The position numbers and the translations under genes are program-made. Positions 1 to 51,054 of a stretch of 51,054 bases of DNA are shown here, one piece after another; the stretch's first letter is position 1; each line of letters starts with the position of its first letter. The stretch is from assembly GCA_021603905.1 (NCBI GenBank), contig BQIU01000023.1, forward strand, positions 1 through 51,054. The letters are read 5' to 3'. Under the pieces are notes generated by a model. It searched no databases. It saw nothing but the letters and a program-made list of their open reading frames with translations, and was not told where the DNA came from. Source of the stretch: Nitrospirales bacterium. Lineage in GTDB: Bacteria > Nitrospirota > Nitrospiria > Nitrospirales > UBA8639.

Positions 1-2
1 TA

Positions 3-1244
3 ATTGAGCTGGCCATGGAAACCAATCCTTCTCTGCTGGCGACCTGGGACCGGCTGAGGCAAGCCGAAGCCCTTCTTGTCCGGGAAGGGGCCAGTCGATT
101 TCCAGCATTAAACGGAAATATGAATGCCAGCAGAAGCCGCGATAATAATGATCTGGAAACCGACCGGTTTGCCCTTAGTCTCACCGTGGCCTATGAATTA
201 GATCTGTGGGGAAGAATTCGTGCGAACACCACGGCTGCTCATTTTGATGCCATGGCCAGTCACACCGATGTCAGAGCCGCGGGAATTACACTCTCAGGAG
301 AGATTGCGAAGACATGGTATAGCTTAATCGAACAGCGCGGCCAGCTCGACTTACTGGAACAGCAAATCACGACCAATAAAAAAGTTCTGCACCTCGTGAC
401 TTTACGGTTTCGCCAGGGTGTCGCCAGTGCAGCCGATGTGCTGCGTCAACGACAATTAATTGAACAGACGCAAGGCGAGACCAAGGATGTCATCGCGGGA
501 ATTGATGTGTTGAGTCATCAACTCGCCATTCTTCTCGGCCATCCGCCTCGAACACTCAATTTTCCAAAAAAAGATTTACTCATCACGCTTCCCCCTTTGC
601 CATACACCGGACTGCCTGCAGAGGTATTACAGCGACGGCCAGATGTGCTTGGAAATTTCTACAAGGTGCAGGCCGCTGATGCGCGCATCGCCGCAGCCAT
701 TGCCGAACGATTTCCCAGAATCGATCTGACCGGAGCTCTCGCCACCAATATCACGTCCACGCTCTCAGGTGGATCCTTTGCTGCAACACCGGCAGGCCTA
801 TTTTCGAGTTGGCTGGCCACCGTAGCCGCTCAGGTCGTCGCTCCCATTATCGATGCCGGTGCAAGAGCCGCAGAAGTCGATCGACAGGAGGCTATCCGCT
901 CAGAAGCCCTGAATAATTATGAGTCGACCGTTTTGCAAGCGATGCGGGAAGTCGAAGATGCCTTGATTCGTGAGACCCAACAACGAGAAAAGACTCTCAG
1001 CCTGGAACGTCAGCTTCAACTGGCAACACAGGTTATCGAACGATTACGGGGACGGTATGTTCAGGGAGCCACTGATTTCCTCGATGTGCTGAATGCCCTC
1101 ATTAGTCAACAAGGACTTGAACGAGAAATCCTCGCGGCAAGAAGAAATTTAATTGATTTTCGAGTCGATCTTGCCCGGGCCCTGGCTGGTGGATGGGAAT
1201 TGAATCAACCAGAACTTCGTGAACTCACTCCCTCTGCAGGCTAA
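3..1244 (+). CDS. RND efflux outer membrane factor (OprM/NodT-like), 5' truncated
   Basis: The frame is open to the left edge (codons from base 3, first ATG at 15), so the true start and any lipoprotein signal lie outside the window. The visible 413 residues show the outer membrane factor pattern: two homologous helical halves, an internal LQRRPDV motif near residue 208 (counting from the ATG) followed by an alanine-rich helix with ERFPRIDL, and the second-half signature RGRYVQGATDFLDVLNA. The family forms a trimeric channel through the outer membrane that docks on an RND pump. It is 31 nt upstream of the membrane fusion gene on the same strand, which supports one tripartite export operon. 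Substrate cannot be told from sequence. Confidence 0.9.
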   Translation: MELAMETNPSLLATWDRLRQAEALLVREGASRFPALNGNMNASRSRDNNDLETDRFALSLTVAYELDLWGRIRANTTAAHFDAMASHTDVRAAGITLSGEIAKTWYSLIEQRGQLDLLEQQITTNKKVLHLVTLRFRQGVASAADVLRQRQLIEQTQGETKDVIAGIDVLSHQLAILLGHPPRTLNFPKKDLLITLPPLPYTGLPAEVLQRRPDVLGNFYKVQAADARIAAAIAERFPRIDLTGALATNITSTLSGGSFAATPAGLFSSWLATVAAQVVAPIIDAGARAAEVDRQEAIRSEALNNYESTVLQAMREVEDALIRETQQREKTLSLERQLQLATQVIERLRGRYVQGATDFLDVLNALISQQGLEREILAARRNLIDFRVDLARALAGGWELNQPELRELTPSAG

Positions 1245-1275
1245 CACCGACGAACCAACGTACTAGAGAACCATC

Positions 1276-2505
1276 ATGCCACCAACACCATCCTCAAAAA
1301 ATCAGAGACTGCAGCTGGGCCTCAAGATCATCGTGCCCTTTGTGGTTCTTGCCCTCGCTGGCAGCTTTGCGTTTTCATTAGTGAAAAATACACCTCATCC
1401 ACAGCGTCAACCAAAATCGAAACAGGCACGTCTTGTCAACGCCATCGAGATATCCGTGACCACCCATCCTGTTATGATTGAAGCGTGGGGAGAAGTCCAA
1501 CCTGCCCGTCAAGTAACACTTCGACCACAAGTGAGTGGAGAAATTATGTCCGTCAGTCCTGAACTGGTGCCAGGAGGAAAATTCTCAAAAGGCGACACCA
1601 TCTTGCGCTTGCATCCTGCCGATTACATCCTCGCCCTTCGACAACGCGAAACGGATTTAGACAAAGCTCGTGCTGAATTTCTCCTTGAAGAGGGGAATCA
1701 GGTTGTGGCCAAGCAGGAATTTGAATTACTGGGCGAATCTATTACCGAACAAGAGAAATCGATGGTGCTTCGCCTACCGCAGTTACAATCAGCCAAGGCC
1801 AATGTCAATGCCGCGAAAGCCGCCGTGGCATCGGCAAAACTGGCCATATCACGTACCGTTTTGAGAGTCCCCTTTGATTCGACCGTGCTTCAGCGTCACG
1901 TCAATACCGGCTCGTACATCACCCCAACATCCGATATTGTCACGCTCGTCGGAACGAGAGAATACTGGGTCACGTTATCCGTTCCCATTGCTCAACTACG
2001 CTGGATACACTTCCCACGTACGTGGGGCGAAAATGGATCTTCCGTCAAACTCTATCATGACACCATCTGGGGAAAGACCGCATTTCGGACAGGCCAGGTT
2101 ATTCGGCTCTTAACAGACCTTGAGACGGAAGGACGAATGGCGCGTGTTCTCGTCGCGATCAACGACCCATTAAATCTCCACACGCAAATCCCTGGTGGTC
2201 CGGAAGTGATACTCGGCACGTATCTTCGAGCAGAAATTCAAGGACAAGATATGGCACAGGTCGCCAAAGTCGATCGGGATTGGATTCATGATCATGACAC
2301 CGTCTGGGTCCTCAACAACGAGAATACATTGGAAATTCGTACGGTCACCATCGTCTATCGAGGCCCAAGTTATGTGCTCATTTCTTCAGGTCTGCAACAT
2401 GGTGAACGTCTGATTGTGACGGATATTCCCGCGCCAGTCGAAGGCATGCCCTTACGCTTGCTTCCTCCGCCGCCTGTGCAAAAAGAGGCGACCCATGCAA
2501 CCTAA
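1276..2505 (+). CDS. RND efflux periplasmic membrane fusion protein (HlyD/AcrA-like)
   Basis: 409 residues with an N-terminal membrane anchor at about 18-36 and no lipobox cysteine. Residues about 72-90 carry the first lipoyl half (WGEVQPARQVTLRPQVSGEI), then comes a long coiled-coil hairpin rich in Q/E/K/A (about 120-190), the second lipoyl half (LRVPFDSTVLQRHVNTGSYI) and C-terminal beta-barrel segments. It would bridge pump and outer membrane channel in the periplasm. The 3' end overlaps the pump gene by 11 nt, indicating translational coupling. The ATG at 1276 follows a weak purine-rich stretch (AGAGAACC); no better start is visible. Confidence 0.93.
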   Translation: MPPTPSSKNQRLQLGLKIIVPFVVLALAGSFAFSLVKNTPHPQRQPKSKQARLVNAIEISVTTHPVMIEAWGEVQPARQVTLRPQVSGEIMSVSPELVPGGKFSKGDTILRLHPADYILALRQRETDLDKARAEFLLEEGNQVVAKQEFELLGESITEQEKSMVLRLPQLQSAKANVNAAKAAVASAKLAISRTVLRVPFDSTVLQRHVNTGSYITPTSDIVTLVGTREYWVTLSVPIAQLRWIHFPRTWGENGSSVKLYHDTIWGKTAFRTGQVIRLLTDLETEGRMARVLVAINDPLNLHTQIPGGPEVILGTYLRAEIQGQDMAQVAKVDRDWIHDHDTVWVLNNENTLEIRTVTIVYRGPSYVLISSGLQHGERLIVTDIPAPVEGMPLRLLPPPPVQKEATHAT

Positions 2506-5500
2506 GACATCGAGTTCTCGTCATCCCATGAACGTCGGCCCCTTGGCCTGGATGGTTCATAATCGCATCACACCCAACCTGTTCATGCTGTGCTTATTAT
2601 TGGGTGGACTGTTTATGGCGACGCAAATCAAACAGGAAGTGTTTCCGGAATTTGAAGAAGATACGGTCACCGTCCTCGTTCCCTTTCCGGGAGCTAGTCC
2701 GCAAGAGGTGGAAGAGGGAATCATTTTGGCCATTGAAGAAGCCGTTCGAAATCTCGACGGAGTTGAAGAAGTCGTGTCAACGGCATCAGAAGATCAAGCC
2801 TCGGTCGTGGTGGAACTGCAGGGAGATTCAAATTATCAAAAAACCTATCAGGATATCCAACAAGCCATTGGACGGATTATCACCTTCCCGGAAGATGCCG
2901 AAGAGCCGCAGTTCACCCTGGACACTCGTCGACGTGAAGTGATCAACCTCCAGTTATTCGGGGATGTCTCCGAATGGGATATACGTGAAGCCGCCGAAGA
3001 GGTTCGCGACCGCCTGCTTCAAGAACCTGAAATAACACAAGTCGACTTACTCGGGGCTCGTGCTTATGAAATTCACATTGAAATTTCACAAGAAGATCTG
3101 AGAGCCTACGGTTTAACGTTAGAGCAAATTGCACAAATTATTTCAGCAACGGCGCTCGATCGATCCGGAGGTAGCGTTGATACCTCAAGCGGAGAAATCT
3201 TACTTCGCGTTCAAGAACGGCGCGATTGGGCTTCCGAATTTGGAACCATTCCGATCATCGCCAATCAAGCCGGCACCCTCCTGCGACTCAGCGACATCGC
3301 CATGGTCTCCGAAGGATTTGAAGAAAGTGAAATCTATGCCACCTACGATGGCCAACGTGCGATAGGAATCGGAATCTTTCGGGTCGGCGATCAAACACCC
3401 ATTGCCGTGGCGAACAAAGTTCGATCGGCGATGAACCTGATCATCGAAGATCTTCCTCCAACGATTCAGTATGCCGTTCAAAAGGACCGGTCAGAAATCT
3501 ATCAACAACGACTGACCCTCCTCCTCAAAAATGGCTTTCTAGGATTACTGTTTGTATTGGCGGTTCTCACATTATTCCTTGAGTATAAACTGGCCTTCTG
3601 GGTCACGGTCGGAATTCCCACATCATTCCTGGGTGCCCTATTGTTCCTCCCGATGCTCTCGGTTTCGATTAATATGATTTCGCTATTCGCGATAATCATC
3701 GGCCTGGGAATCGTGGTGGATGATGCCATTATTGCCGGGGAAAACATCTACGAATATCGGGAACGTGGACATAGTCTTATTGAAGCGGCGATTCAAGGCG
3801 CACGCGACATTGCACTCCCTATTAGCTTTAGTATCCTCACCAATATTGTGGCGTTTCTTCCACTCATGTTTGTACCCGGAGCCTTTGGGAAAATCTGGGC
3901 GGTCATCCCCGCAGTGGTGTCGACTGCCTTTATTATTTCTTGGGTTGAAGCGCTATTTATTCTTCCCTCACACTTAGCCCATGGAAGTACGAACCCAAGC
4001 AACAGGCTCGGGAATGGACTCCATCATTTCCAACAACAATTCAGCCAAACATTTACCCGTTTCATTGAAGGCACATACGGACCGTTTCTGCGTCGCGCGA
4101 TTCACAATCGATATCTCAGTGTCTCCCTGGGCATTGCGGTGTTTATCGTTGTTCTCGCGTATCCCATTAGCGGACGGATGGGATTTATTTTAATGCCGAA
4201 AGTTGAAGCAGACTTTGCAAATGCCACCGCCGTCGTACCATTCGGTAGTCCTTCTCATGAAATACAACGGGTTCGAGATACGCTTGTGCATTCCGCCCAG
4301 GAGGTCATTCGAAACCACAAAGGACAAGACGTCGCAACAGGCATCTTTACCTTAGTTCAAAAAAATATAATCGAAGTCCAAGTCTATTTACCGCCACCCG
4401 ATGCCCGACCGCTCAGTACCAATACTGTCACGCAATTGTGGAGAGAGAATACGCCAGATATTGCCGGCGTCGAATACGTTCGTTTTGAGTCTGATAGTGG
4501 AGGGCCAGGTCGAGGGCCTTCGATTAGTGTTGAACTGAGCCATCGAGACATTGACAAGCTCGATCTGGCCAGCGGTCACCTGGCTGAACGCCTTAGTGAA
4601 TTTTCAAGCGTGAAAGATGTTGATGACGGGTATTCTCCAGGCAAACCTCAGCTTAATTTTCAAATTAACGAAGAAGCAAGAAGCTTGGGTCTCACGGCTC
4701 AAGAAATTGGGAGGCAAGTTCGTCATGCCTTTTACGGCTCTCAGGCTCTTCGACAACAGCGGGGACGTAACGAAATTAAAGTGCTCGTTCGATTGCCTCA
4801 GTCAGAACGGACGAGCGAATATCATGTCGAAAATCTGATTATCCGAACGCCCGCAGGTCGCGAAGTTCCCTTATATCAGGTCGCCACGGTCGTGAAAGAT
4901 CGAGCGTTTCGAGAAATTACTCGCCGGGATGGACATCGCACGGTCACGGTCACCGCTAACATTCAGCCAATCAAAGAAACCAATCTCGTCTTGAACACGC
5001 TGAAGAAAGAAATTCTTCCTCAGCTACTCAAAGAGTACCCAGGACTTAATTACAGCTTTGAGGGCCGACGAGCAGATTTACGGGATGCCCTGAATAGTTT
5101 TCTCTATAGCACCACCCTTGCTCTCATCATTATCTACGTTATGCTAGCCATTCCATTTCGTAGCTATGTTCAGCCAGCGATTGTCATGATGGCCATTCCA
5201 TTCGGGTTGGTTGGAGCCGTCATTGGACATATGCTGATGGGATATAGCATCAGCATTATTAGCATGATGGGCATTATTGCGCTCATGGGAGTCGTGGTGA
5301 ATGACTCGCTCATTATGATTGACTACGCGAACATTAAGCGACAAGAAGGGGTGAGTCCTATCAAGGCCATCAGTCAAGCAGGCATTCGGCGATTTCGTCC
5401 TATCCTTCTGACTACCTTAAGTACCTTTGGCGGGCTGGCCCCAATGATTTTTGAGACTTCTCGCCAAGCAAGATTTATGATACCGATGGCGATTTCGCTT

Positions 5501-5668
5501 GGATTTGGGATACTGTTTTCCACAGCCATTTTGCTGATTTTGATACCGTGCCTGTATTTGATCGTTGAAGATGTCAAGAATCTCTACGTGAAAAACGATC
5601 AAGCCCAACTTGAACCGGAACAGAGTGAATTTGAACCGCAAGCCAAACCCAGTGAAACTCTAGGTTAA
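2495..5668 (+). CDS. RND family efflux pump inner membrane subunit (HAE/AcrB-like)
   Basis: 1057 residues, the normal length for an AcrB/MdtF-type transporter. Twelve membrane segments occur in the usual 1+5 / 1+5 arrangement with two large periplasmic loops. The porter-domain start QEVFPEFEEDTVTV is followed by PGASPQEVEEGI. The proton relay pair in TM4 is visible as D409-D410 in GLGIVVDDAIIAGENIYE, matching the conserved AcrB aspartates; the equivalent TM10 stretch reads GVVVNDSLIMIDY. The start at 2495 overlaps the upstream gene; an in-frame ATG at 2528 is an alternative. The charged glutamate-rich tail after residue 1030 is cytoplasmic. Substrates are unknown; drug, metal or lipid export all remain possible, although the D-D relay favours the hydrophobe/drug branch. 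Confidence 0.95.
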   Translation: MQPKTSSSRHPMNVGPLAWMVHNRITPNLFMLCLLLGGLFMATQIKQEVFPEFEEDTVTVLVPFPGASPQEVEEGIILAIEEAVRNLDGVEEVVSTASEDQASVVVELQGDSNYQKTYQDIQQAIGRIITFPEDAEEPQFTLDTRRREVINLQLFGDVSEWDIREAAEEVRDRLLQEPEITQVDLLGARAYEIHIEISQEDLRAYGLTLEQIAQIISATALDRSGGSVDTSSGEILLRVQERRDWASEFGTIPIIANQAGTLLRLSDIAMVSEGFEESEIYATYDGQRAIGIGIFRVGDQTPIAVANKVRSAMNLIIEDLPPTIQYAVQKDRSEIYQQRLTLLLKNGFLGLLFVLAVLTLFLEYKLAFWVTVGIPTSFLGALLFLPMLSVSINMISLFAIIIGLGIVVDDAIIAGENIYEYRERGHSLIEAAIQGARDIALPISFSILTNIVAFLPLMFVPGAFGKIWAVIPAVVSTAFIISWVEALFILPSHLAHGSTNPSNRLGNGLHHFQQQFSQTFTRFIEGTYGPFLRRAIHNRYLSVSLGIAVFIVVLAYPISGRMGFILMPKVEADFANATAVVPFGSPSHEIQRVRDTLVHSAQEVIRNHKGQDVATGIFTLVQKNIIEVQVYLPPPDARPLSTNTVTQLWRENTPDIAGVEYVRFESDSGGPGRGPSISVELSHRDIDKLDLASGHLAERLSEFSSVKDVDDGYSPGKPQLNFQINEEARSLGLTAQEIGRQVRHAFYGSQALRQQRGRNEIKVLVRLPQSERTSEYHVENLIIRTPAGREVPLYQVATVVKDRAFREITRRDGHRTVTVTANIQPIKETNLVLNTLKKEILPQLLKEYPGLNYSFEGRRADLRDALNSFLYSTTLALIIIYVMLAIPFRSYVQPAIVMMAIPFGLVGAVIGHMLMGYSISIISMMGIIALMGVVVNDSLIMIDYANIKRQEGVSPIKAISQAGIRRFRPILLTTLSTFGGLAPMIFETSRQARFMIPMAISLGFGILFSTAILLILIPCLYLIVEDVKNLYVKNDQAQLEPEQSEFEPQAKPSETLG

Positions 5669-6394
5669 ACGTGCTCATCTTCATTATGTGCCATTGATGT
5701 CTATACTCACAGGAAAGTACGTGAGATAGTTAGGAGTGCTTGGACTGCATATCGAAATACTGAAGTCGGGTAGTAACGGCATAGCATCCAGACCGCCTGA
5801 ACTCAAGACTAAAATTCCCATCAGTCAATTCCCAAAACCTGAACTTATCTTCATTACCGTCCTCTCCTCACATTCAATCCTCACAGGAACTTCGGCAAAC
5901 AAAGTGAGCGATTCACTGGAAGAAGAGTTTCTCACCACATCATTCCTTGTTAGAAAAATCGCGTCGCCAAGAAACAACCATTTCCTCCCGACTCGCTGAA
6001 TGCCGTCCTGAACATTGAGGTGTTATCTGAACAGATACACGTTGTATCTATTTTTGATTACTTCCCTCTCAGACCACCAATATCTTACTTAACTTCTCTC
6101 ACACCCTTTTCTCCACACGTCTGCCGTAATAGCTGAATATCATGTCTATTTTTCTCAAATTGTCGTGTGCAAGGAATTTCATTTCTACTTTGGCATTCTA
6201 ATTGCTGTTGGAAGAACTCGATCATGACAATCGAGTACGAGCTCATTCCCAAACATCAAACGGGTTTGGAGTAAAAAAGAGTTGCTCACAAGGAAAAAGA
6301 AGGAAGGAGGAAAGCAATGTCAATGGCACAATAAAACAACGCAAATCAACAGACGTTCACTTCGCATTCACTATTGTTAAAAAGAGGGATTCAC
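5669..6394. other. Long intergenic stretch after the RND operon
   Basis: About 725 nt without a convincing intact gene. It contains the possible RND-like coding fragment listed separately, AT-rich sequence from about 6030 to 6200, and the ribosome binding site AGAGGGA at about 6384-6390 that serves the next gene. No clear intrinsic terminator was found behind the pump gene. Confidence 0.6.
5811..5999 (+). pseudogene. Possible decayed fragment of an RND pump N-terminal porter domain
   Basis: In one frame the translation reads KIPISQFPKPELIFITV, then TGTSANKVSDSLEEEF and VRKIASPRNN. This resembles the segment just after TM1 in AcrB-type pumps, where a P-V/I-S/A-Q-F/Y-P motif, a V-T-V beta strand, a P-G-A/T-S-A motif and an E-x-x-V/L helix occur in the same order and spacing. 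No TM1 precedes it and the frame stops shortly after, so it cannot be functional. It lies 140 nt downstream of an intact RND gene. The match was made by eye and could be chance. Confidence 0.3.
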
Positions 6395-7357
6395 ATGAAA
6401 CACAAAATGGTCGCGATCTTGACGCTTCTCCTATTGACGTCTTCCCATTTGACCGCATGGGCTCATAGTCCTAACGACACCACGGGGGACAAACTGAAAT
6501 CGTTAGTGGGTGATTCGAGTCTCATCGTGTACGGTCAAGTCGTTGATATTCTATATCGAAACTCTGAACCGACCAAAGAGCAACCCAAAGGCGTTCCGCA
6601 TACGTTCGTCACATACCAGATCATGGAAACGGTACGAGGCAAGGCACCTGACGAACGACTGACGTTGCGCATTCCTGGTGGTTCTGATGGACAAGGCGGT
6701 ATTTATCTCGTCACGTCCGCACCGGCCTTTGCACGTGGACAAACCGATGTGCTGTTCGTCAAAGGTGGAAAGGACACAGATTGTCCGCTTGTCGAATGCG
6801 TAGAAGGTCGCTTTCGAGTGCATGAAAATCAGGTCTTCAATGCGTGGGGCGTGCCGGTCATCGATGTGCGAAAGTCGTTGCGCATCGGAGGACAACCCCG
6901 TTTTGATCTGAACGTCATGGAAATTCCCCAGCCATCCTTCGAGACCTTGCTCCAACGGCCTGAGATACGAAAACATGTTGATTCATTACAACGATCCACT
7001 TCTCACAGCATGAAAGAGCTCAAAGCTCAATATGAACGAGAAGCTCCCAAATACTCTGTCGTCAAGTATGGCGTACAAATGGATCCGTCTCGAAAAGATT
7101 TGACTGAAGGTTCTGAAGCCCTGCCCATTGACACCTACGAAAAGCCGCTCACGCTCAACCTCTTTCTGCAAGGCATTAGCGAATGGAGCGAACGAGTTGG
7201 AGAACCGCAGGTGTCAATCAACATCATGAATTTAAAAGAACGATTTATGGTTCCCGACCCACGGCTCATGCCGCTCGAAGCCTCACGATCACTCACAAAT
7301 AAAACCAGCAATGAAGAACGCTACGATGTCCGTGCCAAAGAGGAGGAACAACAATAA
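6395..7357 (+). CDS. Secreted protein of unknown function, upstream partner of a zinc protease
   Basis: 320 residues from the ATG at 6395, chosen because AGAGGGA sits just before it and it opens directly into a signal peptide (MKHKMVAILTLLLLTSSHL, with a likely cut after TAWA). An upstream in-frame ATG at 6374 has no better ribosome site. The mature part contains a beta-rich domain with VYGQVVDI and TVRGKAPDERLTLRIPGG, which resembles exported domains that accompany matrixin-like proteases, and two cysteines in DCPLVEC (about residues 135-140). The C-terminus is highly charged (EERYDVRAKEEEQQ). The stop overlaps the start of the following protease gene by one base, so the two are surely co-translated. 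A role as inhibitor, propeptide-like chaperone or co-secreted partner is inference only. Confidence 0.75.
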   Translation: MKHKMVAILTLLLLTSSHLTAWAHSPNDTTGDKLKSLVGDSSLIVYGQVVDILYRNSEPTKEQPKGVPHTFVTYQIMETVRGKAPDERLTLRIPGGSDGQGGIYLVTSAPAFARGQTDVLFVKGGKDTDCPLVECVEGRFRVHENQVFNAWGVPVIDVRKSLRIGGQPRFDLNVMEIPQPSFETLLQRPEIRKHVDSLQRSTSHSMKELKAQYEREAPKYSVVKYGVQMDPSRKDLTEGSEALPIDTYEKPLTLNLFLQGISEWSERVGEPQVSINIMNLKERFMVPDPRLMPLEASRSLTNKTSNEERYDVRAKEEEQQ

Positions 7358-8460
7358 TGACGATCACTAAAAAATATATGCTCACGCTAGCAATTATGGC
7401 CATCTGTTCGAATTCGGCATTCGCCGCATCGTGGTTGGAATGTAATGGCGACAGCGGCAAGAAAATTCGTTGGGGTGGAAATTCCACCTCGGCAAGAATC
7501 AACACCGGGAGTTTCCCTTCAGGAAGTGTCTTGCAAGCCGCGCAACGAGGGATCAATATCACCAACACCAATCCCTCGCCTTTTAACATTAATCATTCAA
7601 CCGAAACAGGCGGAGTCGGAAGCGGCAATGGACAAAACGAGGTCTGGGCCGAAAGCATTTCCCCCCCGGGAGAGGCACGCATGCGCTATCACTGCTATTG
7701 GGCATTCGGATGGCATTACGGGCTTGACGAAGTCGATATCGTGCTCGACTCCACCGGACGCTCCTGGACCACGTCACAGAACAAAAATTCAAACTTTGCA
7801 TATACCGGGTCCAACCGACCAATCGATGCCGTGATCGTGCACGAAGCCGGTCACTATCTGGGACTGATGCACGTCAACTGGGAATACAACGTCATGGGAG
7901 ATTCCTGGCGTCACCATCACACCAACGGCAATACAGCCAAAACATACTTTGGCGAAGATGCCTCTCATGGCGCACGAGTCCTCTATGGCTCACAAGGTTC
8001 AAATTTTAACGATGTGTCGGCCTCACACTGGCGGCGGACCGGCGCCAGCGGTGAATATTCAAGCCATGGTCGCGTGCGCGTACGAAACAGTGCGAACACC
8101 GGCACCTTGCAGGGAATCACCATCGCCGGCGAACCCGGATATCGCGTGACGCGAGGCAATACCGTACGACCAGAATTTACGATTGAAAATAACGGCAAAC
8201 AGACTCATTCGAACGTCACCTACGGGATTTACATTTCCACCAATGACTATATCAGCTACGGTGATACACGCATTGGTGGCGGGTCGTTTGGTTCGATCCA
8301 TCCTGCTGATGTGTACACCACAACAGTTCCGGTGATCATTCCCAATTATCTCAATGCCGGTCAAAATTACTGGCTGGGAATTATTGTCGATGAAGACAAC
8401 GACATTAGTGAAGTGAGTGGTTCAAACAACCGCGCCTACATCCCGGTTCGAGTTCAATAA
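7357..8460 (+). CDS. Secreted metzincin-type zinc metalloprotease with C-terminal CARDB-like domain
   Basis: 367 residues. Signal peptide at 1-24 (cleavage after AFA). The catalytic site HEAGHYLGLMH at 162-172 fits HExxHxxGxxH, and M180 in YNVMGDS provides the Met-turn, placing it among metzincins (matrixin/M10-like). A tryptophan- and glycine-rich stretch (WAFGWHYGLDEVDIVL) precedes the site, as expected for the beta-sheet edge of this fold. The C-terminal ~110 residues (RPEFTIENNGKQTHSNVTYG ... ISEVSGSNNRAYIPVRV) look like a CARDB/immunoglobulin-like domain. No prodomain cysteine switch is evident. It is coupled to the preceding secreted gene (TAATG overlap). An extracellular or periplasmic proteolytic role is likely; the substrate is unknown. 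Confidence 0.88.
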   Translation: MTITKKYMLTLAIMAICSNSAFAASWLECNGDSGKKIRWGGNSTSARINTGSFPSGSVLQAAQRGINITNTNPSPFNINHSTETGGVGSGNGQNEVWAESISPPGEARMRYHCYWAFGWHYGLDEVDIVLDSTGRSWTTSQNKNSNFAYTGSNRPIDAVIVHEAGHYLGLMHVNWEYNVMGDSWRHHHTNGNTAKTYFGEDASHGARVLYGSQGSNFNDVSASHWRRTGASGEYSSHGRVRVRNSANTGTLQGITIAGEPGYRVTRGNTVRPEFTIENNGKQTHSNVTYGIYISTNDYISYGDTRIGGGSFGSIHPADVYTTTVPVIIPNYLNAGQNYWLGIIVDEDNDISEVSGSNNRAYIPVRVQ

Positions 8461-8486
8461 GACCAAATTATTAAGCGCAAGACGGA

Positions 8487-8509
8487 GCCCTGGCGAAAAA
8501 AGCCAGGGC
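8487..8509 (+). terminator. Strong hairpin behind the protease gene
   Basis: Perfect 8-bp stem GCCCTGGC (8487-8494) and GCCAGGGC (8502-8509) with a 7-nt A-rich loop, starting 27 nt after the protease stop codon. There is no T-tract on the plus strand, so it may be an mRNA 3' stabiliser or a Rho-assisted end rather than a classic intrinsic terminator. Confidence 0.55.
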
Positions 8510-8630
8510 CCGCCATCTATCGTGAATACAAATCCTTCACTCCTGGATTCACTTAGGTTCATGGACCGATTTTTTATCCAGAGCACCCTCCAAAAACTTT
8601 ACCTTCTAAAGCAGTGATGTACACTAGAGC

Positions 8631-9509
8631 ATGCTCTGGTTAAGTTTTGCCCTTCTTGCCGCGCTCTCCGAATCATTAAAGGATCTCTTCAGTAAGCAAG
8701 GACTCCACTACACTCAACCTCATGTCGCAGCATTGGCTGCCAGTGCCTTCGCTTTTCCGATCCTCCTGTGCTTCTTTTTCTTAACGAGTGAGCTTCCGGT
8801 TATCGGCCCACGTTATTGGGAAGCCCTACTGTTCGGCGGAATACTGAATGTGCTGGCCTTTATACAATTTATGCGGGCACTCCAAGCCTCAGACTTGTCA
8901 TTGACAATTCCCTTCATCACTTTCACACCAATCTTTTTGCTTTTTACCTCACCTTGGATCGTTGGAGAATTTCCCGGCTTCCTAGGTTTTCTTGGAATTC
9001 TGCTGATCGTCGGCGGGTCGTACATCCTTTCCATTCAAGACGCACGTATGAGCTTGCTCGATCCGTTTCTTGCGATGTTAAAAGAGTCAGGGCCCAGAAG
9101 AATGCTCTCGGTCGCGGCCATCTATAGTCTCACGTCAAATTTTGACAAAATCGGAGTCCAACATTCGTCTCCCATCTTCTGGAGTCTTTCGATCAATGTG
9201 TTTATGGTCGTGAGCTTGTTCTCTATATTTTTGATCATTCGCACCCCCAAAATCGACCACGACCAACCATGCAAGATTTCCATTTTGATGTTTATCGGAC
9301 TTTTTAGTGCCGCCACGCTGATCGCTCACAACATGGCGCTGAGCCTTGCCAGTGTTCCCTCTGTCATCGCGATCAAACGCACAAGTGCGCTGTTTGCCAT
9401 TCTATGGGCCTTTTTAGTTTTACGAGAAGCCAACATACGCCAGCGATTCATCGGCGCTACATTGATGGTAATAGGCATTGGACTCGTGGCACTAGATGAA
9501 ACGGAGTGA
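8631..9509 (+). CDS. EamA/DMT-superfamily transporter
   Basis: 292 residues consisting almost entirely of about ten hydrophobic segments in two EamA repeats. The N-terminal SFALLAALSESLKDLFSKQG and the C-terminal repeat ending SVIAIKRTSALFAILWAF and RFIGATLMVIGIGLVAL are typical of drug/metabolite transporters. The substrate cannot be assigned. The ATG at 8631 has no strong ribosome site. Its 3' 346 bp and the next ~80 bp are present a second time immediately downstream (see the duplication). Confidence 0.85.
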   Translation: MLWLSFALLAALSESLKDLFSKQGLHYTQPHVAALAASAFAFPILLCFFFLTSELPVIGPRYWEALLFGGILNVLAFIQFMRALQASDLSLTIPFITFTPIFLLFTSPWIVGEFPGFLGFLGILLIVGGSYILSIQDARMSLLDPFLAMLKESGPRRMLSVAAIYSLTSNFDKIGVQHSSPIFWSLSINVFMVVSLFSIFLIIRTPKIDHDQPCKISILMFIGLFSAATLIAHNMALSLASVPSVIAIKRTSALFAILWAFLVLREANIRQRFIGATLMVIGIGLVALDETE

Positions 9510-10010
9510 AGATATAAAAAGGAGCAGATTTTGATGACAGCGAATCGACAAAATATATTATAAAACAAGCGTCTTGACCCCTCATTCTTCGTCTCCCATC
9601 TTCTGGAGTCTTTCGATCAATGTGTTTATGGTCGTGAGCTTGTTCTCTATATTTTTGGTCATTCGCACCCCCAAAATCGACCACGACCAACCATGCAAGA
9701 TTTCCATTTTGATGTTTATCGGACTTTTTAGTGCCGCCACACTGATCGCTCACAACATGGCGCTGAGCCTTGCCAGTGTCCCCTCTGTCATCGCAATCAA
9801 ACGCACAAGTGCACTGTTTGCCATTTTATGGGCCTTTCTCGTTTTGCGGGAAGCGAACATACGCCAGCGGTTCATCGGAGCAACGCTAATGGTGATAGGA
9901 ATTGGACTTGTGGCAATAGATGAAATGGAGTGAAGATATTAAAAAACGCAGATTCTGATGACAGCGAATCGACCAAATATATTATGAAACAAGCGTCTTG
10001 ACCCCTTATC
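9164..10010 (+). repeat. Imperfect tandem duplication, unit about 424 bp
   Basis: Copy 1 runs about 9164-9587 and copy 2 about 9588-10010, at a constant offset of 424 nt. The unit comprises the last ~115 codons of the EamA gene, its stop and about 80 nt of 3' flank (GATGACAGCGAATCGAC, then AACAAGCGTCTTGACCCC). Differences inside the coding part lie mostly at third codon positions. A motif CTTGACCCCTTATC ends copy 2 (9997-10010) and is repeated at 10015-10028. Confidence 0.93.
9588..9933 (+). pseudogene. EamA transporter 3' fragment (second copy)
   Basis: About 114 codons matching residues ~178-292 of the intact transporter, in frame to its stop, without start codon, ribosome site or N-terminal repeat. 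The residue changes seen are conservative (LVIRT for LIIRT, VAIDEME for VALDETE), while many synonymous changes are present. Translation from the TTG at 9574 is conceivable but would give only half a DMT protein. Confidence 0.85.
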
Positions 10011-10023
10011 TTATCTTGACCCC

Positions 10024-10263
10024 TTATCGGACAAGCGAACCATAGCGAAAACCAATCAGGCCAACATAAACATCACATTCTCGGACACGCTCTTTACAGT
10101 ATTCACTGGGCTGCCTATCCCGAGCTGTAAAATATTGCATGTCACACGGAACATGCCCAGCTCGGTTTACAGCAGAGATGGCTGCTTTGACGAAGGGATA
10201 GTTGTCTGGAAACTTGTAGAGCTCCGATGTGTGACTAATAAATATTCGCTTAGGGTTTGCCAT
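10024..10263 (-). pseudogene. Truncated DUF4062-domain protein (N-terminal fragment)
   Basis: 79 residues starting MANPKRIFISHTSELYKFP and containing VKAAISAVNRAGHVPCDM, YFTARDRQPSEYC and VRECDVYVGLIGFRYGSLVR. This is the N-terminal half of a DUF4062 domain, normally found at the front of large NTPase or TPR proteins suspected of signalling or defence roles. Family members usually continue after the GFRYGS motif with a conserved S-Y-T-E-x-E-F segment; here the frame hits TAA at once. That stop lies inside the CTTGACCCCTTATC motif bordering the transporter duplication, so the remainder was probably removed by the same rearrangement. The start region is intact and it could still make a short peptide. 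Confidence 0.7.
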
Positions 10264-10343
10264 CTGTTCCCTTACACCAATGGTTGAGGGGCTATATATT
10301 GTAAGATGAATAGATGAATACTCGAAGAGTTGGAGGAATTTAG

Positions 10344-10454
10344 ATGCTGAGTAGGGATTTTATGGCATTGCGATTATTTAATCAAAAATCTAGCCACCTT
10401 GCGCGACTTAACGACGAATATCCTGGTGAATGGAGGTACCGAAGGGGTACCTAA
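10344..10454 (+). CDS. Small ORF, 36 residues, strong ribosome binding site
   Basis: TTGGAGGA at 10330-10337 lies 6 nt before an ATG opening 36 codons: MLSRDFMALRLFNQKSSHLA followed by RLNDEYPGEWRYRRGT. The end of the frame and its stop overlap a perfect 7-bp inverted repeat (AGGTACC at 10434-10440, GGTACCT at 10446-10452). The peptide is basic with no membrane segment. I do not recognise it. It lies in the 338-nt gap between the DUF4062 fragment and the 565-residue gene and could be a leader peptide, a small toxin-like peptide, or the surviving N-terminus of a lost gene. Confidence 0.35.
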   Translation: MLSRDFMALRLFNQKSSHLARLNDEYPGEWRYRRGT

Positions 10455-10601
10455 TTTCTTGAGATCACTTAATTCGGTGATTGGGGAATGATAAGGCATT
10501 GCAGAAAATATGCGACTACTTCAAAATTACGATTATTTTATAGAACGGTGCAAGGAATAGCAGACAACTAATTCATTTTAGACAATCGAGCAGGCCTAAA
10601 A

Positions 10602-12299
10602 GTGACACACCCCAAGCACCTAGAACTTCTTCTGGATGGAACGCCTCTCGCAATCGAGCGTATCAAACAGGCATGGTCTGGTCTTTCGACTTCAGATCGC
10701 GTTTATCTACTTTCAGTTTGGATCACCGATACCTCTACAGACCTTGGATTTCAAAGGTGGTCTCACCACCAAAAATGCTTGATAGATCTAGCTTTGGCGG
10801 ATAGCAATCCTTACGTTCGGTATCTTGCGGCTAAGACTGTAAGCGAACCATACAAGGCCGACGATGCTGAAGAAACCCCTGACTATCTGAAAGACAAAGC
10901 ACGGTTCGAAAAAGTCCAAGCAGATCCAGTTCCCCTTGTTCGATCCGCCAGTGAGGAAGGTTTTAAACTCTTTAGCCTTGAACTCGACGATCCAAAGTCG
11001 TTTTGGAAGCGCCCACAGACCGAACGTCTTGCCCTGGTAAATGGAGTTGGGGAGGAGGGAGAAAACCTAGCCAAACTGCTTCGTTATGCGACCAAGGATT
11101 TGCTCCCAAGCAAGGAAATAACGATTGATGAAATGCTTGATGTCCTACTCCAATATCTGGGAAGCCAAGGCATTGGGAAACGTGTTGCTCAATCGGAAGA
11201 CCTTGCGGATCGCTTCCGCGACGGATTCGCGGCGTACCAGGTAGGTGAGAGCGTGAAGGAGCTATGGGAAGTCATACCTGAGTTGCCCAAAGCTCTTTCG
11301 TATGCTCTAATTGATTCCCTCCCTGAGACAGCAGGGTTAATGTCCGATATTCCACCTGAAGTTATCGAGTCTCTCGATGAACATCAACTTGAACAATTAC
11401 TCTACCGCAACGATATCACGCTGAAAAAGCTTCGTCGTAAGCTCTTCAAGAATTCAACGAATAAAAACCTCAGGGAAGCAGCGGTAGCTAGCCAGCATTT
11501 CGAGCTGCGGGATTCCGACATTTCTAAACTGGTCTATGACCCAAGGGAATCAGAAGAAGCGGGAAAGAAAAAGGTAAATGAGTTGGCCATGTTGGCCACA
11601 CTTTGTAGGGGTGCCACTCTCGTTCAAATGCAGGCGATCTGTTATTTAATCAATGATGCACCAGATAAATTTCATTCAGGACTTGGCATGTGGGCCACCA
11701 TCGGCTTTGGGGAAACGCTTCAGACTCAACGGGCGAAGCGCCTATCTTCAGATGCCCTTCACTACGAAGTAGTTGCTATGCGCTTGTTTGAACGGGCCAA
11801 GAGTTTATCGCCGATCAAGATGGACGAGAGTCCCGAAGAACTTTCAGACGAGCTAATCCGGCTGAAGGACCTCATCGTTTCCCAAAATCCTTGGCAGACC
11901 TATCTTAATCTCAAAAAAGATGTACCTTTAAGTGGCTGGAAACGGATGGGTAGTTATTTGCCAGAGGTGTATATCCGAGACGTAGATTTACCCAAGGATT
12001 CTAGTGAGAACATGGATGAAGCTGGTCGTCAAGTGTTCGACTTGCTAAAGGATGTTTCGGGTCGAGTCAAAGATGTATCTGAAAAGGATCGTGCCGAACT
12101 TTCTTCGTTGAGCAAAGCAATCACAGCGATTTCAAGCCAAATGGCAGACAGCGAGACCTTAACTGGAAAACGAGTTGCAGCTCTCCAGGCTCAGATTGAA
12201 AAACTTGTCCAGACAATCAATATTTTGCACGTATTTATCGTTTTAGCGTTTCTAATTTTAACGTTGCTACTCCTAATCCGGTTTGTGGTAGATCCATAA
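10602..12299 (+). CDS. Tail-anchored protein of unknown function with HEAT-like N-terminus
   Basis: 565 residues from a GTG start at 10602; the ribosome site is weak, so the start is uncertain. The N-terminal ~130 residues are helical with a HEAT-like unit (LALADSNPYVRYLAAKTV, then a similar DPVPLVRSASEEG). The middle is helical and charged (LDEHQLEQLLYRNDITLKKL). Residues ~480-535 look like a coiled coil (RVKDVSEKDRAELSSLSKAI). The last ~25 residues form one membrane helix (LHVFIVLAFLILTLLLLIRF) and end VVDP, so the protein is probably a cytoplasmic scaffold anchored by its C-terminus. No enzyme motif was found. It sits among defence- and toxin-type genes, so a role in defence is possible but not shown. 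Confidence 0.75.
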   Translation: MTHPKHLELLLDGTPLAIERIKQAWSGLSTSDRVYLLSVWITDTSTDLGFQRWSHHQKCLIDLALADSNPYVRYLAAKTVSEPYKADDAEETPDYLKDKARFEKVQADPVPLVRSASEEGFKLFSLELDDPKSFWKRPQTERLALVNGVGEEGENLAKLLRYATKDLLPSKEITIDEMLDVLLQYLGSQGIGKRVAQSEDLADRFRDGFAAYQVGESVKELWEVIPELPKALSYALIDSLPETAGLMSDIPPEVIESLDEHQLEQLLYRNDITLKKLRRKLFKNSTNKNLREAAVASQHFELRDSDISKLVYDPRESEEAGKKKVNELAMLATLCRGATLVQMQAICYLINDAPDKFHSGLGMWATIGFGETLQTQRAKRLSSDALHYEVVAMRLFERAKSLSPIKMDESPEELSDELIRLKDLIVSQNPWQTYLNLKKDVPLSGWKRMGSYLPEVYIRDVDLPKDSSENMDEAGRQVFDLLKDVSGRVKDVSEKDRAELSSLSKAITAISSQMADSETLTGKRVAALQAQIEKLVQTINILHVFIVLAFLILTLLLLIRFVVDP

Positions 12300-12329
12300 G
12301 TGCGCAGAAATTTATTATTACGTAAATGC

Positions 12330-12740
12330 ACATACCTCACTTTCAAAACTCTCCATCAGTCGCCAAGGGGTCTCGGGACTGCCCCCCTTCGAACCGAATT
12401 GTGGGGTACCATCCCGAGGCCGAAAAATTTCTTGCAACACAAGAATAGCTAGTCCCTATCCTCTTCGAAAAGGAAGATCAGTCGCTTGTCGAGTGTAACC
12501 TTTTTTGTAACCATTTCCTCTCAGATCCGTCACATGCTCAGTTCCTGAGCCAAGGGCTCCCTTTGCCCGTTTCTCCAACCAACACGCCCCAACAGAGCGA
12601 ACGCGTGGGGTTGAGTCCTGACCCAAGGTCCACTCAGGCCTTCCGGAAGGGTGACCTTCAGGACTTCGGACAGCTAAATCTGGGAATTACCCCTTCACCG
12701 CGTACTTTGGTACTTTCCTATCCAGTTAAAAAAACCTTTT
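12330..12740 (-). ncRNA. Probable relic of a group II intron RNA without its reverse transcriptase
   Basis: No coding sequence is evident, but the minus strand holds segments that resemble bacterial group II intron domain I, in the expected order: GTCCGAAGTCCTGAAGG, CCTGAGTGGACCTTGGG, GGACTCAACCCCACGCG, GTGTTGGTTGGAGAAACGGG, CAAAGGGAGCC, CAGGAACTGAGCATGTGACG. A GC-rich segment containing CGGTTCGAAGGGGGG follows near the far end, where a domain V-like helix would be expected. There is no intron-encoded ORF and the domain V-like helix is imperfect, so it is likely dead. Assigned from remembered family patterns, not from a covariance search. Confidence 0.4.
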
Positions 12741-12913
12741 AAATTGAGGGTTAGGTCGCGTGCTTTATGACATAACCCTCACTCTTCTGAATGTTCCATG
12801 AGGTGGTGGAAGTGTTTTTTATAAACTGAAGTACTTGACTCCTATTTTGGAGCATAAAGGAATTCGCGGTGAGAGAAATCCTAAGTGGAAGAATTCGTGA
12901 AACCGGATACAAG

Positions 12914-13126
12914 TTAGGCAAACATCAATCGACGTCCTTTGGGTTCAGGAATTGGATCACCGAATTCTTTGGCGGTATCGATCCAAAGCTGAATGGCTTC
13001 TTTCGCATTCACCAAAGCCGACTCTTGGGTTTCTCCATGTGTCATGCAGCCTGGCAACTCAGGGATTTCAGCCACGAAAGCCTCGTCTGTTTCACTCCAA
13101 TAGATAATGATTTCGTATTTGAGCAT
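12914..13126 (-). CDS. hicB: HicB-type antitoxin
   Basis: 70 residues with the compact partial RNase H-like HicB fold: MLKYEIIIYWSETDEAFVAE, then IPELPGCMTHGETQESALVN and a helix AKEAIQLWIDTAKEFG ending PIPEPKGRRLMFA. The P-E-L-P-G-C motif and the G-E-T pair are family hallmarks. It lies 6 nt downstream of the hicA gene on the same strand, the usual toxin-first order. HicB neutralises HicA and often represses the operon; this short form has no separate C-terminal DNA-binding domain, so autoregulation is uncertain. Confidence 0.88.
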   Translation of the reverse strand: MLKYEIIIYWSETDEAFVAEIPELPGCMTHGETQESALVNAKEAIQLWIDTAKEFGDPIPEPKGRRLMFA

Positions 13127-13132
13127 GATGAT

Positions 13133-13381
13133 TTATCCTCCAAGCGTATATCTCAATATTACGGTTCTTACCTGTCTGACTTGGTAAGGCTTCGCTTTGC
13201 TTCCGTCTCGTTGAAGATTAAGCTTTTCTTCCACGCCCTGTTTCCTGAAAATATGATGACTCCCTCTGATCCGTTCTGCAAATCCCAAGCGCTGCAAGAG
13301 GTGGCATAGGTCCTCAAAGGATATGTTCTTATCCGATTTACCTTGCAGGATTTCCTCAACGAGTTTGTCATACTTACTCAT
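13133..13381 (-). CDS. hicA: HicA-type mRNA interferase toxin
   Basis: 82 residues of the double-stranded RNA-binding HicA fold. The motif FAERIRGSHHIFRKQG places the catalytic histidine at H42, and KPYQVRQVRTVILR is the C-terminal helix region of the family. HicA cleaves mRNA during translation and is held inactive by the adjacent HicB. An extra ~20 residues (MSKYDKLVEEILQGKSDKNI) precede the usual start of the fold, as in HicA variants of environmental bacteria. A clear promoter upstream (above 13381) was not found. Confidence 0.88.
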   Translation of the reverse strand: MSKYDKLVEEILQGKSDKNISFEDLCHLLQRLGFAERIRGSHHIFRKQGVEEKLNLQRDGSKAKPYQVRQVRTVILRYTLGG

Positions 13382-14032
13382 CTAAGAAATACTTTTAACA
13401 GGTTCATAGGGGTTTATCAAAGAATGACCTCTGTCCAATTTTTCGGTGGTGTGGTAAGGTTTGGGAGAGGCCGCCAGGGCAAGTCTTGCTCCATCCCGTT
13501 CCAATAGCTCTCTCTAAATTCTGCACTTAAGCAGTGCGCACGGGGAATGAACTTTGGGCTACCATTCTCAAGCAGAACTTTTCCCGTCTTGAAACCTTGA
13601 ATGGTTCCCCATTCCTGTTTTTATTTCATACTTTCCTATGAATATCACAGACCATTTTAAAGTCGCGCCTGTTCCCCATGTCGTCACGGCACTATCATTA
13701 CGAATCTCAAATTCCTGCCACGAATCAAAAGGAATCGGCGCTTCAAACGCCCGAAGTGTACATGGATGAGGATGACATACACCCAATCACATACTGTGTA
13801 TCCTATCTGAGATGATCGTAGTGTATATCCGGATTTGTCTCACACGCAAAAACCCGATAGCCAGAAATCCGAAATTCAGCACTCTCTCAAGTGCTAACGC
13901 CCACCGTATCAACAATTACACTTGATCGAAGATACAAAAAATAGAAATCTACTTAAACACGCAGCCTTGCAAATACAGCAACAGGGTCACAGACGAGGTC
14001 TTGGCATCAAACTGGGCAACCACGCCAACAAC
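13382..14032. other. Intergenic region between hicAB and vapBC
   Basis: About 650 nt with no recognised gene. A minus-strand frame at 13568-13786 (72 codons, containing IPFDSWQEFEIRNDSAVTTW) has no family match I know and no good ribosome site; it may be a decayed coding remnant. No tRNA, terminator or obvious mobile element end was found. Confidence 0.5.
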
Positions 14033-14069
14033 TTGACATATTGATGCACACATAATATGCTTTGATGCA
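14033..14069 (+). promoter_or_regulatory. Promoter and putative operator of vapBC, near-leaderless
   Basis: -35 TTGACA at 14033-14038, 17-nt spacer, -10 TATGCT at 14056-14061. A start site 6-8 nt later falls at about 14067-14069, essentially at the vapB ATG, so the mRNA should be leaderless or nearly so; no Shine-Dalgarno is present. Two copies of TTGATGCA (14041-14048 and 14062-14069) are 21 nt apart, two helical turns, flanking the -10, a plausible RHH antitoxin operator. Confidence 0.65.
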
Positions 14070-14320
14070 TGAGGACAACAGTGAGACTAGACGATCAGCT
14101 CTTGGCCGCGGCAAAACAACATGCCGCCAAAACTGGCTGCACATTGACGTCATTGCTTGAAGACGCCTTACGAACTTTCCTAACAATGAATAAGCGATCC
14201 ACGAAAACTGGGAGACCAAAGCTTCCGACCTTTAATGGTGGCGGACTTCGTCCCGGTGTCGACCTGGATAATAGTGCTGATCTCTTAGATGTGATGGAAG
14301 AGAAGAATGGAGCTCGTTGA
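14069..14320 (+). CDS. vapB: VapB-type ribbon-helix-helix antitoxin
   Basis: 83 residues. The N-terminus MRTTVRLDDQLLAAAKQHAA is the ribbon-helix-helix DNA-binding strand and first helix, followed by KTGCTLTSLLEDALRTFL. The C-terminal tail (GRPKLPTFNGGGLRPGVDLD, then NSADLLDVMEE) is the segment that would wrap the toxin. It overlaps vapC by 14 nt, the usual antitoxin-first arrangement. As a dimer it should bind the TTGATGCA repeats around its own promoter. Confidence 0.88.
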   Translation: MRTTVRLDDQLLAAAKQHAAKTGCTLTSLLEDALRTFLTMNKRSTKTGRPKLPTFNGGGLRPGVDLDNSADLLDVMEEKNGAR

Positions 14321-14735
14321 CGTTAATGTCCTTGTGTACGCACATCGAGAAGATTCTCTGGATCACACATTATATCGAACCTGGCTTATCCAGTGGACGC
14401 AATCTGACGCCGCCTTTGGGATCAGCGAACTTGTGCTCAGTGGGTTTCTCAGAATCGTCACTCACCCGAAAGTCTTCAACCAACCGACTCCGCTCCCCAC
14501 GGCGTTGGCATTTGTCGATGCGATTCGCTCTCAGCCTACCTGTGTGTTGATCTCACCAGGCCCGCGACATTGGGAAATCTTCTCGCGACTGTGTCGTGAA
14601 GCCAATGTGAAAGGCAACTTGGGTCCTGATGCCTATCTTGCCGCCATGGCGATTGAGTCTGGGAGTGAGTGGATCACAACAGATCGAGATTACAGCCGAT
14701 TCTCTGGATTACGCTGGAGACATCCCTTGCATTAG
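14307..14735 (+). CDS. vapC: VapC-type PIN-domain ribonuclease toxin
   Basis: 142 residues with a complete PIN domain: D5 in LVDVNVLVYAHRED, E41 in ISELVLSGFLRI, D108 in LGPDAYLAAMAIE and D126 in WITTDRDYSRF. These acidic residues coordinate the metal ions used for RNA cleavage, and the length is typical. The toxin is inhibited by the overlapping VapB. Nothing looks broken, so the pair is probably functional. Confidence 0.9.
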   Translation: MELVDVNVLVYAHREDSLDHTLYRTWLIQWTQSDAAFGISELVLSGFLRIVTHPKVFNQPTPLPTALAFVDAIRSQPTCVLISPGPRHWEIFSRLCREANVKGNLGPDAYLAAMAIESGSEWITTDRDYSRFSGLRWRHPLH

Positions 14736-14757
14736 TTCGCACTGCCCATTTGCCTCA

Positions 14758-14786
14758 TTGACAAGGTCCAGCCTGAGCGCTAGCAT
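14758..14786 (+). promoter_or_regulatory. Sigma70-like promoter of the thiamine operon
   Basis: -35 TTGACA at 14758-14763, 17-nt spacer, -10 TAGCAT at 14781-14786. Initiation near 14793 would place the TPP riboswitch at the 5' end of the transcript. Confidence 0.6.
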
Positions 14787-14795
14787 TTGCTGAAC

Positions 14796-16940
<2,145 letters not shown>

Positions 16941-16986
16941 TACATGATCAAAGGCAGATCATGACTAACTTGCGGAGCGTAAGATT

Positions 16987-17787
16987 ATGAAGGAGAACAC
17001 CATAGCCCCCTTGCGAGAACGTGACGTCACTCGTCACATTGCCAGGGAGTTTTATAAAGAATTCGATCAACTGATTGAAAGTGATGTCATTATCGTCGGG
17101 GGTGGACCGTCGGGATTGTTGTGTGCGAGAGACTTAGCCTTGCACGGCATACGAACCTTGCTGATTGAACAAAGCCTGGCACTGGGCGGTGGATTTTGGT
17201 CTGGCGGCTATCTCATGAATAAAGCCACGATCTGCGCGCCAGCCGATGTGATCTTGGAAGAACTTGGGATCCCGTGCAAACCCGTGAAAGAATGTGACGG
17301 CATGACCATCGTTGATCCACCACACGCGACGGCACGGTTAATTTCTGCCGCCTATGAGGCTGGCGTAAAGATCATGAACTTAACACGGGTCCTCGACTTA
17401 ATTGTCCGAGAAGAAGGCAAACTCGAAGGCGTCGTGGTCAATAACACGACAGCGGAAATGGCAGGACACGACATCATACATGTTGATCCAATTGCACTCG
17501 AAAGCCGTATCGTTGTGGATGCCACGGGCCATGATGCCGTCGTCGTGAACCTTCTCCATCGCAGAAACTTGTATGAGAAAGTTCCAGGCAATGGCGCAAT
17601 GTGGATTGCAAAATCCGAAGCATTAGTTGTTAAAAATACGCGCGAGGTCTATCCCAATTGTTTCGTCACCGGTTTGGCAGTGGCAGCCGTAGACGGTTCG
17701 CCAAGAATGGGACCGGCCTTTGGCTCGATGATCTTATCAGGCAGACGTGCAGCCGAACTCGTGAAACACAAACTTAAGGGAGAATAG
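16987..17787 (+). CDS. thi4: Thi4-type thiazole synthase, histidine (sulfide-using) form
   Basis: 266 residues. The FAD/NAD site VIIVGGGPSGLLCARDLALHG lies at about 34-54, followed by LALGGGFWSGGYLMNKATIC. Thi4 makes the adenylated thiazole carboxylate from NAD, glycine and a sulfur source. In yeast Thi4 a cysteine gives up its sulfur; archaeal-type enzymes have a histidine there and use free sulfide. Here the segment is DIIHVDPIALE with H165 at that site, so a multiple-turnover, sulfide-dependent enzyme is expected. The C-terminal GLAVAAVDGSPRMGPAFGSM is the conserved cofactor-covering region. It shares the riboswitch-controlled operon with thiC; no thiG, thiS or thiH is in the window. Confidence 0.92.
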   Translation: MKENTIAPLRERDVTRHIAREFYKEFDQLIESDVIIVGGGPSGLLCARDLALHGIRTLLIEQSLALGGGFWSGGYLMNKATICAPADVILEELGIPCKPVKECDGMTIVDPPHATARLISAAYEAGVKIMNLTRVLDLIVREEGKLEGVVVNNTTAEMAGHDIIHVDPIALESRIVVDATGHDAVVVNLLHRRNLYEKVPGNGAMWIAKSEALVVKNTREVYPNCFVTGLAVAAVDGSPRMGPAFGSMILSGRRAAELVKHKLKGE

Positions 17788-17958
17788 TTCTTAGTGTGCA
17801 TACACATTCTCCACGTTGTTCACGATACCTCTGCAACGAGAAAATCTTTGGTTTCGCTATTTTAGTTGAAAACCAACGCATTGCACCTTAGACTATAAAG
17901 ATTCACGTTCAACGGAATATTCACTGTTCACTTCGTTTTAACATTTGGAGGAATGAGT

Positions 17959-18474
17959 ATGGATTTGCAGGATTTCCTGCAACAAGGCAGCGGCACGGAA
18001 GAAGAAAAGATTTTAGCGTGGAATCTCTTCCAGCAAGCCTACGAATCGCAACAAAAAGGGCAACTGGATGAAGCCGTGAAGCTCTATAAACAGTCAATTG
18101 CAACCTCACCTTCGGCAGAGGCCTACACCTTTCTTGGCTGGACCTACAGTTTTATGGGACAGCTGAATGAAGCCATTGAGGAATGCCAGCGAGCGATTAA
18201 TTGTGATCCGGATTTTGGCAATCCTTACAACGATATCGGAGCGTACTTGATTGAGCTCAATCAATTGGACGAAGCCATTCCTTGGTTTGAAAAAGCGATG
18301 GATGCCAAGCGCTATGAAAATCCAGCGTTTCCACATATGAATGTTGGACGCGTGTACGAAAAAAAGGGCGATTGGGAAAAAGCCATCGAGGCCTATAAGC
18401 AAGCTACCACATTAGACCCGGAATACACCTCTGCCAAACGAGCCATGATGCGCTTAATCACGCTGATGAACTAG
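17959..18474 (+). CDS. TPR-repeat protein
   Basis: 171 residues. TTTGGAGGA lies 6 nt before the ATG at 17959; an ATG at 17953 is too close to it. Three to four TPR units are visible: FQQAYESQQKGQLDEAVKLY, AYTFLGWTYSFMGQLNEAIE, PYNDIGAYLIELNQLDEAIP and VYEKKGDWEKAIEAYKQATT. There is no signal peptide or membrane segment, so it is probably a cytoplasmic adaptor. It precedes a receiver-like gene by 72 nt on the same strand and the two may form one unit. The partner is unknown. Confidence 0.85.
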   Translation: MDLQDFLQQGSGTEEEKILAWNLFQQAYESQQKGQLDEAVKLYKQSIATSPSAEAYTFLGWTYSFMGQLNEAIEECQRAINCDPDFGNPYNDIGAYLIELNQLDEAIPWFEKAMDAKRYENPAFPHMNVGRVYEKKGDWEKAIEAYKQATTLDPEYTSAKRAMMRLITLMN

Positions 18475-18546
18475 TCATACAGGCAAGAGAGGCACGCCGA
18501 CGCAAGAACTTCAGCATCTTTTTACAAAAAAAGGATACATACCCGC

Positions 18547-18930
18547 ATGGAACAACAGGAAAAAACAATCTTAGTCGGCGTGAGTGACATCTTTTTTTAT
18601 ACAAAAATTCGCGATGCTTTTCTGCCGCATGGTTATAGCCTTCAACGAGTTAAAAAACAGGAAGACTGGCAGGAAAAAATTTCTACGCAAGAACCCCATG
18701 CGATTATCCTCAACATGAATGATGAACGACTCGAGGCCACAGCCGCTCTTCGCCTCCTCAAAGGAACGGAGCAATATAAACATATTCCCGTCCTCGCCTT
18801 TGCGAATCATGAAGAAGTGGAGACGTGGAAACAGGCGAAAGAACTCGGCATCAATAAAATTGTTTCACGTAATGAGTTCTCTGCCAGAACGTTGGCACTG
18901 CTTGAGGAGATGACGGCCAACGTCACGTAG
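18547..18930 (+). CDS. Degenerate receiver-like (pseudo-CheY) protein
   Basis: 127 residues with the alternating beta-alpha pattern of a response regulator receiver: KTILVGVSDIFFYTKIRDAF, then PHAIILNMNDE, then HIPVLAFANHEEVETWKQAK and GINKIVSRNEF. The phosphoacceptor position after strand 3 is N56 (IILNMND), not aspartate; the acidic pair at strand 1 is reduced to one residue; the strand 4 Thr/Ser is alanine. Standard phosphorylation is therefore unlikely, and it may act as a phosphorylation-independent interaction domain. No output domain follows. The upstream TPR gene is a candidate partner by position only. Confidence 0.75.
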   Translation: MEQQEKTILVGVSDIFFYTKIRDAFLPHGYSLQRVKKQEDWQEKISTQEPHAIILNMNDERLEATAALRLLKGTEQYKHIPVLAFANHEEVETWKQAKELGINKIVSRNEFSARTLALLEEMTANVT

Positions 18931-19138
18931 CATATGTGATGCGCCTAAAAATACGAACGATCAACAGGCCATTGGTTCATGAATACTCATTTATCACTTG
19001 AATCGCTGGGCACTCTCAACATTGAAATTATAGGTGTCCTTGGGCACGATGATTGAGTTTTCCAATATGTAAGCGTACACAGAATCTCTTACTTGAAGTT
19101 TTAATCCTTTCTGCCATGTCGATATTAGGTGCCCAAAC

Positions 19139-20236
19139 ATGAAACAATCTCCACTCCATACACAACACGAAGCCTTAAGCGCACAGTTCCAACCAATCGG
19201 GAATTGGGAAATGCCCCAACATTATGGGAATGCCACAGAGGAGCATGTCGCCGTACGGCAAGGAGTCGGCATCGCTGACCTCTCGCTTCGTGGCCTTAAC
19301 CGCATCACCGGTGACGACCGCGTCACCTGGCTTCAAAATCTCATTAGCAACGACATTCGTCCTTTGGCAGCCGGACAGGGTCTGTATTCAGCTTTTATGG
19401 ATCATAAAGGCAAGATGCTGTCCTACTTTCGGGTCTTGCTGTTAGAAGACTCGATTTTTCTCGAAGATGCAGGAGAAATTGGGGACATGACCTATCAGCA
19501 CTTACGGAAATTCTTGCTGTTTGGGACCAAAGCCAAAATGGAAAACTGTCACGAGTCATGGGGGACCCTGCTCATAGCCGGCCCCTCTGCACCTGATCTT
19601 GTGAAACAAGCCTTCTCAATCGACATGACAGCATCCAAACCCTTGGACTTTCACGTCGTCGATCTTGAGGGACAGACAGCCCTATTCGTCACGACAGAAG
19701 AAACTGGGGAACATGACATCGAGATTCATATGCCCAACGCCGGTCTTGTCTCGACATGGGAGAGAATTTGGTCAGCGGGGCAATCCTTCAACCTTCGTGC
19801 TGTCGGACATGGGGCATTAGAGTCTTTGCGACTTGAGGCTGGGATACCGAAGATTGGACCAGATTTAAATGAACGCATTGTCCCCCCAGAGGCTAATCTG
19901 GAGGGTAAGGCGTTTAGTTTGTCAAAAGGGTGCTACCCTGGACAAGAAGTCGTCGCACGAATGGACACATACGGTTCGGTCAAACGGCGAATGGTTGGCT
20001 TATTAATTGATTCACCTGACAATCAAATACCGGAACACGGAGCCAAACTCTTTAGCGGAGACCGGGAAGTCGGGTGGGTTTCCAGTGCCGCGTTTTCGCC
20101 ACTGCTCAAAAAGCCTGTGGCGTTTGGGTTTCCCTTACGCGACTTTACCAAACCGCAAACTGAATTAACCATTGAAATTGCAGAGCAACGACACCCTGCC
20201 GTTGTTCAAGAACTTCCCTTCCCGCTGCCTGCGTAA
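19139..20236 (+). CDS. ygfZ: YgfZ/GcvT-fold folate-binding iron-sulfur repair protein
   Basis: 365 residues of the aminomethyltransferase fold. The diagnostic motif KGCYPGQE at 263-270, followed by VVARMDTYGSVKRRMVGL, identifies the YgfZ/IBA57 group rather than glycine cleavage T protein. Other GcvT-like signatures: GVGIADLSLRGLNRITGDD, YSAFMDHKGKMLSYFRV and LRLEAGIPKIGPDLNE. YgfZ uses tetrahydrofolate to help maintain certain 4Fe-4S enzymes, which fits a neighbourhood with ThiC, IspH and a ferredoxin. The stop codon at 20234-20236 directly abuts a short inverted-repeat element. Confidence 0.92.
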   Translation: MKQSPLHTQHEALSAQFQPIGNWEMPQHYGNATEEHVAVRQGVGIADLSLRGLNRITGDDRVTWLQNLISNDIRPLAAGQGLYSAFMDHKGKMLSYFRVLLLEDSIFLEDAGEIGDMTYQHLRKFLLFGTKAKMENCHESWGTLLIAGPSAPDLVKQAFSIDMTASKPLDFHVVDLEGQTALFVTTEETGEHDIEIHMPNAGLVSTWERIWSAGQSFNLRAVGHGALESLRLEAGIPKIGPDLNERIVPPEANLEGKAFSLSKGCYPGQEVVARMDTYGSVKRRMVGLLIDSPDNQIPEHGAKLFSGDREVGWVSSAAFSPLLKKPVAFGFPLRDFTKPQTELTIEIAEQRHPAVVQELPFPLPA

Positions 20237-20331
20237 CTATAGCGAATCCAATTAAGTTCCAGCTGGACATATCAACTAGCCCAGCGAAATTACCCACATC
20301 AAACAGTGAAAGTTAATTGAATCGGCTATAG
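20237..20331 (+). repeat. Short element with CTATAGC inverted ends, copy A (95 bp)
   Basis: Left end CTATAGCGAATCCAATTAAG (20237-20256); right end TTAATTGAATCGGCTATAG (20313-20331), an imperfect inverted copy of the left. It has no coding capacity. The same ends occur near 28.8, 34.3 and 49.3 kb, so this is a dispersed, MITE-like or transcribed hairpin repeat. It begins on the base after the ygfZ stop. Confidence 0.8.
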
Positions 20332-20377
20332 AACCTCAATAACACGTCACACTCTCAATTGATGAATGACATGTTCG

Positions 20378-20857
20378 TTATGCGTTTTTTTCTGGGTGAC
20401 GACCCTGTGAAACGGCATCGGCCACGGCAAAAACCCCGGGTCGCTGCTCATCTTTGAGTGCCAAAAGAATATGAGCTTCATCCCCATGCATCAACCGTAA
20501 GCTGAGAAAGGCATCCTGCGTTTTATTTTCAGTATTATCCCACGTACCGTCAATCAGTTGAATTTTATCTAAATCACTGCAGGAAAAGATGTCATATCGA
20601 AAGTACGAATCGCCAACAACCATATCAAATAAGACATGTCCCGAAGTCATCACAATGACATTAAATCGTCCCTGATCTTCATAGCCTTCAGGAAGAAACT
20701 GGTTAATATGGAGTAAATGGACTGATCGCCCAGCTAACACTTGTTCAATTTTTCCTTCTAACGCCTCATAATCAATTTGTAAGGGCCGTTCATCTTGATC
20801 GGTTGCGCTCACAGCGGCCTCTTTTGTTCTTTCAAACACATCTTTAGCTTTCAACAC
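20378..20857 (-). CDS. Conserved-looking hypothetical protein
   Basis: 159 residues from a GTG start at 20857, chosen because AAAGGAG lies 8 nt upstream on the minus strand; the frame stays open to 20965 but that extension has no ribosome site. The sequence is a soluble alpha/beta protein with a helix KDVFERTKEAAVSATDQDER and a beta-rich middle (FNVIVMTSGHVLFDMVVGDS, then YFRYDIFSCSDLDKIQLIDG), and a hydrophilic tail. The beta region resembles PH-like folds, but no family assignment is secure. Divergent from the small gene at 21092. Confidence 0.7.
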   Translation of the reverse strand: MLKAKDVFERTKEAAVSATDQDERPLQIDYEALEGKIEQVLAGRSVHLLHINQFLPEGYEDQGRFNVIVMTSGHVLFDMVVGDSYFRYDIFSCSDLDKIQLIDGTWDNTENKTQDAFLSLRLMHGDEAHILLALKDEQRPGVFAVADAVSQGRHPEKNA

Positions 20858-21091
20858 AAGATACTCTCCTTTCACCAAACATGAATTACCGAAGTTCTTC
20901 CTCTGACAACTGTGCACTACGATACCTTCGGTCAGGGAGGATTGCAAGAGAAACCCCGATAGCACCTGATTTGCTCAGGCTCTTTGCACCAAGACTCTGA
21001 CTTAAGACCGCCAGACCCATTGCATTCCAGGTTCCGGCTTCGGCATACTCGACGTACTTCCACTTTTGATATATTTTCCATGGAGTTTCTC

Positions 21092-21307
21092 ATGAGTTCA
21101 GAACCATGCTTGATTCATGCTTGTCCCCATCCATACTATGCCCCGGCCGGAACACGAGCACTCTGCAAAAAACACTTTATGGACTTCCTCACTTGGCGAA
21201 GGAAAAAAGGCGGGTCAGCCATGTTCAAAAAGTATGGCGCCATGACCATGGATGAACGCGATCCCACCGTCAATGAATGGGCAAAGACCATCACCGTCAA
21301 AGAATAG
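21092..21307 (+). CDS. Small cysteine-containing protein, possible zinc finger
   Basis: 71 residues from the ATG at 21092, preceded by GGAG with a 6-nt gap; the longer frame from 20984 has no ribosome site. It begins MSSEPCLIHACPHPYYAPAG and continues TRALCKKHF, so C6, C11 and a later C-x2-H (CKKH) could bind one zinc. The rest is basic (FLTWRRKKGGSAMFKKYG). The ligand pattern resembles small treble-clef or HNH-associated zinc fingers but no catalytic HNH is present. Function unknown. Confidence 0.6.
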   Translation: MSSEPCLIHACPHPYYAPAGTRALCKKHFMDFLTWRRKKGGSAMFKKYGAMTMDERDPTVNEWAKTITVKE

Positions 21308-21416
21308 AGCCAACTAGGAGAAGAACCGTTAACCGTTCCCTTATCTTGATAGGTCATTCTCTACAGAAAGGATGTCCGCGTTCATGAAGGAGACCGTCCC
21401 ATCTTTGTGACAATCC

Positions 21417-21752
21417 ATGCACGTCTCTCATTTGGCAAGAGCGATCATCCTTGGGACCATACTATTCGTGTTGTTACCAGAAGTGGGAACGTCCTCAGCA
21501 TTAGCAGACACAAAAGAAAAGACCACTGAAGCGGGACTCGGCGTTGCGAGCTTTATCACCACATTGCCCTACGGGAACGTCAAAATAGCCTATGCTGGAC
21601 TTGGAGCCATTATTGGTGGGTTCACGTATCTTCTGACAGTCGGAGATCTCAATTCGGCCAATGTGATATGGGAAAAGTCTTTACTGGGACACTATGTCAT
21701 TACCCCTGATCATTTAACAGGCGACAAACCCGTCAAATTTATTGGACCATAA
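21417..21752 (+). CDS. Small secreted or membrane protein of unknown function
   Basis: 111 residues with an N-terminal signal or anchor (LARAIILGTILFVLLPEVGT, possible cut after ALA), then a glycine-rich hydrophobic segment (IAYAGLGAIIGGFTYLLTVG) and a short polar tail ending KPVKFIGP. One or two membrane passes are predicted. I do not recognise the family. There is no strong ribosome site before the ATG at 21417. It is 109 nt downstream of the zinc-finger-like gene on the same strand. Confidence 0.6.
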   Translation: MHVSHLARAIILGTILFVLLPEVGTSSALADTKEKTTEAGLGVASFITTLPYGNVKIAYAGLGAIIGGFTYLLTVGDLNSANVIWEKSLLGHYVITPDHLTGDKPVKFIGP

Positions 21753-21866
21753 CTCGGTTCATCCCGTCTTCCAGAAGCAAAAAACACATAGCCTCGCCAT
21801 TCGTCACGTCTCTACCGTACAAACTCAACAGCCTTTTTACTCAAAAGAGACACAAGACCTTCCCTC

Positions 21867-22259
21867 TTATTCCATTAAGGGCGACCCATGATGATGGATG
21901 ATCTTCCATGACTCTCCGATTCGCTCATATAAATTGGTTGCCACAACCACGCTGTTCTGATCAATATCCCCCACGCGACTGGTAATATTTTCCGTACAAA
22001 TGACCCACGCGACATCAGCCGCAACCTGAACCTGCAGTTCCGTGAGTTGAAACTTCATGGAAAAGGTATTATTGAAAATTACCACCCACGAATCCCGAAC
22101 TGCCGGCCATCCAACTCGAATACTCCAACCCGGGTGAATACAGGTGACATATTCTTGGTGGGCCCAGATCGTATCCATCGCCGCAATATCCAGATTTTCG
22201 AAAGACTGGTAAAAATATTCATTGGCTTGGGTTACTTCTTCAATTCGTTGTTCTAACAT
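21867..22259 (-). CDS. SnoaL/NTF2-like protein (DUF4440 type)
   Basis: 130 residues from the ATG at 22259; GGAGAGGAG sits just upstream on the minus strand, which favours it over an in-frame ATG at 22283. The cone-shaped NTF2-like fold is indicated by helices ANEYFYQSFENLDIAAMDTI, the segment WAHQEYVTCIHPGWSIRVGW, an alternating-strand region (QVQVAADVAWVICTENIT) and the final IGESWKIIHHHGSPL. The family includes small-molecule isomerases and ligand-binding proteins; the substrate here is unknown. It lies 57 nt upstream of... the EamA gene start is on its other side, and both read on the minus strand but far from forming a tight operon. Confidence 0.8.
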   Translation of the reverse strand: MLEQRIEEVTQANEYFYQSFENLDIAAMDTIWAHQEYVTCIHPGWSIRVGWPAVRDSWVVIFNNTFSMKFQLTELQVQVAADVAWVICTENITSRVGDIDQNSVVVATNLYERIGESWKIIHHHGSPLME

Positions 22260-22302
22260 TGGATAACTCCTCTCCTCCCACAATGATCATACGATAGACC
22301 GA

Positions 22303-23202
22303 TCACGCTTGTCTCAATGATTGTCGGTTCACCAACCATACCCCAAGCAAGATGAACCCAATCCCCAGAACGTCTCCCCAACCTATGGATTCTTCAAGAA
22401 TAAAAAAAGACAGTACCAATGCCGATACTGGAATAAGATTCACAAAAATTCCTGCTCGTGAGGGACCAACACCCTCCACACCGTAGAGCCAAGCTTGCTG
22501 ACCGAGAGCTGTTGCAAACACGATGACATAAAACAAGGCCATCCAACCAGATAGCGGCACAACATCCACACCACTTGCCAACACTTGCTGATTCATGAAC
22601 AACAGTGGAATCTGAAGGAAAATCGAGATCAGCAGTGTCGTCCAGTTCACCGTCAGTGAAGAAAACCGCTCCATGACTCGTCGACTCCCAATGGTATACA
22701 GAGCCCAGCTGACAAGGGAGAGAAGGATAGCTCCCCCTCCTAACAGTGGATTTTCTCCCGCATTCACTTGCCCGTTCAAGCCAGACACGAACAAGACACC
22801 AACAAAAGACACGGCACAGCCGACCCAGACCCGTCGAAACGGAAGATCATGGATAATGAGCGACGATAAAAAGGCCGTAATTGTTGGACTTGCTCCAATA
22901 ATAATGCCTGCCGCACCCGCCCCGATAAATTGAAGCCCAATCAGCACTAATAAGTGATTGGCTAACACTGCGACGCCCAGCAAGGTGAACACCCCAACAT
23001 CTCGAACTGAAAATGCCACCACTCCTTCACGCCACAGCCATAAGGGAAACAAAATTAACAGAGCCCCCAGCCCGCGAAATACTGAGACTTCAACAGGAGA
23101 AAATGGCCCAAGCGCAACTTTTTGGGCCACAACGGACCCACCCCAGACGATAGCCGCAGTCGTCAACGCAGCATAAGCCGCTGAAGGTGTACGTGCTGAC
23201 AT
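22303..23202 (-). CDS. EamA/DMT-superfamily transporter
   Basis: 299 residues with ten hydrophobic helices in two EamA repeats. Signatures: TTAAIVWGGSVVAQKVALGP near the N-terminus, GAGAAGIIIGASPTITAFLS at the end of repeat one, and NLIPVSALVLSFFILEESIG with IGFILLGVWLVN in repeat two. Likely exports or imports a small metabolite across the inner membrane. Not closely similar by eye to the EamA protein at 8631. It reads in the same direction as the SnoaL-like gene 43 nt downstream, so the two may be co-transcribed. Confidence 0.9.
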   Translation of the reverse strand: MSARTPSAAYAALTTAAIVWGGSVVAQKVALGPFSPVEVSVFRGLGALLILFPLWLWREGVVAFSVRDVGVFTLLGVAVLANHLLVLIGLQFIGAGAAGIIIGASPTITAFLSSLIIHDLPFRRVWVGCAVSFVGVLFVSGLNGQVNAGENPLLGGGAILLSLVSWALYTIGSRRVMERFSSLTVNWTTLLISIFLQIPLLFMNQQVLASGVDVVPLSGWMALFYVIVFATALGQQAWLYGVEGVGPSRAGIFVNLIPVSALVLSFFILEESIGWGDVLGIGFILLGVWLVNRQSLRQA

Positions 23203-23497
23203 GATTGGATGTTAGATAGGCAACGGATACAGTACCAAGAAATGAGACGTCTACAACTAAGACCTTTCTGGAAGCGAAAGGCCTGCTATAACAGCCGTAG
23301 GGTATTCCGTCAAGATATGAAACGCTGTCACAGTTCACGTCTTACGGCACTCCACAGAATATCATCTAACGCTGAAGTACCTGAGAATAGATTGATTGCT
23401 TCATTCTATTTCCTCTCATACAATAATCAGGCATAGGGTTTATGCATTCTCCACTGTCTTATTTCTTCTGACGCTCTTCATCGAAGCATTTTCTTCT

Positions 23498-24268
23498 ATG
23501 TCCAACGACTTCAGGTTAAACCATGACGGTTCTTGGCAAACGCCAAAACAAAAAATGACCTTATCTCCAGATGAGGTGCACATATGGAAAGTCGGCCTAA
23601 CACCGCATGAACACCACCTTCCTAAACTTCAACGCCTTCTCTCTCTCGATGAACTCACGCGCGCTCAGCGCCTGAAGTTCCAGGAACATCGTCATGCCTT
23701 TATTGCCGCTCGTAGCGCCCTCAGGCTTATCATGAGTCGATATCTACTCATAGAGGCCCAGTCACTCGTGTTTTCCCAAGGGCCACAGGGAAAACCTTTC
23801 TTGAAAGAACCATTCACCGAACCGCCTCTCTTATTTAACCTCAGCCATACACAGCACGTCGCACTCTATGCCTTTGCCCTTGATCGAGAAGTCGGGATCG
23901 ACCTTGAATACAAACACCGAAACATCAGCTATCAATCCCTCATTGAACGAATTTGCTCGGAAAAAGAAAAAGCTCACATCATGTCACATGCATCATCTGA
24001 CCAGAAACAAGTCTTTTTAGCCTGCTGGACCAGGAAAGAAGCATACTTGAAAGCCACAGGGAAAGGGCTCTCATTTCCCTTACAGGCCATCACGGTCTCT
24101 CTTCCGCCAACGACTCCGACAGCTCTCCTCGAAGTCGCAGAGGATACCCTGGAGCCTTTACGATGGACCATGCATGAAATTCAGGTAGACCTTGACCATG
24201 TGGCCGCCTTGGTCGTCTCTGGGAAGAGCTGGAATCCGGTCTATTGGAGCTGGTCATGGACAATATAA
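23498..24268 (+). CDS. 4'-phosphopantetheinyl transferase (Sfp/AcpT type)
   Basis: 256 residues from the ATG at 23498; the frame is open back to 23396 but that adds an unlikely hydrophobic leader, and neither start has a clear ribosome site. It carries the family motifs GKPFL, FNLSHTQHVALYAF, VGIDLE (132-137) and WTRKEAYLKATGKGL (from 177). The aspartate and glutamates in VGIDLE and W-x-x-K-E-A bind magnesium and CoA. The enzyme transfers phosphopantetheine from CoA to carrier proteins of fatty acid, polyketide or peptide synthases. No synthase genes lie nearby. Confidence 0.92.
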   Translation: MSNDFRLNHDGSWQTPKQKMTLSPDEVHIWKVGLTPHEHHLPKLQRLLSLDELTRAQRLKFQEHRHAFIAARSALRLIMSRYLLIEAQSLVFSQGPQGKPFLKEPFTEPPLLFNLSHTQHVALYAFALDREVGIDLEYKHRNISYQSLIERICSEKEKAHIMSHASSDQKQVFLACWTRKEAYLKATGKGLSFPLQAITVSLPPTTPTALLEVAEDTLEPLRWTMHEIQVDLDHVAALVVSGKSWNPVYWSWSWTI

Positions 24269-24504
24269 GCCATTCAGAAAAAGAAGACTTTAGCCTTATT
24301 TCCTCAAGGCTGCCGGAAATTTACTGATTCGTCACGGTCCAAAGGGCTTAGCGATTTAGGTCTTCTGCGCCGTTGACGTGTATAAAAACATAGGGGTAGA
24401 ATGAGGCTCGTAAGTGTTTTGTGTTTGCTCGTTCCCGCAAGGGAATTCCATTGAAATTTCTTTTTTAAGGACGTTACCGATTTATTGGTTCTGAAGGAGG
24501 GTCT

Positions 24505-24852
24505 ATGTCACTGCTTATTACTGAAGAGTGCATCAATTGTGGGGCGTGCTTACCAGAATGTCCCAATGAGGCAATATTCGAAACTCGAAGTGCTGCAGAG
24601 GAAGCCGGCAATCAAGTAGGAGAAGGTCAAGGCGATGGGGATACTGTTTATGTCATCACGCACGAACGATGTACCGAATGCGTGGGTCACTTTGACGAGC
24701 CTCAATGTGCTGCCGTCTGCCCAGTCGATGATTGCTGTATCTCCGATCCAGAGATTCCTGAAACCACAGACGTCTTGCTGGAAAAAGCACGAACCTTGAA
24801 CCCGGATAAAGAAATTGACCCGGAAAAGGTTTGGAGTGGTGTGAGAAACTAA
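24505..24852 (+). CDS. 2[4Fe-4S] ferredoxin (YfhL/Alvin-type)
   Basis: 115 residues; GAAGGAGGG precedes the ATG. Cluster ligands: C9, C12, C15 and C19 (CINCGACLPECP), then C56, C59, C68 and C72 (CTECVGHFDEPQCAAVCP). The eight-residue insert between the second and third cysteines of the second motif and the added C-terminal helix are typical of the Alvin-type ferredoxins with very low potential. A ~20-residue glycine/glutamate-rich insert (EEAGNQVGEGQGDGD) between the motifs is longer than usual. C77-C78 in VDDCCISD are additional. Probably an electron donor to iron-sulfur enzymes. Confidence 0.94.
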   Translation: MSLLITEECINCGACLPECPNEAIFETRSAAEEAGNQVGEGQGDGDTVYVITHERCTECVGHFDEPQCAAVCPVDDCCISDPEIPETTDVLLEKARTLNPDKEIDPEKVWSGVRN

Positions 24853-24887
24853 CAGTTCGAATATTCGCTTCTCTCGTTTACTAAAAA

Positions 24888-24928
24888 GACCCATGCTTCC
24901 TTTTGTTCTGAAGCATGGGTCTTTTTTT
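24888..24928. terminator. Bidirectional intrinsic terminator
   Basis: Perfect 12-bp stem GACCCATGCTTC (24888-24899) and GAAGCATGGGTC (24910-24921), flanked by A5 on the left and T7 on the right. It sits between the convergent ferredoxin and smc genes and can terminate both. Confidence 0.95.
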
Positions 24929-24954
24929 GTCAGAGAAGACTTCGACTATTCGAA

Positions 24955-27900
24955 TTATGAAACATCCTGAAGCTCATTAAGTCTGACAGATACTAATTTT
25001 GACACCCCAGGCTGTTCCATTGTGACACCAAAAAGAGAATCAGCCACTTCCATCGTTCGTTTGTTATGGGTGACAATAAGAAATTGAGACCGTTCGGCCA
25101 TCTGCGTTAAAAATTGTCCAAACCGTCCAACATTCGCTTCATCTAGAGGCGCATCTACCTCATCAAGGACACAAAATGGAGAAGGTTTAATCAGGAAACT
25201 GGCAAACAATAATGCAAGGACCGTCATGGTTTTCTCACCACCTGACAACATCGACAAGTTTTTCAAGCGTTTCCCTGGAGGTTGCGCAATAATATCAACC
25301 CCAGCATCTCGTCGTTTCGTTTCACCCTCTTCTTCTTCCGGCTCCACCAGAACGAGTTCGGCACGACCTCCAGCAAATAAGGCTGTAAATACCTCATTAA
25401 ATTTTTCCTGAATGCTCTTAAAGGTTTCGGCAAACAGCTTGTTGGTGGTTTGGTTCAAACGTTGAATGATTTCTTGGAGAGACTGAATCGAGGTGGTCAA
25501 ATCAGCTTCTTGAGTGGTGAGAAATTCACAGCGCTCCAGAAGTTCTTGATGCTCTTCGATTGCGGCAAGATTAATCGGTCCCATCCGCCCTAATTTCCCT
25601 CGAATGGTCTCTAACTGCTCCTTCCACAACTCAGACGGGTTCTCAGGAAGACTTTCAATTTCTACTTCATCCTCATCAAGTTGGGAATCTGTTGCGACTG
25701 GAAATTTGAGTGTCTCTAACGAAAGGTTATACGTTTCGGTGAGCGTGTCCTCCACAGTAGTCAACTTCGTCCGAACCTCTGCCAATCGAACTTCAATTCC
25801 ACTCCGGACCTTCAGTGTCTCAGCCAGTTTTCCCCGAACTTCTGCCACTTGACGATCAAAGAGCCTGGTCTGTTCGAGAACCTGATTATATTGATCTTGA
25901 AATTCTGTCAGAGTCCGTTCAATCCCGTCTTTTTTTTCTTGCGCCTTTTCAAACATCTCTTCCAAACGTACACGCTCATCTCGACTTTGACGAGTCTGGA
26001 GAAAGAGTTGCTCGAGCTGTTGATCCAGTTGTTGAAGCTTCGTCGATCGGGCAACTTCTTCTTGTTGTAGACGAGTGAGATCACTTTGTTCATGCGCACG
26101 TTGAGTTTGAAAGGTCCTCAGGCTCATTTGAGTTTCAGTCATCAATGTCTGCAACTCTCTGACTTTGGTCTCCACACGTGTAAAATCTTCAGAGACGTGC
26201 GCGAGATCCTGCTCTCGCTCAACTCGAGTCACCTCATGTTGAGTCAGTTGTTCTCGAAGTAATGTCGACTCTTCCTGCAGTTTTGCCACTTCGGCTTCTT
26301 CCGACTGTTGCTCATGACGTATCGTCTCAAGTCGACGGATGATCTCGGGAAGGGCACTTGCTCGAACACCTTCTTCCTTTTGCAAAGACATGAGTCGCAC
26401 TTCTGTCTCACGGATAGATTGATGAAGACCTTGAAGCTGAGACTGGGTCGATTCGAGGTTTTGAGCCACCGTATCTCGATCAGATTGATCCTGTTCGAGA
26501 CTGGCCCCTAACTCAACGGCTTTAGCTTCTAAGCGAAGGATTTCACCTCGCCGGCGCAACACACCACCAGACTCTCCAACGACTCCACCTGTCATGACAC
26601 CAGATGGATGAATCGTTTCCCCATCTGCGGTGACCAGCAAAGGGCCCCGCCCCTCAAACCACTGATGCTTCTCCATAATCTGCAAGCCGGCATCAAGTGA
26701 CTCCACCACATAGACATTCTCTAAAAACATCGTCGTGGCTCGCTGCAATTCCTCTGGAGCGCTGATAAAGCTGATAGCCGATCCCCAAATAGTTGATTCA
26801 CCTTGCAAGGTTTGCTGCCAACCCGCCTCATCACGTGTCCGAGATGGCACAAAATGCACAGGGACAAAGCTTCCACGGCCCAACGATTGATTCTTGAGTG
26901 TGGTGATAGCTCGGACAGCGTCCTCAGGACCCTCCACAACCCATGCTTTAATTCGGTCACCTAGAGCGGCTTCAATAGCTTTTTCAGCATGCTCCTCCAC
27001 GACCATGCGTTCAGCAAAGGCTTCTTTGACTTCGCGACAGGCTCCGCGAATCGAAGTTTCTTCAATCTCACCCGTTGCGCTATATCCAAATTCTTCGTGA
27101 AGCACCGCGCGGAGAGCACGAAGCTCGGATTCAATGCCAGCCAAACTCGTTCGCCCCTCGAGGAGACGGCCATCAAGAGATTTTTGACTTGTAGACAACG
27201 ATTGCACCGATTGCTCGGCTTCTTCACGGTTGGCGCATAACTGTTCAAGAGTTTCAGCTAAGGCTTCTCGCTGCTGTCGTAGCTCTTCACCCTCTGAAGA
27301 CAAACGGGTCTGCTGAGCTTCAGCCTCTGCACATTCTAATAATAATCGCTCAAGACGACGTGCGAGACCAGATCGTCTCTCATCAAAACTTTCCAAACGA
27401 TTCTCGGTATTCGTTTTCTTCACAGTGAGGTCTAGAAGTGTGTTTCGAAGACGATCAAGTTCTTCACTTGCCACCGTCCGCTTCTCCAACAAGGCACTCT
27501 GCTGCTGCTCTCCATCAATGACGGACTGTTCTAACGATTCTATTTGACCTTCCATATGTGTAATGCGTTCGGCAATCGCTTCTGTCAGCCCTTGAGATTG
27601 GTCAGCTTCCTCCTTGACCCGCGTCCGCTCTTTCATGGCCTGCCCATGCTGTTCCTCGTAATGTTCCAACTGATTTCGAAGAACTTCAATGGAGGTTAAG
27701 GAATGACCCATAGCCTGCTCAACTTCCCGCAATTGCTCTCGACTAAGGGTGACAGACTCTCCAGTTTTTGCTAAATCCAGCTTGACCACTTCCTGCTGGG
27801 CCAACAGGCGTTTTTCTTCAGAGATCTGCGTAAGCTCTTGCGTTTCGGACTCTTCCAACTCAAGGTCAATGCTGCGCTGACGTTCCCGTAACTGCTGGTA

Positions 27901-28626
27901 TTCCCATTGAAGAAGCTGTATTTCAAGATTTTTAGCTTCGCTCTTTAATTCTTGATAATTTCTCGCCTGCCTGGCCTGGCGTTCTAACGAACGAAGCTGT
28001 CGCTGCACTTCTGTCAGAATATCCCGAACCCGAAACAGATTTTGTTCCGTTGAATCTAATTTTCTCAGAGCCTCGGCTTTTTGCTTTTTATAGCGAATAA
28101 TACCCGCCGTCTCTTCGATAAATTCACGGCGTTCTAAAGGCGATGCGCTCAATAGTTGATCGATATTTCCCTGTTCAATAACCGTATGCCCCTTCGTTCC
28201 TGCTCGAGATGCCCACAATAAGCTTCGAATATCTTTGAGCCGACAAGGAATCTTGTTGATCGAGTATTCACTATCACCATCACGATACAACCGACGGGTA
28301 ACCATGATCTCCGTGGATTGAGCCAACGCATCTCCCAAGGCCGATAACGCTTCCAGTTCTTGTTCGGTGACTCCCCCAAAAATTGTCGAGACTTCGGCCA
28401 TTCCCATTGGTTTGCGCACTTCGGTACCGTTGAAGATGACATCTTCCATTTTCTCTGTCCTGAGAGACTTTGGGCTCTGCTCTCCAAGCGACCAGAGCAA
28501 CGCATCCACAATATTGCTTTTTCCGGTCCCATTAGGCCCCACAATCGCCGTCACTCCCTGAGGGAATTCGATTTTAGCCTCAGCAAAGGATTTAAACCCT
28601 TCGACAATCAAGGTTTGGAGATGCAT
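24955..28626 (-). CDS. smc: Chromosome partition protein SMC
   Basis: 1223 residues, slightly longer than usual. The N-terminal head has Walker A GPNGTGKS (30-37) after FKSFAEAKIEFPQGVTAIV; the C-terminal head has the signature LSGGEKTMTVLALLFASFL and Walker B FCVLDEVDAPLDEANV. Two very long coiled coils flank a hinge (near residues 510-680, including GEIEETSIRGACREV and SGVMTGGVVGESGG). Acts as an ATP-dependent dimer with ScpA/ScpB to compact and segregate chromosomes. The genes for the Scp partners are not in the window. The start at 28626 is in the canonical position, with GGAGGAACCG upstream on the minus strand. Confidence 0.98.
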   Translation of the reverse strand: MHLQTLIVEGFKSFAEAKIEFPQGVTAIVGPNGTGKSNIVDALLWSLGEQSPKSLRTEKMEDVIFNGTEVRKPMGMAEVSTIFGGVTEQELEALSALGDALAQSTEIMVTRRLYRDGDSEYSINKIPCRLKDIRSLLWASRAGTKGHTVIEQGNIDQLLSASPLERREFIEETAGIIRYKKQKAEALRKLDSTEQNLFRVRDILTEVQRQLRSLERQARQARNYQELKSEAKNLEIQLLQWEYQQLRERQRSIDLELEESETQELTQISEEKRLLAQQEVVKLDLAKTGESVTLSREQLREVEQAMGHSLTSIEVLRNQLEHYEEQHGQAMKERTRVKEEADQSQGLTEAIAERITHMEGQIESLEQSVIDGEQQQSALLEKRTVASEELDRLRNTLLDLTVKKTNTENRLESFDERRSGLARRLERLLLECAEAEAQQTRLSSEGEELRQQREALAETLEQLCANREEAEQSVQSLSTSQKSLDGRLLEGRTSLAGIESELRALRAVLHEEFGYSATGEIEETSIRGACREVKEAFAERMVVEEHAEKAIEAALGDRIKAWVVEGPEDAVRAITTLKNQSLGRGSFVPVHFVPSRTRDEAGWQQTLQGESTIWGSAISFISAPEELQRATTMFLENVYVVESLDAGLQIMEKHQWFEGRGPLLVTADGETIHPSGVMTGGVVGESGGVLRRRGEILRLEAKAVELGASLEQDQSDRDTVAQNLESTQSQLQGLHQSIRETEVRLMSLQKEEGVRASALPEIIRRLETIRHEQQSEEAEVAKLQEESTLLREQLTQHEVTRVEREQDLAHVSEDFTRVETKVRELQTLMTETQMSLRTFQTQRAHEQSDLTRLQQEEVARSTKLQQLDQQLEQLFLQTRQSRDERVRLEEMFEKAQEKKDGIERTLTEFQDQYNQVLEQTRLFDRQVAEVRGKLAETLKVRSGIEVRLAEVRTKLTTVEDTLTETYNLSLETLKFPVATDSQLDEDEVEIESLPENPSELWKEQLETIRGKLGRMGPINLAAIEEHQELLERCEFLTTQEADLTTSIQSLQEIIQRLNQTTNKLFAETFKSIQEKFNEVFTALFAGGRAELVLVEPEEEEGETKRRDAGVDIIAQPPGKRLKNLSMLSGGEKTMTVLALLFASFLIKPSPFCVLDEVDAPLDEANVGRFGQFLTQMAERSQFLIVTHNKRTMEVADSLFGVTMEQPGVSKLVSVRLNELQDVS

Positions 28627-28708
28627 GCGGTTCCTCCGTAGATTTGGAGATTCAGATTTTCAATAAACAACTCTAAATGTCTACCACAGTATTTTTGTAA
28701 AATCAAAA

Positions 28709-28732
28709 AAGCCTACCAAATAAAGTAGGCTT
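28709..28732 (-). terminator. Possible minus-strand terminator hairpin upstream of smc
   Basis: Stem AAGCCTAC (28709-28716) with GTAGGCTT (28725-28732), with A6 at 28705-28710 that would read as a T-run on the minus strand. It could end a minus-strand transcript arising in the gap above, but no gene is seen there. Confidence 0.4.
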
Positions 28733-28790
28733 ATACTACTATCTATGCCATATATTGTGGGTAAGATGGGGATAACTGATCTCTCCACTT

Positions 28791-29069
28791 TAAGCGAATC
28801 CAAATAAGTTCTAGCGGTGTGCTGGGGGCCATGAACATTCAACATACCACTCGTCATATCTGTTCAACCTTCACTGAGAATTCCTACGGTCATTCAATAT
28901 TGTGATCATCGATGACCTCAGTGGATACGATCGTTCGCAAGACCAAGCGTCACGGTTGGTCAATCTATCATGATGACGTTATCCTTTTGATGCTACCAAT
29001 AAAAGGTATCCAAGGAACTCAGCGTCATTACCTACTTCAAACATTGAAATTTAATTGAATCGGCTATAG
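28791..29069 (+). repeat. Short element with CTATAGC-type ends, copy B (about 280 bp)
   Basis: Left end reads TAAGCGAATCCAAATAAGTT (from 28791); right end TTAATTGAATCGGCTATAG (29051-29069) is identical to that of copy A, including the preceding CAAACA-TGAAA context. The interior is longer than in copy A and non-coding. It occupies part of the ~825-nt gap between smc and the pilin gene; the rest of that gap (29070-29452) is AT-rich and shows no gene. Confidence 0.7.
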
Positions 29070-29452
29070 AAAATTTGGAGAACATGAATAGACCTTACCA
29101 TCAGTACTTTTTTCATTTCCCCCTTGTTTCATGACTGCAATGAATGGCGATCAGAGTCAACTTCATCATATATTCTAATAAAACCTGACTTTATATACGT
29201 ATTTTAATGTCGGCATGACACGAAGGTACATCATCGAGCACTATTGATGCCTTAAGAATCCATTATTTTCATCCGATATAAGGGGAATAGCCTAAGGTTT
29301 TCATGAGATGCGGATAGGAACAATTGAAGCAAACTGACAGTGAAGACATGCGCTGTTGAAAAGGTCAAACAAACTCGTCAGCGATGGGGAAATCATGGGC
29401 ACACCATCAAAGCTGACATCCATTCAATATGCCCGGCAGGAGAAAGAAGATC

Positions 29453-29623
29453 ATGATGTACATAATGCAATTTCTTAACGATGAAGAAGGCGCGACCGCA
29501 TTGGAGTATGGATTGCTCGCCGCATTGATTGCGGCGGTGATCATTGGCGCTGTCACAACTCTTGGGCAAACCGTGGCTAATACATTCAATTCGATTTCAG
29601 GTTCGATGGCCGCGGCCTCTTAA
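29453..29623 (+). CDS. flp: Flp-type IVb pilin
   Basis: 56 residues from the ATG at 29453 (AGGAG upstream). After a short leader (MMYIMQFLNDEEG) comes the Flp prepilin site with cleavage after glycine, and the mature start ATALEYGLLAALIAAVIIGA carries the conserved E and Y of the family. The hydrophobic helix forms the pilus core; the tail TVANTFNSISGSMAAAS is short. No tad assembly genes are adjacent, so this is an orphan pilin gene here. A GC-rich inverted repeat at 29705-29740 may end its transcript. Confidence 0.9.
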   Translation: MMYIMQFLNDEEGATALEYGLLAALIAAVIIGAVTTLGQTVANTFNSISGSMAAAS

Positions 29624-29704
29624 TGATCGTTCACACGGTTTCTTGATCGCGTTAGATGAGAGCCTGCACGGTAAAAGCATGCACTCAAACTCGAATGCAT
29701 AGGC

Positions 29705-29740
29705 GAATGGGGGCGGCCTCGATGTAGGCGGCCTCCGTTC
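29705..29740 (+). terminator. Weak hairpin downstream of the pilin gene
   Basis: GAATGGGGGC (29705-29714) can pair with GCCTCCGTTC (29731-29740) with two G-U pairs. No T-tract follows. The stem also contains a direct repeat of GGCGGCCTC. Confidence 0.35.
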
Positions 29741-29801
29741 TACAGTTTCCCCGACATTCCTATAGCCGCTTCAAAGAACCTCCGATGCTTGAGGCGTAGT
29801 T

Positions 29802-30740
29802 TTACGCTTTTTCCTGGCTTGCGAGCAGTTCTCTGGGAAGCAAAAATTCAACATCTTCTTCGACAACAGTCAATTCTTCCAATTCATCCGCCCCTAATGT
29901 CCGAAGATAATCGACAACCTCAGTCACGAGAACTTCTGGAGCGGAGGCCCCGGCCGCAATACCAATGGCATTCACTCCCTCCAACCATTCAGGCTTGATG
30001 TCCTGGTAGGAATCAATCAAGTAGGACGCTTTGCCACATCGCTCTCCAAGCTCCTTCAATCGATTGGAATTTGAGCTGTTAGGGGAACCGATCACCAAAA
30101 TGACATCGACATATTTCGACAACTCCTTCACCGCATTCTGCCGATTTTGGGTCGCATAGCAAATGTCTTCCTGATGCGGGCCCTTAATGCCAGGAAACCG
30201 ACGATTCAAGGCTTCGACAATATCACGGCATTCATCGACACTCAGCGTAGTTTGTGTGACATAGGACAGATGGTTCTGGTTTTCAACGACAAGGGTTTCG
30301 ACATCTTCCACTGAAGAAACCAGATGAAATTTATCGGGAACCTGTCCAAGCGTGCCGACGACTTCGGGATGCCCGGAATGCCCAATGAGAATCAATTCGT
30401 ACTGATTAGTGTAGTCACGATTCACCTCATTGTGCACCTTAATGACCAAGGGACAAGTGGCATCAATGATCTTGAGATTACGTCGATTGGCTTCTTCCCA
30501 CACACTTTTGGCCACTCCGTGTGCGCTAAAGATGACGATGGCCCCATCAGGCACTTCGTCTAATTCCTCGACAAACACCGCCCCTTTATCCCGAAGAGAA
30601 TTAACAACATGGCGACTATGGACGATTTCATGACGAACGTAGATAGGAGCTCCATACGTTTTGAGTGATAAATCGACAATTTCAATGGCTCGGTCAACTC
30701 CTGCACAGAATCCGCGTGGATCCGCTAAGTAAATTTTCAC
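29802..30740 (-). CDS. ispH: 4-hydroxy-3-methylbut-2-enyl diphosphate reductase IspH
   Basis: 312 residues. IspH is the last enzyme of the MEP isoprenoid pathway and reduces HMBPP to IPP and DMAPP using a 4Fe-4S cluster. The cluster ligands are C12 (PRGFCAGVDRAIE), C96 (IIDATCPLV) and C194 (EDICYATQNRQ). Conserved histidines lie in VRHEIVHSRHVV, SAHGV and GHSGHPEVVGT; the threonine/serine pair is in TQTTLS, and GSPNSSNSNRL follows. The length is normal and the start opens directly with MKIYLADPRGFC. The C-terminal acidic tail (ELEELTVVEEDVEFLLPREL) is usual. Confidence 0.98.
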   Translation of the reverse strand: MKIYLADPRGFCAGVDRAIEIVDLSLKTYGAPIYVRHEIVHSRHVVNSLRDKGAVFVEELDEVPDGAIVIFSAHGVAKSVWEEANRRNLKIIDATCPLVIKVHNEVNRDYTNQYELILIGHSGHPEVVGTLGQVPDKFHLVSSVEDVETLVVENQNHLSYVTQTTLSVDECRDIVEALNRRFPGIKGPHQEDICYATQNRQNAVKELSKYVDVILVIGSPNSSNSNRLKELGERCGKASYLIDSYQDIKPEWLEGVNAIGIAAGASAPEVLVTEVVDYLRTLGADELEELTVVEEDVEFLLPRELLASQEKA

Positions 30741-30975
30741 TCCATCCTCCCTTTATCTATCCGTTCATTATTGTCTTCGGTAGGTCTTGAGTCTTCGGCA
30801 CCGTCAACGAAGGTCTCTCACTAGAGACTTGAACCGAAATATCTCAATCCATGATCTGCATTCTATCTGCTCCCGCCAATGGTTGCAAAGTCATAAAGAT
30901 TCAGTGGCTTCGTGATCAGGAAAGTTTACTTTGATTCGTCTTGGGTCAAATCGAAGCGTTTCAATCTCTATTCAT

Positions 30976-31875
30976 TTACAGCCTTGCGGCCTCTTGTAAC
31001 TCTCTAGTTGATTTAAGGACAGCCTCGTCAAACGCGGCCTCCCATTCCCTAGCAGTCGCATCAACACCGACAGGAAATAAAATTGATCGCGAAGCATTCA
31101 CGACCCCGCCTTCTAAACACATCGGCCCCCTCAAAAACCCTGCCAATGCATCTTTAGCTGAGGCTCCTTGCGCCCCATATCCTGGCACTAAAAAAAGCGA
31201 AGTAGGTAAGATCTCTCGTATTCTCATCGCGTCTGACGGATACGTTCCTCCAACGACAATACCGACACTCGACCATCCACTTGCGCCTATCGTATGAGGC
31301 AACAATCGTGTAAGACCTTTCGCCACATGACAATACAGAAAATCATGATCAACTTGGAGACCTTGAAACTCCTCAGCCCCAGGATTGCTGGTTTTGACGA
31401 GCACAAAAATCCCAGCCCCACCCTGAATGACATGCGGCAAGAATGGCTCAATGGTCTCAGTGCCCATGTACGCATTGAGTGTCATCGCATTCGCCGCCTC
31501 GGCTTTTGACGGGTCAATCAATGCGGCATAGGCGGCGGCAGTCGACCCGATATCACCTCTTTTGGCATCAAGAATAACGGGGATTCCCTGTTGCTTACAT
31601 TGGACAATGAGCTCTTCAAGCAACCGGATGCCATCTGCCCCATATTGTTCGAAGAACGCACTTTGGGGTTTCACGGCCACAACCTTACCGTTCAGCCTCT
31701 CCACCACCTCATGGAAGAACTTTGCAATACCGTCAATTGGACGGTTCTTTTGTCCATTCTTTGAAAAAAAGGCATTCGGAATATAGGCAACATGAGGATC
31801 GAGACCCACACAAAGAGGATGCCCAAGTTTTCTGGTCTTTTCAATAATGGTGTCGGCGAAATTTGAGTCACCCAT
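30976..31875 (-). CDS. pyrF: Orotidine 5'-phosphate decarboxylase, type 2
   Basis: 299 residues. The enzyme makes UMP from OMP in pyrimidine synthesis. The catalytic D-x-K-x-x-D is D103-A-K105-R-G-D108 in ILDAKRGDIGSTAAAYA. The substrate site LCVGLDPHV (21-29) and AVKPQSAFFEQYGADG (67-82) are typical of the longer type 2 (mycobacterial/myxococcal) branch. VPGYGAQGASAKDA and SRSILFP close the phosphate-binding site. No other pyrimidine gene is nearby. Confidence 0.96.
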   Translation of the reverse strand: MGDSNFADTIIEKTRKLGHPLCVGLDPHVAYIPNAFFSKNGQKNRPIDGIAKFFHEVVERLNGKVVAVKPQSAFFEQYGADGIRLLEELIVQCKQQGIPVILDAKRGDIGSTAAAYAALIDPSKAEAANAMTLNAYMGTETIEPFLPHVIQGGAGIFVLVKTSNPGAEEFQGLQVDHDFLYCHVAKGLTRLLPHTIGASGWSSVGIVVGGTYPSDAMRIREILPTSLFLVPGYGAQGASAKDALAGFLRGPMCLEGGVVNASRSILFPVGVDATAREWEAAFDEAVLKSTRELQEAARL

Positions 31876-32030
31876 TCGTGTACTTTCTGTCTCTGACGAC
31901 TAAGGCGTGAGCCCCATCACCAACTAAGAGAACCAGCTCAGAAAACCACTGCCTGAACATTCAAATTAAAGAAACCTAGATCTCCATAAACACGGTAAGT
32001 GAAAGGCTCAGATTCGTCAATCAAATACAA

Positions 32031-33020
32031 TTACCCCCAACGGATCAATGCCCCACCCCAGGTGATCCCTCCCCCAAAAGTGCCAAGAAGGATAAGGTCT
32101 CCAGGCTTGAGACGTCCTTGCCGATTGGCCATATCCAACGTAATCGGTAACGAAGCCGATGAGGTATTCCCTGTGTGCTCAATGACAGAAAAAAGGCAAT
32201 GAGAGGGGATATTCATGCGGTTCGCAAGTTTTGCCAAAATTCGGCTATTGGCTTGATGAAACATGACATGATCGACATCAGCCATCGTGAGTTGGCTTGA
32301 TTCCAGAAGCTCTTGCAACGCTGGGCCTAACTGCTTGACCGCCACGCGAAATAAGGAGGCTCCCTCTAATCGAAGAGTATGTCGCTTCTCTTTGATCGTG
32401 GCAGCAGACATGGGTTCGCGAGATCCTCCTGCTGGAATGCGCACGAGAGTCGAGTGTCTTCCATCGGAAAATACCCGAATATTCTGTACCCCAACATGCG
32501 GCTCTTGGCTTTTGGTCACCACAGCAGCTCCGGCTCCATCGCCAAATAAAATGGAGGTCCCCATGTCTCCCGGATCCAAATAGCGCGACTTGATCTCCGA
32601 CGCAACAATCAAACATCGTTCGCTGAGCCCCGACCGAATCAATGAGTCAGCCATGGATAATCCATATAAAAAGCCAGAACACGAGGCACTGAAATCAAAT
32701 GCACTCGCTCCCCTCACGCCTAAACGGCGTTGCAGCAGACTAGCCGTAGAGGGAAACGCTCCGGTTTCCGGCGAAGTCGTCGAAAACAAAATAGTGTCAA
32801 TCTCACGAGGATGGAGCTTCGCCTGGTCAAGTGCCTGCCTGGAGGCTTGTTCGGCCAACGTTGAAGACTCTTCGCTATCACTCGCCCAGTGCCGTGACCG
32901 AATCCCCGATACCCGGTAGATATATGACTCATCAATGCCAAGATTCGAGGCCAGCTCCTTATTCAGAACGACCCGAGCTGGTAAAGACGACCCTGTACCG
33001 CTAATCATTGATATCGACAT
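32031..33020 (-). CDS. fabH: 3-oxoacyl-ACP synthase III family protein (FabH)
   Basis: 329 residues of the thiolase fold. The Cys-His-Asn triad is complete: C114 in SASCSGFLYGL, H255 in VMFHQANSRILAKLA and N285 in HTGNTSSASLPITL. FabH condenses acetyl-CoA (or another primer) with malonyl-ACP to start fatty acid synthesis. GDGAGAAVV (162-169) is the conserved turn. The segment SYIYRVSGIRSRHWA replaces the more usual W-I-x-x-R-T-G-I, so a non-acetyl primer or a secondary-lipid role is possible. GAAGGAAAG precedes the start. No other fab genes are adjacent. Confidence 0.93.
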   Translation of the reverse strand: MSISMISGTGSSLPARVVLNKELASNLGIDESYIYRVSGIRSRHWASDSEESSTLAEQASRQALDQAKLHPREIDTILFSTTSPETGAFPSTASLLQRRLGVRGASAFDFSASCSGFLYGLSMADSLIRSGLSERCLIVASEIKSRYLDPGDMGTSILFGDGAGAAVVTKSQEPHVGVQNIRVFSDGRHSTLVRIPAGGSREPMSAATIKEKRHTLRLEGASLFRVAVKQLGPALQELLESSQLTMADVDHVMFHQANSRILAKLANRMNIPSHCLFSVIEHTGNTSSASLPITLDMANRQGRLKPGDLILLGTFGGGITWGGALIRWG

Positions 33021-33147
33021 TTCAGTTACTTTCCTTCGGGACTCTATAATATTTCATGTGGCCCATATCTCACAGTGAGGAAAAAATACCTCTCAACACG
33101 CATATTCCCATATTGTATTTGCTTTACTTCTCAAGCATTTGGTAGCG

Positions 33148-33162
33148 TGGCACGTTTTTTGT
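33148..33162 (+). promoter_or_regulatory. Possible sigma54-type promoter upstream of the BamD-like gene
   Basis: TGGCACG (33148-33154), four bases, then TTGT (33159-33162). This matches the -24/-12 consensus except TTGT in place of TTGC. It is 58 nt upstream of the lipoprotein ATG. A single near-match can be chance. Confidence 0.3.
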
Positions 33163-33220
33163 GTTAGGCTAAGAATTGAGACTCTCTTTCCTCAATATTA
33201 ACACTAAGGTGCCCTACCAA

Positions 33221-34210
33221 ATGAAGCCACAATCTTTCGTCAACAGATTTCTTGCCATGATTGTCCTCTGTGGAGTCATCGCGACTGGCTGTTCTTCGAC
33301 TCCAGACCCTACCCCTTCCGATCCCCAGGTCGCATTGAGTGGGACAGACGAACAAATTTTTGTCGGTGATTCAATTGAAATGAACTACGATCCTAACGTC
33401 ATTATGAAGCGCGCCGAAGCGTATTTTGAAAAAGAATCGTTTCTCGAAGCTATCGTCGAATATAAACATTTTCTCGACCTTCATCGTAATCATATGTTAG
33501 CCCCCTATGCGCAATATAAAATTGCCACGAGTCACTATAAACGATTTAAAACGATTGATCGAGATCCTGAACCCATTCAAGAGTCCTTAGCGTCCTTTCG
33601 CAAACTCTTGACTGAATTTCCTGATAATCGCTATGAAACAGAAGCTCACGAGAAAATTACCTCGTGTCAAGAACATCTGGCTTTACATGACTTGTTCGTT
33701 GGACAGTTTTATTACAACAGAGAATCCTATCTGGCCGCAGCGCATCGCTTCAAACACATCGTCGAGCGGTACCCTGCATTGGAAACAGCCGGGGAGGCTA
33801 AATACCATTTAGCCGAGACCTATGAAAAACTCGGCAATGTGGAGTGGGCGAAAGACTGGCTGATTGATCTTGTGCAAGATCATGGCGATCATCCCTTTTA
33901 CGAAAGTGGGATGCAAATGCTCACCAAACTTCAAAGTGAACATCCGAATCTCGATATTCCAGATATGCCGAATGAACAGGAAGAACCCATCAGACTCGCC
34001 AAAGTTGAGCCTGAATTATCTCCTTTGGACATTCTCGCGTTCCCTCCGTTAGAAGAAGAATTTACGTCTGGGAAAGCAGTCAAGCCTTCCGAATGTTCCA
34101 TTGGGTCATGGTGTGAATCGTTGCCTCGCACATCTTTTCCTCAACAGACCTCTCCCTCCGTGTCAAACACATCAATACGTGAAACTTGCCAACCAGGCCA
34201 ATGGTGCTAA
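33221..34210 (+). CDS. bamD: BamD-like outer membrane assembly lipoprotein with cysteine-rich tail
   Basis: 329 residues from the ATG at 33221 (AAGGTG upstream). It has a lipoprotein signal (MIVLCGVIATGC) and five TPR-like units of the BamD/YfiO type: IMKRAEAYFEKESFLEAIVE, YAQYKIATSHYKRF, LTEFPDNRYETEAHEKI, FVGQFYYNRESYLAAAHRFK and KYHLAETYEKLGNVEWAKDW. BamD is the essential lipoprotein of the beta-barrel assembly machine. The family is usually near 245 residues; here a proline-rich C-terminal extension of ~80 residues ends with two CxxGxWC motifs (292-298 and 323-329). Other TPR lipoproteins cannot be fully excluded. Confidence 0.85.
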   Translation: MKPQSFVNRFLAMIVLCGVIATGCSSTPDPTPSDPQVALSGTDEQIFVGDSIEMNYDPNVIMKRAEAYFEKESFLEAIVEYKHFLDLHRNHMLAPYAQYKIATSHYKRFKTIDRDPEPIQESLASFRKLLTEFPDNRYETEAHEKITSCQEHLALHDLFVGQFYYNRESYLAAAHRFKHIVERYPALETAGEAKYHLAETYEKLGNVEWAKDWLIDLVQDHGDHPFYESGMQMLTKLQSEHPNLDIPDMPNEQEEPIRLAKVEPELSPLDILAFPPLEEEFTSGKAVKPSECSIGSWCESLPRTSFPQQTSPSVSNTSIRETCQPGQWC

Positions 34211-34513
34211 AAAAGAACGTCGTTCGTATTTTGTATTTCGTTGTTCGAAATTCAAGGCAAGAACCTACTAAGCTTTCTTTATCTAAATATAGGATGTGGA
34301 AGCTATAGCCGCTGCAATTAGTTTCCGTACATATAAAGCAGTGTTTCGCGCTGAGTTGACTTATTTGAATCGGCTGGACTTGGACACCTGTCATACAGAG
34401 ATCAGTTGGATTATTGAGTGACGATGTCGAATGTATGCGAGAAACGCGAGGTCTTGCATGTATCGTGTCCTAGCATGCCTACTTGGTTTCGCTATAGAAG
34501 GGAAGGAGAGTCA
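34211..34513. repeat. Intergenic region with CTATAGC-end element, copy C (composite)
   Basis: CTATAGCCGCTGCAATTAG begins at 34313, close to the inverted form of the family right end. An inner end AATCGGCT occurs in TTATTTGAATCGGCTGGAC (34361-34379), and TTTCGCTATAG (34488-34498) resembles the inverted left end. It may be one 186-bp element or a 66-bp element plus a solo end. No gene is present in the 303-nt gap. Confidence 0.5.
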
Positions 34514-35260
34514 CTACTGCCCGAGATACCAGCCGATACCATGCCGATCTAAGAAACTGGTAATCATCGTCACAGAATTAATGTACAACATAACCCCGAT
34601 TGTCACCATCAAGACGCCACTGACCATTGAAATAGCCCCAAGATAATGACGGACTTTTTTAAAGTGTGTCAGGAAACTATCGACCCCAAAAGCCGTGAGA
34701 AAAAACGGGAGGCCCAACCCCACGGAATAGGACGTTAATAGCACGATTCCATCTTGCATCGACTCCGTCGTGCTTGCATAAGCCAGGATCCCACCCAATA
34801 CAGGACCAACACAGGGAGTCCACCCTGCAGCGAACGCCGTCCCCACCAGAAAAGATCCAATATACCCCAACGGACGCTTTTCAAAATGCAGTAGCTTACG
34901 TTCTGTCATAAGAAACGACAATTTGAGTATACCCATGAGGTAGAGCCCGAACACCGCAATGAGCACTCCGCCAATTTTTCGGATCAGGTCTTGATATTGA
35001 TACAACATTTGCCCCATAAAACTAGCCGAGGCTCCAAACGCAATAAATACACTAGAGAATCCGGCAATAAAGAGCAGCGAATTCACCATAATGACTTTTC
35101 GAAATCGTTCCCGCTCCTGAACGTTGGAGAGTTCCTCGACGGATAAGCCGGTGATGTAAGACAAATAAGAAGGGACCAGTGGTAGAACACAGGGAGAAAT
35201 GAACGAAAGGAAACCCGCACTAAAGGCGGCCAAGATGGAGACTTGATTAAAGGAGTCCAT
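34514..35260 (-). CDS. ccdA: Cytochrome c biogenesis protein CcdA
   Basis: 248 residues, six membrane helices. The two redox cysteines are C24 in FISPCVLPLVPSYLSYITG and C150 in GWTPCVGPVLGGILAYA, the standard CcdA pair that passes electrons from cytoplasmic thioredoxin to the periplasm. Start at 35260 overlaps the upstream TlpA-like gene by 14 nt on the minus strand, so the two are coupled. It should feed reductant to that thioredoxin lipoprotein and probably to CcmG. Members of the same pathway lie 1 kb away on the plus strand. Confidence 0.95.
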   Translation of the reverse strand: MDSFNQVSILAAFSAGFLSFISPCVLPLVPSYLSYITGLSVEELSNVQERERFRKVIMVNSLLFIAGFSSVFIAFGASASFMGQMLYQYQDLIRKIGGVLIAVFGLYLMGILKLSFLMTERKLLHFEKRPLGYIGSFLVGTAFAAGWTPCVGPVLGGILAYASTTESMQDGIVLLTSYSVGLGLPFFLTAFGVDSFLTHFKKVRHYLGAISMVSGVLMVTIGVMLYINSVTMITSFLDRHGIGWYLGQ

Positions 35261-35876
35261 CGTAGTCCAAAGCTGCAGGAGGATCGAGAAGGGCTTGAAT
35301 CATTTTTTTGGCTTCTTGACCATTCCAGTCTCGAGCGCCGAAGACTCGATGTTGAATAATGCCTTTCCGGTCAATGACATAACTGATCGGGAGCGTCCGA
35401 GCTCCGTAGGCAAGACCCACTTCATATTCCGGATCATGCAAAATGGGAAAGGTCAATCCCATGGCTTCCTGAAAGGGTTTCGTGACTTCTATTCCTTGAG
35501 CATCCACCGAAACAGCCACAATTTCCAGCCCGTGACTGTGCATCTCCCGATATAGGGCTTCCATGGCAGGCATTTCTACTCGACAGGGACCACACCAGGT
35601 TGCCCAAAAATTGAGCAAGATGACTTTGCCACTAAAATCTGACAAGCTAACTAACTTTCCCTCCATATTCTTCAATGTGAAGGGAGGTGAAGGCGATCCG
35701 ATGGTTGGCCATCCCCGCTTGACCTGTAACTGAGAATCATTCGAAGACACTTCCGAAAGCCCCGAGGAATATCCTGAATCACAACCCATGAGAGTAGTCA
35801 TTACCCACATCACACCCACCAAAAGCACTCTGATGCGAGAGGACTTACAAGAAGCGACAGTGCCGAGAATTAACAT
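35247..35876 (-). CDS. TlpA/ResA-like thioredoxin lipoprotein
   Basis: 209 residues from the ATG at 35876; a TTG at 35885 in the same frame is possible but less likely. The N-terminus has a lipobox-like L-M-G-C32 after a hydrophobic stretch (VLLVGVMWVMTTLMGC), so it should be anchored in the membrane and face the periplasm. The thioredoxin domain has WCGPC (C95, C98) in LLNFWATWCGPCRVEMPA, and TLPISYVIDRKG carries the cis-proline. It probably reduces apocytochrome c or other periplasmic disulfides with electrons from the overlapping CcdA. Confidence 0.9.
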   Translation of the reverse strand: MLILGTVASCKSSRIRVLLVGVMWVMTTLMGCDSGYSSGLSEVSSNDSQLQVKRGWPTIGSPSPPFTLKNMEGKLVSLSDFSGKVILLNFWATWCGPCRVEMPAMEALYREMHSHGLEIVAVSVDAQGIEVTKPFQEAMGLTFPILHDPEYEVGLAYGARTLPISYVIDRKGIIQHRVFGARDWNGQEAKKMIQALLDPPAALDYDGLL

Positions 35877-36233
35877 AAGTATCAACGTGTTTTATCGTTA
35901 AGAATGAATTGAGGCTCTTGCACTCATCATCGGCTGAAGCTAAAACGATCAGAGAAAACTAGTGGTCTGATCAAGAGTTCCATTCAATATAAATCTAGCA
36001 AACAAGGCCGTCAATAAGCACTAAATTACATTGTACCACACTACTGGCATTTGGAGATTGGCTCCGAACAAGTTTCTGATTTGTAGACATGGCATAAGTC
36101 GGCTACGTAGGCTATAGTGCATCCGGATAATCTGCGGCCATACTAGTGGCCTCACCTACAGCTCATTCAACACATGAAAGGTCCTCCTTAGCGAAACGGC
36201 AAAAAGCCGCACGTAATTGTCTGCACACACATA
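35877..36233. other. Divergent intergenic region between the TlpA-like gene and ccmA
   Basis: About 357 nt, AT-rich, likely holding divergent promoters for the two cytochrome c maturation transcripts. A sequence GTCGGCTACGTAGGCTATAG near 36092-36113 recalls the CTATAGC repeat ends but is too degenerate to call. No gene seen. Confidence 0.5.
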
Positions 36234-36902
36234 ATGGTTATCCAGGCATTCCAACTCAGTAAATCATTTGGAAACTATCGAATTTTTGAGGATCTCTCCT
36301 TTGAGATTCCAGCGGGCGAGTGCTTTGCCCTATTCGGATCAAATGGGGCCGGGAAAACCACACTTTTACGAATTTTAGCAACACTGGTCAGACCGACGGA
36401 TGGTCGCTTTACCGTCCTAGGCAATGATGGTGTCACGGGAAAAGAATCTGTCCGACAGGCCACCATGCTTCTCGCCCATGGCTCCCACTTATACGATGAC
36501 CTCGATGCACAGGAAAACCTACGCTTTGCGATGGCGATGCGAGGCCTGGACCCAACTCCTCGAGAGTTGAAATTATCGTTGGATCAAGTCAGTCTTGGAG
36601 CATTCAGCGAAATGAAGACACGAAATTTTTCGGCAGGCATGAAACGTCGTCTTGCCTTAGCCAAAGTGATCTTGGCTAAACCCCAAGTCCTCCTCTTAGA
36701 CGAACCCTACAATGCCTTGGATGAGGGGGGAGTCCAGGTGACCAACCACATTATTTGTGAAGTCACTCAACGAGAGGGTGTCGTCGTCATGACCACACAT
36801 GATCGAGACAAAGCCAACCTCGTTGCTCATCGAACCGGCTTGCTCCATCACGGCATTCTGACATTTTCCCGGACAGACCACATAGCTCATGACATTTCTT
36901 AG
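36234..36902 (+). CDS. ccmA: Haem exporter ATP-binding protein CcmA
   Basis: 222 residues of the ABC ATPase type. Walker A is GSNGAGKTT (35-43), the signature is NFSAGMKRRLALAKV and Walker B is VLLLDEPYNALDE, followed by the switch histidine in MTTHDRDK. Works with CcmB and CcmC to release holo-CcmE. It is the first gene of a plus-strand operon; the next gene overlaps by 14 nt. No clear ribosome site before the ATG at 36234. Confidence 0.95.
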   Translation: MVIQAFQLSKSFGNYRIFEDLSFEIPAGECFALFGSNGAGKTTLLRILATLVRPTDGRFTVLGNDGVTGKESVRQATMLLAHGSHLYDDLDAQENLRFAMAMRGLDPTPRELKLSLDQVSLGAFSEMKTRNFSAGMKRRLALAKVILAKPQVLLLDEPYNALDEGGVQVTNHIICEVTQREGVVVMTTHDRDKANLVAHRTGLLHHGILTFSRTDHIAHDIS

Positions 36903-37566
36903 AGTCATTCAATGGGTGGTCTGGAAAGACCTCATTAGCGAAATGCGGAGTCGGGAGACTCTGTCTTCTATGCTGTTCTTCGCACTCATCGTGATTCTTG
37001 TTTTCAGTTTTAGCTTTGCGATGGATCAAGATGCCGCCCAACAACTCATCGCCGGCATTATTTGGGTCTCATTTGCGTTTACCGGCATAATTGGGTTGGG
37101 AAAATCCTTTTCGGCAGAATTACAGAACGACGCACTTGAATATCTACAGATGAGCCCGACCCCAAAAGGAGCCATCTACCTTGGGAAGATGCTGGGGAAT
37201 TTGTTGTTTATGCTGGTCGTCGAAGTCATGCTGTTTCCCTTGTTTGTCCTTTTCTTCAATCTGAATATTGTTGAAGAAATTGGCCTTCTTCTGTTAATAT
37301 TTTTCTTAGCAACATTGGGACTTTCAGCTGTTGGGACGCTGTTTTCGGCACTCACAGTTCAAATTCGTGCCAGGGAAGTTATGCTCCCGGTCTTACTACT
37401 CCCGTTGGCCATTCCAGTGATGATTGCTGCCGTCGAATCCACACGAGGCGCACTCAATGCTCAGCCTTTGGCTCTGTATTTCCACTGGATAGAATTACTG
37501 ACGATTTTTGACGTCATCTTCACGGTCGTGTCATTTTGGTTATTTGAGTTGATTCTGGATTCATAG
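36889..37566 (+). CDS. ccmB: Haem exporter permease CcmB
   Basis: 225 residues, six membrane helices. The N-terminal VVWKDLISEMRSRETLSSML and FSFAMD are typical, as is IWVSFAFTGIIGLGKSFSAE, with the charged E-L-Q-N-D-A-L-E segment following. Forms the membrane part of the CcmAB transporter. It overlaps ccmA by 14 nt and is followed by ccmC after 78 nt. Confidence 0.94.
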   Translation: MTFLRVIQWVVWKDLISEMRSRETLSSMLFFALIVILVFSFSFAMDQDAAQQLIAGIIWVSFAFTGIIGLGKSFSAELQNDALEYLQMSPTPKGAIYLGKMLGNLLFMLVVEVMLFPLFVLFFNLNIVEEIGLLLLIFFLATLGLSAVGTLFSALTVQIRAREVMLPVLLLPLAIPVMIAAVESTRGALNAQPLALYFHWIELLTIFDVIFTVVSFWLFELILDS

Positions 37567-37644
37567 CCTCCGGTATAATCCTCACTAAGGAACCCTGCAA
37601 TACTAGTTTTTCGAGAACGACCTTCATACGACTTCAGCCTGATC

Positions 37645-38370
37645 ATGATGAATCGAATAATTAGACGGATTCAACGGTTTAAAGGGTGGTTTGGTGCCGC
37701 TGCCGCTCTTTCCATTTTTTATGGACTGTACTTAGGCCTATTCGACTCTCCTCCCGATTACTACCAGGGAGAAGTCGTGCGGATTATGTATGTGCATGTT
37801 CCCCTTGCTCATACCTCGCTCCTGGCCTATGGGTCACTTTTTCTGGGAAGCCTCTGGTACCTGTGGAAACGAGACCCTCTCGTTGACAACATGTGCCAAG
37901 CTGCTGCAGGCCTGACCGTCATTTTCACGACATTGTCGCTGATCACTGGTGCTATTTGGGCGAAGCCCACCTGGAATACCTGGTGGACGTGGGACCCGAA
38001 ACTTGTTTCATTTGCTATCCTGCTGCTCATTGCGTCAGGATATCTTATGCTACGAACTTTTGTGGAAGACCCTGATAAAGAAGGACGATATGCTGCAGTC
38101 ATGGCCATTGTCGGTGGCGTCGACTTACCGATTATTTACTTTTCAGCTGAGTGGTGGAGATCTCTTCATCAGCCGCTGTCAATATCCATGCGAGGGGTGA
38201 GTATGACTGGGGATATTCTCTTGCCCCTCTCAATCATGAGCCTTGGACTCAATTTGTTATTTATCTACATGCTCATGGTTCGAACACAAATGTTATACTT
38301 AACCAATCTGCTGCAGGCCAAAAAAGGACGCCTTCTCAGCCAAGTGCATCTCACCCAAACCAGCTCATGA
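37645..38370 (+). CDS. ccmC: Haem handling protein CcmC
   Basis: 241 residues with six membrane helices. The tryptophan-rich haem motif WNTWWTWDPKL (110-120) and the conserved H51 in MYVHVPLAH are present; a second histidine lies in WWRSLHQP. CcmC presents haem to CcmE at the periplasmic face. The stop overlaps the next gene as ATGA. Confidence 0.96.
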   Translation: MMNRIIRRIQRFKGWFGAAAALSIFYGLYLGLFDSPPDYYQGEVVRIMYVHVPLAHTSLLAYGSLFLGSLWYLWKRDPLVDNMCQAAAGLTVIFTTLSLITGAIWAKPTWNTWWTWDPKLVSFAILLLIASGYLMLRTFVEDPDKEGRYAAVMAIVGGVDLPIIYFSAEWWRSLHQPLSISMRGVSMTGDILLPLSIMSLGLNLLFIYMLMVRTQMLYLTNLLQAKKGRLLSQVHLTQTSS

Positions 38371-38873
38371 CTGGGTTTTATCTGAGATGGGCAGGCGTGA
38401 TCGTGATAGCGATCATATTGGCAGTGCTTGCCACACAAAATTATCAAGATCATTTGGCCAGTGTGATCCCAGAGTCCGTCATCACAGGCAATCATTCTCA
38501 AGCAACAGTTCGAGTCCAAGGAATGGTCGGCAGCGGCAGCTTGACCGGAAGCCCCGAAGAAGGGCATGCTGAGTTTGAATTATTGGGGGAAACGAAGAGT
38601 CTAAAAGTCCAGTATCAGGGACCACCTCCGGAAAACCTTCGTGAATTAAAGACACTGATTCTGATTGGGCGTTGGGACCCAGAAGTTCAGGTATTTCGAG
38701 CGCACGAAACGGCACTCGTTACGAATTATGGATTTGTAGCCAGTGCTTATATCATTGCGTTTTTGGTTCTTGTCGCGAGCGTGTTTACGATGAGCCGGAA
38801 GGTAGCATTTTTGTTTCAGGAGATTAAAGACTCTAAACTCTATGAACCCGAGTTAGATACCCATGTGGACTAA
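38367..38873 (+). CDS. CcmE-like OB-fold protein fused to a CcmD-like tail
   Basis: 168 residues from the ATG overlapping the ccmC stop. An N-terminal anchor (LRWAGVIVIAIILAVLATQN) is followed by an OB-fold region that aligns with CcmE: VRVQGMVGSGSL, AEFELLGETKSLKVQYQGPP and ILIGRW...VFRAHETALV. Where CcmE has the haem-binding H-x-x-x-Y, this protein reads ALVTNYGF, so the histidine is absent. A second membrane helix follows (FVASAYIIAFLVLVASVFTM) with a basic/acidic cytoplasmic tail, in the style of the small protein CcmD. It occupies the usual ccmD position between ccmC and ccmE, so I infer a structural CcmD role with a non-haem OB domain. Confidence 0.75.
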   Translation: MTGFYLRWAGVIVIAIILAVLATQNYQDHLASVIPESVITGNHSQATVRVQGMVGSGSLTGSPEEGHAEFELLGETKSLKVQYQGPPPENLRELKTLILIGRWDPEVQVFRAHETALVTNYGFVASAYIIAFLVLVASVFTMSRKVAFLFQEIKDSKLYEPELDTHVD

Positions 38874-39318
38874 AGGTAGAAAAACCAGTTTGATTCTTAG
38901 CATCCTCCTTGTCGCAGGAGCCCTGGGCTACTTAGCTTTAGGAAACTTTGGCGAGAACCTTGTCTATTTCGTGACGCCGTCAGAAGTTCGGGCATTTTCA
39001 GCGGAGCAATCCCAGAAAAAAATCCGCGTGGCAGGTATGGTTGTCAAAAAAAGTATCAAAACTCAAGCCGATCCCGTGGGACTCACGTTTCAACTCACCG
39101 ATGGAGAGGCCACTATTCCTGTGGTGTTTCAAGGCATACCTCCGGACCTCTTTAAAGAAGGGCAAGGAGCGGTTGCAGAAGGGCACTGGAGGTCCGACAA
39201 GGTCTTTCATTCTAAGATGATTATGGCCAAGCACTCTGAAGACTATATGCCGATCGAGATGAAGCGAGCCGGTGTCGAATTACCAAAAAAGGATTTCATG
39301 AAGACCCTCTCTCCTTAA
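38863..39318 (+). CDS. ccmE: Haem chaperone CcmE
   Basis: 151 residues. A single N-terminal anchor (TSLILSILLVAGALGYLALG) precedes the OB-fold (KIRVAGMVVKKSIK, LTFQLTDGEATIPVVFQGIP). The covalent haem site is H124 with Y128 in MAKHSEDYMP, the standard bacterial H-x-x-x-Y form. CcmE carries haem from CcmC to CcmF. It overlaps the preceding OB-fold gene by 11 nt and is clearly paralogous to it. Confidence 0.96.
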   Translation: MWTKGRKTSLILSILLVAGALGYLALGNFGENLVYFVTPSEVRAFSAEQSQKKIRVAGMVVKKSIKTQADPVGLTFQLTDGEATIPVVFQGIPPDLFKEGQGAVAEGHWRSDKVFHSKMIMAKHSEDYMPIEMKRAGVELPKKDFMKTLSP

Positions 39319-39494
39319 AAACAGGAACATAAAGAGGGATAAAGAAGAAAAATGCTGTTTAGAAAATTGATTGCCGTTATGGACAGAAACTCCTCTTCCC
39401 CTCCTACTGAAAGCTTGCGGTAGGGTCTCCTGAAAAAACGTGCAAACACCTTTAGGTTAGTCAAACTTCCACTAATTGAAATACCATACGATCC

Positions 39495-41444
39495 ATGATC
39501 ATTGAGATTGGCCATTTTTCTGTTGTTGTTGCCTGGGTCCTTACCCTTTTGGGCATTGGCTCATCCATCGCCGCACTCCGGTCGCGAAACGCAGACTGGG
39601 TTCGTGTAGGACGTATTGCGGTCACCCTGACGTTCGGTTTGTTGTTTATCGGCATGGCTTCTCTTGTGTATTCATTTCTCATGAGAGATTTTTCTGTCCT
39701 CTACGTTGCCAATAATTCAAATTCGAAATTGCCATTTTTCTATACCGTCGCCGCAGTGTGGGGCGGGCATGAAGGCTCCTTACTCCTTTGGGCCTTTATT
39801 CTTTCCTCATTTAGCACTCTCGCCGTCTGGCTGCATTGGCGAACCCAGCCAACCATCATGCCGTACCTGATCGCGGTAGAATCAGCCGTCATGCTTGGGT
39901 TTCTTTCTCTGATCGTGTTTCTTTCCAGTCCGTTTGCCAGATTGGTTCCAACCCCGCTTGACGGCAAAGACCTGAATCCCTTGCTCCAAGATCCGGCCAT
40001 GGTCATGCATCCCCCAATGCTGTACATGGGATACGTGGGTTTTTCCATTCCCTTTTCCTTTGCGATGGCTGCCCTTTTTTCAGGCCGTCTCGGGGAAGAA
40101 TGGATTAAAGTCACACAGCGGTGGACCATTTTTGCATGGCTCTGCCTGACGACTGGCATCTTACTTGGCGGATACTGGGCCTATTACGAATTAGGGTGGG
40201 GAGGTTATTGGGGATGGGATCCAGTCGAGAACGCATCGTTTATGCCATGGTTGGTGGGAACAGCGTATCTTCACTCAGTCCTCGTGCAAGAAAAACGAAA
40301 GATGTTCAAAGTCTGGAACTTGCTTTTGATCATCGTGACATTTTCGCTCTCGCTCATTGGGACCTTTTTGGTCAGAAGTGGCGTCCTCACGTCTGTCCAT
40401 ACCTTTGCGACCGACCCTGAGCGGGGTCTGTATATTCTCATTTTTATTACGATCATTATTGGTACCGCCTTTGGCGCCTTAATCATTCAATCAAAAAAAC
40501 TCAAGAGTCAGATCGAAATGGACTCGTTTGTTTCACGAGAATCCATCTTTCTTTTCAATAATTTGTTTTTTCTGGTCGCCGCGGCCACAGTGTTTCTCGG
40601 CACGCTCTATCCCCTCATGGTTGAAACATTCCAAGGGGGAAAAGTGACGGTTGGTCCTCCTTATTACAACGCTGTCTTCATGCCAATTGCTCTAGGGCTT
40701 CTCTTCCTCATGGGCATCGGCCCATATATTCCATGGCGCAAGGCCTCCGCGAGTAATTTAAAGAAAAACTTCCTTGTTCCGCTTATTGCTGGGGTAGTGA
40801 CGATGGTTCTCTTATTCATCTCTGGCATCCACAGCTTGTACGCACTGGCTGGCGGGTTTGTTGTCGGATTTTCCGGGTCGGCAATACTTCTCGATTTCGG
40901 AAAAATTTCTAAACTGTATGCCAATCGTGAACATGTCAATATTTTCAAAGGTTTCTTGAAGGCCTTTTCAGCCAATCAACGCCGATATTCAAGTCTCATC
41001 ACACACCTTGGCGTCCTGATCTTGGTGATTGGAATTATTGCCTCAACGATCTATCAAACCGAAAAAGTTGTCTCCATGAAAGTTGGAGACACATTTTCCA
41101 TTGCCGATTACGAGATGAAACTCCTGAATATCCATGAAGTCGAGGGGAAAAATTGGAAAGCCCAAGAGGGTGTGTTTGAAGTCACTCAAGACAATGAAGT
41201 CATCACGAAGCTCAGACCACAGAAACGTGTGTACACAGCCTCACAGAGTCCGACAACAGAGTCAGCAATTCATGCCATCAATATGGGGCACATCTTTCTG
41301 ACCATGCCGGATGTCTCTGCAGATGGTGTGGCCGTCGCTCGAGGCGTGATTAATCCCCTCATCCTGTGGGTTTGGGGCGGAGGTGGTATTATGGGCTTAG
41401 GCGTTTTATTAAATATTTTTCGACCACGAAGACGGGAAGAATGA
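39495..41444 (+). CDS. ccmF: Haem lyase subunit CcmF
   Basis: 649 residues with about 14-15 membrane helices. WGGHEGSLLLW (89-99) and the tryptophan-rich WGGYWGWDPVENASF (235-249) are the haem-handling motifs; MHPPMLYMGYVGFSIPFSFA and FLVRSGVLTSVHTFA are further family signatures. CcmF, with CcmH and CcmI, attaches haem to apocytochrome c. A 176-nt gap separates it from ccmE, with only a weak hairpin (CCTAC...GTAGG) visible. Overlaps ccmG as ATGA. Confidence 0.97.
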   Translation: MIIEIGHFSVVVAWVLTLLGIGSSIAALRSRNADWVRVGRIAVTLTFGLLFIGMASLVYSFLMRDFSVLYVANNSNSKLPFFYTVAAVWGGHEGSLLLWAFILSSFSTLAVWLHWRTQPTIMPYLIAVESAVMLGFLSLIVFLSSPFARLVPTPLDGKDLNPLLQDPAMVMHPPMLYMGYVGFSIPFSFAMAALFSGRLGEEWIKVTQRWTIFAWLCLTTGILLGGYWAYYELGWGGYWGWDPVENASFMPWLVGTAYLHSVLVQEKRKMFKVWNLLLIIVTFSLSLIGTFLVRSGVLTSVHTFATDPERGLYILIFITIIIGTAFGALIIQSKKLKSQIEMDSFVSRESIFLFNNLFFLVAAATVFLGTLYPLMVETFQGGKVTVGPPYYNAVFMPIALGLLFLMGIGPYIPWRKASASNLKKNFLVPLIAGVVTMVLLFISGIHSLYALAGGFVVGFSGSAILLDFGKISKLYANREHVNIFKGFLKAFSANQRRYSSLITHLGVLILVIGIIASTIYQTEKVVSMKVGDTFSIADYEMKLLNIHEVEGKNWKAQEGVFEVTQDNEVITKLRPQKRVYTASQSPTTESAIHAINMGHIFLTMPDVSADGVAVARGVINPLILWVWGGGGIMGLGVLLNIFRPRRREE

Positions 41445-41995
41445 GTCGCGGCTTACAACTTTCACTGATCATAGGGTTACTGGGCCTTTTCGCCCTCTTT
41501 TATCAAGGGCTTTGGGGTGACCCGCGTAGTATCCCTACGGTACTCATTGGAACTGAAGCCCCGACGTTTACCGGGCCGGATGTTGAGTCTGGGAAAGCTA
41601 TTTCACTCGAACAGTATAAAGGCAAGGTTGTCTTGCTCAATTTCTGGGCATCTTGGTGCTATGAATGTAAAGTGGAACACAAGGACATTCTGCGTCTTCA
41701 TCAGCAGTTTAAGGATCATCCAGACTTTGTGATGTTGGGGATCAATTATCAAGACGACCTGCCTGATGCGAAGAAATATCTCAAGACCTATGGATCAACT
41801 TTTCAACATGTCCGCGATATTAAAGGCACTCTGGCGATAGATTATGGCGTCTATGGCGTACCCGAAACATTTGTCATCGATCAACAGGGAGTGATCCGAC
41901 ATAAATGGGTTGGACCAATTGTTGGACAAGTGTATACCAATCTCACAGAAAACGTGATTTCTCCACTTCTGAATAACACGCAATCCTCAACATGA
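41441..41995 (+). CDS. ccmG: Periplasmic thiol-disulfide protein CcmG/DsbE
   Basis: 184 residues from the ATG overlapping the ccmF stop; a longer frame from 41366 lies inside ccmF and is rejected. One membrane anchor (LQLSLIIGLLGLFALFYQGL), then a thioredoxin fold with WCYEC (C73, C76) and the cis-proline segment YGVYGVPETFVIDQQG. The glutamate between the cysteines is unusual; most CcmG have WCxxC with V, P or T. It reduces the CXXCH motif of apocytochromes. Coupled to ccmH by another ATGA overlap. Confidence 0.94.
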   Translation: MSRGLQLSLIIGLLGLFALFYQGLWGDPRSIPTVLIGTEAPTFTGPDVESGKAISLEQYKGKVVLLNFWASWCYECKVEHKDILRLHQQFKDHPDFVMLGINYQDDLPDAKKYLKTYGSTFQHVRDIKGTLAIDYGVYGVPETFVIDQQGVIRHKWVGPIVGQVYTNLTENVISPLLNNTQSST

Positions 41996-42462
41996 TTAGC
42001 CGTTGCTTTCTGCTTTTCTTCGTTATGGTTCTGACTCTTCCTTGGCAAGGCTTTGCCAAAGTGGTGGATGAGACTGAACTGGATATCCAGGTTCGTGAAA
42101 TCGCGAAAACATTACGCTGTACCGTCTGTCAAACAGAAAATATTTGGGAATCCGGTGCGCCGCTAGCCGTTCAAATGCGAAGCGCGATTCGAGAGCGTTT
42201 AACTCTTGGACATTCACCTGAAGAGATTCACGCATACTTTCTGAGTCGGTATGGTGATTATATCCTCATGCAGCCCCCAAAGCACGGTATGAATTGGTTG
42301 ATTTGGGTGGCACCGTTTGCCCTCCTACTCGTGGGTGGATTTTTTCTCTATAAAGAAGTGAAACTTTGGGTCCGACCACCATCACCAACACCACAACAAC
42401 AGCCTCCCCCTCTCGATCAAGAATCCCGGGAACGAATCGAACGGGAACTTCATCATCCCTAA
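41992..42462 (+). CDS. ccmH: Cytochrome c maturation protein CcmH (CycL)
   Basis: 156 residues: signal peptide (FLLFFVMVLTLPWQGFA), the redox motif LRCTVCQ (C43, C46) and the helical segment MRSAIRERLTLGHSPEEIHA with YFLSRYGDYILMQPP, then one membrane helix (WLIWVAPFALLLVGGFFLYK) and a proline-rich cytoplasmic tail. Binds apocytochrome thiols for the CcmF lyase. Only the N-terminal CcmH unit is present; the CcmI part is a separate gene, as in split systems. Confidence 0.95.
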   Translation: MISRCFLLFFVMVLTLPWQGFAKVVDETELDIQVREIAKTLRCTVCQTENIWESGAPLAVQMRSAIRERLTLGHSPEEIHAYFLSRYGDYILMQPPKHGMNWLIWVAPFALLLVGGFFLYKEVKLWVRPPSPTPQQQPPPLDQESRERIERELHHP

Positions 42463-42483
42463 CGCGTTCACCAACGAAACACG

Positions 42484-43401
42484 ATGCTACTCATTCCCGT
42501 TACCACCATCCTTATTTTTGTCATTGTGGCGATCACATCACCGTTTTGGCGAAAAGATCCCAATCCGTTCTCTCCGTTTCACAATGACGAACGACATCAA
42601 GAGCTCGCTGATTTAGTCGTCGAACGTGAGGTGCTCGTCCGCTCATTACAAGAACTCGATGTGGAATTGGCCCAAAAACGAATGGAGCCAGAAGATCATA
42701 CCCGCCTTAAGGCCACCGATGAACATCGTCTCCTTCAAGTTCTTGACCGACTTGAGTTTCTGCAGAAAGACGCCGCCGATGAAGCCAACGCTCCTCAGAC
42801 GACCCCACCTCGAAGAAAAATATGGATACCCGCAACTATCTGCGCATTAATTGTGCTCTTCTCTTCCTTGGGAACATATTTGTGGGTACAGATCCAAGCA
42901 CTAGAAAAACTGACCGCGTCTCAAGCGCAACAAGGCCCAGGGGAAGACGGACCCAATCCATTGGAAATGGTGGCAAAGCTGGAGGAACGTCTTCGTAAAA
43001 ACCCAGATGATCTGGAAGGACAAATCATGGCAGGACGCTCCCATCAGGTCCTCAACCGATACGAGGAGGCCCATAAGGCATGGACAAAAGTCTTGGAACT
43101 TCAGCCTCGAAACAATGAAGCCTTATATAATTTAGGCGTGATTTTGATTGAGACAAGGAAGTTTGATGATCCTGAGGTCTTCAACACTGCTCTCGGTTAT
43201 TTTGATAAAGTATTGATCGACCGACCGAATGAGCCTGGCGTCAATTGGTACCGGGGTTTAACCCTGTGGTATCTCAAACGACCCCGCGAGGCCGAAGATG
43301 CCTGGGCCTTGGCCTTCAAAAATCTTGACCCTGCCAGCCCTGATGCAAAGTTCGTGAAAGAAGCCTTAGCCAAACTTAGAGCGGGAGAAGTTCCGTTTTA
43401 A
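42484..43401 (+). CDS. ccmI: CcmI-like TPR protein of the haem lyase
   Basis: 305 residues. An N-terminal membrane helix is followed by a charged leucine-zipper-like loop (DLVVEREVLVRSLQELDVEL), a second helix (IPATICALIVLFSSLGTYLW) and periplasmic TPR units (GRSHQVLNRYEEAHKAWTKV, LYNLGVILIETRKF, WYRGLTLWYLKRPREAEDAW). CcmI captures the C-terminus of apocytochromes and delivers them to CcmF/H. Starts 21 nt after ccmH and closes the operon. No terminator was recognised behind it. Confidence 0.9.
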   Translation: MLLIPVTTILIFVIVAITSPFWRKDPNPFSPFHNDERHQELADLVVEREVLVRSLQELDVELAQKRMEPEDHTRLKATDEHRLLQVLDRLEFLQKDAADEANAPQTTPPRRKIWIPATICALIVLFSSLGTYLWVQIQALEKLTASQAQQGPGEDGPNPLEMVAKLEERLRKNPDDLEGQIMAGRSHQVLNRYEEAHKAWTKVLELQPRNNEALYNLGVILIETRKFDDPEVFNTALGYFDKVLIDRPNEPGVNWYRGLTLWYLKRPREAEDAWALAFKNLDPASPDAKFVKEALAKLRAGEVPF

Positions 43402-43502
43402 TCCTTTCCCAATCTCCCTACCCATCTTCTCTGAATTACTGGTGCTGTTAATAGTCATCAACCAAGATTGTTGCAGCACGGTGATCTATTGAAAATGTAG
43501 CC

Positions 43503-43530
43503 TTGCTTTCTAAGCCTAACTCGCTATACT
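43503..43530 (+). promoter_or_regulatory. Promoter-like sequence left of the IS relic (duplicate)
   Basis: -35 TTGCTT (43503-43508), 16-nt spacer, -10 TATACT (43525-43530). The surrounding ~45 nt (CTATTGAAAATG, AAGCCTAACTCGCTATACTG) resembles the sequence at 44343-44397. It points into the IS relic, antisense to its transposase frames. Confidence 0.45.
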
Positions 43531-43630
43531 GGGACACATTTAGAAATTACTCGGGAAGTCAGAGGTGGTCCTACTTCCTTGGACAGGTTTGCGGCAGCGG
43601 CAAAGGTAAGCTACAACTACGTGGTTGATG

Positions 43631-43996
43631 TTATGCCGCTTGCTTCTTTTCTTCAGAAACGGGCCTTTGAAGATGAGAGAGATTATAGACCTCATCAGGT
43701 GTTAGGCCATCGAAGGTCGAATGAGGCCGTGTGTGATTGTAATGGGTGAGCCATGCACCAATGTGAGTCCGAGCCTGAGAGCCATTCTCCAAGGCATTCA
43801 AATACACACACTCATATTTCAAGCTCCGCCACAACCGTTCGATGAACACATTATCCATCCATCGGCCTTTTTCATCCATTGAGATCTTGATTCCGTGTTC
43901 TTTGAGCACCGAGGTGAATTCATCCGACGTAAATTGGGATCCTTGATCCGTGTTGAAGATGTCTGGCACGCCATACAGAGCCAACGCCTCCTCCAA
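43631..43996 (-). pseudogene. IS3-family transposase orfB, C-terminal fragment
   Basis: 121 codons covering the second half of the DDE integrase core: FNTDQGSQFTSDEF with the second aspartate, and MDNVFIERLWRSLKYECVYL with the catalytic glutamate, then the closing HYNHTRPHSTFDGLTPDEVY. The first aspartate and the N-terminal part are missing, so it is inactive. Confidence 0.92.
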
Positions 43997-44017
43997 TGCC
44001 TCAATACAGAAAGCAGC

Positions 44018-44233
44018 TCATAAATGTGCGCCTCTTGATCGGTGTGGCTTTTTCACGCTTGCCTGAACCCCCTGCTCCATCGCGGTCAGAGCTTCACGTT
44101 TCCAGCGGTGAATGACGGTGGCATGCACGCCATACTTTAACGCCAGCTCCGAGATCGGCGTATCCTCCCGGAGCGCGGATAACGCCACCTTCGCCTTAAA
44201 ATTGACCGGGTGATTCTTACGAGTTCGACTCAT
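44018..44233 (-). pseudogene. IS3-family transposase orfA, N-terminal fragment
   Basis: About 70 codons from the ATG at 44233 (GGAGGGTC upstream on the minus strand). MSRTRKNHPVNFKAKVALSA and LALKYGVHATVIHRWKREAL form the helix-turn-helix. The leucine zipper and the frameshift site to orfB are lost at the deletion point near 44000-44018. Confidence 0.88.
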
Positions 44234-44368
44234 AATCCATGACCCTCCTTTGGTCACAAATTGTAGCGTAACACCCTGTCTAAATTCCTGGGACCACATC
44301 TTAACCCCACAAGCCATAAGGCTAGATCACGGATGATGGACGACCTATTGATAATGCAGGTCTTTCTC

Positions 44369-44396
44369 TTGCGTTCTTAGCCCAACCCGCTATACT
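44369..44396 (+). promoter_or_regulatory. Promoter of the caspase/TPR gene
   Basis: -35 TTGCGT (44369-44374), 16-nt spacer, -10 TATACT (44391-44396), 33 nt before the ATG at 44429. Nearly the same sequence occurs on the other side of the IS relic (43503-43530). Confidence 0.55.
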
Positions 44397-44428
44397 GCTA
44401 CGAACCGCGAAATTTGGAGGGTATTCTG

Positions 44429-46840
44429 ATGGACGATGCCCACCCTACCAAGCTTGTCCACACGGAAGTCACGAACATGCAGAGCGGGCAACCATATCGC
44501 TTGAAGGGTCGCGGGGTGAGCATTGCCCACCAACAACTCCTCAAACAGCGTTCACCTTGGCACCAGTGGATGACCTGGCTATTGGCCATTGTCTTCGGCC
44601 TCTCGCCATCGCTGGTGGTTGCCGCAACCGTCCCCATTCCCGAACAAGAAGACGGGGCCTTACAGGTCTGGAACGAAAAGACCAAGTACTACTTGGTGAT
44701 TTCCGTCGATCAACAAGACGTACCCGGAGCCAAGCTCTCCTTTACGCTGACAGACGCCGTGCTGGTCGCCAAACAATTTGAAGCTCTAGGCTACCGCCCT
44801 CTGGTCAAAGATCACATCGTCGGATCTCTCGCGGAAAAAGAAACTGTTATTACTGCACTGCGAAAAATTCGTGACTTGCCGGAATGGGCTTCCGTTGTCA
44901 TCTATTACAGCGGCCATGGGGTCGCGAGTCCCGACGACAAAGATGTGGCATTACAACTCGCCGATCAGACTATTCTTGACTATGGCTTGGGCATCAAGGT
45001 ATCAGACCTGATTGAATCGGCCAGAGACAAGAATTACAACGGCGAGCTGCACCTGATCATCGATGCTTGTTTTAGCGGAACCGGCGCCTTTACCGGAGCC
45101 CTCACCCTCAAGGAACTTGGCCCCAAAACCACGATTCTGACATCCAGCGCCACGACCCAAAATTCCATCGCGATCACCCTGGCGAACGGTACCAAGCTGA
45201 GCGCCTTTACCCATGCCTTGTTGCAAGCTACGGGGAAAGATTGGGCAAAAGCCGATGACAACGGCGATGGCATCTTGCGCTTTGGGGAAATCCATACCTA
45301 TAGCTCCAATCAACTTACACAATGGTATTTGGAAGGCCGCCTCACAGTGGGGAAAGAAAAAACGCGCATCAAGATGAATCCTCAATTAATCGGAGGGCGT
45401 CACCAAGAAGTCATCCTGGCCTACGACAGAACAAAGGTGCAGCGCTGGGCGTCATCTTCAAGGCAGGCCTTGCAACTGGTTGCTCTGGAACGCAATCTTG
45501 TTCCAACTCAGCCAGTCACCGCTACAAACGGCACATCAAAACCGGAAATTCCCCAAGAAGCCCAGCTCTTAGCCAAGCAACTGACTCCAAAGGACGACGA
45601 CCCCTACGCGCAAGGGATTAAAGCTCAAGCCCAAGGCCGCTTGGATGAAGCGGATACCCTACTTGCCCAAGCCTTAGACCGTGAAGCTGCACATGAGGAA
45701 CGACTGGCCAAGATTTACTTGGCCCGTGGCCGCAATGAAACCTACAAGGGAAACTACAAAAACGCCTTGCCCTGGTACAAAAAACGGATCGCCTTGAGAC
45801 CAACCAAAGACCCGGCACTGCTCAATGAATTCGGGCAGGCTTGGCAAAACGCCGGACTATATGACCAAGCCCTCCCCTACTATACTGAGGCCTTGGCCAT
45901 TCGCGAGAAGAACCTTTCCCGAGACGACCCAGACCTGGCCATAAGCCTCAACAACCTGGCGTTATTGTATGAAACGCAAGGAAAGTACGCCGAGGCCGAG
46001 CCCCTCTACCAGCGCGCCATCCAAATCGATGAAGTCGCTCTGGGCCCTAATCATCCCGGACTAGCCACTGACCTCAACAACCTGGCGTTATTGTATGAAA
46101 CGCAAGGAAAGTACGCCGAGGCCGAGCCCCTCTACCAGCGCGCCTTAGCGATCAATGAGCAAGCGCTGGGGGCCGACCATCCCCAAGTGGCCTTGAACCT
46201 CAACAACCTGGCGTTATTGTATAAAACGCAAGGAAAGTACGCCGAGGCCGAGCCCCTCTACCAGCGCGCCTTACGCATTTCGGAAACGGCACTGGGGCCT
46301 ACTCACCCATCGGTCGCGATTCGCCTCAACAACCTGGCGGCCTTATATGATTCGCAAGGAAAGTACGCCGAGGCCGAGCCCCTCTACCAGCGCGCCTTAG
46401 CGATCAATGAGCAAGCGCTGGGGGCCGACCATCCCCAAGTGGCCTTGAACCTCAACAACCTGGCGGCCTTATATGATTCGCAAGGAAAGTACGCCGAGGC
46501 CGAGCCCCTCTACCAGCGCGCCATCCAAATCGATGAAGTCGCTCTGGGCCCTAATCATCCCGGACTAGCCACTGACCTCAACAACCTGGCGTTATTGTAT
46601 AAAACACAAGGAAAGTACGCCGAGGCCGAGCCCCTCTACCAGCGCGCATACGATATTGTTAAAGCCCGCTTGGGCCTTGACCATCCCAATACCAAAACAG
46701 TCCTGAGTAATTATGTCGACTTTTTGATGAAGGCTGAATGGCAAGAGAAGCTGATTCCTTTGGTCCCGGATCTTCGCACCGCATTTCCGGGGATATTTGC
46801 AGAAAGCAATGCGAAACGCGAAATGATGAATGCGGATTGA
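44429..46840 (+). CDS. Membrane-anchored caspase-like peptidase (C14) with TPR array
   Basis: 803 residues from the ATG at 44429 (TTGGAGGG upstream). A cytoplasmic N-terminus is followed by one hydrophobic helix at ~49-67 (signal anchor or signal peptide). The caspase/metacaspase p20 domain spans ~85-300 with H163 in YYSGHG and C214 in IIDACFSG, so the catalytic dyad is intact. A degenerate linker precedes TPRs from ~395; residues ~508-745 are six 42-residue kinesin-light-chain-type TPR units built on NNLALLYETQGKYAEAEPLY. Such proteins are widespread in bacteria and are linked to signalling, stress or programmed death, but the substrate is unknown. The C-terminal residues NAKREMMNAD run into a low-complexity tract. 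The gene is probably coupled in function to the lipoprotein gene that follows. Confidence 0.9.
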   Translation: MDDAHPTKLVHTEVTNMQSGQPYRLKGRGVSIAHQQLLKQRSPWHQWMTWLLAIVFGLSPSLVVAATVPIPEQEDGALQVWNEKTKYYLVISVDQQDVPGAKLSFTLTDAVLVAKQFEALGYRPLVKDHIVGSLAEKETVITALRKIRDLPEWASVVIYYSGHGVASPDDKDVALQLADQTILDYGLGIKVSDLIESARDKNYNGELHLIIDACFSGTGAFTGALTLKELGPKTTILTSSATTQNSIAITLANGTKLSAFTHALLQATGKDWAKADDNGDGILRFGEIHTYSSNQLTQWYLEGRLTVGKEKTRIKMNPQLIGGRHQEVILAYDRTKVQRWASSSRQALQLVALERNLVPTQPVTATNGTSKPEIPQEAQLLAKQLTPKDDDPYAQGIKAQAQGRLDEADTLLAQALDREAAHEERLAKIYLARGRNETYKGNYKNALPWYKKRIALRPTKDPALLNEFGQAWQNAGLYDQALPYYTEALAIREKNLSRDDPDLAISLNNLALLYETQGKYAEAEPLYQRAIQIDEVALGPNHPGLATDLNNLALLYETQGKYAEAEPLYQRALAINEQALGADHPQVALNLNNLALLYKTQGKYAEAEPLYQRALRISETALGPTHPSVAIRLNNLAALYDSQGKYAEAEPLYQRALAINEQALGADHPQVALNLNNLAALYDSQGKYAEAEPLYQRAIQIDEVALGPNHPGLATDLNNLALLYKTQGKYAEAEPLYQRAYDIVKARLGLDHPNTKTVLSNYVDFLMKAEWQEKLIPLVPDLRTAFPGIFAESNAKREMMNAD
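45946..46701 (+). repeat. Six near-identical 126-bp tandem repeats in the TPR coding region
   Basis: The block AAGTACGCCGAGGCCGAGCC recurs at 45983, 46109, 46235, 46361, 46487 and 46613, always 126 nt apart, with about 35 nt identical in all six. The intervening parts come in versions: IQIDEVALGPNHPGLATDL (units 1 and 5), LAINEQALGADHPQVALNL (2 and 4) and LRISETALGPTHPSVAIRL (unit 3), giving a mosaic order. Confidence 0.95.
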
Positions 46841-46931
46841 GAGGTAAAGGGGAATGATAAGTACGAAGTGCTGAATACTGAATAAAAAACATGAGGAATG
46901 CGAAATGTTAAATGCTGAATTTTGGTGCACC
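46815..46931 (+). repeat. Low-complexity ATGAATGCNGAAT-type tract
   Basis: Repeated short words such as GAAATGATGAATGCGGAT, GTGCTGAATACTGAAT and GCGAAATGTTAAATGCTGAAT cover the 3' end of the caspase/TPR gene and the start of the next. On the reverse strand this gives the well-known spurious H-S-A-F-R-I type translations. It is a degenerate simple repeat, not coding by itself. Confidence 0.7.
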
Positions 46932-47828
46932 ATGCGATTCCGATCAGCGCTCCTATCTGTGACCATCCTGACGGCCACCTTGGTCGGCTGTGATCCGCAG
47001 GAAGCGATTCAACGGTACTTTGCAGGAAAGGGCCTCAATCCATTGGCGATCCTTCGGACCGATATTACACCTGGTACGTTGATTATCGTGGGGGAAGACG
47101 GCACGCCCCATTTACGAGGGCACTTGAGCACGTATGCGACACAGGAAGAGGCCGCCCAAAAGCTGTTGCCAGTCAGTGGGTGCGGGACTGCATCAGGATG
47201 TACCGGCATCTTGAGCGGCTATCAGGAAGACCGGTCACTGACCTTCTCTGCAGCATTCTCGTTTTTTCAAGGCTTACTGCAATGGAATCCGACCGTTGAT
47301 CTAGGCTTTACCGGCAAGGTGAAGATTGACCAGATTCATTCCTACTACGAAAAGATCGAACCAGCTCATGTGGATAGGTTTTTCACGAAACGGGAAGCAC
47401 GGCCTGCGACGCAGTTTGTCTTAGGAGCTCTCAAGGACAAAGAGCGTGCGTTTGTGGTCTATGAAGTCCATCGTTCGGATCGCATGCAGATTTCATCAGC
47501 CGATGGGACAGACATCGCCCCCAGCTTGACAGTCGGTACCGCTCCAGGGGTCCCAATAGAAGGAAAGGTTAGCGTTACGTATAAGAAAATTTCAAAGGAT
47601 GAACTCCTAGTCTCAACCAATCAACCCTATGCCTTTGCGGTCAAAACCGGGGAACTGCTACCAAATGCCACCAGGGATACGGTGAGGTTCAAAGTCACCA
47701 AACCGATTGAGGCCGAGACCACCATCAAAGGCAAACCCGTGAAAGGTCCATGCCCGCAAAGCACCGACGCTTGCTATGCGCAACCCTTGATGCCAAATTT
47801 TGAGGCCGTCACCTTCGCGGATAACTGA
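46932..47828 (+). CDS. Lipoprotein of unknown function downstream of the caspase gene
   Basis: 298 residues from the ATG at 46932; a longer start at 46905 falls in the low-complexity tract. The N-terminus MRFRSALLSVTILTATLVGC ends in a lipobox (L-V-G-C20), so the protein is lipid-anchored. The mature part has two cysteines close together (SGCGTASGCTG), a beta-rich body (GTLIIVGEDGTPHLRGHLST, KIDQIHSYYEKIEPAHVDRF) and C-terminal cysteines in GPCPQSTDACYAQPL. No family recognised. It follows the caspase/TPR gene by 91 nt on the same strand and may work with it at the envelope. Confidence 0.75.
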   Translation: MRFRSALLSVTILTATLVGCDPQEAIQRYFAGKGLNPLAILRTDITPGTLIIVGEDGTPHLRGHLSTYATQEEAAQKLLPVSGCGTASGCTGILSGYQEDRSLTFSAAFSFFQGLLQWNPTVDLGFTGKVKIDQIHSYYEKIEPAHVDRFFTKREARPATQFVLGALKDKERAFVVYEVHRSDRMQISSADGTDIAPSLTVGTAPGVPIEGKVSVTYKKISKDELLVSTNQPYAFAVKTGELLPNATRDTVRFKVTKPIEAETTIKGKPVKGPCPQSTDACYAQPLMPNFEAVTFADN

Positions 47829-47886
47829 AGCCCGGCACACGCTTCCCCGTCAGTATCGCCTGCTCAATTTTTGGGACAGCATTCCA

Positions 47887-48357
47887 TTACATTGTCGAGA
47901 GGTAGGTGGCGACAAACAGAATTGTGAGCGACAGGACAAGAATCATTTGCTGAACAAACACCGCCCGCCGAATGTTGCTCATCACCACTTGCGGTTTCAC
48001 AGATTGTTGCGATGATGACGCGTACGGATCTAATACAAAGTCATGGATTAAGACTAAGCCAAATGCAATGGCAAAGAGAAAGAGTTTGAGCATGAGCACC
48101 ACTCCCCACTCCGTTTCAATTCTCGCAGATCCACCTTCGCTCAACATATTAAATGCTCCCGTCAAGATGAGAGCAATCAAGCTCATCCACGTCATCGTTC
48201 GAAATCGTTGACCAGCTTTTCGTAAGACGTCATAGGATTCGATCTCAGACCCCTGAGACTGCAACACTGGCCTCAGCACAAGATGAAGATACATCAGTCC
48301 TCCAATGAAGGTAATCGCGGCAACGAGATGAATCCAGACAACGAGAGAAAGTGGCAT
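47887..48357 (-). CDS. CopD-like four-helix membrane protein
   Basis: 156 residues with four membrane helices. The start MPLSLVVWIHLVAAITFIGG matches the first helix of CopD/DUF2269-type proteins, where the W-I-H-L histidine may bind haem or copper. The loop RFRTMTWMSLIALILTGAFN and the helices LFLFAIAFGLVLIHDFVLDP and QQMILVLSLTILFVATYLST follow. The family is associated with copper handling or cytochrome b-like roles. No copper-resistance partner is nearby, so the role is open. Convergent with the lipoprotein gene. Confidence 0.72.
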   Translation of the reverse strand: MPLSLVVWIHLVAAITFIGGLMYLHLVLRPVLQSQGSEIESYDVLRKAGQRFRTMTWMSLIALILTGAFNMLSEGGSARIETEWGVVLMLKLFLFAIAFGLVLIHDFVLDPYASSSQQSVKPQVVMSNIRRAVFVQQMILVLSLTILFVATYLSTM

Positions 48358-48746
48358 GTGAATATACGTTCCTGAATAATTTTGGCAGAAAGGACGAGAA
48401 TCGAATTTTTCTTTTGGGAAAAACTATACTGCAGGCTTTTCTAGATCGTCAAAGCCTATAAAGAAAATAATGTTCTTTTGGACTTCAGAAGAGCGTGAGA
48501 TGGTGTCAACATAGCAGATTGAGCAGCGGGTTCACACGGATGGGAAGAGAAATACATAAAGGCACAAGCGAAAACACAAAGGACAGGGTCGTTCATTCTC
48601 AATCATGATAGAGAGTAACCGATGTTTCTCCGGACTTTTAACGGAAAAACTTACAGAATCATTTAATTCATCACGACTAAATATGAGTCGTGAATTATTC
48701 TGTATCGCCCTTCAAAGCTCATGTCGATGCACAGATGACGTGATCA
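48358..48746. other. Intergenic region between the CopD-like gene and bactofilin
   Basis: About 389 nt without a gene. A hairpin CACGACT (48672-48678) / AGTCGTG (48686-48692) with flanking AATT pairs lies 55 nt downstream of the bactofilin stop and may end its transcript, although a T-run is missing. Confidence 0.45.
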
Positions 48747-49196
48747 TTAATAGGTTTTTTTGACACCATTCGTCTTCATTTCAACCGTGCCATTTAACAC
48801 CACACCATTCTCCATGGACAATTGAGGAGTATTCAGAGAACCCTCCATGACAGCCGTGGCCAGTAGCTGAACTTTTTCTTTTGCCACAATGTCTCCCTTA
48901 ATCTCTCCACGGCTGATGACGGAACCCGCGCTAATTTTTGCGGTAATCACGGCTTGTTCTCCCACCAAGAGCGTTCCTTCAGTGTGCAATTCTCCATCAA
49001 GTTTCCCATCGATTTGCACGCTCCCTTGATAACTAATCACACCTTTAAACTCAACGCCAGGGCCGATAAACGCAACCACATCGCCTTTCACCCCTGCTGG
49101 AGTTGATCCATTTCGATACCCTGAACTCCCACCATTGGTCGTTGAACCCGTTGATTGTCCATTCATCGTGTCTCGTTCATCTAATTCAATTGCCAT
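48747..49196 (-). CDS. Bactofilin
   Basis: 149 residues. A disordered N-terminus rich in G, S, T and N (GQSTGSTTNGGSSGYRNG) precedes the DUF583 beta-helix: FIGPGVEFKGVISYQGSVQI, DGKLDGELHTEGTLLVGEQA, ISAGSVISRGEIKGDIVAKE and MEGSLNTPQLSMENGVVLNG. Bactofilins polymerise without nucleotide into filaments that scaffold cell shape, wall enzymes or polar organelles. GAAAGGAACG lies before the start on the minus strand. A second bactofilin lies upstream in the same orientation. Confidence 0.94.
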   Translation of the reverse strand: MAIELDERDTMNGQSTGSTTNGGSSGYRNGSTPAGVKGDVVAFIGPGVEFKGVISYQGSVQIDGKLDGELHTEGTLLVGEQAVITAKISAGSVISRGEIKGDIVAKEKVQLLATAVMEGSLNTPQLSMENGVVLNGTVEMKTNGVKKTY

Positions 49197-49316
49197 GACT
49201 CGTTCCTTTCCCCTTCAATGAGATTATTATGGGTATTTGACCTTTCCCAGTCCATGTTGTATGCACTCATCATCGTTCTCAAACTGTTGTCGGTGGTTAC
49301 TGGAATTTTCTTTAGT

Positions 49317-49504
49317 CTATAGCGAATACATTTAATGGCCGCTTACGACATTAAGACTTTCTACGCGACATTAAACACATCAAACATCGGAAGATTATAC
49401 CCGCTTGAATTACCTGACGATAATCAACGTTTATACTACGTATTAACATTAACATTAGAGCCAGTTGGCACATTCTCGTTTCGGTATAACTAAATCGGCT
49501 ATAG
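49317..49504 (+). repeat. Short element with CTATAGC ends, copy D (188 bp)
   Basis: Left end CTATAGCGAATACATTTAA (49317-49335) and right end TAACTAAATCGGCTATAG (49487-49504). Together with short flanks it fills the 377-nt gap between the two bactofilin genes. Non-coding. Confidence 0.75.
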
Positions 49505-49573
49505 CTTGACCTTAGTCTATTTGAAGCATGTATTTTCGTTACTCACACCATTTTTGCCACCCAACATCACCTT

Positions 49574-50134
49574 CTAGCCAACTGCAATCTCCGGAACCTG
49601 AGAAGGCCACCAAGGAGGATGAGCAATCGCTTCGTGCTGGAATAATTCATTCCAGATATTCCCCGGAATTCTCCCGCCATTTATCCAAAGAGACCAGTCC
49701 GTCTCTAACACTGCACCTTCCTCCATAGACAGATACGGGGTTTTCACGGATCCTTTCACGACGGCGGAGGACTTAAGATGCAGACTCTTCTTCGCCGTCA
49801 CATTGCCGGTAATCATCCCTTGTGCGACGACGGACTCCGCCTGAATATCAGCATCCACGGTCCCCTCTTCGCCAACGATCACCGAACCGCTTGAATGGAT
49901 TTCCCCCTCCAACGTCCCATCGATTCGCATTTTCCCATCTCCGGTCATCACGCCTTTACATTCGCCACCTGGACCAATAAACGCAGAAGGATTCTCCTTC
50001 TGCCAGTCTCCAGACGCTTGTCTTCCCGTTCGTGCAAGCTTGGGTTCTCTCACAATTTTGGAAATTCGACGTATGGGATACATCGTCCCTTTCAACCGAG
50101 AAGGTCTTCCGTGCAACAAGGCAATTTGCTTCAT
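49574..50134 (-). CDS. Bactofilin with C-terminal extension
   Basis: 186 residues; AAAGGAG precedes the ATG on the minus strand. A basic N-terminus (YPIRRISKIVREPKLARTGR) leads into the DUF583 core: AFIGPGGECKGVMTGDGKMR, IDGTLEGEIHSSGSVIVGEE, QAESVVAQGMITGNVTAKKS and VKGSVKTPYLSMEEGAVLET. A tryptophan-rich tail of ~40 residues (WSLWINGG, IPGNIWNELFQHE, HPPWWPSQVPE) follows the core and is absent from the neighbouring bactofilin; it could mediate membrane or partner binding. The two proteins are paralogues and may co-polymerise. Confidence 0.92.
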   Translation of the reverse strand: MKQIALLHGRPSRLKGTMYPIRRISKIVREPKLARTGRQASGDWQKENPSAFIGPGGECKGVMTGDGKMRIDGTLEGEIHSSGSVIVGEEGTVDADIQAESVVAQGMITGNVTAKKSLHLKSSAVVKGSVKTPYLSMEEGAVLETDWSLWINGGRIPGNIWNELFQHEAIAHPPWWPSQVPEIAVG

Positions 50135-50538
50135 CGCGCTCCTTTATTCCATTGAATACGATAGGGCCGCTTCAAGAACATCGACTCCAAGCCTCTGACA
50201 ATCTTGATTCAAAACCCAGGAAAATCACTTATATTCTCGGCAGTTTTTCCAAAATCCTGATTGTTATTTGCTCAATACATGATAAAACCACATGGCGATT
50301 CTTCACGTGAGGGTCACAAATCTGAACAGAATGACCAATTGAGCTTGTATCAATTGACCATAACTTCTAAATTTTTACTTTAATCCATCAGGTCATTGAT
50401 GATGGCCAGACATCTCATGTTCAACGAACTACGTTAAAAACCTTTATGGGTCATGACAAACCCCACATCCTTTGGCTTGCGAGCATTTCCTATGTTGATG
50501 TAGTCTTTCACCTTTCCAAGTAAGGAGATGACCTTGAC
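50135..50538. other. Divergent intergenic region before the right-edge gene
   Basis: About 400 nt of AT-rich sequence between the bactofilin (minus) and the last gene (plus). It should hold both promoters. No conserved structure, tRNA or small gene with a good ribosome site was found. Confidence 0.5.
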
Positions 50539-50562
50539 TTGACAAAAGAAAGATGCGCGATC

Positions 50563-51054
50563 GTGAATACCATTCAACCCGTTACTGTTGACTCGTTGTT
50601 GAGTGAGCTCACGGCTCACCCCGTCAACTCAAACATATTTTTCATTGACTTTAGAGAACGTGTTCTCACCACGACTCAGCTGCAGATGTTTATCCGGCAC
50701 TATCACTTTTTCTGTCATCGATTCGTCAAACTCTTGGAAGGCCTGCTCTACCGTACGCCACTCGAAGAATTAGAGATGCGTGTCGAACTGACGAAAACCT
50801 TATATTCTGAACTCGGAAGTGGATCACCCAAGCACGCTCATATTCGGCAACTCGAACGGTTTGCCCAGGCTGCTGAAGTCAGTCAGCATGATCTACGGCA
50901 GACTCAACCTCTCCCAGAAATCCAGGAGTACCTCGACACCGTACAACATTTGTTTATGGAAGCCGGATACCTGCAGGCCCTTGGGGCTGAATGGGCAATC
51001 GAAACCACTGCAGTTTCAGAATTTCACTATTTCTTGCCAGGATTACAAAAATAT
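50563..51054 (+). CDS. Haem-oxygenase-like iron-containing redox protein (PqqC/CADD family), 3' truncated
   Basis: 164 residues are visible before the window ends. The start is taken as GTG at 50563; an in-frame TTG at 50539 with TAAGGAG further upstream is an alternative. The helical pattern and motifs such as RHYHFFCHRFVKLLEGLLYR, the E-L-G-S-G-S segment with HAHIRQLERFAQA, and LGAEWAIETTAVSEFHYFLP fit the haem-oxygenase-like di-metal oxidase superfamily, which includes PqqC, CADD (p-aminobenzoate synthesis) and SznF-type oxygenases. The histidine and glutamate residues could be metal ligands, but the last ligand helix lies beyond the edge. The product is therefore not assigned. Confidence 0.8.
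   Translation, partial: MNTIQPVTVDSLLSELTAHPVNSNIFFIDFRERVLTTTQLQMFIRHYHFFCHRFVKLLEGLLYRTPLEELEMRVELTKTLYSELGSGSPKHAHIRQLERFAQAAEVSQHDLRQTQPLPEIQEYLDTVQHLFMEAGYLQALGAEWAIETTAVSEFHYFLPGLQKY

Follow-up and report, generated by a model that had tools for sequence, protein, structure and literature searches.

A conserved ccm gene of Nitrospiria that joins a CcmE-like OB domain to a CcmD-like tail

In the stretch of DNA analysed in the present study (the window, 51,054 nucleotides from a 'Nitrospirales bacterium', a name that NCBI places in the class Nitrospiria), the gene between ccmC and ccmE encodes in a single chain a membrane anchor, a CcmE-like OB domain that lacks the haem-binding histidine residue, and a CcmD-like end made up of a membrane helix and a charged tail. 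Judged by sequence comparison, it is very probably this lineage's version of the System I subunit CcmD, extended at the N terminus by the anchor and OB domain of a duplicated CcmE. The fusion is real and conserved, belongs to a well-known machine and is apparently undescribed. No such fusion protein was described in the literature searched on CcmE, CcmD and System I, as far as the available text of those sources extends, with most subscription-journal papers and preprints outside the scope of the search. In the CcmH–CcmI fusion of E. coli System I, subunits of the system are likewise joined in one protein, as reported in the available text of PMC3601427; however, those are other subunits, each the sole copy, whereas here the CcmE half duplicates a protein that is still present in its normal form, and lacks the haem-binding residue. 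The fusion bears on an open question of System I, i.e. how CcmD frees holo-CcmE from CcmC, and its gene is a marker of the ccm operon in most of the families that were sampled from the class.

The gene and its CcmE-like half

The fusion gene (38367–38873, + strand; 168 amino acids plus stop) lies in an operon with the order ccmA (36234–36902), ccmB (36889–37566), ccmC (37645–38370), fusion, ccmE (38863–39318), ccmF (39495–41444), a thioredoxin-like ccmG, ccmH and a gene for a TPR protein, the genes with coordinates all being on the + strand, so that the System I neighbours ccmA, B, C, E, F and H are all present at the locus. The ccmA, ccmB, ccmC and ccmF genes were identified by HMM matches, and CcmC has the WWD motif as well as equivalents of D47, Q50 and R55 (in DYYQGEVVR). 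The ccmE gene encodes an ordinary haem chaperone (Pfam E value 1.4e-32) with H124 and, four residues on, Y128, the histidine having been numbered correctly in the preliminary description of this DNA. The ATG of the fusion shares bases with the stop codon of ccmC (ATGA), and its 3′ end overlaps the start of ccmE. The open reading frame thus agrees with the initial claim of a gene in the ccmD position that carries an anchor, an OB domain, a C-terminal helix and a charged tail.

The predicted N-terminal membrane anchor (approximately residues 9–28; 38391–38450, +) was placed by a helix in a low-confidence model, by hydropathy, with a peak seen in one family member, and by conservation; residues R7 and W8 directly before it are invariant in an alignment of 24 family relatives (A1, in which the row of locus L038 begins at an inner ATG). 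The OB domain occupies residues 42–114 (38490–38708, +) and includes the stretch E89-N-L-R92-E93 (38631–38645, +), which aligns with the CcmC-docking stretch D101-L-F-R104-E105 of E. coli CcmE. The CcmD-like tail follows at residues 118–162 (38718–38852, +), as a helix that begins at NYGF and then a charged tail with the end SKLYEPE. AlphaFold2, given four sequences (the window's and those of loci L022–L024), returned a model of low confidence (mean pLDDT 48.4, pTM 0.31) that is informative for secondary structure alone, namely a helix at residues 2–33, five strands and a helix at residues 121–157. The topology would be that of an N-in anchor, a periplasmic OB domain, the CcmD helix and a C-in tail.

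The OB half was assessed with curated HMMs, profiles and a tree. The Pfam CcmE model matched residues 42–114 of the fusion with an E value of 1.3e-11 and 45.2 bits (cut-off 24.6), and all 24 members of A1 matched it at E <= 1 (best 1.9e-14), while the NCBIfam CcmE equivalog cut-off was missed, the best score being 34.2 bits against 126. The A1 profile found E. coli CcmE in the PDB as 8ce8_E (E 1.4e-7) and 1sr3 (E 1.8e-7). A single pairwise BLASTP comparison of the window's fusion with the adjacent CcmE gave 28% identity over 96 amino acids (E 3e-9), and across 57 loci the OB-core identity between fusion and same-locus CcmE was 18–42%, with a median of 35%. In a tree of 95 of the 161 aligned rows (39 of the 57 fusions and 56 CcmEs; 69 columns), the 39 fusion OB domains formed a single clade (100/100) on a long branch; because of the few columns and long branches, their exact origin among the CcmEs is not placed by this tree. 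The passed Pfam cut-off, the PDB matches and the tree all agree with the earlier proposal that the OB part is paralogous to CcmE. Compared with CcmE itself (PF03100; 1sr3, 8ce8), the fusion has the same anchor and OB domain and keeps the R, G, F, G and G core positions and the D/E-x-x-R-E docking stretch, but it has a second membrane helix in place of the haem-binding His/Cys…Tyr loop, and its OB domains form the separate clade just described.

The loss of the haem residue was read from an alignment of 57 fusions, all different in sequence, and 104 CcmE rows. Loci L002, L019 and L021–L024 were left out as duplicates, and 99 CcmE rows remain without the repeats L075, L076, L082 and L083 and the partial second copy L080. 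At the haem column these 99 distinct CcmEs have His in 92 cases and Cys in seven, whereas the fusions have Pro (32), Thr (14), Asn (nine), Ser (one) and His (one), and the sole His is followed by Phe rather than Tyr. The junction segment contains at least one His or Cys in 15 of the 57. As the haem-binding His/Cys-x-x-x-Tyr motif is absent, the fusion is a CcmE paralogue and not a functional CcmE. The preliminary description had the H-x-x-x-Y motif replaced by ALVTNYGF; the histidine is indeed gone, but ALVTNYGF is better read as a junction than as a mutated motif, namely the boundary at which CcmE sequence gives way to the CcmD-like part (compare the start of the short ccmD of family f19, below). 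The fusion event would then have swapped CcmE's haem-binding C-terminal loop for CcmD. Separately, seven loci of families f31 and f34 (L110–L116) have a CcmE gene flanked by a ccmG-like gene and ccmF, with Cys for the haem His in all seven CcmEs; ccmC was not found in the stretch.

These counts also bear on whether the OB domain, through other residues, holds haem non-covalently as a further stop on its way from CcmC to CcmE, a reading that we regard as very improbable. Such a domain would be near the haem of CcmC, an AF2Complex model places Tyr17 of CcmD near the haem site (PMC8975832, as far as its available text goes), and all 57 fusions keep an aromatic residue (Tyr or Phe; alignment column 174) close to where the fused CcmD part begins. 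Against this, neither the single His at the haem column nor the 15 fusions with a His or Cys in the junction amount to a conserved ligand, and NMR located no haem site on the core of the E. coli CcmE protein, according to the portion of PMC6204919 available.

The C-terminal half and CcmD

Like CcmD (PF04995, TIGR03141, TIGR04391), the fusion sits in the slot between ccmC and ccmE and ends in one helix followed by a charged tail. In all 35 loci of the window's family (f1, the window included) ccmC lies directly 5′ with the ATGA overlap and ccmE is the next ccm gene, and the same ccmC–fusion–ccmE order holds in 22/22 loci from other families. Unlike CcmD, the fusion has 168 amino acids, starts with an anchor and an OB domain, and scores below the curated cut-offs. 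CcmD proteins do vary in size (37 and 100 amino acids are the examples quoted in PMC12077264), and the alignment of CcmD from 44 organisms in that source took in a 'Nitrospira' class, as far as the text available to us describes it.

The Pfam CcmD model matched residues 123–154 with an E value of 0.044 and 14.3 bits (cut-off 25.6), and TIGR03141 gave 12 bits (cut-off 25.95), so a CcmD search misses the fusion. Among the 24 members of A1, ten matched Pfam CcmD at E <= 1 (best 0.0051) and six matched TIGR03141 (best 0.00069); the unrelated membrane family TIGR04554 matched four, at a level comparable to the CcmD models (best 0.00043). Of ten tails from other families compared with Pfam, three had a CcmD-type match below the cut-off and seven had none, one of the seven fitting an unrelated family, and of two f1 tails compared with NCBIfam one had a sub-cut-off CcmD match and the other none. 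For members other than the window's fusion, the tail was placed below the CcmD cut-offs on the basis of E values.

Genome-wide searches for CcmD, which among fusion-bearing families covered 35 f1 genomes, found no protein over the Pfam cut-off in any of the 35, whereas all six genomes searched from f3/g12 have one. In the window's own genome (90.8% complete) the tail is the only Pfam CcmD match at E <= 1; in some f1 genomes, sub-cut-off matches elsewhere beat the tail (in G014, for example, a 205-amino-acid frame with E 0.001).

The tail was connected to CcmD by way of family f19, three genomes of which have a short gene, (M)KSNYEFIAAAYG..., between ccmC and ccmE. This short ccmD starts where the tail of the fusion starts (LVTNYGFVASAY...), i.e. 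at the OB/tail junction, and in all three the sole in-frame start codon is a GTG at the junction, giving the protein start (M)KSNYEFIAAAY. Two of the three were recovered unaided by the A1 profile (domain E 0.008 and 0.009), and in a profile–profile comparison (hhalign) the 57 tails matched the three f19 proteins with a probability of 95.2% and an E value of 2.9e-8, whereas none of 16 control membrane windows from CcmB, CcmC and CcmF exceeded 3.0%. The fusion tail is thus homologous to the f19 short ccmD. As to the identity of the f19 proteins, two of them scored 24.2 and 23.2 bits with the NCBIfam family CcmD_alt_fam (TIGR04391, cut-off 24), one of the two thus passing; in Pfam the pair matched CcmD below the cut-off (E 0.0035 and 0.00018), and the match to LapA_dom was of similar strength (0.0024 and 0.00053). 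These f19 genes (loci L106–L108) are only 53–55 amino acids long from the GTG, overlap the end of ccmC and start at NYEFIAAAY, and are easily missed in annotation.

A comparison with the ordinary CcmD of family f3 gave a different result, the hhalign probability being 0.5% for the tail and 0.7% for the f19 ccmD; the control windows gave the f3 CcmD as much as 5.9%, so this profile has little power. The initial assignment of the last helix to CcmD has indirect support from the match to the f19 ccmD, but none from the curated cut-offs or the f3 profile.

A diverged CcmE paralogue that has gained a new membrane helix, in a lineage that has lost CcmD as archaea have, would also account for the sub-cut-off scores and for the failure of the f3 CcmD to match the tail, and archaeal System I works without CcmD (PMC9084895, in the part of the source available). 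We consider this reading improbable, because the tail resembles the short ccmD that f19 has in this slot so far above the controls, because the tail is the only Pfam CcmD match at E <= 1 in its own genome, and because the loci read have either the fusion or a short ccmD and never both. Separate short ccmD genes do occur in relatives (f3, f14 and f19), an observation that in the preliminary description would have spoken against a fused CcmD, yet in the loci read they occur only instead of the fusion. The assignment of the tail to CcmD is thus supported indirectly, by the slot, by there being no recognizable CcmD elsewhere in f1 and by the bridge through f19.

CcmC-docking charges and a possible role

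In E. coli, CcmE binds CcmC via R73, D101 and E105, whereas R104 of CcmE and Q49 of CcmC act in release, as described in the available part of PMC6204919. Aligning the A1 profile with the PDB structures equates R73, D101, R104 and E105 with G61, E89, R92 and E93 of the window's fusion. Across the fusions the D101 column is Asp or Glu in 57/57, the R104 column is Arg in 57/57 and the E105 column is Glu or Asp in 56/57. The R73 column is not kept, with Lys or Arg in 15 of the 57, and the CcmE proteins of this lineage mostly have Thr or Val there. Of 12 conserved charged CcmE positions, the fusion keeps all three docking positions and one of the other nine (Fisher p 0.018), a contrast that is weak (p 0.11) in the OB core alone, with the replaced haem loop left out.

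On the CcmC side, the partners D47, Q50 and R55 are present in all 56 fusion-bearing loci with the position read; since they are present in f3 and f19 as well, they do not discriminate. At the column of E. coli Q49, Tyr occupies 55 of the 56 fusion-bearing loci in which the position was read, Phe 3/3 from f19 and Gln 30/33 f3 rows, a pattern that follows phylogeny as well and for that reason was not used as evidence.

CcmD binds CcmC and is required for the release of holo-CcmE (PMC11868835; PMC6204919; PMC12077264), and its role has been called enigmatic (PMC6204919), in the text of these sources that was available. A CcmD-like tail would hold the OB domain on CcmC, and so the haem-free OB domain would stay beside CcmC at all times. 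Given the docking charges kept, the position of CcmE on CcmC seems the likeliest one for the OB domain to occupy or share, and to this placement we give an even chance. The charges likewise make plausible the location at the CcmC/CcmE interface that the preliminary description proposed. Taken as a whole, the explanation that we favour, with somewhat better than even confidence, is that the fusion is a CcmD with a tethered, haem-free CcmE mimic at CcmC's CcmE site. In that position the OB domain could cap the site between rounds without taking haem, and it could compete with loaded CcmE and so help holo-CcmE to leave. Its likeliest job would be to fill the CcmC site while CcmE is away, to compete with loaded CcmE and to aid the departure of holo-CcmE, a tentative proposal to which we give less than an even chance. 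Still more speculative, and rather doubtful, is a built-in product-release device in which the haem-free copy of the carrier, tethered to CcmC by way of CcmD, would displace the loosening holo-CcmE from CcmC and block its rebinding. A CcmE copy without the haem histidine but with the docking charges lets docking and haem loading be separated.

The main rival reading is that the OB domain is a scaffold, which recruits or steers CcmE or stabilizes CcmABC without using CcmC's CcmE site. CcmD is presumed to stabilize the ABC complex, according to the available text of PMC11868835, and the fusion evolves faster than CcmE, as a structural part might (dN/dS approximately 0.09 against 0.015, in two comparisons). 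In addition, the cryo-EM structure from E. coli, as reported in the part of PMC10457321 available, shows CcmE in contact only with CcmB, which suggests that the site on CcmC may not be the stable one, while the AlphaFold2 model in the same source places CcmE over CcmC. However, charges at D101, R104 and E105 kept in 57, 57 and 56 of 57 fusions, while most other conserved charged positions are lost, would not be expected of a mere scaffold, and we judge this reading unlikely, at about one chance in four.

Distribution, history and selection

All distribution counts given here are within this phylum. By a single-sequence search the same gene is present in 33 of the 35 further genomes from the window's own genus and family and in 0/23 genomes from other families of the order. 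With the A1 profile, a search of 395 genomes of the phylum gave full-length or nearly full-length matches in families f1, f5–f13 and f21, the last of which belongs to another class. Three close relatives, found by a contig scan, are MAGs of the Nitrospirales bacteria NPIRA02, NPIRA04 and OFTM51. No relatives were found in viral contigs or plasmids.

The class was sampled with 246 genomes, the window's own included, taking the fusion at E <= 1e-20 and CcmC at E <= 1e-15. By these thresholds 72 genomes have the fusion and 155 have CcmC, and all 72 also have CcmC. Outside f3 the fusion is present in every one of the 71 CcmC-bearing genomes (39/39 in f1 and 32/32 in other families), and the f1 genomes without it (G022, G026 and G094) lacked CcmC in the same search as well. 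In f3 it is present in one (G446) of 84 CcmC-bearing genomes, and ordinary short CcmD was found in all 30 f3 loci read (L041–L070, the best-scoring CcmE loci). These data show that the two-domain gene between ccmC and ccmE, for which the preliminary description had suggested looking in related genomes, is a conserved trait of the lineage. The simplest history would be that the fusion arose once, early in the class, and that most of f3 later had its ccm operon replaced.

The f3 genome G446 has an operon of the class type (locus L117; ccmA–B–C–fusion–E–F), unlike the 83 other CcmC-bearing f3 genomes, and it may be a remnant, have been transferred or stem from admixture in the assembly. Second CcmE-like matches in f3 genomes were considered as possible detached OB domains; the one read, at locus L071, is a protein of 148 amino acids outside any ccm cluster in the stretch read, scored 23.5 bits against the Pfam CcmE cut-off of 24.6 and was also a weak match to a general OB family.

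The dN/dS of the fusion against five relatives was 0.084–0.100 in 5/5 comparisons, of which only the two nearest pairs have unsaturated dS (0.22 and 1.06, with dN/dS values of 0.084 and 0.095). For ccmC the ratio was 0.020–0.026 (four pairs) and for ccmE 0.015 (two pairs), indicating that the fusion is under purifying selection, yet evolves faster than its neighbours.

Some minor features of the loci were also recorded. In G014 an IS481-like transposase gene (2879–4006 of locus L039) lies between the fusion and ccmE, both of which are still open, and in some of the other g4 genomes extra, smaller gaps occur at this point. In the window, a fragment of an integrase-core (rve_3) transposase gene (43631–43996, − strand) lies just 3′ of the ccm operon, and genes for DsbD_TM/CcdA-like and thioredoxin-like proteins (34514–35885, − strand) lie upstream of ccmA in divergent orientation, a pair that perhaps supplies reductant.
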